From Candidatus Yonathbacteria bacterium RIFCSPLOWO2_01_FULL_43_27 (lineage in GTDB: Bacteria > Patescibacteriota > Minisyncoccia > Phycocordibacterales > UBA1550), in the NCBI GenBank assembly GCA_001823545.1, contig MHUV01000006.1:91437-142524 (forward strand): a stretch of 51,088 nt of DNA, written 5' to 3'. Each line of letters starts with the position of its first letter. Positions within the stretch are counted from its first letter, which is position 1. Of the stretch, positions 1 to 51,088 are shown piece after piece. The position numbers were made by a program, and so were the translations under genes. The notes beneath the pieces were generated by a model, which ran no database searches, had not been told where the DNA came from, and worked only from the letters and a program-made list of their open reading frames with translations.

Positions 1-268
1 GTCCCTCGATCATACTCGAGGGATTGGGCCCATGTTTGCCAAGCGAATTTCGCAAGGCGGGATGATCTCTGCACGAGTGGAGATCCGGCTTCCTCCGTAA
101 CAATAGGATAATTGATGTCGGCCGTAAGGTGTCTGAGTCAATGAGTGGAACAAATATGCGCCCATGGGCGTTTTTTTTGTTTTAAAATAAAGGTGGTACC
201 GCGAGAGGTCTCAAACTCCCCGCCCTTTGTACAGGATTTTTCCTGTATGAAGGGCGGGGAGTTTTTTG
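1..268 (+). promoter_or_regulatory. T-box riboswitch leader (probably 5'-truncated by the window edge), with antiterminator T-box motif and intrinsic terminator
   Basis: AAAGGTGGTACCGCGAGAG at ~189-206 matches the conserved T-box (GGTGGNACCGCG). It is followed by the strong terminator CTCCCCGCCCTT...AAGGGCGGGGAGTTTTTT (216-267). Upstream hairpins include TCTC..GAGA and CGCCCATGGGCG. Confidence 0.85.
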
Positions 269-336
269 TTGTCACTTTGGCACAACAAAAACAATTCGCA
301 ACAATAGTTCTTTAAAAAACCAAAAAGGAGGATTTT

Positions 337-1098
337 ATGTTTGACGCAGACCGTGTTGAAAAGGCTTTACGCGATGAAGGGAAACGAAAAGGTATCAACA
401 AAAACGAGATCGACCGCGCAGTACACTCAGCAATGCATATCGTTGAACGATGCGGGGAATTTTCTCAAAATCGAAAGATGGCCACAAGAATAGGTTCCAC
501 GCTCATGAACGGTTGTAAATCTGTTGTAGTGCCGGTATGCGTAAACTATCGCAACCTTGAGAATTGCGGTGGCGCAACAACGCTATTCCTCGAACGTCAC
601 ATCTCATTCCTGGAAAGCATCGGCGCTTGTTCGTTTGCACTTGCGCCGACATTTCTTGTTCCGCGACATGAGGCGACAAGCGATATCTTGAACCGTTGGT
701 ATAGGATTTCAGAAGATAGTCTCACAAAAGTCTTTCAAGGAATCTACACCACTGCACGAACTCTCTCAGAGAAGCACAGGTGGAATGTTTGCCCTATGGA
801 CATACTCATTCCCGATATTGTAGAGAGGGAGCAAGAAGCATATGTAGCACTTTCTTCTGACACTAGTGTTGAGAGGCAGATCAATGCACATATGTTACGA
901 CGACGTGCTCTCTACTCCGAACGCATGCAGGTTGAAGAAATGCGGTCGCTGACGGTGCGTACCGCCGCTCAATACGTAGCTTTCGGCAATTTTGCCGCAA
1001 AGAACAATCTTCTCATCTGCAACCACACAACCACAAGTCTACAGTGGTATACACGAACAGGTGCAGCAGTGCTCCATAACCCTATCTCTCTCGGGTAG
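337..1098 (+). CDS. Hypothetical protein, 253 aa, downstream of the T-box leader
   Basis: Intact ORF with SD AAGGAGG 7 nt upstream of ATG; family not recognised. Confidence 0.8.
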   Translation: MFDADRVEKALRDEGKRKGINKNEIDRAVHSAMHIVERCGEFSQNRKMATRIGSTLMNGCKSVVVPVCVNYRNLENCGGATTLFLERHISFLESIGACSFALAPTFLVPRHEATSDILNRWYRISEDSLTKVFQGIYTTARTLSEKHRWNVCPMDILIPDIVEREQEAYVALSSDTSVERQINAHMLRRRALYSERMQVEEMRSLTVRTAAQYVAFGNFAAKNNLLICNHTTTSLQWYTRTGAAVLHNPISLG

Positions 1099-1104
1099 TT
1101 CCTC

Positions 1105-1132
1105 AAGCCACTCTACGGAGTGGCTTTTTTTT
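1105..1132 (+). terminator. Intrinsic terminator
   Basis: AGCCACTCTACGGAGTGGCTTTTTTTT. Confidence 0.85.
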
Positions 1133-1154
1133 GGCCGTCGTGTAGACTTATCAG

Positions 1155-1919
1155 ATGGTTAATATTTTACGAACTAGATTTAAAAAAGAGATTGTAAGCG
1201 AGTTCCTCCCTCCCGCGATAAATTCAAACAAAGTAATCATTCTTTGTGCAGGTATGCCTAGTTATCCCGGACGAAGAAATGATCTTATGGAGTTCTTGTC
1301 GCAGAAAGGGTACTGGGTATTTTTGCCTCGATATCGTGGGACATGGGAAAGCGGTGGATCCTTTCTTAAAAGATCACCACATCAAGACATTTTAGATATT
1401 ACAGACTCTCTCGAGGCGGGGTTTATAGATCTCTGGAACAAGAAAAAATACGCGATACGCAACCCAAATGTTTTTGTGATCGGTTCCAGTTTCGGAGGAC
1501 CTGCGGCGATCCTTTCCTCGCTCCATCCAAAAGTAAAAAAAATTGTTGCATTATCTCCGGTTATCGACTGGAATAACGAAAGCGAGCTCGAGCCAATTGA
1601 TTGGCTCGGCGAGTTTACACGTTCCGCGTTCGGAAACGGCTACCGTTTTGAACAAAGAGATTGGGATAAATTAAAATCTGGTAAATTCTATAGTCCCCTT
1701 GCCGCTCAAAACAAGCTCAAGGGAGCCAACATACTACTTTTCCATGCAAAAGATGACGAGGTTGTTTACTATGAACCTACAAAAGTTTTTTCTGTCAAAA
1801 CCAACTCCACACTCGTTACACTTAAAACCGGCGGGCATTTGTCTATTTCACAGATTTCGACCCCGCAGTTCTGGAAAAAGATATCGTCTTTTATCACCAA
1901 GCGCACACCGAAGGGGTAA
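1155..1919 (+). CDS. Alpha/beta hydrolase (dienelactone hydrolase / prolyl oligopeptidase-like)
   Basis: GSSFGGPAA nucleophile elbow; C-terminal HAKDDEVV and GGHLS pattern. Confidence 0.75.
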   Translation: MVNILRTRFKKEIVSEFLPPAINSNKVIILCAGMPSYPGRRNDLMEFLSQKGYWVFLPRYRGTWESGGSFLKRSPHQDILDITDSLEAGFIDLWNKKKYAIRNPNVFVIGSSFGGPAAILSSLHPKVKKIVALSPVIDWNNESELEPIDWLGEFTRSAFGNGYRFEQRDWDKLKSGKFYSPLAAQNKLKGANILLFHAKDDEVVYYEPTKVFSVKTNSTLVTLKTGGHLSISQISTPQFWKKISSFITKRTPKG

Positions 1920-1984
1920 TGAAGAGATTGTGCTATCACATTTTATGATAAAAAAATGATGACTGCTTAAATTACCTTTTTTTT

Positions 1985-2545
1985 CTAAATTTCGTAAACG
2001 TACAATTTGCGAGCAAGCTTATCCCCTTTTTTCGTTGTGTCTATTATTTTAATAGGCACCCAATCCGAGATCTCGTAATCGCACGACACTACGCGAGTTC
2101 CTTTTTTACATTCTTGAAGAATTTTAGGAGCCAGCTTCCCAAGAACATCTGTAAAAAGATAAACATAAATATGCGTAGCGGGTGAAATATTTGTTTTAAA
2201 AAAATTATCTCTGATTACCTCTATTGATAATTTTCGAGTATATATTTTTGCAAGAAGGAATGGGATAATGCCGTTCTCTATACCAATTCCACGCACTCCT
2301 TTTATTTTTGTTACTGCATGTTCCAGAATACTTCCATTACCACACCCAAGATCATAAAGGATACTACTCTCAGATAATTGCAGAGCATCGATAACCTGAG
2401 AGACCACCCTCTTTCTTGTGGAGATGAAAGGAACATCTCCCGTAAGAAAATCTCTCATATGCAAGAGGAACATAGACAACCACACGAGCATCAAAGTTAG
2501 TATGAGTATTAAAAAAACAGATCCGAGGAGGTAATTAGAAGACAT
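1985..2545 (-). CDS. Membrane-anchored class I SAM-dependent methyltransferase-like protein
   Basis: N-terminal TM segment, motif I LYDLGCGNGSILEHA. Confidence 0.7.
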   Translation of the reverse strand: MSSNYLLGSVFLILILTLMLVWLSMFLLHMRDFLTGDVPFISTRKRVVSQVIDALQLSESSILYDLGCGNGSILEHAVTKIKGVRGIGIENGIIPFLLAKIYTRKLSIEVIRDNFFKTNISPATHIYVYLFTDVLGKLAPKILQECKKGTRVVSCDYEISDWVPIKIIDTTKKGDKLARKLYVYEI

Positions 2546-2648
2546 TATATATTTAAAAAGATTCTAAATACTTCATTCTTGTTTAACTATCGAAATACGA
2601 TCCTTATTTCACCAAATCATTTTAACCCAAACTAAAAATAACAAAAAC

Positions 2649-4460
2649 CTACACAAGTCCGATATGAAGCTCGTACCGATGACGGTAGTTACCATCTTTT
2701 ATTTTCATTAGTTCATCGTGACTTCCCTCTTCTACTATTTTTCCTTTTTCAAGCACAAAGATGCGATTTGCTTTTCGTACTGTTGAAAGACGGTGTGCGA
2801 TGATAAAAGTCGTGCGTCCACGCATCAGTTTCTCTAAAGCCTCCGTCACGTTGCGCTCTGTTTCAGAATCAAGCGCGCTTGTTGGTTCATCTAAAATCAA
2901 AATTTTAGGATCACGTAAAATTGCTCGTGCGATCGCAACACGTTGTTTCTGCCCTACAGAAAGCTTAACTCCTCGTTCTCCCACCACCGTATCAAACCCG
3001 AGAGGAAGTGCCTTGATAAATTCTTCTGCGTGAGCTTCTTTTGTAGCACGGATGATATCTTCATCTGAAGAAGTAAACGAGCCGTAGCATATGTTCGATT
3101 TGATGGTGCTATTAAAAAGCGCTACTTCTTGAGGCACGACGGCTATATTTTTTCGAAGGTTGGTGAGTTGAAGTATTCGCGTATCAATACCGTCAATAAG
3201 AACACTTCCTTTTGAAGGAAAGTAATAACCTGAGATAAGAGAAATGGTAGTACTCTTACCAACTCCCGACTCTCCTACAAATGCAACCACTTCTCCCGCA
3301 CGAACTTTAATATTAACACCAGATAGTACTTCTGGTTGACCATCCCCATACGCAAAATGAACATTTTCAAAAACAACTTCGCCAGAAAAATGTTCGGGAG
3401 ATACTGCACCCTCCGGAGTATAATTTTCTTTTTTCCCCTCAAAAATTTCCTCTGCTTGTGCTGCGGTGGTAATACCATTCTGGATATTTTGCCAACTATG
3501 ACCCAATGAAACAAAAGGACCAAAAAACATTAATGCATATCCATTAAGTGCAATTAATTCACCAACAGTGATGGTACCATCTGAGACAAACTTTACAGAA
3601 AAAAGAAAGATTGCAAACTGTGTTGCGAACACAATGATTCGCTGAAAGAAACTGACACTGCTCCAACGACGTTCAACCTGATACCACAATCGAAAAGTTC
3701 TCTCCATAAGTGATTCTTGAACTTTTTGAATCTCATAATCTTCGCTTGCGGCTTGTTTAACACTCTCAATCTGCATCACGGCCTGAGCAGCATCATCCCA
3801 TCCCTCGCTCCATGATGTGTGTGCAGCAGCATCAATTGCCGCGATAGGTAAGAGAATCTTTATCAAAAGCGCCACATAGAGAAGCACGCCTACCACCAAA
3901 ATACTCGCAAGAAACATATTGATACTCGCTGCAAGAACAATGCCAATAACAATACTAAGAAACTGCGGGGCGATATCCGCGACTGTTCTCACAATCGAAG
4001 AAACCCTCCATCCCGTATTGCTTATTTTTTGCATCGCGCCATTAATATGCACATTTTTGTGATACATTAGTGTGGCACTAAACAAACGAACAAATCCACG
4101 CGCCTGAATACCAAAAAGCACTCCCGTATCCACACGTCGACGCAGACGATCCATAACCCAATCAATATTATTTGAGATAAGTTGAACAAGAACCCATACG
4201 CCAAGCAACGCCATCCACAAAGGAAGCGCACCCGCAAAAAGAAGATTCTTCCCTTGAGAAAGGTCGATGAGCGTGTCAAAAAAGCGTCCTGTCACATAAG
4301 GAACGAAACCATTGGCGACTGCGGAAACAACACCCAATAACACCAAAATGGTGAGTTCCTTTTTGAATGACCGGACATGACTCCATATGGCCTTCAATCC
4401 TATTTTTATTTGCTCTTTTTGATTAGATAATTTTCTTTCCGATTGATTTATTGTAGACAT
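2649..4460 (-). CDS. ABC transporter, fused permease/ATP-binding protein
   Basis: Walker A GESGVGKST, signature LSVGQKQR, Walker B ILILDEPTSALD, N-terminal TM domain; start taken at MSTINQ. Confidence 0.88.
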   Translation of the reverse strand: MSTINQSERKLSNQKEQIKIGLKAIWSHVRSFKKELTILVLLGVVSAVANGFVPYVTGRFFDTLIDLSQGKNLLFAGALPLWMALLGVWVLVQLISNNIDWVMDRLRRRVDTGVLFGIQARGFVRLFSATLMYHKNVHINGAMQKISNTGWRVSSIVRTVADIAPQFLSIVIGIVLAASINMFLASILVVGVLLYVALLIKILLPIAAIDAAAHTSWSEGWDDAAQAVMQIESVKQAASEDYEIQKVQESLMERTFRLWYQVERRWSSVSFFQRIIVFATQFAIFLFSVKFVSDGTITVGELIALNGYALMFFGPFVSLGHSWQNIQNGITTAAQAEEIFEGKKENYTPEGAVSPEHFSGEVVFENVHFAYGDGQPEVLSGVNIKVRAGEVVAFVGESGVGKSTTISLISGYYFPSKGSVLIDGIDTRILQLTNLRKNIAVVPQEVALFNSTIKSNICYGSFTSSDEDIIRATKEAHAEEFIKALPLGFDTVVGERGVKLSVGQKQRVAIARAILRDPKILILDEPTSALDSETERNVTEALEKLMRGRTTFIIAHRLSTVRKANRIFVLEKGKIVEEGSHDELMKIKDGNYRHRYELHIGLV

Positions 4461-4535
4461 ATTATATTTATAATAGCACACTACAAAAGGTCATTTACTT
4501 TACTTTGACTATTATTCTCTTTTTATATTTAAACC

Positions 4536-6341
4536 TTACGCTCGGTACCCCTCTGCTTGGATGGTGAAGGCGTGGTGATATTTACCTTTGCGTGCCATAA
4601 GCTCGTCATGACTACCACTTTCGATGATTTCACCTTTATCTAGGACGTAAATCTTGTCCGCGTTGCGCACAGTAGAAAAGCGGTGCGAAATGATGATGAC
4701 GGTCTTTCCTTTAAAAAAGTCATATATTTGTCCGAAAATTTCACTCTCAGAAACAGCATCGATGGATGCGGTTGGTTCGTCAAAAATAACGACGGGTGAA
4801 TTGCGGTAGAAAAATCTTGCAATCGCTATTTTTTGCCACTGCCCTGTACTTGGACGCGTGCCACCTTTGAATTTTTCACTGAGGACCTGATCATATCCAT
4901 TTTTGAAGTTCGCGAGGAATGAATTTACATTCGCCTTGTTCGCCGCTTCTATCATCCGCTCTTCATCGAGCTTTTCGTGTGCATTACCAAGATGAATATT
5001 TTCCTTGAGTGTGAGCGGTGAATAGGTGTTGTAATCCTGAAACAATACGCCAAGATTTTTGTACCAACTTTCTATTTTAATATCATTGATGTTTGTACTA
5101 TCCAAAAGAATCTCGCCTTCGCTCACCTTGTAGAATCGTGAAAGAATTCTGACCAATGTAGTTTTCCCTGCGCCATTCTCCCCCACAATCGCAATCTTTT
5201 CCCCCGGCTTAATCTCGAGGTTAAGATTTTTAATGACGTTGGTTTCCGCGCGTGGGTATGCAAAACTTACATTTTTTAACGTAATATTCGGTGGTGTCTC
5301 GTTTTCTGGAAGTACAACAGCACCATCAGTAATGTTTGGCTTCATCTCGAATACTTCTTTAATTTCAGCAATCCTTATACTACGCTCTCGTAGGGCGGTA
5401 TAGCTGCCACTCATCGAGGTGAGATTACTAATGAAAATATTGAGTGATCTGATTTGAAACGTGACATCGCCGACAGAAATGAGTCCTTTGAGGAAGTTTT
5501 TAAATATAATGAAATATCCGGCAATACTCGCGCTTGAAGTCAGTAACCCAAACAAGAAGCCATAACTCCGCCATTTTCTCAATATCTTCAAGTCGGCCGT
5601 CGCAAAGTAGTCAGTATATTTTCGATAAACACCACTTAAATAGCCGTACGCCGACGTGATAAATATCTCCTGCAGGTTGATAGTCTCGATGAGAATGTCA
5701 AAGATATTCCGCGCGCGCCTCCTATTCTCCGTTTCGTTTCTCCATAATCGCCATTGTTTTTGTAAAAAATATTTACTGGACAGCATACCTGGGATGACCG
5801 TAAGGATGATGATCCCGGTAAATATCGGCATCATCTTTACTATTACCAGCGCCGCCACCAATAGGGTAATGATCTTTGCAAAGAAGATGGACCCCCTCTC
5901 AAAATCCTGATTGAGTAAATTGAGAGTCTCTTTTGACCTCTGAATCTTGTTTACCACATCGGGAACTTCTAATGTTTGAATCCCGAGAGAGTGAATGTGT
6001 TGATAGAAATAGTATGGCGTTTTGAAATTATTAAATGTTGAGAGCACAGAAGAGAGATAATAATTAGAATGGTTTACCGCCGAAGATATAATGTTGTATC
6101 CAAATAAAAGGCCGAGCGCGGGAATAATTTCTTGCGGTTCAGCGCCAGTACCGGCGATACCAATAGCAACATCCAATAATCGCGCAAATATGTATGCATA
6201 AACGAGAGGCTCTAGTTCTATAAAAACGATTACCGCCACCTTCAGAACCGCTACCACAGGAGATAGCTTCATTTGGAATGCAAAGGACCATCGCAATGTA
6301 TTCAAAAATTGCAAAAATGAAAGTTTATTTTCTTGTTCCAT
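4536..6341 (-). CDS. ABC transporter, fused permease/ATP-binding protein
   Basis: Walker A GENGAGKTT, Walker B VVIFDEPTASID, H-loop IISHRFST; signature degenerate (PSTGQ). Confidence 0.88.
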   Translation of the reverse strand: MEQENKLSFLQFLNTLRWSFAFQMKLSPVVAVLKVAVIVFIELEPLVYAYIFARLLDVAIGIAGTGAEPQEIIPALGLLFGYNIISSAVNHSNYYLSSVLSTFNNFKTPYYFYQHIHSLGIQTLEVPDVVNKIQRSKETLNLLNQDFERGSIFFAKIITLLVAALVIVKMMPIFTGIIILTVIPGMLSSKYFLQKQWRLWRNETENRRRARNIFDILIETINLQEIFITSAYGYLSGVYRKYTDYFATADLKILRKWRSYGFLFGLLTSSASIAGYFIIFKNFLKGLISVGDVTFQIRSLNIFISNLTSMSGSYTALRERSIRIAEIKEVFEMKPNITDGAVVLPENETPPNITLKNVSFAYPRAETNVIKNLNLEIKPGEKIAIVGENGAGKTTLVRILSRFYKVSEGEILLDSTNINDIKIESWYKNLGVLFQDYNTYSPLTLKENIHLGNAHEKLDEERMIEAANKANVNSFLANFKNGYDQVLSEKFKGGTRPSTGQWQKIAIARFFYRNSPVVIFDEPTASIDAVSESEIFGQIYDFFKGKTVIIISHRFSTVRNADKIYVLDKGEIIESGSHDELMARKGKYHHAFTIQAEGYRA

Positions 6342-6391
6342 AGTTTATGCAAAAGTATACCATGCTTATAGTTAACTAATAAATAAAGAAA

Positions 6392-6422
6392 AAAACCGAG
6401 CGTTAGGGCTCGGTTCTTTGTT
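6392..6422. terminator. Hairpin terminator downstream of ftsE (minus-strand gene)
   Basis: AACCGAGCGTTAGGGCTCGGTT. Confidence 0.6.
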
Positions 6423-6453
6423 GACGAATTTTATTCGTCGTGTTTAGAGAAAA

Positions 6454-7134
6454 CTACAACGCGTATTTTCCTGTTGGGTCGTCGCGGGTGACACGGCCGT
6501 GATCCATCGTGATCACTCGTTTTCCGAGAGATTCTACGACGCCTTTATTGTGGGTCGTTAAGATAACCGTCGTACCGAGGTCATTAATCTTTTTCAATAT
6601 CTGAATAATTTCGTACGTATTCACGGGATCAAGGTTGCCCGTAGGTTCGTCAGCCACGATAACATCGGGATGATTGATGATTGCGCGTGCGATAGCAACA
6701 CGCTGAAGCTCTCCTCCAGAAAGCTGGCGAGGAAAATTCCACATCTTTTTTGTTAAGTCCACGAGCTCGAGCACGTGGGGAACATCAGACGCAATATCTG
6801 TATCTGGCTTTCCCGCAACCTCCATCGCAAACGCCACATTTTCGTACGCGGTTTTGTTGGGAAGAAGGCGAAAATCTTGAAAGATAATACCGATCCTGCG
6901 ACGAAGCTCGGGCATATCCTTTTTCTTTATTTTTTTGATATCGATTGAGTCGATGGAAACGGTTCCATTTGTTGCCTGTTCTTCACCGAGAAGTAGTTTT
7001 GTGAGGGTAGTCTTGCCAGCGCCTGAATGTCCCACGATAGACACAAATTCTCCTTCTTTTATTGCAAAGGTGACACCATCGAGCGCCATCGTGCCATCGG
7101 GATATGTTTTCGAGACGTTATCAAAGTAAATCAT
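6454..7134 (-). CDS. ftsE: Cell division ATP-binding protein FtsE
   Basis: 226-aa ABC ATPase with FtsE-like organisation (MIYFDNVSKTYPDGTMALDGV, IGIIFQDFRLLPNKTAYENVAFAMEV). Confidence 0.85.
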   Translation of the reverse strand: MIYFDNVSKTYPDGTMALDGVTFAIKEGEFVSIVGHSGAGKTTLTKLLLGEEQATNGTVSIDSIDIKKIKKKDMPELRRRIGIIFQDFRLLPNKTAYENVAFAMEVAGKPDTDIASDVPHVLELVDLTKKMWNFPRQLSGGELQRVAIARAIINHPDVIVADEPTGNLDPVNTYEIIQILKKINDLGTTVILTTHNKGVVESLGKRVITMDHGRVTRDDPTGKYAL

Positions 7135-7161
7135 AGGTACAGTATAGCAATTTTTTTTGGA

Positions 7162-7704
7162 TTACGAAATTTGTATTTTCTGCGTAATGCGCGCAAGGAT
7201 ATATCGCAAAATATGGTATCCAAGAACACCAAGAATACCGCCCAAAATCCATCCTGCCAGAATATCAAATGGCCAATGCACTCCTACGGCAATACGCATA
7301 CTACCAATAATAAGTGCGCCCATCACATACACGAGTGCTAAACGACGACGAATAAAAAAGAGCGATGTCGCGAGCGCCATAAAGAACGTAGCGTGCCCCG
7401 AAGGAAATGAATCCCCTCCTCCGTGGGTGTACAAAACATACGCATCAGACAATACTTCAAACGGACGTGGGTGAGGTAATAAGTGCTTAAAAATGTATGC
7501 AATCGCATACGCAAAAAATGCCGTACTAAGTACCATCAAGATATCACGCGCACCTTGCTTTTTGTCTTTGTAAAAGAAAAAAGAAATGAGAAGTCCGAGC
7601 ACTAAAAGATATCCGAAACGATCACTAAAAAAAATAATGAGCTGATCAAAAAGATAACCTTGTCCTGCAATACTATTGATAAGATAAAAAATGGATTCGT
7701 TCAT
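7162..7704 (-). CDS. PAP2 family phosphatase (undecaprenyl-diphosphatase-like)
   Basis: Phosphatase motifs PHPRPFE, SFPSGHATFF, AVGVHWPFDILAG. Confidence 0.85.
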   Translation of the reverse strand: MNESIFYLINSIAGQGYLFDQLIIFFSDRFGYLLVLGLLISFFFYKDKKQGARDILMVLSTAFFAYAIAYIFKHLLPHPRPFEVLSDAYVLYTHGGGDSFPSGHATFFMALATSLFFIRRRLALVYVMGALIIGSMRIAVGVHWPFDILAGWILGGILGVLGYHILRYILARITQKIQIS

Positions 7705-7743
7705 AATTATAAATATTCTTTATTGCACATTTTTACACACTCA

Positions 7744-9093
7744 CTATACACCTTTGCGCGAGAGTACGAGCTTGATCGTTTTGAGCAAAATAACCACATC
7801 GAGAACCAGTGAACGATTTTTTATGTAGTAGAGGTCATAAGAAAGTTTATTGCGTGTCTCCTCGGTATCCACGCCGTGATGCGGATGACGTTCGTGGTAC
7901 AGCTGTGCCCAACCTGAGAGCCCTGGTTTAACCAAGTGACGAATATTATAATACGGTATTTCCTTTTCATACACCGCGACCCCAGAAGGAAGCTCTGGGC
8001 GTGGACCGATGAGCGAAAGGTCGCCACGGAGCACATTCCACAGCTGTGGCAATTCATCAATCCTCGTTTTTCGCAAAATATTTCCGACACGTGTCACGCG
8101 ATTTTCTCTCTGTGAAGAAAGCTCGGTTTCGTTGCGACTCATCGAGCGGAACTTGTAGAGTTTAATGGTCTTACTATCTTTTCCTACACGTTCCTGTGTA
8201 ATAAAAAGAGGACCACCATCGTCGAGCTTGATCGCAAGATACACAAACGGATAAAACAAGAGAGAAAGGGCGCCTCCGAACAGCGCCGAAATAATATCAA
8301 GTCCTCGTTTCAAAAAATCATAACCCGCGTGGGCTGATGAAGAAATATTTTCGAGAAACCAACTATGACGGACGATCGAAAGTGGAATACGCGCAAAAAC
8401 TTCTTCGTATACCTCATGCATATCGTAGAATCGTACGCGCGCAAAAATGAGGTTATAAAGCGTCGGCAGAATTTTTTCCGCTTTTTCGTTATGCAAATCA
8501 ATGACTATGGAAGAAATCTTTTCGCTATAAATACGGTCAATGATCTCTTTTTTGAAATCAATACCATCGATCTGTGTAAGATCAACCGAAGAAACAAAGC
8601 GTAGGTTGTAGTGCCCGTGCACGTTTACTTCATTCTTGAGTACGCTCATCTCCTCCCCTGCACCGATCAATATCGCCGGCTCCTGATGTTTGATATTAAA
8701 AAGTGTCGGCCCTAACAGTCGCCACACAATAAGGAGGAGTGTCGAGATCAACAAGAAAAGCGCGAGGATCGTCTTGGGCGCAACACCGATATAGGGCGTG
8801 AAGAGATAGAAGAACACAACCGCAATGACGCTATTGATAAGCTGTGCATTCAAAATCGAGCCCAGAATCTTTTTCTTAAAGACTAACGCGTGTTTCTCAT
8901 AAAAACCGGCGACAAAAAACACCATGATCCACGCGACGAGCAACACGATGAGCGGGACGGTGTAAGACTGGATGAGCGCGAGCGAAGGAACCGCTCCCAT
9001 ACGAAAAACGAGCGTAAGCCAGAACGCAACAATGAGCGAAATGATATCCCCTAGAAAAAGAATAATGGGCTCTTTTTTGCTTCCAATAGTCAT
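7744..9093 (-). CDS. Polyprenyl glycosylphosphotransferase (initiating sugar transferase)
   Basis: C-terminal KRGLDIISALFGG, GPLFITQERVGKDSK, LYKFRSM, IDELPQLWNVLRGDLSLIGPRPEL. Confidence 0.92.
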   Translation of the reverse strand: MTIGSKKEPIILFLGDIISLIVAFWLTLVFRMGAVPSLALIQSYTVPLIVLLVAWIMVFFVAGFYEKHALVFKKKILGSILNAQLINSVIAVVFFYLFTPYIGVAPKTILALFLLISTLLLIVWRLLGPTLFNIKHQEPAILIGAGEEMSVLKNEVNVHGHYNLRFVSSVDLTQIDGIDFKKEIIDRIYSEKISSIVIDLHNEKAEKILPTLYNLIFARVRFYDMHEVYEEVFARIPLSIVRHSWFLENISSSAHAGYDFLKRGLDIISALFGGALSLLFYPFVYLAIKLDDGGPLFITQERVGKDSKTIKLYKFRSMSRNETELSSQRENRVTRVGNILRKTRIDELPQLWNVLRGDLSLIGPRPELPSGVAVYEKEIPYYNIRHLVKPGLSGWAQLYHERHPHHGVDTEETRNKLSYDLYYIKNRSLVLDVVILLKTIKLVLSRKGV

Positions 9094-9405
9094 AGGATGT
9101 CCTCTATGGTAACATAAATGAGATATATTGGGTACTATAAAAGCGGTATTTACCCCGGGGCTTGCCCCGGGTAAGTGTGTTCACTTCACTCACACACTTA
9201 CCGCATCAGAGAGGCGTGGTATTATACCCTTATATTATTCCATTACATGGACGGTACACCTTTTGGATTTTCTTTTCGCGATTACACGCAATAAAATCTC
9301 AAAAGGTCTTGCGAAGCTCCAGGTATTCGCTTCTCACCTCGGCTCGAGAATGAAAAAGGTTACTTTTTTATTCCACTCGCTCTACGTCGCTAATAATAAC
9401 ATCAC

Positions 9406-10563
9406 ATGACCATTCCACTCTCAACCAAAAAAACAAAAATTTTGTACGTTATTACCAAATCAAATTTTGGTGGCGCGCAAAAATATGTCTACGATCTCGC
9501 GCGAAGTCTTCCTCGTGATCAATTTGAGATCATGGTCGCACTGGGTGGTGAAGGCGTACTTGCGGAAAAACTTGCCGATGCGCACGTCCCTACGGTATAT
9601 ATCCCCTCGCTTCAACGTGACGTAAATCCTCTCAAAGATTTTACAACTCTCATCGCACTCTGGAAACTCTTTCGCAAGGAACGACCTGATGTCATACATT
9701 TAAACAGCGCAAAAGCAAGCGGCCTCGGCGCACTCGCGGGACGTCTTGTGTTAGTGAAAAAAATAGTTTTCACAGCGCACGGATGGGCATTCAACGAAGA
9801 CCGGTCACCGCTTTCACGATTCCTCATCACCATACTTTCATGGGTGACGGTACTTTCAGCACACAAAACAATCGCTGTCTCTGATGCCGTGAAAAATGAC
9901 ACTATTAAATGGCCTTTCGTAAAAGATAAAATTACCACGATCAGGAATGGGATATCTTCACCACAATTCACTACCTGCGATGATTCACGCTGTGACATAG
10001 CGAGCATCATCAATGTTGCCTTTCCTGACAACGCGTTCATTATCGGTACGGTTGCCGAACTTCACAAAAATAAAGGACTTACCTATACACTAAATGCTTT
10101 TGCACAACTAGCACCAAAAAATCCACATATTTTTTATGTTATTTTTGGTGAAGGAGAAGAGCGCGCAAATCTGCAAGCAATCATCAAGGAGCACGGTCTC
10201 GAACAGCGAGTATTCCTCTTGGGTTTTGTAAAAAATGCCGTGCAGTATATGCCGGGACTTGATTGTTTAATTCTTCCTTCGGTCAAAGAGGGTCTTCCAT
10301 ATGTTCTACTCGAAGCTGGGCTTGCTTATCGCCCCGTTATCGCGACCGCAGTAGGAGGAATTCCTGAAATTATTGAAGACACTCAAACAGGGCTCCTTGT
10401 GCCACCTAAAAACATCACTGCACTTGCCGGAGCCATTTTCTGGATGCTCTCAAACCCCGCAGAGCGTGCCGTTCTTGGAAAAAAACTTAATGAAAAAATA
10501 ACAAATTTTTTCACACTAGAACAAATGGTGGACAAAACGGTTGCGCTTTATCACAAGAAATAA
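9406..10563 (+). CDS. Glycosyltransferase family 4
   Basis: GGAQKYVYDLA N-terminus, IFGEGEERANL, PSVKEGLPYVLLEAG. Confidence 0.9.
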   Translation: MTIPLSTKKTKILYVITKSNFGGAQKYVYDLARSLPRDQFEIMVALGGEGVLAEKLADAHVPTVYIPSLQRDVNPLKDFTTLIALWKLFRKERPDVIHLNSAKASGLGALAGRLVLVKKIVFTAHGWAFNEDRSPLSRFLITILSWVTVLSAHKTIAVSDAVKNDTIKWPFVKDKITTIRNGISSPQFTTCDDSRCDIASIINVAFPDNAFIIGTVAELHKNKGLTYTLNAFAQLAPKNPHIFYVIFGEGEERANLQAIIKEHGLEQRVFLLGFVKNAVQYMPGLDCLILPSVKEGLPYVLLEAGLAYRPVIATAVGGIPEIIEDTQTGLLVPPKNITALAGAIFWMLSNPAERAVLGKKLNEKITNFFTLEQMVDKTVALYHKK

Positions 10564-10576
10564 TATACTATTTACC

Positions 10577-10837
10577 ATGCAAGGCATTGAATTTGAAACA
10601 GACAACGCTAGTTCCTCACCACAGAAAAATATACCTACTGAAAAAACATCTGCGATGGTAGAGCTGCTTCTGAAATTTGGCGTAAGAGACACCTCTACTG
10701 CAAACTATATTCTTTTAGGTACGGCGGGAATTCTTTTAGGAACTACTATTTTTATTTACGCAGGGTTGCTGGGAGAACAAAAAAAGGATATGGGCTTGGA
10801 CGCACGTGCAGTTTTAATAATGAAGGATAATCGTTAA
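10577..10837 (+). CDS. Small single-TM hypothetical protein
   Basis: ORF restarted at MQGIEF; TM segment YILLGTAGILLGTTIFIYAGLL. Confidence 0.6.
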   Translation: MQGIEFETDNASSSPQKNIPTEKTSAMVELLLKFGVRDTSTANYILLGTAGILLGTTIFIYAGLLGEQKKDMGLDARAVLIMKDNR

Positions 10838-10846
10838 TAAATTATC

Positions 10847-11395
10847 ATGTCAAAAAGAAATACAGCTGGGTTTACTATTATTGAACTTCTCATCGTTGCA
10901 GCTATCATCGGTTTGCTTTCCGCGGTAGTTCTTCAAAGTTTAAATACCGCACGCCAACGATCTCGTAACGCAACAAGGTTATCTCAAATTGACCAGATCA
11001 ATAAAGCAATGGAGCTTTCAGCAACAGGAGGGGCAAACAAATTGCCATACTCAGGTAATCAATGGAGTTGCTTAGGACTCAGTAGCGGTACATGTTGGGG
11101 TGGAATTGGTTGGTATATACCACTAAACACTGCGGTTAGTACGAATATTGCAGGTGGTGTTATCCCAAGAGATCCAAGTATCTCAACAGGAAGCCCTGGT
11201 GATTATTACGTGTATCACTCAAGTTATCCTGCGATTACTACAGGAAACTGCACCGCGACACTATGCCCTGCTGGAGCATACCTTTCATGGGTTGTAGAGA
11301 ATAGCACCAACTGTGGAAGAGGTAAGCACTGGCAAAACGTTTCTACGGGAAGTCAATGTGTTCTCCGTGTAGGAGATCAGGTTACTACTCTATAA
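10847..11395 (+). CDS. Type IV pilin-like (prepilin) protein
   Basis: Prepilin cleavage/methylation motif GFTIIELLIVAAIIGLLSAVV. Confidence 0.88.
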   Translation: MSKRNTAGFTIIELLIVAAIIGLLSAVVLQSLNTARQRSRNATRLSQIDQINKAMELSATGGANKLPYSGNQWSCLGLSSGTCWGGIGWYIPLNTAVSTNIAGGVIPRDPSISTGSPGDYYVYHSSYPAITTGNCTATLCPAGAYLSWVVENSTNCGRGKHWQNVSTGSQCVLRVGDQVTTL

Positions 11396-11423
11396 TTCTG
11401 ATTTCAATTCTCATAAACAATAA

Positions 11424-11450
11424 AGCGCACATCGTACGATGCGCGCTTTT
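11424..11450. terminator. Hairpin between convergent genes
   Basis: AAGCGCACATCGTACGATGCGCGCTTTT. Confidence 0.6.
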
Positions 11451-11485
11451 AGTATGAGTAGATGGTAATAGTGAATTACTACTTC

Positions 11486-12364
11486 CTATCCCCTTCTCTG
11501 AAATTTCTCCCACACTACCAAGAGCGGAGAAGCAATAAACACTGATGAGTAGGTACCGATGAAGATACCGATCCATAACACGAGTGAGAAATCTTTTGTC
11601 GATGTAGGACCAAAGAAAAAGAGCGTTGCAAGCACGAACATTACCGTCACTGAGGTGTTGATCGAACGACTAAATGTCTGCTCGAGGGATTTACCCACGG
11701 TTGTTGCAAAGTCACTTGAAAGCTTGTTCTTCAAGTTCTCACGAATACGGTCAAATACCACAATCGTATCGTGTACTGAGATACCCATAATAGAGAGGAG
11801 CGCCACCACAAAGAGGGTGTCAACTTCTTTCCCAAGCCATACAAAGACTCCTGCAGGCACGATAATGTCATGAAGAAGGGTGAGCGTCGTTACCATACCA
11901 TATTTCCAAGAAGAAACTGGCTCAGAGACACGACGAAATGCATAAGCGATGAAAAGCACGATTCCAAAAATAACTAAAATGATGGAAATCAACGCCTTTG
12001 AACGAAGTTCTTTACCGATAGTTGGTCCAATAGAATTAAAACGCTTTTCTTCTACCTGAAAACCTCCATTCAAAGAAAGGGTGCTCACTAACGTCTGATG
12101 CTCTGGTTCAGAAAGTGCTTTTGTCTTAATGATTACATCGCGCTCACCAGCAACCTGAATGCGTGCGTCGGGGAAACCAGCCGAATCAAGAGCGCTCTTG
12201 AGTACTTCACTATCAGGAAGTTTGTCGTATGCAACTTCAATAATAGAACCGCCTTTAAAATCAATACCAGTTGTAAAACCTTTGGTCACCATTACAAACA
12301 CTGAAATGGCAATCGTGATCGCAGAAATGATAAAGAAAATATTTCTATATTTAATGATAAACAT
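11486..12364 (-). CDS. secF: Protein translocase subunit SecF
   Basis: GIDFKGGSIIEV, GISVHDTIVVFDRIRENL, SINTSVTV. Confidence 0.93.
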   Translation of the reverse strand: MFIIKYRNIFFIISAITIAISVFVMVTKGFTTGIDFKGGSIIEVAYDKLPDSEVLKSALDSAGFPDARIQVAGERDVIIKTKALSEPEHQTLVSTLSLNGGFQVEEKRFNSIGPTIGKELRSKALISIILVIFGIVLFIAYAFRRVSEPVSSWKYGMVTTLTLLHDIIVPAGVFVWLGKEVDTLFVVALLSIMGISVHDTIVVFDRIRENLKNKLSSDFATTVGKSLEQTFSRSINTSVTVMFVLATLFFFGPTSTKDFSLVLWIGIFIGTYSSVFIASPLLVVWEKFQRRG

Positions 12365-12369
12365 AATAG

Positions 12370-13797
12370 TTATTTTAATTTAAGGAACCCACTACCGAAG
12401 AGTGCGCGGACAAGTGCACTGTGTCCCGAAAATGGGAGCGCAAAGAGGAGGACACGAGAAATCGTAATCGCTGAGAACATCGATACAATAACACCAAGTC
12501 CGAACGTAAGCGCGAAGCCCTTAATCAAGCTCGTACCAAACCAAAAGAGAATGAGTGAGGTAATAATACTTGAGATATTCGAGTCACGAATAGAGGTCCA
12601 CGCGCGTGCAAATCCTTCGCGCACCGCATCGTGAACACTGTGTCCCTTGCGAAGTTCTTCCTTGGTGCGTTCAAAGATAAGAATGTTCGCATCCACCGCC
12701 ATACCGATAGAAAGAATGAACCCTGCGATACCGGCTGCGGTCAGCGTAATACCAAAGAGTTTAAAAAGTATCAACATAATAACCGTATAAATAGCGAGCG
12801 CAACCGCAGCAACGACTCCCGGTAAACGGTACCAGAGGATAAGGAACCCTGCCACTACGACCAACCCCCAGATACCAGCCCATACGCCTGCATTAAGTGC
12901 TTTTGCACCAAGAGGAGCACTGATGGTTTGTGTCGAGAGAAGCTCAAGCTTGTCTACTGGAAGTGCGCCAGAGTTCAAGCGTCCTACGAGCGTTTTTGCT
13001 TCTGCGGCAGTAAATTTGCCCGTAATTTGCGCTTTACCTCCTGTGATTTCCTCACGAACTACTGGTGCAGAAATTGGTTCAGTGTTCCCTAGGTCGCGAT
13101 CAAGGAAAATAGCAATCGTTTTATTTACATTTTCTTTAGTAAGTTTTGCAAAGAGTTCAGCACCCTGCTTGTTGAATACAAGGGAAACGATCGGTTCACG
13201 GGTCGTTGGGTCGAACTCGAGCGTTGCGCGTTCAAGGAAACGGCCTGAAAGTTCAGTTGATGCGTATGGTCCTGCGACAAGTTCTGGTGGTACGACGAGT
13301 GGCTTCCCTGCTTCTTGATCTGCATTAAATTTCTCGAGTGCTTTATTGTAGGCCTCGATTTCCTTTGCGGAACGCTCGGTCATAAATTCAAGCTTTGGCG
13401 TCTGGCCAATCATTTCAACGGCTCTCTTTACGTCGGTAATACCGGGGAGCTCTACAATGAGACGCTCCTCAACAGCGCCCGCAACGCCACCTTTTTCTTC
13501 AATCTGCACAATTGGTTCCGCAACACCAAAGAGGTTGATGCGACGTTCTACGACATCACGCAATGAATCCATTGCATTTTTCACCTCTGCTGGTTTTATT
13601 GAAGAAACATCTGCTTGATACACAAGCTGTACACCTCCCGATAGGTCAAGACCGAGCTTAAACGGAAATTTTTCTGCGGTTGTTTGACCGTACACTGTTT
13701 TACCTTCGTTTAATGAAGGAATAGATGCGTAAATAAAATATGCTAACCCTGCGCCAATAATAAGAAAGGCAAGTGCCAAAATTCGTGTTTTCCACAT
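12370..13797 (-). CDS. secD: Protein translocase subunit SecD
   Basis: LGLDLSGGVQLVYQ, GMAVDANILIFERTKEE; start trimmed to MWKTRIL. Confidence 0.92.
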   Translation of the reverse strand: MWKTRILALAFLIIGAGLAYFIYASIPSLNEGKTVYGQTTAEKFPFKLGLDLSGGVQLVYQADVSSIKPAEVKNAMDSLRDVVERRINLFGVAEPIVQIEEKGGVAGAVEERLIVELPGITDVKRAVEMIGQTPKLEFMTERSAKEIEAYNKALEKFNADQEAGKPLVVPPELVAGPYASTELSGRFLERATLEFDPTTREPIVSLVFNKQGAELFAKLTKENVNKTIAIFLDRDLGNTEPISAPVVREEITGGKAQITGKFTAAEAKTLVGRLNSGALPVDKLELLSTQTISAPLGAKALNAGVWAGIWGLVVVAGFLILWYRLPGVVAAVALAIYTVIMLILFKLFGITLTAAGIAGFILSIGMAVDANILIFERTKEELRKGHSVHDAVREGFARAWTSIRDSNISSIITSLILFWFGTSLIKGFALTFGLGVIVSMFSAITISRVLLFALPFSGHSALVRALFGSGFLKLK

Positions 13798-14065
13798 AAT
13801 GAGATTACTATACCCATTTTCAAAGGTTTTGCAAGATAAAGAGCCATTATTTCGTTCTCTGTACACACGAAAATATCAGAATTTAGCGCTCTTTACTTTT
13901 TTCTCCTTTTACGGTATGTTACTCATATTAATAGCAAGCATAGTTTTTGGTAATCCCGCGCAGATCCTGATACGCCCGACATGCACGGACCCAAATTCTA
14001 TTGTACCGCTTGCAGGTCTACACATTTTTATGTGCGGGCTGGTAAGCGGATTTTTTTGTATAATT

Positions 14066-15160
14066 ATGACTGATAAAGAAAAACAAATTGAAGTTCCTGT
14101 GTCGTTTATGGCAACACTCTTAGAGAGCGTTCAGAACCCACCAGAGGTTGATGCGCTCGTCGAGGGGCCTGTTCTTGGTATTGCGAAATCATCTGTCTAT
14201 ATTGATCTTGGACCTTTTGGTACGGGTATCATTTACGGTGCAGAGTTCATCAACGCACGCGACGTTATCAAGAAACTCAATGTAGGTGACGTAGTTACCG
14301 CAAAGGTAGTCGATATGAACAACGAGGAGGGTTATATCGAACTCTCTCTCAAAGAGGCACGTCAGGCGCTCATTTGGACCGAAGCAGAAGAGGCAATCAA
14401 AATCAAAAAGATTCTTGATCTTCCTATTAAAGACGCAAACAAAGGTGGTCTTATTGTGGAATGGCAAGGTATTCAGGGCTTTCTCCCTGCATCACAGCTC
14501 AAGAGTGAGCACTACCCACGTATTGAAAACGGGGATAAAGACAAAATCATGGGTGAGCTCAAAAAGCTCATTGGTAAACGTCTTGCAGTAATCATTATTT
14601 CCGCATCTCCAAAAGAAGGCAAGCTTATCTTCTCTGAGAAGGAACAAGGTGGTACCCGCGAGAAGCGCGAGATTACCGGCAAATACTCCATCGGCGACGA
14701 GCTCGACGGTACGGTATCTGGACTCGTTGATTTTGGTATCTTTGTAAAACTTGAAGACGGTATCGAAGGACTCGTACACATTTCAGAAATCGGCTGGGGC
14801 CTCGTTGACGATCCTCGCAAGCTTTTCAAAATCAATGAAAAGGTACGCGTGAAGGTAATCGAAGTTAAGGACGGCAAAATTTCACTCTCTATCAAGGCAC
14901 TCAAAGATAATCCTTGGAAAGATGCTGAAAAGCGTTACAAGAAGGGCGACAAGGTAACGGGCGTCGTCATTAAGTTCAACGCCTACGGCGCACTCGTTTC
15001 ACTCGAAGAAGGAGTTGCAGGTCTTGTACACCTTTCAGAATTTGGCACCGAGGAAAATCTCAAAAAGACTGTTGAATTGGGAAAGACGTACTCTTTCACC
15101 ATCACCTTCTTTGACGCAAAGGAGCAGAAGATGACTCTCTCGTACGGAAACGGAAAATAA
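14066..15160 (+). CDS. rpsA: 30S ribosomal protein S1-like (multiple S1 RNA-binding domains)
   Basis: Repeated S1 domains (GDELDGTVSGLVDFGIFVKLEDGIEGLVHISE); start set at MTDKEK. Confidence 0.85.
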   Translation: MTDKEKQIEVPVSFMATLLESVQNPPEVDALVEGPVLGIAKSSVYIDLGPFGTGIIYGAEFINARDVIKKLNVGDVVTAKVVDMNNEEGYIELSLKEARQALIWTEAEEAIKIKKILDLPIKDANKGGLIVEWQGIQGFLPASQLKSEHYPRIENGDKDKIMGELKKLIGKRLAVIIISASPKEGKLIFSEKEQGGTREKREITGKYSIGDELDGTVSGLVDFGIFVKLEDGIEGLVHISEIGWGLVDDPRKLFKINEKVRVKVIEVKDGKISLSIKALKDNPWKDAEKRYKKGDKVTGVVIKFNAYGALVSLEEGVAGLVHLSEFGTEENLKKTVELGKTYSFTITFFDAKEQKMTLSYGNGK

Positions 15161-15184
15161 AAATAATAATCGTTCGTAATAAAA

Positions 15185-15212
15185 AACAGCACTCATGAAG
15201 TGCTGTTTTTTA
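15185..15212 (+). terminator. Intrinsic terminator
   Basis: AACAGCACTCATGAAGTGCTGTTTTTT. Confidence 0.8.
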
Positions 15213-15303
15213 GTGGTAAAAAATACAAAAGAAAAAGGGGTTGCCGTACACGGCAACCCCTCGGCAAACAAATAAATTACGTTATACAATTATTTAAACA
15301 TAA

Positions 15304-15966
15304 TTACATCAACAAAGGCGAGTCCGCCTTAAATTCGCTCCCGAGTGTGACGATGTCACAACTCTTTCTGCAGTGAAAGATGATCTTTCTGTTCCCATCC
15401 GTCAGAGCAACAACCGGAAGGGTGTCACCCGAAGGACCAAATGAGGTGTTTTTTCGTCCACCCCACCACCAGCGTGGCTCATGCTTTACGATTTTATCGA
15501 GGAACAACTTCTCCTTGATAAGAAGTTCCGAAAGAACCACAAAAAGACCAGATGCTTTTTTGCCTTCAGACCGATAGAGATTGACGTACGTGATCGTACT
15601 TATTTCACTCGCAATCTCAACAACCACGACACGTGCAGGCAACCGAACTGCCTCAGAAAAAGACATAGTCTTTGAACCAGCACGGTTCCATTTTGGTAAT
15701 AGGCGCTTACCTGCTGAGGAATCCTGAGACAACCGCGCAGCTCTGAGTGTTTCTTCTCGATGATCATTGATGAAAAGTTTACGATCATCATCTGTTCTCT
15801 TGTCTCTCGGCTTGTACTCCTCGTACACAGTGAAGCGTACGTAGTCGCGAGATGGTGCCCCTTCTTTATAACGGGACCCGTGAATCTTAGAACTCGAAAG
15901 AGGAACAATAACTTCTGCGACCTCTTGTGTACACAGTTCCTTTCTTTCAAACTTCCCGCTCGGCAT
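15304..15966 (-). CDS. Hypothetical protein, 220 aa
   Basis: Good SD (AAGGAGATG) upstream of ATG; no family recognised. Confidence 0.65.
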   Translation of the reverse strand: MPSGKFERKELCTQEVAEVIVPLSSSKIHGSRYKEGAPSRDYVRFTVYEEYKPRDKRTDDDRKLFINDHREETLRAARLSQDSSAGKRLLPKWNRAGSKTMSFSEAVRLPARVVVVEIASEISTITYVNLYRSEGKKASGLFVVLSELLIKEKLFLDKIVKHEPRWWWGGRKNTSFGPSGDTLPVVALTDGNRKIIFHCRKSCDIVTLGSEFKADSPLLM

Positions 15967-16050
15967 TCAGCATCTCCTTTGTAAATGTATTTGTACTACC
16001 TATATACATTATAGCAGATTTTTAACAAAATAGCAAGGACTGTGGCGCCC

Positions 16051-16641
16051 TTAATTCACCTCACCCATTGCCTTGATGCGTCCTTCTGAAAGGATCGTGT
16101 CGAGCACCGCAACAACTTTTTTTGCGGTCTTTTTCAGTTCTTCTTGTTCTGGTTTTTTGAATGGTCCCACAATAAAATCAAGGATGGCATTCTCACCTTT
16201 TGGTTTGCGTGGTTTGCCACTTGGTGTTGCGGGACAAATACCGACACGCACGCGCACAAATGCTGGTGTCTTGAGTGCTTTAATAATAGATTCAACCCCC
16301 TTGTGTCCACCCGAGCTACGATTAAAGGAAATCTTTATAGCACCGAGCGGTAAATCAAGATCGTCGTAGATGACAATCGTGCGTTCTGCGTCCTTTGCGT
16401 TTTTCACAAGTGGCACCACACTCTTGCCTGACACATTCATGAAATTATCAGGCGCAAGAAGAACCAGCTTGTCTTTCTTCCACGCTCCTTTTGAAACGAG
16501 TGCTTTAAGAGTTTTGTCTTTCTCCCATTCAGGAAAATCGTTTTTTTTGCGGAACTCCTCGAGCATGATGCGCCCGACATTATGTCGCGTTTCCACATAT
16601 TCTTCACCAGGATTTCCGAGTCCTACTATGAGATACTGCAT
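16051..16641 (-). CDS. pth: Peptidyl-tRNA hydrolase
   Basis: YLIVGLGNPGEEYVETRHNVG, DDLDLPLG, GGHKGVESI. Confidence 0.95.
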   Translation of the reverse strand: MQYLIVGLGNPGEEYVETRHNVGRIMLEEFRKKNDFPEWEKDKTLKALVSKGAWKKDKLVLLAPDNFMNVSGKSVVPLVKNAKDAERTIVIYDDLDLPLGAIKISFNRSSGGHKGVESIIKALKTPAFVRVRVGICPATPSGKPRKPKGENAILDFIVGPFKKPEQEELKKTAKKVVAVLDTILSEGRIKAMGEVN

Positions 16642-16773
16642 AATATATGTAGTGTAACAGAAATAATTATTGCCTCAAAACAAATAGTGTATTGCGTTTA
16701 TGTTTAATATTATACCACACATTTGACCTTTCCAGCAAGTCCTTTTGTGGTCTATGATAAGGGTGAATTATTT

Positions 16774-17394
16774 ATGGACGAAAACATCACCAACCAACCA
16801 ACAGAGCAAGGAACGGAACCGGCAGAACCCACAGAAAAACGTCATTCGTTCGGACGAGAAATCTGGGAAACAATTCGCTTTATTATTATTGCGCTTCTCA
16901 TTGTTCTTCCTATCCGACTCTTTATCGCACAGCCTTTTATTGTGTCGGGGGCATCGATGGATCCAACGTTTGAGAACGGACAGTATCTTATTGTGGATGA
17001 AATTTCATATCGCTTGAGCGAGCCTGCGCGTGGCGATGTGGTGATTTTCAAATACCCTAAAAATCCTAAACAGTATTTCATCAAACGCGTCATTGGACTT
17101 CCCGGAGAAACGGTAACAACTAACGCCGAAGGACATATTGTAATCAAGAACACCGAGCAAGGAACAGAGCTCGCTCTTGAAGAACCGTACATCTCTAACC
17201 CTATCAAGAGTGGTCCGTTTAATCGCACCCTCGGCGCAGATGAATATTTTATGATGGGTGACAACCGCACCGGCAGTTTTGATTCACGTATGTGGGGACC
17301 AGTTAAACGCGACCTCGTTATTGGACGCGCGCTCGTTCGTCTTTACCCTTTCACGACGATAAGTTTGCTTCCGGGAGAACATACCTACAAATAG
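16774..17394 (+). CDS. lepB: Signal peptidase I
   Basis: SGASMDPTF (catalytic Ser), GDVVIFKYP..YFIKRVIGLPGE, MGDNR. Confidence 0.93.
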   Translation: MDENITNQPTEQGTEPAEPTEKRHSFGREIWETIRFIIIALLIVLPIRLFIAQPFIVSGASMDPTFENGQYLIVDEISYRLSEPARGDVVIFKYPKNPKQYFIKRVIGLPGETVTTNAEGHIVIKNTEQGTELALEEPYISNPIKSGPFNRTLGADEYFMMGDNRTGSFDSRMWGPVKRDLVIGRALVRLYPFTTISLLPGEHTYK

Positions 17395-17410
17395 CATTTA
17401 TAATAAATCT

Positions 17411-18733
17411 ATGACGCAAGAAAAAGCAAAGAAAACCAGAATGGAAGATATCGCAAGCCCAAAAGGTATGCGTGATATTTTAGATAAAGAGTACTACGCG
17501 TTTCAGGGTTTTTTCGAAAAAGCATCAGAGGTCGCTATTTACTATGGCTTTCGCCCTATCGAAACACCTATTCTCGAGCGCGAAACCGTCTTCACGTCGT
17601 CACTTGGTGTCGGCACCGATATTCGCGACAAAGAAATGTACTCGCTTAAGACGAAAGGAGGCGACCATCTCGCAATGCGCCCCGAAGGAACCGCTGCGGT
17701 AATGCGCGCGTACCTTGAACACGGTATGCACACCCTTCCCCAGCCGGTAATGCTCTACTACTACGGTCCTTTTTTCCGTCACGAAAATCCTCAGCGTGGA
17801 CGCTTGCGCGAGCTTCGCCAGTTCGGACTAGAAATTCTTGGTACGCAAAAAAGTATTGCGGACGCACTCATCATTCGTAGCATGACGCTCATCCTCGAGG
17901 AAGCAGGTTTTAAAAATATTTCTATTGAGATTAACAGTATCGGTGACAAAGAATGTCGTAGCGGGTATATTCGTGAACTCACTTCGTATTACAAAAAACA
18001 CCTTTCAGAAATTTGTGCACACTGCAAAGAACGCGCAAAGACAAACCCCCTTCGCCTTCTCGATTGTAAAGATGCGAAATGCCAAGGTCCAAAAGCAAAT
18101 GCACCAACCCCGCTCGACTCTCTTTGCAACGACTGTCGTCACCACTTCAAAGAAGTCATAGAGTATCTCGAGGAGATGAGTATTCCCTATCGTATCAACG
18201 GCAACCTCGTGCGTGGCCTTGATTACTACACACGCACCGTATTTGAAATAATGGACAACACGGTAAATGAACGTGGAGAGATTGAACCGCTTGCGATTGC
18301 TTCCGGTGGACGCTACGACCTTCTTGCACGCTCTCTCGGTTCAAAAAAGGATGTACCAGCTGTTGGCGGCGGTATCGGTGTTGACCGCGTTATTATGTCA
18401 CCTTCACACAAGATGATTGATCCTCGTATCATCAAGAAACCAAAAATCTATTTCATTCAACTTGGCGCAGACGCAAAAATGAAAAGTCTTGGTATTATCG
18501 AAATACTCCGCAAGGCACGCGTCCCTATCGCGCAGTCACTTTCCAAGGACGGCCTCGGCCAGCAACTCGCACAGGCTGAGAGAAGTGGTGCTCCTTTTGC
18601 GATCATTTTTGGGCAAAAGGAAGCAATGGAAAATACCGTTATTGTACGCAATATGGAAACGCGTTCACAAGAGATCGTAAAGTTGGAAACGCTCCCTGAT
18701 TTTGTAAAACACCTTAAAGAAGAATTGCGATAA
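17411..18733 (+). CDS. hisS: Histidyl-tRNA synthetase
   Basis: PKGMRDIL, MRPEGTA, YYYGPFFRHENPQRGRLREL, RGLDYYTRTVFE. Confidence 0.95.
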   Translation: MTQEKAKKTRMEDIASPKGMRDILDKEYYAFQGFFEKASEVAIYYGFRPIETPILERETVFTSSLGVGTDIRDKEMYSLKTKGGDHLAMRPEGTAAVMRAYLEHGMHTLPQPVMLYYYGPFFRHENPQRGRLRELRQFGLEILGTQKSIADALIIRSMTLILEEAGFKNISIEINSIGDKECRSGYIRELTSYYKKHLSEICAHCKERAKTNPLRLLDCKDAKCQGPKANAPTPLDSLCNDCRHHFKEVIEYLEEMSIPYRINGNLVRGLDYYTRTVFEIMDNTVNERGEIEPLAIASGGRYDLLARSLGSKKDVPAVGGGIGVDRVIMSPSHKMIDPRIIKKPKIYFIQLGADAKMKSLGIIEILRKARVPIAQSLSKDGLGQQLAQAERSGAPFAIIFGQKEAMENTVIVRNMETRSQEIVKLETLPDFVKHLKEELR

Positions 18734-18828
18734 TGCACGAAATTGCACCGGTACAAAAAATTGCAATAATACAATGAATCGAAACAGCGCAGGAGTAAAA
18801 ATCCTGCGTGTTATAATACTCCTGTCAG

Positions 18829-18868
18829 TGACGGCCTATTTGGTACTATAGTACCAAATAGGCCGTCA
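18829..18868. repeat. Perfect 40-bp palindrome
   Basis: TGACGGCCTATTTGGTACTA + exact reverse complement TAGTACCAAATAGGCCGTCA, no spacer. Confidence 0.95.
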
Positions 18869-19015
18869 TACGGGAACGGTTATTATTTTTGACCTGTAAT
18901 TGATTTTAAACCTTTTGCAGATTAACAGAATCATCCTTGTTAGTTATCCACCACTCTAATTGTTGAAGAAACACGGCCTGTTGCATCAAAAATAACTTTG
19001 TGGTAGAGTAGCCAA

Positions 19016-19267
19016 ATGTCAATCGTAACAGCAGAAGTCAAGAAAAATAACAACGAAAGCGCAATCAGTCTCATTCGTCGCTTCACCAAGCGTGTTCAGG
19101 GCGCAGGGACCATTCGTCGTGTTCGCTCCCTTCGTTGGGCACAGCGTTCTCCATCAAAATACAAGATGAAGAAGAGCGCACTCGTAAAAATTTCTCGTCG
19201 CAAAGAGTATGAACTCTTGAAGAAGATGGGAAAACTTCCTGAACCAAAAGGTAAAGGTAGACGTTAA
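19016..19267 (+). CDS. rpsU: 30S ribosomal protein S21
   Basis: Small basic bS21-like protein (SLIRRFTKRVQGAGTIRRVRSLRW). Confidence 0.75.
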   Translation: MSIVTAEVKKNNNESAISLIRRFTKRVQGAGTIRRVRSLRWAQRSPSKYKMKKSALVKISRRKEYELLKKMGKLPEPKGKGRR

Positions 19268-19279
19268 TTACAGGATCCT

Positions 19280-19657
19280 ATGTCTCTCACGATCACCAAT
19301 CTCACCAAAGGCAAGCTTCCCCGCTTGCCTTTTGTTAAAATAGTCGATGCAGTTCTCGGAAAGGAGTACGACTGTTCGCTCGTTATTGTCAGTCCGCGCA
19401 CCTCACGAAAACTTAATCTTGAACATCGAGGAAAAGACAATTCGACCAACATTCTTTCATTTCCGCTCGATAAAACATCTGGGGAAATCTTTCTCGATCT
19501 CGCACAAGCACGCAAAGAATGTGCGCAATTTGAACGCTCGTATCAAAATTTTGTGGGCTTTCTTTTCATTCACGGACTTTTCCATTTGAAAGGTTACGAT
19601 CATAGTAGTACAATGGAGAGACAAGAGAAAAAAATTCGCGCATTGTTCAAGATATAG
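19280..19657 (+). CDS. ybeY: Endoribonuclease YbeY
   Basis: Zn-binding motif HGLFHLKGYDH; NILSFPLD. Confidence 0.9.
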   Translation: MSLTITNLTKGKLPRLPFVKIVDAVLGKEYDCSLVIVSPRTSRKLNLEHRGKDNSTNILSFPLDKTSGEIFLDLAQARKECAQFERSYQNFVGFLFIHGLFHLKGYDHSSTMERQEKKIRALFKI

Positions 19658-19697
19658 TAAAGAACAAAGGTGAAGTTTTTTCCTTTTACTATTTACT

Positions 19698-20894
19698 ATG
19701 CGCCCGCCCATTAAACAAATAGCAACAGGAATTGATGTTGGCACGCACGCGACACGTGTGGTCATTGCAGAACACACCAAAGGAGAAACGCTTCGTATCG
19801 TAGGAACAGGGTTTGCCGAGACACACGGTCTTCGCCACGGATACATCATCAACAAAGCGGACGCATCAAAGAGTATCAAAACAGCGCTTATACACGCAGA
19901 AAAAATGGCGGGTTTCAAAGTGAAGAATGCGCTGTTGTCGGTGGGTGGCGTAAGTATTGAATCACTCATTTCTCACGGCACTACCATCGTCTCGCGCGCA
20001 TCAGGAGAGGTTGAAGAACTTGATATCAAAAAAGCAATTCGTGAAGCAGAAGAAAACCTTCCTCGTATTACGAATAAACGAATCATTTACCGCATCCCGC
20101 TCCGCTATAAACTCGAAGGAAAAGAAGTGCTCGGTACTCCTCATGGCATGATCGGTACTAAACTCGAGGTAAAGATGCTTTTTGTTACGTGTCTCGAACA
20201 ACATTTAGACGATATGATGAAGACTATCGAGGACCTTGGTGTCGAAGTAGATGAGGTTGTTCCTTCATCTATTGCAGCCGGACACGTTGCTCTCAGCAAA
20301 AAACAACGCACGGTCGGTTCTGCGCTCGTAAATATTGGAGCAGAGACAGCGTCTATTGCAGTTTTTGAAAACGATATTCCCATCTCACTACAAGTCTTCC
20401 CGCTTGGTTCAACCGACATCACTAACGATATTGCCATCGGTCTTAAAATACCGCTCGAAGAAGCTGAGAAGGTAAAAATTACTGGAAACACACAACCAAC
20501 CCCCCTCGACAACAAACAGGCGCAGATTCGTTCTAAAAAGAAACTTGATGAAATCATTGAAGCGCGCTTGTGTGATATTTTTGAACTCGTCGAATCACAT
20601 CTTAAAAAAATAAATCGTAACGGACTGCTTCCCGCGGGCGTTATTTTGACGGGTGGTGGTTCTGGTATTGCAACCATCGAAGATATCGCGCGCGCCGTAC
20701 TCAAACTTCCTTCCTCAACGGCACAACCGATGATGATCGCCTCAACCGGGAAACACGCCGTTAAAGATTCTTCTTGGCTCGTTGCATACGGACTCTGTAT
20801 TCATGGTGTCAACAGACCTAAAGACCCAACCGAAGCTACCATGGGGAGTGCACTCAAAGTACTCAAAAGTTGGGTCAAACCTTTCTTGCCATAG
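19698..20894 (+). CDS. ftsA: Cell division protein FtsA
   Basis: GIDVGTHATRVVI, VNIGAETASIAVF, ILTGGGSGI, directly upstream of ftsZ. Confidence 0.93.
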   Translation: MRPPIKQIATGIDVGTHATRVVIAEHTKGETLRIVGTGFAETHGLRHGYIINKADASKSIKTALIHAEKMAGFKVKNALLSVGGVSIESLISHGTTIVSRASGEVEELDIKKAIREAEENLPRITNKRIIYRIPLRYKLEGKEVLGTPHGMIGTKLEVKMLFVTCLEQHLDDMMKTIEDLGVEVDEVVPSSIAAGHVALSKKQRTVGSALVNIGAETASIAVFENDIPISLQVFPLGSTDITNDIAIGLKIPLEEAEKVKITGNTQPTPLDNKQAQIRSKKKLDEIIEARLCDIFELVESHLKKINRNGLLPAGVILTGGGSGIATIEDIARAVLKLPSSTAQPMMIASTGKHAVKDSSWLVAYGLCIHGVNRPKDPTEATMGSALKVLKSWVKPFLP

Positions 20895-21036
20895 GATCTT
20901 ATTTTCTGTTTTTTACCTATAATGTTTACAGAAAATGGGTGAAAAGTCCCTTTTTTCTTGTATTTGTATTCCCTTCTCTATTCTGGTATCCTAAGGATAC
21001 TTTAGTGATTTAGTAGGTTAATATTACAATAAAATT

Positions 21037-22263
21037 ATGGCCAAGATAGAACCCGAAGTAGCAGCGTTTGCCCGCATCAAAGTAATTGGTGTTGGTGGAT
21101 CAGGAAAGAATGCCGTCAATCATATGATCAACTCAAAGATCAAAGGAGTTGAGTTTATTGTGATGAATACTGATGCCCAAGACCTCCATCACTCACTCGC
21201 ACCAAAAAAGATTCATATTGGTAAAAACCTCACGCGCGGTCTCGGTACGGGCATGAACCCAGAAATTGGACGCAAGGCTGCAGAAGAAACGAAGGAGGAA
21301 ATCCAAGGTGTCCTCAAAGGCGCAGATATGGTCTTTATCGCCTGCGGAATGGGAGGAGGTACGGGAACAGGCGCAGCGCCTATTGTTGCTGGTGTTGCAA
21401 AAGAACAAGGCGCACTCACGATTGGTGTGGTCACCAAGCCATTTATGTTTGAAGGTTCACATCGCGCACGTCTTGCTGAGCAAGGACTTGATGAACTCCG
21501 CAAGCAAGTTGATGCACTCATCGTGGTCCCTAACGACCGTATTATGAGTGTTGCTAATAAAGACACCACGTTTGCGTCAGCATTTATGATGTGCGACGAT
21601 GTATTGCGCCAGGCAGTCGAAGGCATTTCCGACCTTATTACCACCCCGGGTGTCGTTAATGTAGACTTTGCTGATATTCGCTCTGTCCTCTCAAACGCTG
21701 GTTCTGCACTTCTTGGTATCGGTTCCTCGACAGGAGACAACCGTGCACAAGAAGCAGCCCTCATTGCTATCAACTCACCGCTCCTTGATATTTCGGTTTC
21801 TGGCGCGAAAGGCGTACTCTTTGCTATTGCAGGAGGCGAAGACCTTCGTATGCACGAAATTCAAGATGCTGCAAAAATTATTACCGAGGCAATCGACCCT
21901 GATGCACGTGTTATTTTCGGTGCTATCCACGACGAGAAACTCAAAAAGAATGAAATCAAGATCACAGTTATTGCTTCTGGTTTTCCAGAAGGAATAGAGA
22001 AGAAAAATCTTTTTACTTCAAACGCGAATACCCAAAAACCGAACACGATGACCTCAATGCGTGAAGAAAAGAGAGAAATTCATCACAGTTTTACTGAACC
22101 AGAGACCAAGAAAGTTGAAATCGCGCAAGAAAAAAATAATGTGGTTGCGTCTGCTCCTGCAAAAAATACTACCCCAAAAGAACCGATCGCTATCATTGAC
22201 CTCGAGAACGAAAATGAAGAAGACTGGAGCGCAGTACCCGCATTTCTTCGCAGAAAGAAATAA
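21037..22263 (+). CDS. ftsZ: Cell division protein FtsZ
   Basis: IKVIGVGGSGKNAVNHM, GMGGGTGTGAAPIVA, C-terminal VPAFLRRKK. Confidence 0.97.
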   Translation: MAKIEPEVAAFARIKVIGVGGSGKNAVNHMINSKIKGVEFIVMNTDAQDLHHSLAPKKIHIGKNLTRGLGTGMNPEIGRKAAEETKEEIQGVLKGADMVFIACGMGGGTGTGAAPIVAGVAKEQGALTIGVVTKPFMFEGSHRARLAEQGLDELRKQVDALIVVPNDRIMSVANKDTTFASAFMMCDDVLRQAVEGISDLITTPGVVNVDFADIRSVLSNAGSALLGIGSSTGDNRAQEAALIAINSPLLDISVSGAKGVLFAIAGGEDLRMHEIQDAAKIITEAIDPDARVIFGAIHDEKLKKNEIKITVIASGFPEGIEKKNLFTSNANTQKPNTMTSMREEKREIHHSFTEPETKKVEIAQEKNNVVASAPAKNTTPKEPIAIIDLENENEEDWSAVPAFLRRKK

Positions 22264-22269
22264 TTTTTT

Positions 22270-23193
22270 ATGATTTACGACCTCATTATTATCGGGGGCG
22301 GACCAGCGGGCGCGGCAGCAGGGGTTTATGCAGCACGCAAGCGCCTTTCCTCTCTCCTTATCACGAACGCCTTTGGTGGACAGTCCTCTGTTTCTGACAA
22401 AATTGAAAATTGGATAGGAACCGTAGCAATATCAGGAGAACAGCTCGCGGAAAATCTTCGTTCTCACGTAGAAGCCTATGCGGGAGACTGTCTTGAAATC
22501 CGTAAAGGTGAATGGGTCACCGGCATTAAAAAAGAAGTAGAGCTTGTCACCGTAACCACCGACAAGGGTGAACATCAAGCACGTGCAGTCCTCATTGCCA
22601 CAGGGAGCCATCAACGCAAAATTACGGTTCCCGGTGCGGAAAAGTACGAACACAAAGGTATCACCTATTGTGCTTCGTGTGATGGCCCCATGTTTTCTGA
22701 TATGGATGTAGTCGTACTTGGTGCAGGCAACGCTGCGTTTGAGACTGCTTCACAACTTCTCGCATACACAAAAAGCGTCACCCTCATTCACCGTGGAGAC
22801 ACATTTCGTGCTGAACCTATTACTGTTGAAAAAGTTTGCCAGAACCCTCATATGTGCGTCATTAAGAACGCTGAGATTCTTGAGGTAAAAGGAGATGCAA
22901 TGGTGTCCTCGATCGTCTATAAAGACAAAATTTCTGGCAAGGTTGTCGAGCTTCCAACGCAAGGTATTTTTGTGGAAATTGGGCAACTTCCCAACACATC
23001 ATTTGTAAAAGATGTCGTTGAGCTGACTCCCTACGATCAAATTGTTATTGACCCACGTACCCAAAAAACTTCGGTATCAGGAATTTGGGCGGCTGGTGAT
23101 TGCACGGATATTCTCTACCACCAAAACAATATCGCTGCGGGTGACGCCGTACGCGCACTCGAAGATATTTACGTTACCCTTCGCACAAAGTAA
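22270..23193 (+). CDS. trxB: Thioredoxin reductase-like FAD-dependent oxidoreductase
   Basis: GGGPAGAAAGVYAAR, redox motif CASCDG, GAGNAAFE, GIWAAGDCTD. Confidence 0.88.
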   Translation: MIYDLIIIGGGPAGAAAGVYAARKRLSSLLITNAFGGQSSVSDKIENWIGTVAISGEQLAENLRSHVEAYAGDCLEIRKGEWVTGIKKEVELVTVTTDKGEHQARAVLIATGSHQRKITVPGAEKYEHKGITYCASCDGPMFSDMDVVVLGAGNAAFETASQLLAYTKSVTLIHRGDTFRAEPITVEKVCQNPHMCVIKNAEILEVKGDAMVSSIVYKDKISGKVVELPTQGIFVEIGQLPNTSFVKDVVELTPYDQIVIDPRTQKTSVSGIWAAGDCTDILYHQNNIAAGDAVRALEDIYVTLRTK

Positions 23194-23210
23194 AAAAGTT
23201 CACGAGTTAA

Positions 23211-24191
23211 TTAGTCTTGTTCGTCTGTCTCTTCCCCTATCTCGCCTTCTGCACCACGCGCGCACGCCTCGAGAATAGCATCTATATATCCTAAAAAGAT
23301 TTTTTCAATATTACTCCACGATTGTTTGATACGATGATCGGTCACACGATCTTGCAGCACATTGTAGGTACGAATTTTTTCTGAACGGTCACCGGTTCCT
23401 ATCTGATTCTTGCGCTCTGAAGCAACGGCGTTTTCTTTTTTCTCACGATCAATATCCTCGAGTCGTGCCGAGAGCATTGAAAGTGCTTTTTCACGGTTTT
23501 TGACCTGACTGCGCTCACTGGTACAACGCACCGCGATGCCGGTCGGTCGATGAATAATACGCACTGCCGTTTCTACCTTGTTTACATTTTGTCCTCCCGC
23601 ACCACCTGAACGAGAAAACTCCATTTCGAGATCTGCAGGATTAATCTCAAAATGCTTTTCTGGAAAAATAGGGAGTACTACCACGGATGCTGTTGAGGTA
23701 TGTACGCGTCCCATTTTTTCAGTCGCAGGAATACGCTGGATGCGATGCACGCCGGTCTCCCACTTGAGGAGATCGTACGCATCCTTTCCTTTTATCTCGA
23801 AAGAAGCCTCTTTGTATCCGCCCATTTCACTTAATGACTCATCTAGTTTTTTGAAATCCCAATTTTTCTTTTCTGCAAATCGTTCATACATCATCGCTAG
23901 ATCTTGCGCAAAAATTGCCGCCTCTTCACCACCTGCACCCGCACGCACTTCCAAGATGATCATTTTGGGTTTCTCTTCTTCCTCTTTGCCCGCCGAGACG
24001 ATATCGTTCATCTGCTTTTCAAGTGTTTCCATTTGCATGAGAAGAGTGTCGAGCTCACCTTTGCCAAGCTCTGCCATTTCAGGATCACTCTCTATCATAG
24101 TGCGCACCGAAGACTCCTCGCGAGAAAGTCGTTCATACTCTTCAGCAAGATATCGCGTCTTATGATTTGTTTTAAAAGCTTCAATGTCCAT
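23211..24191 (-). CDS. prfA: Peptide chain release factor 1
   Basis: GGQ in [28 protein letters not shown]. Confidence 0.94.
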
Positions 24192-24272
24192 ACTCTGTAT
24201 TATCTCTTTTTATTTCACCTATGCAAAGCAAAAGCCCACAAAAGAAAAATTCGTGGGCTTGCTGTAACTCCG

Positions 24273-24482
24273 CTACTTCTTTGATGCAGATGCGCGCTTT
24301 TTGAAACGTTCCACGCGTCCACCCGTATCGAGAATCTTCTTCTCGCCGGTAAAGAATGGGTGACATGCGCTACAAATCTCAACATCAATCTTTGGAAGTG
24401 TTGAGCCTACAGTAAATTTTGACCCGCACGAGCAGGCAATCTTTGATTCTGGGTGATATGTTGGGTGTGTGTCTTTCTTCAT
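24273..24482 (-). CDS. rpmE: 50S ribosomal protein L31 (zinc-binding)
   Basis: [28 protein letters not shown], Cys pairs. Confidence 0.92.
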
Positions 24483-24546
24483 AATAGATGGAATATACCA
24501 GAATAGCCTCTTTTTTGCAAGTAGTTTGCCACCCCTCTATTCTCAT

Positions 24547-24858
24547 GTGCGGGATACGAGACGCTACGCTATCTCACTCGTCGCTACGCTCCTCTTTAGA
24601 AACCCACGGTTTCTAACACTCGCTTCGCTCGCTGTTTTCCTCCACGGGGAACTCCCGTTCCCCGACCCCCTCCCGAGTTCGATTCTCGTATTCCGCACCA
24701 AAAAAACCTATGGTTTTTTGTGCGGAATACGAGAATCTGTCACGAGTTACTAAGTGTGCTCGGGCGAGTACGCCCTGTGCGCACTAAGTACTCTCGACCC
24801 CGCCTCAGCGACCCGCGTTGCGGGTACCCGCTTCCGGCCTTCGATTCTCGTATTCCGC
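24547..24858. repeat. tRNA-Gly 3'-half echo array
   Basis: Partial copies of the tRNA-Gly T-arm/acceptor in both orientations: GAGTTCGATTCTCGTATTCCGCAC (24675-24698), GTGCGGAATACGAGAATC (24720-24737), TTCGATTCTCGTATTCCGC (24840-24858), plus diverged TGCGGGATACGAGA (24547-24560). Confidence 0.85.
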
Positions 24859-24905
24859 GACAAAACATAATCACAAAACTCTTCTCGTTTTGCTCATTGT
24901 TTTTG

Positions 24906-24976
24906 TGCGGAATACGAGAATCGAACTCGTGTCTACTGCTTGGGAAGCAGTCATTCTACCACTAAATTAATTCCGC
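24906..24976 (-). tRNA. tRNA-Gly (anticodon CCC)
   Basis: GCGGAAT acceptor, loop TTCCCAA, T-arm GAGTTCGATTCTC; CCA not encoded. Confidence 0.93.
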
Positions 24977-24978
24977 AA

Positions 24979-25359
24979 TTATTGCCAGAGTCTTAAAATC
25001 GTCTGCCAAAAGCCCTGACGCTCTTCAGCTTCACCATTCTTACTTTTTTTGGTACTCTCGTCAACTATAACCACAACCTCCTCTCCTGGGCGCGCTACCG
25101 TAAACTTTTGCCTAATCTCCCCTTCTATTCCCTGCTCGCTCTTGAGACGCTCTACGCTCTGCTCAAGCTCGCGTGCATGTAGTGCAAGCTCCTCAAAGGA
25201 TTTCTCAACCTCTTTCTGCTCAGTACGCGCAATGTGTGCCTTTTGATACACCTGATACGTGCCTCGTGCAACAAAAATAAGGACAACAAGCAGCACAAAT
25301 AAGGTTGCCTTTGCATAGAGAATCTTGCGTAATTTTTTGCGCTCTTGAAATGGTATCAT
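24979..25359 (-). CDS. Septum formation initiator (DivIC/FtsL-like) small membrane protein
   Basis: N-terminal TM then heptad-rich coiled coil; start could be 25398 instead of 25359. Confidence 0.65.
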   Translation of the reverse strand: MIPFQERKKLRKILYAKATLFVLLVVLIFVARGTYQVYQKAHIARTEQKEVEKSFEELALHARELEQSVERLKSEQGIEGEIRQKFTVARPGEEVVVIVDESTKKSKNGEAEERQGFWQTILRLWQ

Positions 25360-25559
25360 TTCTCTTGTAGTATACCCAAATGAGTGAGTGATAAGCAAAT
25401 CCTAAATTTGTTTATCCGAACGAATGCAGGGTATATTGTACCCAGTTATATACCCAAATGAGTGGAGAAGGAGCAAATTCAGTACTTGCATCTTTACACA
25501 GAAACGATGTATATTGTACTTAATTATACAGAGTGCGATAATTACCAAACGAACAATTT

Positions 25560-25673
25560 ATGCTTTTTAATAAAAAATATAGAAAATATTGGAGCACGTT
25601 TGGCGCTGTTATAGGGATTCTTGTTGGCGCAAGCATGATACTTCTCTATTCCGCACCATCTCTCATCCAGTAA
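25560..25673 (+). CDS. Putative 37-aa single-TM small protein
   Basis: MLFNKKYRKYWSTFGAVIGILVGASMILLYSAPSLIQ, followed by a terminator hairpin. Confidence 0.5.
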   Translation: MLFNKKYRKYWSTFGAVIGILVGASMILLYSAPSLIQ

Positions 25674-25706
25674 ATAACAAGAAGGATAGTTACATAATAA
25701 ATAAAA

Positions 25707-25731
25707 CCGAGGACATTCCTCGGTTTTATTA
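25707..25731. terminator. Hairpin terminator
   Basis: AAACCGAGGACATTCCTCGGTTTTA. Confidence 0.75.
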
Positions 25732-25743
25732 TGTCACTACCCT

Positions 25744-27543
25744 TTATTCTCCTCCTTTTACCATTTTCAAAAATACCTCGTGAGGAATATCTACACTCCC
25801 CTGTGCTTTAAGTTTCTTCTTGCCACGCTTCTGTTTTTCCCATAGTTTCTTTTTACGTGAAATATCACCACCATACAAATACCCCGTCACGTCTTTCTTC
25901 ATTGCTGAAATAGTGCGCGACGAAATAATACGTCCCAATGCCTGTCCTTGAATTTTAACCGTAAAAAGTTGTTTCGGTAAAATACCGTGAAGTTTTTCTA
26001 CCATTTCTTCTGCTTCTTTTTCCACACGACGTCGTGAGACAACTTTCGAAAACGCAGGAACAATTTCCTCGGCAACAAGAATATCAAGACGCACCACATC
26101 TGCCGAACGCATACCCATAATCTCGTACGCGAGGGACGCAAACCCCGACGAGACGCTCTTTAAATTATCAAAGAAATTTCGCATAAGCTCGCGAAGGGGC
26201 ATTTCGATCTCGATGGTCGTACGATTGTCACCAAAGAGCTCCATATGCCCCACCACTGCCTCGTGATCATACAATAGCGTCATAATAGGGCTCACATAAT
26301 CAGGAGGTGTAATAATAGTCACCTTTGCCCATGATTCGAAAACTTTTGTCACTACTCCATAGTCAGGGAAAAGATGTGGCGAATACACAATATCGCGTTT
26401 ACCATTTTTAACCTCAACTTCATACGTGATAGACGGGGTCGTTACAATAAGCTCAAGGTTAAATTCTCGACGTAAACGCTCGGTAACAATCTCCATATGA
26501 AGCATGCCGAGAAAACCACAACGAAACCCCTTACCGAGCACTCCTGACTGTTCTTCTTCAAACGAAAGCGAGGAGTCTGAAAGACGCAAAATCTCAAGTG
26601 ACTGCTTGAGGAGCGTGAAATCGTCCGCACTTTCCGGATACACCGAAGCCCATACCACTGGTCGTGGTTTCATATATCCAGAAAGCGCTGGAAGCTTGCT
26701 TCTCTGTTCAAGAATGGTATCTCCCACCGAAGCGATCCCCGGTTTTTTCACTCCTGTTAAAATATATCCAATCTCACCTGCCGATATTTCATTCGTATCT
26801 GTCATATCAGGATGAAAGATTCCCACCCCAAGCGCGCCAAATTTTTCATCAGCTTGCGCAAAAGTAAGTGCATCATTTTTTGAAACACTTCCATCAAGTA
26901 CGCGAACATACACAATTACCCCCTTGTGGCTTGAATAGCCAAAATCAAACACGAGTGCCCGAAAAGGACCAGCTCCCCCATTATCAGAAACCGGCGCGGG
27001 AACCTGCTCAATAATTGCCGAAAGGATCTCGGGAACCCCCTGCCCTGTTTTACCCGACACCTCGAGTACCTCGCTTGAAGAAATATTTAACAACTTTGCA
27101 ACCTCCTCCTTCACTTCATCAGTGCGCGCAATAGGAGAATCTACTTTTGAAACTGCAGGAATAATAACGAGTCCCGCTTCACGTGCCATCGCGAGCACGG
27201 AAAGTGTCTGCGCCTGCACTCCTTGCGTTGCATCCACAAGAAGGATAGCTCCCTCCACCGCTTTCATTGCACGCGATACTTCGTACGAAAAATCGATGTG
27301 TCCTGGAGTATCAATAAGATTGAGAACATAGCGTGTTCCGTGATACTCGTGCTCCATGCGAACCGGCTGCATCTTGATAGTAATGCCTCGCTCACGCTCG
27401 AGCTCCATAGAGTCCAGCACTTGCTCCTTCATCTTGCGCACCTCTACCGTATGCGTTACTTCAAGCATACGATCGGCAAGTGTTGATTTACCGTGGTCGA
27501 TATGAGCGATAATAGAAAAATTGCGAATGTGTTTGAGGTCCAT
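25744..27543 (-). CDS. lepA: Elongation factor 4 (LepA)
   Basis: NFSIIAHIDHGKSTLADRML, DTPGHIDFSYEVSR, LepA C-terminal region; start trimmed to MDLKHIRN. Confidence 0.95.
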   Translation of the reverse strand: MDLKHIRNFSIIAHIDHGKSTLADRMLEVTHTVEVRKMKEQVLDSMELERERGITIKMQPVRMEHEYHGTRYVLNLIDTPGHIDFSYEVSRAMKAVEGAILLVDATQGVQAQTLSVLAMAREAGLVIIPAVSKVDSPIARTDEVKEEVAKLLNISSSEVLEVSGKTGQGVPEILSAIIEQVPAPVSDNGGAGPFRALVFDFGYSSHKGVIVYVRVLDGSVSKNDALTFAQADEKFGALGVGIFHPDMTDTNEISAGEIGYILTGVKKPGIASVGDTILEQRSKLPALSGYMKPRPVVWASVYPESADDFTLLKQSLEILRLSDSSLSFEEEQSGVLGKGFRCGFLGMLHMEIVTERLRREFNLELIVTTPSITYEVEVKNGKRDIVYSPHLFPDYGVVTKVFESWAKVTIITPPDYVSPIMTLLYDHEAVVGHMELFGDNRTTIEIEMPLRELMRNFFDNLKSVSSGFASLAYEIMGMRSADVVRLDILVAEEIVPAFSKVVSRRRVEKEAEEMVEKLHGILPKQLFTVKIQGQALGRIISSRTISAMKKDVTGYLYGGDISRKKKLWEKQKRGKKKLKAQGSVDIPHEVFLKMVKGGE

Positions 27544-27651
27544 AACCCACCAACCATACCATAAAATATCAGATGTTGTAATGGTTGACGTTTTCCATAT
27601 TTTGTGATTAACTGATTCTAGAAAATTCAAATATATCAATGGAGGTATATT

Positions 27652-28146
27652 ATGAAAGAAGTGCTCGTTCCTGCCAAGATCTTTAATGAAGAAGTGGGTG
27701 TAAGGCGTCTGCAAGCAATACTTGCTAGCATTATCGCGAATTCAATAAAGGACAGAATTAACAAAGAAATTACTCGTTGTATCAACAATAAAAGTGATTC
27801 TCCTTGGGTACAGCAGAAGCTTCCTTCTCGCATAATGCTGTCACTTTGTCGTTCGTCTGACGACAAGCTGTTACAAGGAAGCGAGGAAGAAGAGCTTGGT
27901 GAGCGCATAAACACTGCACTGTTCAGTAAAAAACACAGAGGCATAAACACTCCGATGGTTCTGTATTTCGAAATACTCGAAAGATATTTTCTCTTTAAGA
28001 GGTTACGGAATGCGGGACCGGAGCACAACGAAGACTGTATTATGATGGTCTTCTATGAGGCGGTACCGGAACAGCCAGATCTGCGCCTTCAGGAAATAAT
28101 GAGCAACGCTTTCAAGGGCGCAGGAGTATCTGTTATGGCAAAATGA
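27652..28146 (+). CDS. Hypothetical protein, 164 aa
   Basis: Strong SD (GGAGG) upstream; family not recognised. Confidence 0.65.
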   Translation: MKEVLVPAKIFNEEVGVRRLQAILASIIANSIKDRINKEITRCINNKSDSPWVQQKLPSRIMLSLCRSSDDKLLQGSEEEELGERINTALFSKKHRGINTPMVLYFEILERYFLFKRLRNAGPEHNEDCIMMVFYEAVPEQPDLRLQEIMSNAFKGAGVSVMAK

Positions 28147-28219
28147 GCATCGAAAAAGAAACGTAAAAACGGGTACGACGCACGCGCCATGCCCATTTTT
28201 TATCACATTCACCACAAAA

Positions 28220-29896
28220 CTATATCTCCTCCCGTTCAGGAACCACGACGCCAGATTTCCAGAACTTATTAAAGAGTGCGGCGCGAACTTCCTTGATATC
28301 CGTATTATTCATTAACTCAAGAATACACCACCACGCAAAAAGCCCCGCAACACCACCTGCAAGCCCCTGCAGAAAGATACCCCAGAATGTGTCGAGGTTG
28401 AGGTAAAGTCCAAACACTTCCAAAAATTCATACGCAACAATTCCTGCCATAAGAGCAGAAAACAAACCCTGAATGAGTGTTTTCTTGAGCGGTGAAAGAA
28501 TTGACCCAAAGCGTTTACGGAAAAGATAGACAAGAAGAAGGGTATTAAAAAACATACCAATAGAATATGCGAGCGGGAGCATCAATACTTCGGCGCCAGA
28601 CAAACTCTCTACGCGAAAAAGAGCAGTAATAAAATCTTGAAGAAAAACCGAGTGCTCAAACCATACCAAAAGACCGTACCCGCCCAAAATAATGATTACC
28701 GCAGATAAGGTATTCGCAATGAGCGGGATTTTATTATCCCCCGTCGCATAGAACCCACGCACGAAGAGAAGTCCAAGTGACTGCATCACAATAGAGAGCG
28801 TAAAGAGTGCGAGAGTTGCTGCCGTTAATCTCGTTGCCGTCCAATCAAATGAACCTGAACCAAGGATTACGCGCACGATCTGCGCACGAAGCACAATCAA
28901 GAGTACGAGTGCCGGAAGTGACCAAAAAATAATTGATTTCGCCGCACGAATAATTTGTTCAATAAATTTACCCATTTCATCACTCGCAAAATGTCGCGAA
29001 AGTGCTGGAAACGCTGCCGTCGCATACGAAACGCCAATGAGCGCAAGGGGTACTGACTGAAGATTGAGCGCAAAATTAAACACGGTCACCGATCCTTCAC
29101 TCATTCTTGCCGCCAGGACCACCAATGCCGAAAGGGCAACCTGGTTCACCGAAAGTCCAATCGTACGAGGGAGCGAAACACGGATAACTTCCCCAATGTC
29201 AGAAAACGAAGGCCTGAGTGACGCCATCAATGAAAATCCATTGCGTGAACTCACAAAAAAGTGAACAAAGAAATGAAGGAATGCACCAAGCACCACGCCC
29301 CCCGCGAGTCCTACGAGCCCAAATGCCGGATAGAAAAATATTGCACCGACAATAATACCTAAATTGTACAGCACTGGCGCAATAGAAAGTGCGAGAAACT
29401 TATGGAGCATTTGTGTAACACTCCCCAAAAGATTTGAAAGACTAAATAAAATTGGTGAAAGGAGGAGGATGCGTGTAACGAGTACGAGTTCATTAAGTGC
29501 TTGCCCCTCAAACGAAGGGAATAAAAACGGCGTAAGCCATGGAATGGCAAAGAAGAGCCCCGCACTCACCACAAGGAGTACAAAGAAAAAGAATGTAAAC
29601 ACGCCATTCAAAAACTTTTGCGCATGTTCATCGCTCTCCATCGCATATTTTGTAAGGATAGGAATAATGACGAGCGCTGACATAAATGAACCCACAATAG
29701 CAAACACAAAATCGGGAATACGAAATGCTGCATAATAAATATCGAGCGTACCACTCGCGCCAAAGGAGTGTGCCAACAACCGGTCTCGAAACAATGCAAC
29801 AATTTGTGAAAGAAACGTGAAGAGGGCGATCAAGATTGCTGCTTCGTGGAGACCACGCCATTCACGATTGAGAAGTGAGAAAAGTTTTTTTACCAT
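28220..29896 (-). CDS. murJ: Lipid II flippase MurJ/MviN
   Basis: Multi-TM, FLSQIVALFRDRLLAHSFG, DIYYAAFRIPDF; start trimmed to MVKKLF. Confidence 0.9.
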   Translation of the reverse strand: MVKKLFSLLNREWRGLHEAAILIALFTFLSQIVALFRDRLLAHSFGASGTLDIYYAAFRIPDFVFAIVGSFMSALVIIPILTKYAMESDEHAQKFLNGVFTFFFFVLLVVSAGLFFAIPWLTPFLFPSFEGQALNELVLVTRILLLSPILFSLSNLLGSVTQMLHKFLALSIAPVLYNLGIIVGAIFFYPAFGLVGLAGGVVLGAFLHFFVHFFVSSRNGFSLMASLRPSFSDIGEVIRVSLPRTIGLSVNQVALSALVVLAARMSEGSVTVFNFALNLQSVPLALIGVSYATAAFPALSRHFASDEMGKFIEQIIRAAKSIIFWSLPALVLLIVLRAQIVRVILGSGSFDWTATRLTAATLALFTLSIVMQSLGLLFVRGFYATGDNKIPLIANTLSAVIIILGGYGLLVWFEHSVFLQDFITALFRVESLSGAEVLMLPLAYSIGMFFNTLLLVYLFRKRFGSILSPLKKTLIQGLFSALMAGIVAYEFLEVFGLYLNLDTFWGIFLQGLAGGVAGLFAWWCILELMNNTDIKEVRAALFNKFWKSGVVVPEREEI

Positions 29897-29967
29897 ACTA
29901 CGAGAATATCTATAGAGTATACTCGCGAAACGAACCTCATGCAAACATATGTATTAGTGATTCTACT

Positions 29968-30015
29968 CCATCATCGACGTATAATATACTATAGTATATT
30001 ATACGTCGATGATGG
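29968..30015. repeat. Perfect 48-bp palindrome
   Basis: CCATCATCGACGTATAATATACTA + exact reverse complement TAGTATATTATACGTCGATGATGG. Confidence 0.95.
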
Positions 30016-30082
30016 GAAAATGTTTAGAAATATATGAGAATTCTTATAAGTAGGTGAACTTACACTATATGTGTAGGACGAG

Positions 30083-30109
30083 AAAACCCGCGGGTTTTCC
30101 GCGGGTTTT
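30083..30109 (-). terminator. Intrinsic terminator of rnpB
   Basis: Minus strand AAAACCCGCGGAAAACCCGCGGGTTTTC. Confidence 0.8.
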
Positions 30110-30142
30110 CATATGGTCTGTATCGATAAGCCGAATTCTGTA

Positions 30143-30199
30143 CCCCCCACCAATTTTGTTTCCAAATAAAGAGCACTTGGAAACAAAATTGGTGGGGGG
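30143..30199. repeat. 57-bp hairpin insertion in rnpB sharing the element terminus
   Basis: CCCCCCACCAATTTTGTTTCCAA (30143-30165) / TTGGAAACAAAATTGGTGGGGGG (30177-30199), perfect 23-bp stem. Confidence 0.95.
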
Positions 30200-30249
30200 C
30201 GATGACCATTTATCTAGGTGATGAGTTACCCCATCACTCAAGCGGCACT

Positions 30250-30533
30250 CCCCCCACCAATTTTATGCACTAAATCAATCCAATTCGCTTTTTGATCTGA
30301 TAGTATGATTGACCAAACTTTTTTATTGATCTTTCTCTCACTATCGCCAATTGCGAAGTTTCATATGCTTCATAGTAGATAAGTTTAAAAGGACGTCTTG
30401 CCTTGGTTGAGATGGACTTGCCGTCGTTATGTTCCTTAAATCTTTTTTTGAGATCTTCGGTTTGGCCAACATACAAGTCGTCATCTTTTAAACTTTTCAA
30501 AATGTAAACATAATGCATAAAATTGGTGGGGGG
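30250..30533 (-). mobile_element. 284-bp TIR-bounded GIY-YIG element inside rnpB
   Basis: Perfect 20-bp TIRs CCCCCCACCAATTTTATGCA (30250-30269) / TGCATAAAATTGGTGGGGGG (30514-30533) enclosing a single ORF. Confidence 0.85.
30270..30518 (-). CDS. Small GIY-YIG nuclease domain protein (COG2827-like), 82 aa
   Basis: MHYVYILKSLKDDDLYVGQTEDLKKRFKEHNDG...RPFKLIYYEAYETSQLAIVRERSIKKF; ATG inside the TIR, TAG abutting the other TIR. Confidence 0.9.
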   Translation of the reverse strand: MHYVYILKSLKDDDLYVGQTEDLKKRFKEHNDGKSISTKARRPFKLIYYEAYETSQLAIVRERSIKKFGQSYYQIKKRIGLI

Positions 30534-30693
30534 CACGGCCTTGCATTCAGATAAGGATTTAGCCGTTTCACTCCCTGCATCACTGCAAGGACTCATCTGT
30601 AGAAAAATCTACAGATGCCCTCCACTTTCGCTCGGGGCGTCTCTGCTCGCACCTCTCGGATTACTCCGGACGGGTGTTACCCGCTACCCTTCT

Positions 30694-30828
30694 CCCCGCA
30701 CCTACTTTGCTATCGTTGTCTTTGTGCCAATATATTATCAACACAACCTTTTAGAATTGAACCTACGCAACTTCGTTAATATCACTAAACGAAACAACGC
30801 TGGGCACAATAGCAAAGTAGGTGCGGGG
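30694..30828. repeat. 135-bp stem-forming insertion in rnpB between P5 and P7 (P5.1-like position)
   Basis: CCCCGCACCTACTTTGCTAT (30694-30713) / ATAGCAAAGTAGGTGCGGGG (30809-30828), perfect 20-bp arms; interior extra pairings. Confidence 0.85.
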
Positions 30829-30991
30829 GAATGTTCGGACTTTCCTCCCTTGTTTTCACAAGGGCAGTCACCTAATACAGGCACATACTATTATAGCACA
30901 TTTTTGACAAAAATGGAAGGGTTATGCATTTAGACCAGAAAACCCAATCACCGTATCAATAATTGGGTTTTCTGTAATCTAACTTAGACCC

Positions 30992-33208
30992 TTACTCTTT
31001 TTTCCCTTCTTCAGGTTTTTCTTCTTTTGATTCCTTTGCCTCTTTTTCCTCCATCGACTTCCTAAGATCTTTCATGAATTTTTCCTGCTTCTTCTTTTCT
31101 TTATCATCACCTTTTCGTACTTTCTTTATAACGCTTGCGCGATCCTCCTTTGACAAGTAATATTTAGTTGAAGAGAATACTGAGTTCATCGAATTTTCTG
31201 CAGAAAATCCACGACGTTGTCTATTTTCTTGATCCTCCCATACCTCGACAGCCTTTTCTGTTTCTTCAATGATTTCTTTTGTTTCTTTGTATTTTTTTAC
31301 AGCCCAGTCACGTTCATCTTTTGCTTCATTAAGCTTAATATTTTCTACAGTCTTTTCGTAAGCATTTTTTGCATCAATAAGTTTTTGCTCTTCCTTATCT
31401 AAATCTTCTTTTGCTTTTTTGATTTCTTCTTCTGTGTTAGTAATTTCTTCTTGTAAACTGCTCTGTAATTCTGGAATTTTTGTTTCTGCCTGCCTTTTTT
31501 TCAAGTCATCGATTTTCTTTACCAGACTACCTTCCGCTGACTTAAAACTACTTCGTGCGGTCTCAGTGTTATTCTTTATATTCTCATGTTCTTTCCACTC
31601 CTTTGTATTTTGTAGATTCTTTTCTGCTTCTTTGTGTGCGCTTTCTGTTCTAAATTGCGCTTTTGTATGTGCTTCTTCCTGCTCTTTTGCTTCTCGATAT
31701 CTTGAATCCATTCTTGCTGCCTCATTTTCTTTTTCGGTGCTCGTAACCTTCATTTTCTCAGCTTCTGCCTTTGCATCCTTTTCAGCTTTCTCCAGTGCTG
31801 CCTTATACCCACCCTTACCCTCAGCCTTACCGAGATCAATCTTCACATCAAATGCACTTTTTGCATTCTTTGTCGCCCATTTTACGGTGTCGGCGTTGCG
31901 TACATCAAAAGAACTATTGTGCGCCTTATCAGTAAGACTCTGCAATGTGCGTCCTGTAAAACGAGCGAGGGCACTGTTAGGGTTACTACTCATTTGTTTA
32001 AATTTACCTGAATCCGATAGTTTGCCCGCACGCGAACCTACCGAAGTACGAAGTAGTGCTGCGCCACCACCAAGTGCCATCCCCATCGGGAAACTACTCA
32101 TTATTTTACCCAAGGCATCAGCTCCAATACCTCCAAATTTCCCCGACATATCTTTTGCAACTCCCAACGCTCTCTGAAGTGCGTAGACAACCATGACCGT
32201 CATAACTATGGGAATTACGATAGCATCAAAATAAGTCTCGCTTACATTACCACCATTTCCAAGAACTGTTTTTAGTCCTGTTATTGCTTTCAGAATAAAA
32301 TAAATAAGGATCAAAAAAACAGGTGCAACAAAAGCTTGATTGATGAGTGTGTTGGTCCACCATCCCCAAATATTACCCTTAGGAAGAGTCATTGAAATTA
32401 ACGCAAAGGGTGAAATTGCCATGAGGAACCAAAATGCTATCAAACGACCAACGAACAGCAGTGAGGCTCTTATAAAAATAAATGCGGCATATGCACACAC
32501 CACAGCAGCTACGATAAAAATAGTTACTGCGGCTCCTCTATTATTAGCACTCAGTGTTGCGAATTGTTGTGGGTTAAGCGCATTTACCAGTGTCGCTGAA
32601 ATGGTGCGCTCTTTAACATCCCCCATAGCGGTGCTCTTATGCGGTCTGTCTATCCCATCCACTTTAGTTGCCCCCATGCCTTCATATACTCCCACGGCAA
32701 GAATGTTCCCTGCATCAATAACCACCTTGGTAAAAAACATACTAAAGTTAACCAAAAGCGCAACGATGACAACCTTGATTATAGTTTGTTGCCATTTCCC
32801 CATACCAAAAATAGTCTGTACTCCTGTATATAAAAGAATAAAGATAAATATCATATTGGAAAAATCACGAATAATTTTCCAAAGTTCACTCACAAATGAT
32901 TGGTTGATGAATGTATGATCAATACTAAGTGACAAAACAAAATCAAAGATGTACCCACTAAGTGCCAACAGCCCCATCGCCGGTATGTACAAAAGATAGT
33001 AGGTTAATTGTGGAACAATACAACTGACTTTAAGATCACTAAAAATTCCTCCACACTCTACAAGATCAAGTGCGTTTGACTTCGCAAATGCTTGCTGTTC
33101 GAGTGCCGTTTCTCCGACTGCATGAACGAATGTTGGCAACACTACTACACTTGAAACGATAATAATGCTGAAAATAATTGCAAAAAATTTTGCGGAGGTA
33201 AAACGCAT
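30992..33208 (-). CDS. VirB6/TrbL-like polytopic membrane protein with long charged coiled-coil C-terminus
   Basis: N-terminal multi-TM (FSNMIFIFILLYTGVQTIFGMG..VVIVALLVNFSMFFTKVVIDAGN), C-terminal K/E-rich coiled coil; start set to MRFTSAK. Confidence 0.6.
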   Translation of the reverse strand: MRFTSAKFFAIIFSIIIVSSVVVLPTFVHAVGETALEQQAFAKSNALDLVECGGIFSDLKVSCIVPQLTYYLLYIPAMGLLALSGYIFDFVLSLSIDHTFINQSFVSELWKIIRDFSNMIFIFILLYTGVQTIFGMGKWQQTIIKVVIVALLVNFSMFFTKVVIDAGNILAVGVYEGMGATKVDGIDRPHKSTAMGDVKERTISATLVNALNPQQFATLSANNRGAAVTIFIVAAVVCAYAAFIFIRASLLFVGRLIAFWFLMAISPFALISMTLPKGNIWGWWTNTLINQAFVAPVFLILIYFILKAITGLKTVLGNGGNVSETYFDAIVIPIVMTVMVVYALQRALGVAKDMSGKFGGIGADALGKIMSSFPMGMALGGGAALLRTSVGSRAGKLSDSGKFKQMSSNPNSALARFTGRTLQSLTDKAHNSSFDVRNADTVKWATKNAKSAFDVKIDLGKAEGKGGYKAALEKAEKDAKAEAEKMKVTSTEKENEAARMDSRYREAKEQEEAHTKAQFRTESAHKEAEKNLQNTKEWKEHENIKNNTETARSSFKSAEGSLVKKIDDLKKRQAETKIPELQSSLQEEITNTEEEIKKAKEDLDKEEQKLIDAKNAYEKTVENIKLNEAKDERDWAVKKYKETKEIIEETEKAVEVWEDQENRQRRGFSAENSMNSVFSSTKYYLSKEDRASVIKKVRKGDDKEKKKQEKFMKDLRKSMEEKEAKESKEEKPEEGKKE

Positions 33209-33307
33209 AAAAAAAAGATGTATGAGCAAAAAATATCTTACCCTTAGTGTATCATATTTTACCAAGAAAAGGTGTGGATTTCTCAGTTTTTTAATACAAT
33301 TGCTTAC

Positions 33308-33343
33308 ATGAGAAAAAAGGCGACGTAGTGTGTCGCCTTTTTT
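33308..33343. terminator. Hairpin terminator
   Basis: AAAAAAGGCGACGTAGTGTGTCGCCTTTTTT. Confidence 0.8.
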
Positions 33344-35254
33344 CTAAATTTGAAGAAGTGGCGGAAGAGGAGACGTACTGTACGCAGGATGTTTTGCTGC
33401 ATACAGGCGGTCGTTTGCTGCCTGCAAGACCGCGCGCGCTCTGGTAAGAATTGCTTCTGCCTCTAGCATGTCCTGCTTAAGACTATCAATAAGAATGACA
33501 TCTATTTCTGTTGCGAGTGCCTTGTAGTATTCCGTTTGCGCTACTGTAAAATCGTACCCAGCATCACGCACATCTTCTTGTGCATAATCTACTTCTTGCT
33601 GGGCTGCAACAAGCTCTTGTTGTCGTAAGATAGCCATCTCGGTACTTGAAACTTGGTCATACGCGGCCTTCGCGGTGGCAATTCGTTCAGGAGCGAGGGC
33701 AATAATAGCTTCGAGCTCTGTTCGCCGCTTATTCAAACTTTCCGGATCTGTAATCGTTGAATTCCCAGAATTCCATAGGTTGAGATCATCCCATACTTTC
33801 GTAAGTTCTTTCTCCGCATCTTCTTTCTTCTGTATTTCTGCCTGCCATGCATTATAATATGGCCTTATTGAAGCATTCTCCATCGCAATCGTTTCTGAGG
33901 TCTTCCTACTTGCGGTAACGTAGTTTGTTTTAAGTGTTGCATCCTCCCCTGAAACTGCATTAAAAATACCTATGGAGGCTTGTTTGGTTACCTGACTGAT
34001 TACCGCACCAATGATTTTATTAATACTATCGATAAGTCCGAGTCGTTGCATATCAACACCGGTCGACTCGCTAAGCTTATCGCCAAGCAACTTCCCCGGG
34101 GTGGTCGTTTTACAATATATTTTTTGATACTCTCGTACATCGGCATTGGTCATCATCTCATCAGCTACGAGTTCGTCCCACTCATCTTTTGTAATATTCC
34201 CATCTTCGTTGAGGTCGTATCGCCCACGTGTGGTACTTGGGTAATTACAGTTTTCCGTATCTACGATATTCGTAAATCCATTTGCCCAAGAAAGTTCTTG
34301 CTTGCGTACTTCTTCTTTTTCAGAAGAACGGAGTGCAAGTTCATTTCCCGTAAGAAGTGCCACGCCAAAAGGATTCCCGTTTTCTTGCATTGCATACTCT
34401 AATCCTTCCCAACTCCATTTATTAATGCCATTATAAAAATCAGATGAGTTCAGGTTATAAGTTTCGGGGAATGGACATTCAACACTGCTATTAAATTTGT
34501 ATTGACGTTTCGAGGAAAGCTCAACTGAATTCGCTAAATCATTTTTGTAATTTACTCTAAAATCACATGTTGCGATTCCACGAAGATCGCGCGCAAGGTC
34601 TCCTGCAACCATATCTGCAAGATCAAGAAAAACTTCGTGCGTGTTTACTGAAAATGATGGCGTACCATGGAATCCTCCCTGAATCCACGCGACCGTGTTG
34701 TTGGTAAGCTGTTCAAGCATCTTTTGTCCCGCATTGTAGACGATACAATCAAGGACACCATTAGACATTTTCGATTGTGCTTCCTTTGGAGTTTTGGCCG
34801 CAGCAGAATTACTTAAGAGCCCCAACTTAGCTTCTTCTGTAAGTTCTAATCGAGTATTCGAGGTAGGAACAGATGTAACAGCTCCGGCAACAGTACCGAG
34901 AGCACTTGCTGCTGCGATTCCTCTCGCCGCTTCTATTGACGCCAATTCAGCAGAAGCAGAAACATTAGTCGCTCCACCTGTAGCAGCGACAACTTCTGGC
35001 GAAAAAAGGTCTGCGATGAGCCCCGTTACCGCTGAAACCGCAGGTACCGCAGTATCTGCAATTGCCTGTCCCGCTACACACGTCAGTGCAATGCCCGCAA
35101 TGTCCTCGAGAGGGTTCATTCCTGAAAGAGATTCTTCAACATTAAATCCCGCACCCGTATCAACAGCCTGTGCATGAAGGGGCACCAAAAGTGAGACCGA
35201 AGTAAATACAACAAGCGTTAGTGTGGTAAAAAAAGTTTTTTTAAAGGACGACAT
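33344..35254 (-). CDS. Secreted hypothetical protein with coiled coils and an EF-hand-like loop
   Basis: Signal peptide-like N-terminus (TLTLVVFTSVSLLVPLHAQA); DLNEDGNITKDEW. Confidence 0.7.
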   Translation of the reverse strand: MSSFKKTFFTTLTLVVFTSVSLLVPLHAQAVDTGAGFNVEESLSGMNPLEDIAGIALTCVAGQAIADTAVPAVSAVTGLIADLFSPEVVAATGGATNVSASAELASIEAARGIAAASALGTVAGAVTSVPTSNTRLELTEEAKLGLLSNSAAAKTPKEAQSKMSNGVLDCIVYNAGQKMLEQLTNNTVAWIQGGFHGTPSFSVNTHEVFLDLADMVAGDLARDLRGIATCDFRVNYKNDLANSVELSSKRQYKFNSSVECPFPETYNLNSSDFYNGINKWSWEGLEYAMQENGNPFGVALLTGNELALRSSEKEEVRKQELSWANGFTNIVDTENCNYPSTTRGRYDLNEDGNITKDEWDELVADEMMTNADVREYQKIYCKTTTPGKLLGDKLSESTGVDMQRLGLIDSINKIIGAVISQVTKQASIGIFNAVSGEDATLKTNYVTASRKTSETIAMENASIRPYYNAWQAEIQKKEDAEKELTKVWDDLNLWNSGNSTITDPESLNKRRTELEAIIALAPERIATAKAAYDQVSSTEMAILRQQELVAAQQEVDYAQEDVRDAGYDFTVAQTEYYKALATEIDVILIDSLKQDMLEAEAILTRARAVLQAANDRLYAAKHPAYSTSPLPPLLQI

Positions 35255-35296
35255 ATTTATAAAAAAGTAATGATATTATTATAACATTTAAAAAAA

Positions 35297-36103
35297 TTAT
35301 TGTGCAGCCTTTATGTTATCGACAAACATATTGAGCGCATTCATACCTTGACGGTATTTCGCAATACCCCTCATTCCCGTAACAGGATCGTTAACAATTT
35401 GTTGCATGTCAACAACTCCTGAATAAATCAATGTATAATTTTGCAAAAGAAAGAGATGGAACGAAGTTACGGTCTCCGGTGTCTTTACTGCAAGAAGTGA
35501 GTCCAGGAGCTTTTGAAGACTACTCGCCGTCTTCGTCAATGAAACAAGTTTTGAATTATCATTTTTCTCTACCGCCTCCGCGACCACTTTCACTTCATTC
35601 AACGTATTCTTTGCTGAAAAATCTGCAAGAAGTTTTGAGAGTTCTTTTTGATAAGTAGCAAGCGCACTACTGCTAGAAGGAACGATCTTTAAATCTTTTT
35701 TCGTATATTGTTTAACCGTTGTATCAACCATTGCCTTATCAGCAAGAATACCTGAAAGAGTTTTGGTATCAGACTCACTCATTGTCTTGTTACCAATGGT
35801 TTTCTGCGCGAGCGCATAACTTACTAAAAGCTCTCGCCCAAGACGATCTGTAGTAGTGGTTGCAAGCGTCGAACTGCCATTGATATTACTTCGTGCACCA
35901 AGGAGTAAGGGGTACAGAGAATCACCAGGAATAACCTTGAGCGCGTCACGCCAATCCCCTTGCGTAAACGAATTCGTTTTTTCGCTGTCGGCTAAATTTT
36001 TATTTGGATTAACTGAGACACGTTGCCATGTAAAAAAAATAATCCCTCCACCAACAACCACCGAAAATATCAAGACAAGTATTTTTTTGTAATTTTGAAG
36101 CAT
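35297..36103 (-). CDS. Hypothetical membrane-anchored protein
   Basis: N-terminal TM ILVLIFSVVVGGGIIFFTW, Ser/Thr-rich extracytoplasmic region. Confidence 0.65.
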   Translation of the reverse strand: MLQNYKKILVLIFSVVVGGGIIFFTWQRVSVNPNKNLADSEKTNSFTQGDWRDALKVIPGDSLYPLLLGARSNINGSSTLATTTTDRLGRELLVSYALAQKTIGNKTMSESDTKTLSGILADKAMVDTTVKQYTKKDLKIVPSSSSALATYQKELSKLLADFSAKNTLNEVKVVAEAVEKNDNSKLVSLTKTASSLQKLLDSLLAVKTPETVTSFHLFLLQNYTLIYSGVVDMQQIVNDPVTGMRGIAKYRQGMNALNMFVDNIKAAQ

Positions 36104-36219
36104 ATAATAAAACGCTACATACCCGAGAACAAATTCGTATCATAAGTATACCGTAAAAGAAAAATGAAATCTACCATACGGCAAGGAAAATACCTTGTTA
36201 TTTCCTGCTAATACCCTAT

Positions 36220-36247
36220 TTGACAGGCACTAAAAATCTGCTATACT
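36220..36247 (+). promoter_or_regulatory. Sigma70-type promoter upstream of nusA
   Basis: TTGACA (36220-36225) - 16 bp - TATACT (36242-36247). Confidence 0.75.
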
Positions 36248-36299
36248 TACCTATATAACACTCCCGTCTCGAAAGCGGGCTTTTTTTGTAAAAAAATAT

Positions 36300-37532
36300 A
36301 TGTTGGACTTAAAAATAATGGGGTCGGCGCTTGAACAGCTAGAAGCGGAGCGTGGTATCCCTCGTGAAAAAATCATTGAAGCAATAGCGCAAGCACTCGC
36401 CGCAGCATACAAAAAAGACTACGGTAAAAAAGGGCAGGTCATCCGCGCTCATTTTGACCCTGATTCTGGTAAAGCAGAATTTATGCAGGTAAAAACTGTC
36501 GTTGAAGAAACATCTGTCCGTATGCCCGAAGACGAGGATGCAGACGCAGAAAAGAAAGAACAAGCACTTAACGAAGGATTGAACGATGATGAAAAAATCT
36601 CACTTCGTCGTTTTAGTCCGGAGCACGATATTCTTCTTGAAGACGCACGCCGTATTAAAAGAGACGCAGAACCTGGTGATGAAATCATCTTCCCTCTCGA
36701 AGCCTATGACGACTATGGACGTATTGCAGCACAGACCGCAAAGCAGGTAATTATCCAACGTATCCGTGAAGCAGAAAAGATTTCCATTGTCGGTGAATAC
36801 GGCAACAAACAAGGTGAAATTATCCAGGGAACTGTTCAACGTATCGAGCGTGGAAACATCTATGTCGACCTCGGCAAAACGACAGGAATCCTCGCCTACG
36901 AAGACCAGATTCCCGGCGAACGCTACAAACAAGGCGAGCGCATTCGTGCCTACCTCTACAAAGTAGACGAATCTCCTCGCGGTATCGAAGTACGCCTCTC
37001 ACGCTCACATCCAAAAATGATTGAGAAACTCTTTGCACAAGAAGCTCCAGAGATTGCAAGTGGTACTGTAGAGATAAAAGCTGTTGCACGCGAACCAGGT
37101 TCACGTGCAAAAGTTGCGGTATTCTCAGCAGATGAACACATTGACCCTATTGGATCCTGCGTAGGACAACGTGGTGTGCGTGTGTCTACGGTAATGAGCG
37201 AAATCGGCGGAGAAAAAATCGACCTCATTCTCTGGTCAGAAGATGCAACGAAATTCATTGCTGATGCACTCTCTCCTGCGCGCACACAGGGCGTGGTACT
37301 CAACGAAGCAGAGCACTATGCAACCGTCACCGTAGCTCCCGACCAGCAATCACTTGCAATCGGTCGTGGTGGGCAAAATGTACGCCTCGCTGCAAAGCTT
37401 ACAGGATGGAGACTCGATATCGTAAGTGGCGAAGGAGAAACTCCTGTAGCAGTATCAGAGGAAGCTGATGTTCTCACGGAAACTCCTTCAGAAATTAATT
37501 CCCAAGAAGATGGTGGCCACGCAAACGAATAA
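36300..37532 (+). CDS. nusA: Transcription termination/antitermination protein NusA
   Basis: N-terminal NusA domain, S1 (GEIIQGTVQRIERGNIYVDLGKTTG), KH (DPIGSCVGQRGVRVSTVMSEIGGEKIDLILWSED). Confidence 0.94.
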   Translation: MLDLKIMGSALEQLEAERGIPREKIIEAIAQALAAAYKKDYGKKGQVIRAHFDPDSGKAEFMQVKTVVEETSVRMPEDEDADAEKKEQALNEGLNDDEKISLRRFSPEHDILLEDARRIKRDAEPGDEIIFPLEAYDDYGRIAAQTAKQVIIQRIREAEKISIVGEYGNKQGEIIQGTVQRIERGNIYVDLGKTTGILAYEDQIPGERYKQGERIRAYLYKVDESPRGIEVRLSRSHPKMIEKLFAQEAPEIASGTVEIKAVAREPGSRAKVAVFSADEHIDPIGSCVGQRGVRVSTVMSEIGGEKIDLILWSEDATKFIADALSPARTQGVVLNEAEHYATVTVAPDQQSLAIGRGGQNVRLAAKLTGWRLDIVSGEGETPVAVSEEADVLTETPSEINSQEDGGHANE

Positions 37533-37591
37533 ATTTTGCTTATAAAACTTCTTGAAACAAATTATTACTCTAACTTATAATTAACGAAAAC

Positions 37592-38125
37592 ATGAACCTC
37601 TGGCACGAAATATCATTGGGCAAAAATGCACCTAAAGAAATCAACGTCATTGTAGAAATTAATAAGGGTTCCAAAAACAAGTACGAAATAAACAAGGAGA
37701 CGGGACTTATTGCGCTCGATCGCGCGCTTCATACCGCGCAGGATTATCCGTTTGATTATGGATTCGTTCCACAGACTCTCTGGGATGACGATGACGCACT
37801 CGATGTCGTTCTTCTCACTACGTACCCCCTCTTCCCCGGCATTATGGTCAAGGCACGCCCTGTTGGAATTATGCACATGATAGACGGGGGTGAATCAGAC
37901 GACAAAGTTATTGCCGTCCCTGTAAAAGACCCTCGATGGGATGAAGTGCAGGATCTCAACGACATCAACAAGCATACCCTCAAAGAAATGCAACACTTCT
38001 TTGAAACGTACAAAAAAATTCAAGGAACTGCAATCACAATTTCTGGCTTTGGAGACAAGAAGGTTGCCGAGGATGCCGTCGTGCGCAGTATTGAGCTCTA
38101 TAATGAAAAGTTTGGTAAAAAATAG
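37592..38125 (+). CDS. ppa: Inorganic pyrophosphatase (family I)
   Basis: VVEI..GSKNKYEINKETG, YPFDYGFVPQTL, DDDALDVVLL. Confidence 0.94.
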   Translation: MNLWHEISLGKNAPKEINVIVEINKGSKNKYEINKETGLIALDRALHTAQDYPFDYGFVPQTLWDDDDALDVVLLTTYPLFPGIMVKARPVGIMHMIDGGESDDKVIAVPVKDPRWDEVQDLNDINKHTLKEMQHFFETYKKIQGTAITISGFGDKKVAEDAVVRSIELYNEKFGKK

Positions 38126-38149
38126 ATGATATTATAGCGAATAAATATA

Positions 38150-38185
38150 CAAAAAACGCCATACCTCTAGGTATGGCGTTTTTTG
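38150..38185 (+). terminator. Intrinsic terminator
   Basis: AAAAAACGCCATACCTCTAGGTATGGCGTTTTTT. Confidence 0.85.
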
Positions 38186-38250
38186 TATATCGTACTATAC
38201 TATATAATAGGATTGGTAATCATCATTATTAGCATTAACATACTACACAT

Positions 38251-38883
38251 ATGAAAAAAATTATTGTTTCAGGCATCACTCTGGCCACTTTTATGGTGGC
38301 TGGTATAGCCCTTGCTCAAGGAGTGGCAGTCTCCGAAAAAAAAGGTGATGCTATCTCGCAAGAAAACCGTGCAAACTCATCAGCGTTAGAAGAAAACGAA
38401 ATTAAAGTAGCTTATTCTACAACATCTTCAAAAGAAGCACGCTCTGGAAATAAAAAAGGGACCACCACCGCAGAGCTTCACCGAAGCGAGGTTGCTAATT
38501 TTGTACAAACGCTTCTTTCCTCACCACTCAGAGTCGGTGGTATTGGAGAACAAGTACGATTGATTGCTCAGGAGCAAGCATCCTCAACAGAAATAATGGT
38601 TGCCGCAATTGAAAAAGTTGAGCAACGAAGTAGAGTCAAGACATTTATCGTTGGCGCTGATAACAAAAATCTTGGCGTTATTCGAAGCGAGTTGGTCACC
38701 ATGCAAAATCGCATACAACGTCTCGGCGCTGAAGCAGAGCGTATGGCTTCCTCAACAGAGAAAGATACACTTATTAGAGAAATCGTATCACTCGGAGAGG
38801 AACGAATGAAACTTGAAACATTTATCAAAGACAACGAAGAAGTTTTCAGCCTTTTTGGATGGGTTCGAAAGATCTTTGAATAA
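38251..38883 (+). CDS. Secreted hypothetical protein
   Basis: Signal peptide MKKIIVSGITLATFMVAGIALAQG. Confidence 0.7.
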   Translation: MKKIIVSGITLATFMVAGIALAQGVAVSEKKGDAISQENRANSSALEENEIKVAYSTTSSKEARSGNKKGTTTAELHRSEVANFVQTLLSSPLRVGGIGEQVRLIAQEQASSTEIMVAAIEKVEQRSRVKTFIVGADNKNLGVIRSELVTMQNRIQRLGAEAERMASSTEKDTLIREIVSLGEERMKLETFIKDNEEVFSLFGWVRKIFE

Positions 38884-38906
38884 GTCTTATAGATAGACTT
38901 AGATCA

Positions 38907-38939
38907 AAAAGGCGCACACAAGTGGTGCGCCTTTTTGAT
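38907..38939 (+). terminator. Intrinsic terminator
   Basis: AAAAAGGCGCACACAAGTGGTGCGCCTTTTTG. Confidence 0.85.
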
Positions 38940-38967
38940 TGATAGACATGCGCAACATGTTCCGTCC

Positions 38968-39210
38968 TTCAAGTCCTCTCCTGCGCTACAAAACGTAAAG
39001 GGCGAAACGTGTACACAGGAGAGGACTTTGTCACGAATATTTTGCTCGTCGTCACTCGCAGGAGAGGACTTTGCCAAGCGCTCTCTCGTCGTCGACACTC
39101 CTCGTTCCGCTCGGCCCTACTCACGCGACCCATCGTACTCGATGGGTACCCCGCGCTCGCTTTCAAGTCCTCTCCTGCGCTACAAAACGTAAAGGGCGAA
39201 ACGTGTACAC
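38968..39210. repeat. tRNA-Leu 3'-half echo array
   Basis: Identical 49-nt direct copies TTCAAGTCCTCTCCTGCGCTACAAAACGTAAAGGGCGAAACGTGTACAC at 38968-39016 and 39162-39210; AGGAGAGGACTTT copies at ~39018 and ~39061 in the opposite orientation. Confidence 0.9.
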
Positions 39211-39228
39211 GTTTCGCCCTTCGTTTTG

Positions 39229-39312
39229 TGCGCAGGAGAGGACTTGAACCTCCATACCCTTGCGAGTGCTACCACCTCAAGGTAGTGCGTCTACCAGTTT
39301 CGCCACCTGCGC
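39229..39312 (-). tRNA. tRNA-Leu (anticodon GAG)
   Basis: GCGCAGGTGGCGAAACTGGTAGACGCACTACCTTGAGGTGGTAG...GGTTCAAGTCCTCTCCTGCGCA, long variable arm; CCA not encoded. Confidence 0.95.
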
Positions 39313-39415
39313 ATATATTACTAACCCTCACACTATATGTGAAATCTCACAGAATTTCAAGTCTAAAAAGAAAAAAGCAGGATATCTTCCTGCATTTGTT
39401 CTCTGCTGCAAAATC

Positions 39416-39838
39416 CTATTCTGCAGATGCAGCCTCTTCGTTTTCCGGAGATGCTTCCTCCTGAACAGGAACAGTTGCACCTGTTTTGGTGTGACGCATC
39501 TTACGGCTAATTTCGCGCGCAACCTTATTGCGCACATAGTAGAGCTTTGAGCGACCGACATCTGACTGGCGTACAATTTCAATCTTGTCGATTGAAGGAG
39601 AATAAAGAGGGAAAATCTTCTCCATCCCTACACCACTTGCCGTCTTACGTACGGTGAACATCGAGCCATTACCCTTGCCACCTTTTACTGCAAGAACCAA
39701 ACCTTCGTAAACCTGAATGCGAGTTTTACCCTTTTCCTCAATTTTAAGATGAACTTTAACCGTTGCACCCGCGCGAAGAGAGAGATTCTTGCGCTCTGTC
39801 ATAGAAACTGGGCTCATTTGTATTGTGGTGTTTTCCAT
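39416..39838 (-). CDS. rplS: 50S ribosomal protein L19
   Basis: GATVKVHLKIEEKGKTRIQVYEGLV, FPLYSPSIDKIEIVRQSDVGRSKLYYVR. Confidence 0.94.
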   Translation of the reverse strand: MENTTIQMSPVSMTERKNLSLRAGATVKVHLKIEEKGKTRIQVYEGLVLAVKGGKGNGSMFTVRKTASGVGMEKIFPLYSPSIDKIEIVRQSDVGRSKLYYVRNKVAREISRKMRHTKTGATVPVQEEASPENEEAASAE

Positions 39839-39865
39839 ACGTATTTCGTTAAATATTTTGCCACT

Positions 39866-40639
39866 TTAGCATACTAACCCCAATTCTGCAAGACCTGCTT
39901 GAAAGTCACCTGGCAGGGGGGCAGAAACCTTTTTCTCTTCTCCGGCAATGGTACGAAACGTCACCGAAAACGCATGGAGCGCCATACGCTTGAAGCCCAG
40001 AACGCACGGCATCTTTGGCGCATACAGCTTGTCGCCCATAATGGGGTGCCCTGCGTATTTGAGGTGCACGCGGATCTGGTGTGTGCGCCCCGTATGAGGA
40101 AACACATCCAAATACGAGAGCCTGATACATTCAGAAGTCTTTGCAGTCTTTGCGATGGTAATTTCTCCCTGCCCCAACACTTCATAGTCAGTTACCGCAT
40201 CACGAAGTTCGCCCTTCGCACCATATTCGGCAGACCATTTGCGAAAATCACTTGCCGAACGCCCAATAGGTCTATTGATACTTCCCTGCGGTTCTTTGAA
40301 GAAACCGTACACAATCGCTTTGTAATTTTTCTTGATGGTGCGTTCCTGAAATTGATTCTTGAGATTCAAAAAAGACTCGTGCGTTTTTGCAACGATAATT
40401 ACCCCTGAAGTATCACGATCAATTCTATGCACTACGCCAGGTTTTTGTATCTCCCCTCCTCCCGTGAGAACAATCGATTCCCCCACATTCTCACGCGCAA
40501 TAACTGGATAGTGCGCACGCACCCAATCCACAAGTGTTTCTTCTTTCGTGCGCCCATCAGAATGCACCACCAGCCCTGCCGGCTTGTTAAGTACCAGCAC
40601 CTCGCTGTCTTCGTATAAAATTGGGATGGAGATATTCAT
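39866..40639 (-). CDS. RluA/RluD-family rRNA pseudouridine synthase
   Basis: LNKPAGLVVH, HRIDRDTSGVIIVAKT, TGRTHQIRVHLKYAGHPIMGDKLY. Confidence 0.93.
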   Translation of the reverse strand: MNISIPILYEDSEVLVLNKPAGLVVHSDGRTKEETLVDWVRAHYPVIARENVGESIVLTGGGEIQKPGVVHRIDRDTSGVIIVAKTHESFLNLKNQFQERTIKKNYKAIVYGFFKEPQGSINRPIGRSASDFRKWSAEYGAKGELRDAVTDYEVLGQGEITIAKTAKTSECIRLSYLDVFPHTGRTHQIRVHLKYAGHPIMGDKLYAPKMPCVLGFKRMALHAFSVTFRTIAGEEKKVSAPLPGDFQAGLAELGLVC

Positions 40640-40947
40640 ATATTAGTTACTACACTATAGCAAATTTGCACACAACCCATAGTATCGCAGATTGGGAAAT
40701 TAAAAGGGTGGCTTCCTTGGCCACCCTTTTTTAAAAGACTACATCCTACTAACTCACGTGCTTCATCTCTTTTGTGTGCGATGGTTCTTCTTTGCTCGAG
40801 ATTCAGAAGATATTCCCCACGCTGTTTCTTGTTCATCTCAAGATACGCTTCAACATCGAAACTAAGTGATGAATCAAATTCGTCTTTTCTGACATAGAGA
40901 CGCGACCACCAGATCCTCAGTAGCCACAATAAACGACATCTCTTCAT
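40636..40947 (-). CDS. Hypothetical small protein (3' end uncertain)
   Basis: Very strong SD (AAGGAGGT) upstream of MKRCRLLW; ORF passes through a terminator-like hairpin near its 3' end. Confidence 0.45.
   Translation of the reverse strand: MKRCRLLWLLRIWWSRLYVRKDEFDSSLSFDVEAYLEMNKKQRGEYLLNLEQRRTIAHKRDEARELVGCSLLKKGGQGSHPFNFPICDTMGCVQICYSVVTNI
40706..40735 (-). terminator. Terminator-like hairpin
   Basis: AAAAGGGTGGCTTCCTTGGCCACCCTTTTTT. Confidence 0.7.
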
Positions 40948-41091
40948 ATCCTACCTCCTTATTTTGAGAGATGCACATACAAAAATTCCTTAGCTACAAT
41001 ACCACAAATAGGCATTTTTATAAAATGGCAGATATTGAATTTATTTATGAAATAATGTATAGTGCTCGAGACAGACAAGGGAAACAAAAAA

Positions 41092-41164
41092 GGGCGATTA
41101 GCTCAGTTGGTAGAGCAACTCATTTACACTGAGAAGGTCGGGGGTTCAAGTCCCTCATCGCCCA
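41092..41164 (+). tRNA. tRNA-Val (anticodon TAC)
   Basis: GGGCGATTAGCTCAGTTGGTAGAGCAACTCATTTACACTGAGAAGGTCGGGGGTTCAAGTCCCTCATCGCCCA; CCA not encoded. Confidence 0.96.
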
Positions 41165-41211
41165 CAAACATTAGGCCACAATGCAAAGCATTGGGGCCTT
41201 TTTGTTTGTGC

Positions 41212-41735
41212 GGGCGATGAGGGACTTGAACCGAGGGCGCGCGAAGCCGGACTACTGTCCGAGCGCCCGAGTGGGGGTCGAGCGAGTGAGGTTTTTGTGA
41301 GTTTGAAAAACGAAGCAAAAACCCACGAGAGTGACCAAGTCCCTCATGTTTTTGTAAGGCGATGAGGGACTTGAAAACGAGTACGGGGTACCCATCGAGC
41401 ACGATGGGTCGCACGAGTAGGGCCGAGAAATTTTTTGGTGCGACGGCGACAAAAAATGTTCTTGGCCAGGCCCCCTCGCCCACAAGTATTTCCGTCTTTT
41501 TGTTTGTGCGGACGATGAGGGACTTGAAAGCCGGAGGCGGGTGAGAAAGCGAAAACTTGGAGCTTTCGCAAGGCCGGAGCGCGACGGCGCGAGGAGGGGT
41601 CGCGGGATTTTTCAGTAGAAAAATACCTGTGACCCCTGAGTACTCGAAGGGTCGCCGAGGCCGGGTCGGGAGTACTTAGTAGATTTCGAGCAACGCGAAG
41701 AAATATACTCAGTAACTCGTGACCAAGTCCCGCAC
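41212..41735. repeat. tRNA-Val 3'-half echo array
   Basis: Inverted copies (GG)GCGATGAGGGACTTGAA at 41212, 41359 and 41512 (one mismatch) and direct partial copies GACCAAGTCCCTCAT (~41333) and GACCAAGTCCCGCA (~41721), separated by GC-rich modules. Confidence 0.9.
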
Positions 41736-41833
41736 CCCCACCCTTCGACAAGCCCAAGGTAGACAAAAAAACACTGCGAGAGCTTTAAGATCTCAAACTT
41801 TTTTTATAAAGATCAGGAAGTTTTCAACATTAT

Positions 41834-44512
41834 TTAATATGCAAAACCATTCTTCTTAAATTTTCTACGATAAAAGAGTTTGCGAATTTCCTCAGCTGGC
41901 ACGATCAGTGCCGCGATCGGCACAAGTATTATCCAATCAGATGCATTGAGTGGGACAGTTTTCAAAAATGTATTCATCACGGGTGTATAAATGGCAATCA
42001 ACTGGAGAGTAATAACGATAACTGTTGCTCCAACCAAATACCTATTGGAAAACGGATTCATTTGAAAAATTGATTTATACTCTGACCGACAATTCCAAGC
42101 ATTAAACCATTGAAAGGCGGCCAGAACGGTAAGCGACATCGTCCATGCTTTTGCCAAATCAACTTCGTAATAGTTTTTAAACAAATAAAGCGTACCGAGC
42201 GCCATTACAAGCGACATAATAACCATTCTTTTTGCCATCAATTTATCAACAAGATATTTTCCCGGCTTTTTAAATTTACCCTTAAGCAAGTGCCCTTCCT
42301 TCGGCTCCATAGCGAGCGACATATCAAGAAAACCATCAGTAACAAAATTTAACCAGATAATTTGCGCTGCCAATATCGGCAACGGATATCCTAAAATAAG
42401 CGCACCGGTGATCGTGAGCACCTCACCCATACTCGTTGAAAACAAATACAAAATAACTTTCTTAATAGTTTTATAAATGCTACGACCCTCTTCAATTGCC
42501 GAGACAATACTCTCCAAGTTGTCGTCGAGAAGCACAATGTCAGAAGCCTCTTTTGCTACTTCCGTACCAATATTCCCCATAGCCACACCAAGATCAGCGG
42601 CGACCAACGAAGGCGCATCGTTTACCCCGTCTCCCGTCATCGCCACTACTTCACCAAGAGTCCGATATGCCCTAATAATTCTCATCTTGTGCTCCGGATT
42701 TACTCGCGCAAAAACTGAGACTGTTTTAATCCTACTCAACAACTCTACATCAGACATCCCTTCAATTTCGAACCCCATGAGCATCTCGTCATTTTCGTGC
42801 CAAATGCCGATTTCTTTTGCAATAGCTTGGGCAGTCACCTTGTGATCACCCGTAATCATTACGACTTTTACCCCAGCTGATTCTGCTTTCTGTATTGCCG
42901 ATAATGCCTCCGATCTTGTTGCGTCTTTCATACCATAAAAACCAACAAAGGTGAGCGCTCGTATTTTTTGTGGGTTGAGTATTTCCCCAGCGTCTGGTTC
43001 AATAGCAAAAGCCACTACACGTAACCCCTCTTGTGACATTTGATAAAAGATAGATTCAAGTTTTTTTCGGTCTTCAGAAGAAAGTTCTTTGTGCTTCCCT
43101 TCCAACCACATCGTTTCAGACAATTCTAAAACAACTTCTGGCGCGCCAACAATGGTTAGGAAATTTTTATCATCAACCTCGTGAAGCATAGCGTGATACT
43201 TTAATCGGTAGTCAAAGGGAATCTCTTCTATCACAGGCGATTCTCGCTCAAGGTTTTCCTTATGAAAACCGAGTTTCTGCGAGAGTACCAGCATTGCCGC
43301 CTCGGTAGGGTCTCCTGAAACTCGAAACTGTGCGTCTTCTTCCGAATACACAACACGAGCACCGGCGCAAAAAGCACCGATCTTCCCGGCAAGGAGCAAC
43401 TCGGGGTGATTTGCACCGTCGGTAATACGGCCTTCAAAACTAATATCACCCGTAGGTTCATATCCAATACCACCAATTTCAAACATCCTCTCTCCTACGT
43501 ATACTTTTTGGATTACCATCTCGTTTTTAGTAATCGTGCCGGTTTTATCAACAGCAATAATGCTTGCTTGTCCCAAAGATTCAACCGCCTGTAGTTTTTT
43601 TACCAGAGCATTACGTTTACTCATACGCCAAACGCCCATTGCAAGAATGAGTGTCACCACAATAGGAAGTCCTTCCGGTACGATCGACACAGACAGAGAA
43701 ACGATCGTTGTAAACATATCCTTAACCGGCTTACCAACCGCAATACCAAGTATAAAAATTGTTATTGAAACAATCGCCACGGTTGCAATAATGAGGTGAG
43801 AGAGATGGCGAATATTACCCTTGAGTGGAATCTCGGTGTCAATGAGTGCGATCTCCTTTGCGATCGTTCCGATGGTAGTTTGTAAGCCAGTTGCAATAAC
43901 TATCGCTCGTCCACTACCAGCGACAATACTCGTACCTTTGTATGCAATATTTTTATATTGTCCGATCGTCTCACCGCCGACCTGCTGTTCGCTTGTTTTA
44001 TGTACCGGTTCAGACTCTCCTGTTAGGGTCGCTTCATCTATTTTAAGATTATGGGAAACAATAATACGAGCATCGGCAGGAATTTTTTCTCCTTCTTGAA
44101 AGATAAGAATGTCGCCAGGTACCAGCTCTGTATCTGAAATGATTATTTCCTTGTCATCTCTAAGTACGGTAGCCTTCGTTTCTACAAATTTTTTGAGAGC
44201 CAACAGAGCGTTCTGCGCTTTACCTTCTTGAAATGTTCCCACAACGGCATTGATAAGAAGTACCGCGAGAATAATCGACCCATCGACCACTTCTCCGATC
44301 GCGAACACCACAATACTTGCAACCACCAATATATAAATGAGCGGGCTCTGAAATTGGCGCAAGAAAATAGTAAAAAGACTATCGGTTTTTGCCTCAGGAA
44401 GTCTATTGAGTCCGTATTGCTTTATGCGCAACGTCACCTCCTCATTACGTAAACCGCGTTCGCTTGAACGTAATTCTTCGATAACAGCTGTTGGTGATTT
44501 TGTATGCCACAT
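41834..44512 (-). CDS. Cation-transporting P-type ATPase (Ca2+-ATPase-like)
   Basis: Phosphorylation motif DKTGTITKNEM, TGES, MTGDGVNDAPSL, C-terminal cation ATPase domain. Confidence 0.94.
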   Translation of the reverse strand: MWHTKSPTAVIEELRSSERGLRNEEVTLRIKQYGLNRLPEAKTDSLFTIFLRQFQSPLIYILVVASIVVFAIGEVVDGSIILAVLLINAVVGTFQEGKAQNALLALKKFVETKATVLRDDKEIIISDTELVPGDILIFQEGEKIPADARIIVSHNLKIDEATLTGESEPVHKTSEQQVGGETIGQYKNIAYKGTSIVAGSGRAIVIATGLQTTIGTIAKEIALIDTEIPLKGNIRHLSHLIIATVAIVSITIFILGIAVGKPVKDMFTTIVSLSVSIVPEGLPIVVTLILAMGVWRMSKRNALVKKLQAVESLGQASIIAVDKTGTITKNEMVIQKVYVGERMFEIGGIGYEPTGDISFEGRITDGANHPELLLAGKIGAFCAGARVVYSEEDAQFRVSGDPTEAAMLVLSQKLGFHKENLERESPVIEEIPFDYRLKYHAMLHEVDDKNFLTIVGAPEVVLELSETMWLEGKHKELSSEDRKKLESIFYQMSQEGLRVVAFAIEPDAGEILNPQKIRALTFVGFYGMKDATRSEALSAIQKAESAGVKVVMITGDHKVTAQAIAKEIGIWHENDEMLMGFEIEGMSDVELLSRIKTVSVFARVNPEHKMRIIRAYRTLGEVVAMTGDGVNDAPSLVAADLGVAMGNIGTEVAKEASDIVLLDDNLESIVSAIEEGRSIYKTIKKVILYLFSTSMGEVLTITGALILGYPLPILAAQIIWLNFVTDGFLDMSLAMEPKEGHLLKGKFKKPGKYLVDKLMAKRMVIMSLVMALGTLYLFKNYYEVDLAKAWTMSLTVLAAFQWFNAWNCRSEYKSIFQMNPFSNRYLVGATVIVITLQLIAIYTPVMNTFLKTVPLNASDWIILVPIAALIVPAEEIRKLFYRRKFKKNGFAY

Positions 44513-44588
44513 TTTTTTGCGTATTTGTTCTATTTTATTATTACTCAGAGCTGTGCAGAGTAATTATTATTGAACAAAATCTTATTAT

Positions 44589-45203
44589 CTAGATCCCCAC
44601 AATCAAACCAAATACCAGCGACACCGCAGGGGAAATAATGTATTGCGCAAAAAAGAAAATAAAGATAATAAACAAAAGCCAGTTCTGCTCTAAATAGTCA
44701 TGAATATACTGAAAACGATATGGTAAAAAGGAAAACAAAACGCGTGCGCCATCAAGCGGAGGGAACGGAATTAAATTAAACACCGCAAGCAACACATTCA
44801 CCAATACAATACTTATGAGTATCGTATAGAAAGGAGAACCAGGCACGATACTAAAAACATCAGCAAAACGTATAATGATTCCGAAAACAATTGCAATGAA
44901 AAGATTTGAAAGCACCCCTGCGAGACCAACTGCCACGGTTCCCCATTTGAGATTTTTAAGGTTATAAGGATTGTACGGTACAGGCTTTGCCCACCCAAAC
45001 ATAAAACTACCACCCGACCCAAAATACATCAGTGCAGGCAAAATTACCGAACCAAGAGGATCAATATGATTTATGGGGTTCAACGTGAGTCGTCCGGCGT
45101 GTCGCGCAGTCGAATCACCGCACATCTCAGCCACATATCCATGCGCAATCTCATGGATAATGACAGAAAAGATAAGGATGATGAGAAAAAAGAGGGCTTC
45201 CAT
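44589..45203 (-). CDS. Site-2 protease family (M50) metallopeptidase
   Basis: HEIAHGYVAEMCGD zinc motif, NLIPFPPLDGARVL. Confidence 0.9.
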   Translation of the reverse strand: MEALFFLIILIFSVIIHEIAHGYVAEMCGDSTARHAGRLTLNPINHIDPLGSVILPALMYFGSGGSFMFGWAKPVPYNPYNLKNLKWGTVAVGLAGVLSNLFIAIVFGIIIRFADVFSIVPGSPFYTILISIVLVNVLLAVFNLIPFPPLDGARVLFSFLPYRFQYIHDYLEQNWLLFIIFIFFFAQYIISPAVSLVFGLIVGI

Positions 45204-45260
45204 GACTATTTGCAATAATATGTAAGTTATGATAGCATACAAGCTATAAACAAAAAAGCT

Positions 45261-45461
45261 ATGGCAAAAGTCTGTCTAACATGTAACAAGGGAACGATCG
45301 TATCTGGAGGCTACTCAAACCGCGTCCGTGCAACGAAATTTAACCCTATCGGCAAAAGTCGCAAATATCCCAACCTTCAGTGGGCGCCTCTTGCTGACGG
45401 TTCCCGTATCAAAATCTGCACCAAGTGTATCAAGGCAGGAAAGAACACCAAGATTGTGTAA
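45261..45461 (+). CDS. rpmB: 50S ribosomal protein L28
   Basis: Short basic protein with NRVRATKFNPIGKSRKYPNLQ and CTKCIK. Confidence 0.75.
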   Translation: MAKVCLTCNKGTIVSGGYSNRVRATKFNPIGKSRKYPNLQWAPLADGSRIKICTKCIKAGKNTKIV

Positions 45462-45480
45462 AAGTAGTTTTCACTCTAAA

Positions 45481-45509
45481 AAACCACCCTTCTCGGGTGG
45501 TTTTTTTAT
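45481..45509 (+). terminator. Intrinsic terminator
   Basis: AACCACCCTTCTCGGGTGGTTTTTTT. Confidence 0.85.
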
Positions 45510-45533
45510 ACCATATACGCTTCAGAAACATAC

Positions 45534-46367
45534 CTATTGCTCCATCCTCTTCATTACAAGAAAAACGACAAGCATAAAAATCAACAACGAGAAATATGCG
45601 GGCACGAGAAAGACCCCGCCGATACTAAACAACGTCTTAAGGGCAAGCCCAGGAACAACAGCATACACACTCATCTTATATGCCCCACGATACGTAAGGG
45701 GGATATTTTTTATCCATGCAAGGAAGTATGGGATGAGGGCAAAGAGTGCGAGTGGTACCAAATATACAAGATACCCCACGAACAATAATGCAAAAACAAT
45801 CACGAGAGAAAGAACAACAAAAAGTGCAAGTGAGTTATTTAACTTCTCTATAAAATTGATCAGCGATGCTGAAGTAATCGTCATTTCAGGAATTCCACGA
45901 AGTGGCTGAATTGTAACCCTCTCTTCTACTCCTCTCATTACAAGATCATGTTTAGTGAGAAGTGCGAAAGTGTGATAGTTATCAAAAACACTCCCATCGT
46001 ATTCACTCCCCGTATCAATTACGAGGATGTTTTCAATTGAGTCATCATTAAAAAGAGTCTTGAGTGTCTTTTTTTCTCCGGGAATAAATGAAGGGGAAGC
46101 ACTATTCGTTGAAGCTTCCCCGTTTTTAAATGTCACGACGAGGTCGGTAGGGTATCTTTCTTGTACCAACAATGAAGCTTCTTCTTTCATAAAGCGAACT
46201 CCCTGAGGAACAGAAAACACCCCAAATGCAACCGTTGCAAACAGAGAAAGTAAAAAAATAGCTTTTATATAATATCGTATGCCGACCTTGAGCGGTGCCT
46301 CACGCGCCTCGCGATACAAAGAAACATCCGAAAGACTTTTCTTAAATATTTCAAACGTTTTTTTCAT
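45534..46367 (-). CDS. DUF1189-like multi-TM membrane protein
   Basis: FEIFKKSLSDVSLYREAREAPLKVGIRYYIKAIFLLSLF, C-terminal TM segments. Confidence 0.6.
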   Translation of the reverse strand: MKKTFEIFKKSLSDVSLYREAREAPLKVGIRYYIKAIFLLSLFATVAFGVFSVPQGVRFMKEEASLLVQERYPTDLVVTFKNGEASTNSASPSFIPGEKKTLKTLFNDDSIENILVIDTGSEYDGSVFDNYHTFALLTKHDLVMRGVEERVTIQPLRGIPEMTITSASLINFIEKLNNSLALFVVLSLVIVFALLFVGYLVYLVPLALFALIPYFLAWIKNIPLTYRGAYKMSVYAVVPGLALKTLFSIGGVFLVPAYFSLLIFMLVVFLVMKRMEQ

Positions 46368-46403
46368 AATCGATATTTTGTTATTCAACACACCCCTACT
46401 CTC

Positions 46404-47594
46404 CTATTCCGCAGGATGGAGTGCTGAAGGTGTGTACTTGTTGCTCGGATCCCATAGCATCCACGACGTCAATCCTGCATCATAGGTTGCCTGTATTTGA
46501 TCGCGAACCTCTTTAGCGCCATACGTGCCTCCATAGTCAAAATCTTGAAGCCATGGACGAAGCTTGAGTGGTGTCGTCGAGGCTACCATCGCACGAGATA
46601 CTGCACGACTCATAGAATAATGTACAACGTCATACGCATGCTGATTGGGGTCCTTCCATCCGTTATAGTTTGGTGGATAATGTGACGGATATACCATCGG
46701 TGCAACATAATCAAAATGGCGCAGTGCCGGCTCAAGCACTTGCCCAATATTCAAATCATCTGTATTGGTCGCCGTCATACCAAAAAGATCCGCAGAGATA
46801 ACTGCGCCACTTGGTTTTACTTTTTCCTCGAGGTATGCAAAAAAGTTTTCGAGTGCCTGCCTCTTGGTAAGATTCTTTGACCACGGATACGCAATATCCC
46901 TCATATTGCCGTCAGAAGGAAAACGAATATAGTCAAAATTGATTTCATCAAAACCTTGCGCATAAGCATCAAGTGCAAGCGCCACCACGTAGTCCCAATA
47001 CGGCGTAGCGGAAACATCAATAAACGAGAGTCCTTTATGATCCTTCCATACCCCTCCATCGCTTGCACGCTTTACCGCAAGCTCCGGATGCACTTTTGTG
47101 TACGTAGGATCCTGAAATACCGTAAGGCGTCCAATAGTATAGATTCCTTTTTCATGAAGCTCTGCGACAAATGCTTTCATATCATTCACCTGACACCCTG
47201 CACCCCAATTACCATTTAATGTTTTATCTGATGGCTCATATGAAATTGTCCCCGTATAATCTTTAATATCGATAACCACCGCATTAAGCTCGGTCTTCTC
47301 TATCATTTTGACCAGCTGACTACGTAACGAAGATTGAGATGCATAACACGCCGTCATATACACCGCGCGCAATGGCTCGGGAGTAGAGAGGTGCGTCACA
47401 ATAATCTCGGGTGGTATAAGAGGAATCAAGAGTGATTCCGTCGTACCAGCTCCTTTAACACCATTTAGCACATCGCCTTCATGAGACGAACGATAGGTTA
47501 CTGAAAAAAGAATGGGCACTAAAAAATAAAATACCGAAAAAACTCCGGTAATAAAAATACCTCCCATTAAAACGGTCTTAAGTGCGCGCCTCAT
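46404..47594 (-). CDS. Putative glycoside hydrolase (DUF4015-like)
   Basis: AVVIDIKDYTGTISY, SFIDVSATPYWDYVVALALDAYAQGFDEINFDYIRFPSDG. Confidence 0.8.
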   Translation of the reverse strand: MRRALKTVLMGGIFITGVFSVFYFLVPILFSVTYRSSHEGDVLNGVKGAGTTESLLIPLIPPEIIVTHLSTPEPLRAVYMTACYASQSSLRSQLVKMIEKTELNAVVIDIKDYTGTISYEPSDKTLNGNWGAGCQVNDMKAFVAELHEKGIYTIGRLTVFQDPTYTKVHPELAVKRASDGGVWKDHKGLSFIDVSATPYWDYVVALALDAYAQGFDEINFDYIRFPSDGNMRDIAYPWSKNLTKRQALENFFAYLEEKVKPSGAVISADLFGMTATNTDDLNIGQVLEPALRHFDYVAPMVYPSHYPPNYNGWKDPNQHAYDVVHYSMSRAVSRAMVASTTPLKLRPWLQDFDYGGTYGAKEVRDQIQATYDAGLTSWMLWDPSNKYTPSALHPAE

Positions 47595-47821
47595 ATGGTC
47601 GTGGTGTTTTGATCTACCTCCTGCTCGTCGAGAGCTCGGTCCGCTTCCTCGATGAGTTTTTCACAATTACTGCAATACACAACCGAGGAAAGGTATGCAA
47701 GGACAGCAATACTAAGACCAGAGAGGACAAAAAAGATCGTGCGTATCCACGAAGGAAATCCGAGAGCCGGCAAGACGGCTACCAAAACCCCCAAGAAAAT
47801 TACTGCAGTATTTTTCGTCAT
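47591..47821 (-). CDS. Small membrane protein
   Basis: Two TM segments; 4-nt overlap with upstream start of the adjacent gene. Confidence 0.6.
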   Translation of the reverse strand: MTKNTAVIFLGVLVAVLPALGFPSWIRTIFFVLSGLSIAVLAYLSSVVYCSNCEKLIEEADRALDEQEVDQNTTTI

Positions 47822-47866
47822 TGAAACTAGTATACACTAGAGAGCAAAAGAAAAGCAAATATGTGC

Positions 47867-48553
47867 CTAGTACACACGATCCACAATCACCACAAACTCC
47901 CCGCGTACACGGTCAGGGTTTTTTGTAAAATGAGCACGCACGCTGGCAACCCCACCACGCACATATTCCTCGTATATTTTTGTCAGTTCACGTGCGACGA
48001 TGATATGCCGCTCAGCACCACAAAATTTTTCAAGTGACTCGAGTGCCTTTTCAATACGATGGGTTGATTCATAAAAAACCATCACGCGTGATGAGCCGGC
48101 GATCTCCTTGAATAGCGTTTCTCTCCCCTTCTTGTGAGGCAAAAAACCAAGAAACGTAAACTCTGCTACAGAAATTCCTGCTGAAGAAAGTGCCGTGATA
48201 AGTGCCGATGGTCCTGGAATTGACACAATAGGTACCTGTTCTCCAAATCGTTCTAATACTTGTTTAGTAAGGAGCGAGCCGGGGTCCGAGATACACGGGG
48301 TTCCCGCATCCGAAACAAGCGCGAGGTCGTTTCCTTCCTCAAGAAGTGCGAGGATTTTTTCTACCTTCGCAAGTTTTGACTGCGCGTGATAGCTCATAAC
48401 TGGTGTTTCTATCTCGTATTTTGTGAGCAAGCGTTTTGTTACGCGGGTATCCTCGCAGAGCACTATCGTTACTTCTTTAAGCACGCGCAAAGCCCGCAAG
48501 GTAATATCCTCGAGGTTTCCAATAGGGGTGCCGACAATATATAGTGTTGCCAT
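47867..48553 (-). CDS. rsmI: 16S rRNA 2'-O-methyltransferase RsmI
   Basis: LYIVGTPIGNLEDITLRAL, CEDTRVTKRLL, SDAGTPCISDPG. Confidence 0.95.
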   Translation of the reverse strand: MATLYIVGTPIGNLEDITLRALRVLKEVTIVLCEDTRVTKRLLTKYEIETPVMSYHAQSKLAKVEKILALLEEGNDLALVSDAGTPCISDPGSLLTKQVLERFGEQVPIVSIPGPSALITALSSAGISVAEFTFLGFLPHKKGRETLFKEIAGSSRVMVFYESTHRIEKALESLEKFCGAERHIIVARELTKIYEEYVRGGVASVRAHFTKNPDRVRGEFVVIVDRVY

Positions 48554-48678
48554 GTTTTTGACTGTCTCAATCGTACCATTCTTTATGTATTACGCCAAAA
48601 TTGTGAAGGTCTTCAAGGTGTGATATAAATGAAAGAGAAGTACACGACCTTAAAACCAAAAGAAAGGAGTGACTGCCA

Positions 48679-49179
48679 ATGGATGAGCACAGAAATGAAG
48701 TAAACGGCTCTGTCGTTGTCATAAAGAACGACTGTGGCGAAATACTCATACTCCTCAACAACAGAAACCCTCAAAAGCTTGAACTTCCCGGAGGCGGAAT
48801 TGAGCTCGGAGAACTCCCTGTACATGGAGCTGTCAGAGAAGTTCATCAAGAAACAGGTATTGTTATTTCCCCACACGACCTCCTCTGGGTAGGAAATTTC
48901 GTGTTCAGAGAGAGATACGGTATCGTACATCTCTTTGAGTATCAATATTCATTTACAAGGATACTCCCTGAGCATACCTCTAACGAGGTCGCTGAAAAGA
49001 ATTGGATGAGCATTCCAGAAATACTCGTCCTTTCCCGTAGCGATACATACCCTGCCCAACAAGCCCTCATCGCACATTATGCACAATGGGCAAGAAACGG
49101 CAGGAATGGAGTGGTGACAGACTATCTATCTGCTCCATTTGATACACTGGAGGAAAACAGCCTCCCGGCGCGGAAGTAA
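48679..49179 (+). CDS. NUDIX hydrolase
   Basis: Nudix box GGGIELGELPVHGAVREVHQETGI. Confidence 0.9.
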   Translation: MDEHRNEVNGSVVVIKNDCGEILILLNNRNPQKLELPGGGIELGELPVHGAVREVHQETGIVISPHDLLWVGNFVFRERYGIVHLFEYQYSFTRILPEHTSNEVAEKNWMSIPEILVLSRSDTYPAQQALIAHYAQWARNGRNGVVTDYLSAPFDTLEENSLPARK

Positions 49180-49272
49180 CGTCCGCGCCGTTTTTTTATA
49201 CCATCACGATAAGGAGGAAAACAGCCTCGCTCCCATAGTGGCGGAAGTAACGTCCGCGCCGTTTTTTTATAC
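49149..49272 (+). repeat. Duplicated gene tail plus terminator
   Basis: GGAGGAAAACAGCCTC ... GCGGAAGTAACGTCCGCGCCGTTTTTTTATAC present twice (49149-49201 and 49213-49272). Confidence 0.9.
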
Positions 49273-49319
49273 ATAGACACCACTTCTATTTTGAAACTCA
49301 TCTGCTATAGTGTTTCAAT

Positions 49320-50003
49320 ATGCAAGCAATCATTCTTGCCGCGGGTAGAGGAACACGCCTCGCACCCCTCACCAACACCATACCCAAACCTCTCATCCCC
49401 GTACAAGGGCGACCAATTCTCGAGCACATCATCAAAGCACTTCCGCCACAAATTGACGAAGTTATTATCGTTGTCGGATATAAAGGTGATGCGCTTAAAA
49501 AATATTTTGGTACATACTACGACCAGAGAAAAATTACGTACGCAGACCAAGGAGAAATAATGGGGACGTATGGCGCTCTATGTTCCGCAAAGCAATACAT
49601 ACACTCAGGTTCGTTTCTCGTAATGGGCGCTGACGATATTCAAGACAAAGAAGCGCTTGAAAAAATGATTATCCTCCCTCTTGCTTTTGGTATACAAGTA
49701 AAAAAATTGCCGTCACGAAATTATTTGATCGTCGACGTTGAAAAGGAGCGCGTACGTGGTTTCAGGCGACCGACCGAAAAAGAATTTGAGAATCCTCAAC
49801 CACTTGCGACCGGCACCTACATACTCGACGAACGTCTCTGGGACTACTCGCCTGTGGAGGTTGCTGGCGGTGAATATGGGTTACCACAAACAATAGTGCC
49901 GATGTTACAGGATTATAAGTTTCAAGCGGTAGAGATGCCCTATTGGGTCCAAATTAACTCTCACGACGAGCTCGCTGAAGCAGAACAAATGACGTTTTAC
50001 TAA
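49320..50003 (+). CDS. Nucleotidyltransferase (sugar-phosphate NTP_transferase family)
   Basis: MQAIILAAGRGTRLAPLTNTIPKPLIPVQGRPILEHII. Confidence 0.9.
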   Translation: MQAIILAAGRGTRLAPLTNTIPKPLIPVQGRPILEHIIKALPPQIDEVIIVVGYKGDALKKYFGTYYDQRKITYADQGEIMGTYGALCSAKQYIHSGSFLVMGADDIQDKEALEKMIILPLAFGIQVKKLPSRNYLIVDVEKERVRGFRRPTEKEFENPQPLATGTYILDERLWDYSPVEVAGGEYGLPQTIVPMLQDYKFQAVEMPYWVQINSHDELAEAEQMTFY

Positions 50004-50080
50004 ATACACACCTAAGGATCAGTATACTGAAATTTGTTGCGTAAAACCCACTTTTTTGATATATTGCACGAGTGCGAAAT

Positions 50081-50157
50081 GCGCGATTAGCTCAGTTGGC
50101 TAGAGCATTCGACTGATACTCGAAAGGTCCCTGGTTCGAGCCCAGGATCGCGCACCA
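50081..50157 (+). tRNA. tRNA-Ile (anticodon GAT), CCA encoded
   Basis: GCGCGATTAGCTCAGTTGGCTAGAGCATTCGACTGATACTCGAAAGGTCCCTGGTTCGAGCCCAGGATCGCGCACCA. Confidence 0.95.
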
Positions 50158-50179
50158 ACAAGAAAGAGGGCAAAAAATA

Positions 50180-50209
50180 AAGGCGGACTTCATAAAGTCC
50201 GCCTTTATA
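50180..50209. terminator. Hairpin terminator
   Basis: AAAGGCGGACTTCATAAAGTCCGCCTTTA. Confidence 0.8.
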
Positions 50210-50221
50210 CATCCGCCATAA

Positions 50222-50359
50222 TCAGTTTAGAAAAAAGAATGGGAAAGGTATTGTACGACCACCGCTTTGATAGGAAATCAACGAGAGGAGGAACATTCCT
50301 GCAATAACAACGATAACGCAAAAGATGACCACCTTGTCTTCTTTTCTTCTGTTATGCAT
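50222..50359 (-). CDS. Small single-TM protein, 45 aa
   Basis: SD GGAGGG; MHNRRKEDKVVIFCVIVVIAGMFLLSLISYQSGGRTIPFPFFFLN. Confidence 0.55.
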   Translation of the reverse strand: MHNRRKEDKVVIFCVIVVIAGMFLLSLISYQSGGRTIPFPFFFLN

Positions 50360-50432
50360 ATTCCCTCCTTGTGGTAGGAATTATTGTCCGCTTTTAATGA
50401 TACCAAATTAAAAAAGTGCTGTATATGAAAAA

Positions 50433-50461
50433 ATAAAGGCGGGCCAAAATGGTCCGCCTTG
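50433..50461. terminator. Hairpin terminator
   Basis: AAGGCGGGCCAAAATGGTCCGCCTT. Confidence 0.75.
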
Positions 50462-50479
50462 TTTGTTTCTTGCTCAACT

Positions 50480-50752
50480 TTAATACTCATTGAGCGTTTT
50501 GGGAGCTACCCACTCTGTGTGGTAAACTCCCTTCATTTCTTTTTCGCAGGTAGAAATTTTCCCCTGCGCGTCCTCTGCCTTGGTGCAGATATCTTTGTCA
50601 CCGTGCACCATGTATACAGTGGGCAATTGGGAGGCATTGATGATCCCCTTGCTGAGATATGACGTCCCAACAAATACTCCCGTAGTTAACAACAAAATTG
50701 TAAAGAAAAAGAATATCTTATCCGCAAAACTTCTCTTCCTTCTATTACTCAT
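50480..50752 (-). CDS. Small membrane protein, 90 aa
   Basis: SD AGGAGAAA; MSNRRKRSFADKIFFFFTILLLTTGVFVGTSYLSKG... Confidence 0.6.
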   Translation of the reverse strand: MSNRRKRSFADKIFFFFTILLLTTGVFVGTSYLSKGIINASQLPTVYMVHGDKDICTKAEDAQGKISTCEKEMKGVYHTEWVAPKTLNEY

Positions 50753-50848
50753 TTTATTTCTCCTGTAAGAACTAATTTTTTTGAACCAATTTTTATCTAG
50801 ATATAGTATAGCATATTTAAATACAAAAGTCAAGCATTTTTACTACAT

Positions 50849-50888
50849 ACACTAAAAAACGCCTATTTATAGGCGTTTTTTAGTGTAT
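50849..50888. terminator. Bidirectional terminator-like hairpin
   Basis: ACACTAAAAAACGCCTATTTATAGGCGTTTTTTAGTGT. Confidence 0.85.
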
Positions 50889-50945
50889 TGACCACTGCAT
50901 ATGTATCTAAAAATTAGAGTATTCTTTCTTTTGTTCCGTTCTTCG

Positions 50946-50984
50946 CCCCCCACCTATTTTTACAAAGTAAAAATAGGTGGGGGG
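50946..50984. repeat. Hairpin related to the rnpB-inserted element terminus
   Basis: CCCCCCACCTATTTTTAC AAA GTAAAAATAGGTGGGGGG, perfect 18-bp stem; shares CCCCCCACC-ATTTT with the rnpB inserts. Confidence 0.9.
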
Positions 50985-51088
50985 TCTTCTGTATCAGTAA
51001 CCCTTCTGATACGGGGGTGTCTCTTTTTGAGATGGAGAAGACAATCATCTTATTCCCTTGCGGGAAAAACCGACCAATTCAGAATATC

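Follow-up and report, generated by a model that had tools for sequence, protein, structure and literature searches.

The RNase P RNA gene (rnpB) of Candidatus Yonathbacteria bacterium RIFCSPLOWO2_01_FULL_43_27 is interrupted by a small nuclease gene lying between inverted repeats, and the question that this locus raises is whether the interruption is a peculiarity of one gene or a copy of a mobile element, and how an essential RNA could accommodate it. The window analysed here is the whole 51,088-nucleotide stretch of this genome (G000) that contains the locus, and its features are collected in Table 1. The 284-bp unit has as its ends the inverted repeat CCCCCCACCAATTTTATGCA, perfect over 20 bp (23 nt at 96%), and its sole ORF encodes a GIY-YIG protein of 82 aa; the initial annotation had described both correctly to the base, and the ORF coordinates confirm that the ATG lies within one repeat and the TAG abuts the other. 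No perfect inverted repeat with arms of at least 14 occurred in 10 Markov-shuffled windows. When folded, the rnpB insert forms a long stem from its terminal inverted repeats (TIRs; z = -7.6), and since the start codon sits inside this stem, a closed stem should restrict translation. The unit leaves no space for a promoter of its own and presumably rides on rnpB transcription.

Table 1. Features of the window, with positions counted from its first nucleotide
Feature	Position	Strand	Basis or remark
rnpB (RNase P RNA, class A) with three inverted-repeat inserts	30113..30885	-	RF00010 match, conserved blocks
GIY-YIG/TIR element, 284 bp, replacing the P17-position hairpin	30250..30533	-	same-genus empty sites
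TIR at ORF-start side, including the ATG	30514..30533		inverted-repeat scan
TIR at ORF-stop side, touching the TAG	30250..30269		inverted-repeat scan
GIY-YIG nuclease ORF, 82 aa, including stop codon (30272-30270)	30270..30518	-	Pfam PF01541, E = 8.5e-17; family-invariant residues
ORF-less palindromic hairpin, 57 bp, between P2 and P4 3' strands (P19 position)	30143..30199		23-bp perfect arms
ORF-less inverted-repeat insert, 135 bp, between P5 and P7	30694..30828		arms CCCCGCACCTACTTTGCTATCGT, 23-nt at 96%
Palindrome, 39 bp, CCCCCCACCTATTTTTAC..GTAAAAATAGGTGGGGGG, putative 16S rRNA 3' trailer, beside contig end	50946..50984		comparison with G046

Rfam model RF00010 matched the host gene at positions 30111-30748 of the minus strand (E = 8.9e-10) in an alignment where the element, a large insert, separates GCAAGGCCGUG from AGUGCCGCUUGAG, in agreement with its earlier assignment to the P15-P17 region; the helix names used for the inserts are presumptive and follow from knowledge of RNase P RNA and from the Rfam alignment. 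The match scored below the gathering threshold (39 vs 100 bits) because the gene contains three inverted-repeat inserts. The initial annotation had recognized only one of these, the GIY-YIG unit, which is real, and had overlooked the other two as well as a further insert probably located in the 16S rRNA trailer. Diverged RNase P RNAs of CPR genomes have been reported to be missed by models (PMC8172020). The conserved blocks GAGGAAAGTCCG, GTAGCGGGTAAC, GCAAGGCCGT, GTGCCGCT, AGATAAATG and ACAGAATTCGGCTTA are all present, the core is approximately 82% identical to same-genus rnpB sequences, equal to the level among the other members, and the 5' end of the gene probably lies near 30885, as judged from P1 pairing. 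RF00010 returned a single match, and hence no second rnpB, in the whole genome (0.74 Mb, 99.6% complete). The host rnpB gene is alive. No Rfam match to a group I or group II intron was obtained in rnpB, although one group I intron was detected at another locus, L121, and matches of the hairpins to miRNA families were attributed to chance, as any long palindrome gives them.

Comparison with related genomes revealed both filled and empty versions of the P17 site. At least seven genomes of the same genus (G002, G005, G006, G009, G011, G012 and G014) carry a native hairpin of 16-20 nt between GTG/A and A/GGT, which bears out the earlier suggestion that the TIR stem replaces a natural helix, whereas in G000, G004, G008 and G015 this hairpin is wholly gone and a GIY-YIG/TIR unit stands at P17. 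The insert is thus patchily distributed within the genus; G046, which belongs to another family, carries a GIY-YIG/TIR unit at the identical P17 junction, and the same junctions recur in independent assemblies. Palindromes without an ORF occupy the P17 position in G135, G048, G057 and G041. At rnpB P3, the outer TIR bases could correspond to native P3 base pairs. Separately, other long AT-rich repeats (AAGTTAAAAGT-like) were observed at the P17 position of rnpB in G003, G007, G010, G029 and G059, indicating that several unrelated repeat types use the P17 loop.

The ORF-less inserts are related to the GIY-YIG units through their ends. In G000 the 15-bp end CCCCCCACCAATTTT is identical (15/15) in the GIY-YIG unit and the 57-bp hairpin, and hairpin and unit ends likewise agree at 15/15 bases in G008. 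The 135-bp insert has a related end, CCCCGCACCTACTTT, with its best TIR match (10 nt) in L113, a GIY-YIG element in a Saccharibacterium rnpB. The palindrome at 50946-50984 displays the same kind of end as the rnpB inserts and has a flank conserved in the genus; it probably lies in the 16S rRNA trailer, because G046 has a similar hairpin in its 16S trailer followed by the same GAACGGAACAAAA sequence. Hairpins without an ORF but sharing the ends of GIY-YIG units were found in G000, G008, G046, G047, G048 and G135, those of G047 matching the TIR of L142, a tRNA-type unit, at 13-15 bases, and those of G046, G048 and G135 matching L119 at 12-15 bases. These hairpins alone possess the attributes of a MITE, being short, devoid of ORFs and equipped with ends as in an autonomous element. 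A strict gapped palindrome pattern applied to 197 genomes detected hairpins in only 4 of them, since the ends vary too much for a single pattern, and matched only rnpB, a 16S trailer and two leaders in G048. In the latter genome, an identical ORF-less hairpin is present in two similar leaders (L090 181-260 and L093 1495-1568), which we take from the downstream ORFs to belong to the genes of ribosomal proteins S4 and L6; the leader common to both looks structured and had no match to a relevant Rfam family.

The picture of an isolated oddity did not hold: the unit belongs to a family with members in numerous Patescibacteria phyla, at rRNA and tRNA sites as well as in rnpB and between genes. Homologues at E <= 1e-8 were detected in 138 of 197 genomes of the order, and most of the best 30 order-level homologues are single ORFs with TIRs, located in rnpB, in 16S helix 6 and at other places. 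From 85,462 species genomes that were scanned, 80 loci were retrieved, nearly all of them in Patescibacteria. These loci were picked by similarity to the query and are not a random sample, so that percentages refer to close homologues only; a TIR score of at least 11 was obtained for 63 of the 79 usable loci, as compared to 5 of 336 similar-sized other ORFs of the same loci, with the remaining 16 homologues lacking detectable TIRs, and TIRs were also present in 14 of 20 further copies. With site classes assigned partly from flank motifs, the 83 distinct TIR-bearing units map to rnpB (P3, P5/7 and P17; 14 units), 23S (7) and 16S (4) rRNA, tRNA 5' ends (13), tRNA 3' ends (2), tmRNA (1) and elsewhere (42). 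The single-ORF units span approximately 300 bp (about 270-320) and encode proteins of ~82-88 aa between TIRs of 12-23 bp, and in structured RNA genes the ORF is in the sense orientation to the host RNA except in one case, L160. Against mobility, the initial annotation would have counted purely vertical descent or a second rnpB; what was found is a patchy distribution in the genus, relatives at many sites and a single rnpB.

A second GIY-YIG gene in G000 (G000:C5 ~6402-6669, corresponding to L009 1493-1760) lies between GTATGCCCTATTTT and AAAATAGGGCATAC in a 268-bp unit; its start codon and first codons belong to the repeat, and L206 (G041) has the same end. Related GIY-YIG genes, some of them with TIRs, were also noted in L153, L157, L162 and L163, on contigs labelled Elusimicrobia, Margulisiibacteriota and Phycisphaerae, for which transfer out of Patescibacteria and binning error are suggested alternatives. 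Carriage by phages was discarded, as only two distant matches occurred in viral contigs, and so was a defence system, for which PADLOC gives only weak partial matches.

Many of the units bear the marks of insertion. Direct repeats of at least 4 bp were found at the ends of 23 of 76 units, versus 1.7% of mismatched flank pairs. Their distribution depends on the site: target duplications were present in 15 of 42 units outside known RNA genes, among them intergenic and start-codon insertions, and in none of the 25 in rnpB or rRNA (Fisher p = 5e-4), including the G000 rnpB unit; the other 27 elements outside known RNA genes show no clear target duplication. At tRNA 5' ends, 8 of 13 units have one. 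In L084 (G123), TGAA flanks the unit on both sides, and the target GTATGAAAATCC is uninterrupted in two genomes of the same genus, G046 and G172, which confirms this one junction. Upstream of this empty site, L185 (G046) presents an ORF-less imperfect inverted repeat of ~106 bp (ATCCGCC..GGCGGAT) that is absent there in G123 and G172. In L104 an ORF is split by a unit with TTTA on both sides, and the joined flanks form one open frame, which we take by recognition to resemble a YdeI/OmdA-type protein. The units at tRNA 5' ends have a left flank that retains a copy of tRNA nucleotides 1-9 and a TIR end, GGGGC, that rebuilds the acceptor strand, so that ARAGORN still detects the tRNA as intact.

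The encoded proteins retain the GIY-YIG key residues and are under purifying selection. Y3/Y5, Y16, G18, R26, H30 and E62 are family-invariant, and dN/dS ranged from 0.03 to 0.15 in the eight within-lineage pairs where it was estimable, with synonymous sites saturated in five pairs. The nearest solved structures are those of UPF0213 BH0048 (1e-13), SLX1 (3e-4) and I-TevI (0.014). In a phylogeny of 105 proteins, lineages associated with rnpB P17, 16S helix 6 and tRNA 5' ends cross candidate phyla, a clustering by site that none of 500 shuffles reproduced. In addition, a promiscuous lineage with TIR ACCCCCACACCT places proteins that are 78-89% identical at unrelated sites (L071, L115, L117, L120 and L129). 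The G000 protein is divergent and, apart from the remaining rnpB-P17 proteins, groups weakly (support 80) with TIR-less ones. Identity between copies of the same genome is only 36-57%, and recent transposition bursts were not seen in the genomes compared; this divergence indicates that copy numbers are low and that spread seems to occur chiefly from one genome to another.

We consider it probable that these units constitute a Patescibacteria family of minimal mobile elements, composed of a lone GIY-YIG gene between TIRs, in which the nuclease cuts paired or hairpin ends and the ORF-less forms are MITE-like derivatives. The ends would be recognized as paired or hairpin DNA, and it would be the GIY-YIG protein that moves the unit, acting on cruciform or hairpin structures and cutting both at the ends and at the target. 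Insertions outside RNA genes would be accompanied by target duplications of 4-5 bp. Within the rnpB, 16S and 23S genes, the unit would settle at a stem-loop with its TIR duplex replacing the native hairpin, and the host RNA would on this proposal still fold; RNase III might nick the TIR stem, and the insert would be kept in the RNase P RNA, or trimmed by RNase III, with no loss of function. The ORF-less palindromes would represent non-autonomous derivatives that occupy two further rnpB helix positions and presumably the 16S trailer. SLX1 cuts stem-loop and branched DNA, which suggests it as a possible model for a lone GIY-YIG domain acting on hairpin ends. The cuts of known GIY-YIG homing enzymes leave short 3' overhangs, so that the 4-5-bp duplications are not directly explained.

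The initial annotation had proposed a mobile or homing element, and homing remains a live rival, albeit one that we regard as somewhat unlikely. Under site-specific homing, empty alleles would be cut and then acquire the unit through donor-templated repair, and the sole importance of the repeats would be to form an RNA stem with which the host RNA stays functional. The lineages clustered by site (P17, 16S helix 6 and tRNA 5' ends), the patchy distribution within the genus, the absence of target duplications in rnpB and rRNA units and the identity of the GTG|..|AGT junctions in different families all agree with this scenario. Yet intergenic copies, which have no use for an RNA stem, possess equally good TIRs, and the ends are common to ORF-less hairpins; furthermore, the 4-5-bp duplications and the presence of close relatives at dispersed sites argue for transposition-like insertion as well. 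The element shares the catalytic domain and key residues of GIY-YIG homing endonucleases (I-TevI, I-BmoI) and of single-domain UPF0213/YhbQ-type proteins, but differs from the homing endonucleases in having neither an intron or intein nor a separate DNA-binding domain, and in being bounded by TIRs at many target sites. Homing genes are characterized by a self-splicing intron or intein, or by one cognate site; here, no intron match was obtained at rnpB and the sites are many and unrelated.

It is unlikely that the unit is a MITE-like passenger, in which another enzyme, such as a RAYT/Y1 or DDE transposase, would move the palindromic unit with the GIY-YIG gene as cargo. Genes matching Y1_Tnp occur in 7 of 12 genomes tested, with four copies in G000, and the hairpins are REP-like in size. 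As in REP elements and their RAYT transposases (PMC3733652), short palindromic repeats can here be transcribed as hairpins, but the rnpB hairpins lack the GTAG tag, those near the G000 RAYT genes lack the CCCCCCACC end, and elements or hairpins occur with no Y1_Tnp match in G015, G046, G135, G101 and G058, RAYT genes being absent from several element-carrying genomes. A full IS1595 match was obtained in G048 only. Both IS1595 and RAYT were thus rejected as the mover for their inconsistency across carriers. Moreover, it is the GIY-YIG gene that forms the constant part of the unit, under strong selection. The unit resembles insertion sequences and DNA transposons in having TIRs, but no recognised transposase (DDE, HUH, tyrosine or serine) was found within its 284 bp.

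We deem it improbable that the unit is of the intervening-sequence type, that is, an RNA-level passenger excised by RNase III, whose inheritance would be mainly vertical apart from sporadic transfer of entire rRNA or rnpB regions. A long perfect stem, such as the one in the fold of the rnpB insert, is a good RNase III substrate, the ORF runs in the sense of the host RNA, and known 23S rRNA intervening sequences also contain an ORF within a stem of paired ends in an RNA gene. In contrast to the latter, the units encode a GIY-YIG protein and not the 23S IVP protein, and they occur at tRNA and rnpB sites too, as well as, with target duplications, between and within protein-coding genes; the intergenic and start-codon insertions, the one insertion within a protein gene and the patchiness within a single genus speak against RNA-level passage. 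A dead rnpB copy or an assembly artefact, which could account for the RF00010 score under gathering, is extremely improbable and already largely refuted by the lone rnpB of a 99.6% complete genome, its full set of core blocks and the recurrence of its junctions across assemblies.

The earlier statement that no equivalent has been described holds only in part. GIY-YIG ORFs in CPR 16S and 23S rRNA genes, within insertions matching neither group I nor group II introns, were catalogued in 2024 as sparse, seemingly outside homing and mostly at the top or base of stem-loops, according to the accessible portion of that study (PMC11270868), in which inverted repeats and target duplications are not described and the terms 'inverted repeat', 'RNase P' and 'tRNA' are absent. 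The rRNA members identified here are very probably the same insertions. In the literature outside subscription journals, no described equivalent of TIR-bounded GIY-YIG units was found under inverted repeats, MITE or target-site duplication. SLX1-type nucleases, whose GIY-YIG domain is related by sequence, are cellular repair enzymes with a partner subunit and are not mobile. The small mobile repeats of cyanobacterial rnpB and the Rickettsia palindromic elements are likewise tiny repeats inserting into RNA genes, and to our knowledge no autonomous GIY-YIG partner has been described for either.

Each known kind of element departs from the family in at least one of the defining features tested, and we tentatively raise the possibility that it represents a class of prokaryotic element not recognised before: a single-domain GIY-YIG nuclease, presumed to act in movement, would be its only mobility protein, working on paired repeats and exchanging the hairpin of an RNA gene for its own, with essential RNAs as safe harbours that evolve new helices. 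If so, these units, at ~300 bp and mostly coding, would rank with the smallest autonomous mobile elements known, and GIY-YIG nucleases would acquire a transposase-like role. They may also explain why Patescibacteria RNase P and rRNA genes are over-long, odd and poorly scored by standard models, and would offer selfish DNA a testable route to add or replace helices in essential RNAs while the host survives.

Two other repeat arrangements were observed in the window. The palindrome CCATCATCGACGTATAATATACTA, 48 bp long and perfect, with 24-bp arms and no loop, lies at 29968-30015, between the 3' end of rnpB and a 574-aa ORF (28220-29944), and is not of the CCCC-ended type. At 24666-24930, 38968-39248 and 41143-41528, tRNA 3'-end sequence (e.g. 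TTCAAGTCCTCTCCTGCGC) recurs in clusters of direct and inverted copies beside three tRNA genes, possibly representing another small repeat that targets tRNA.
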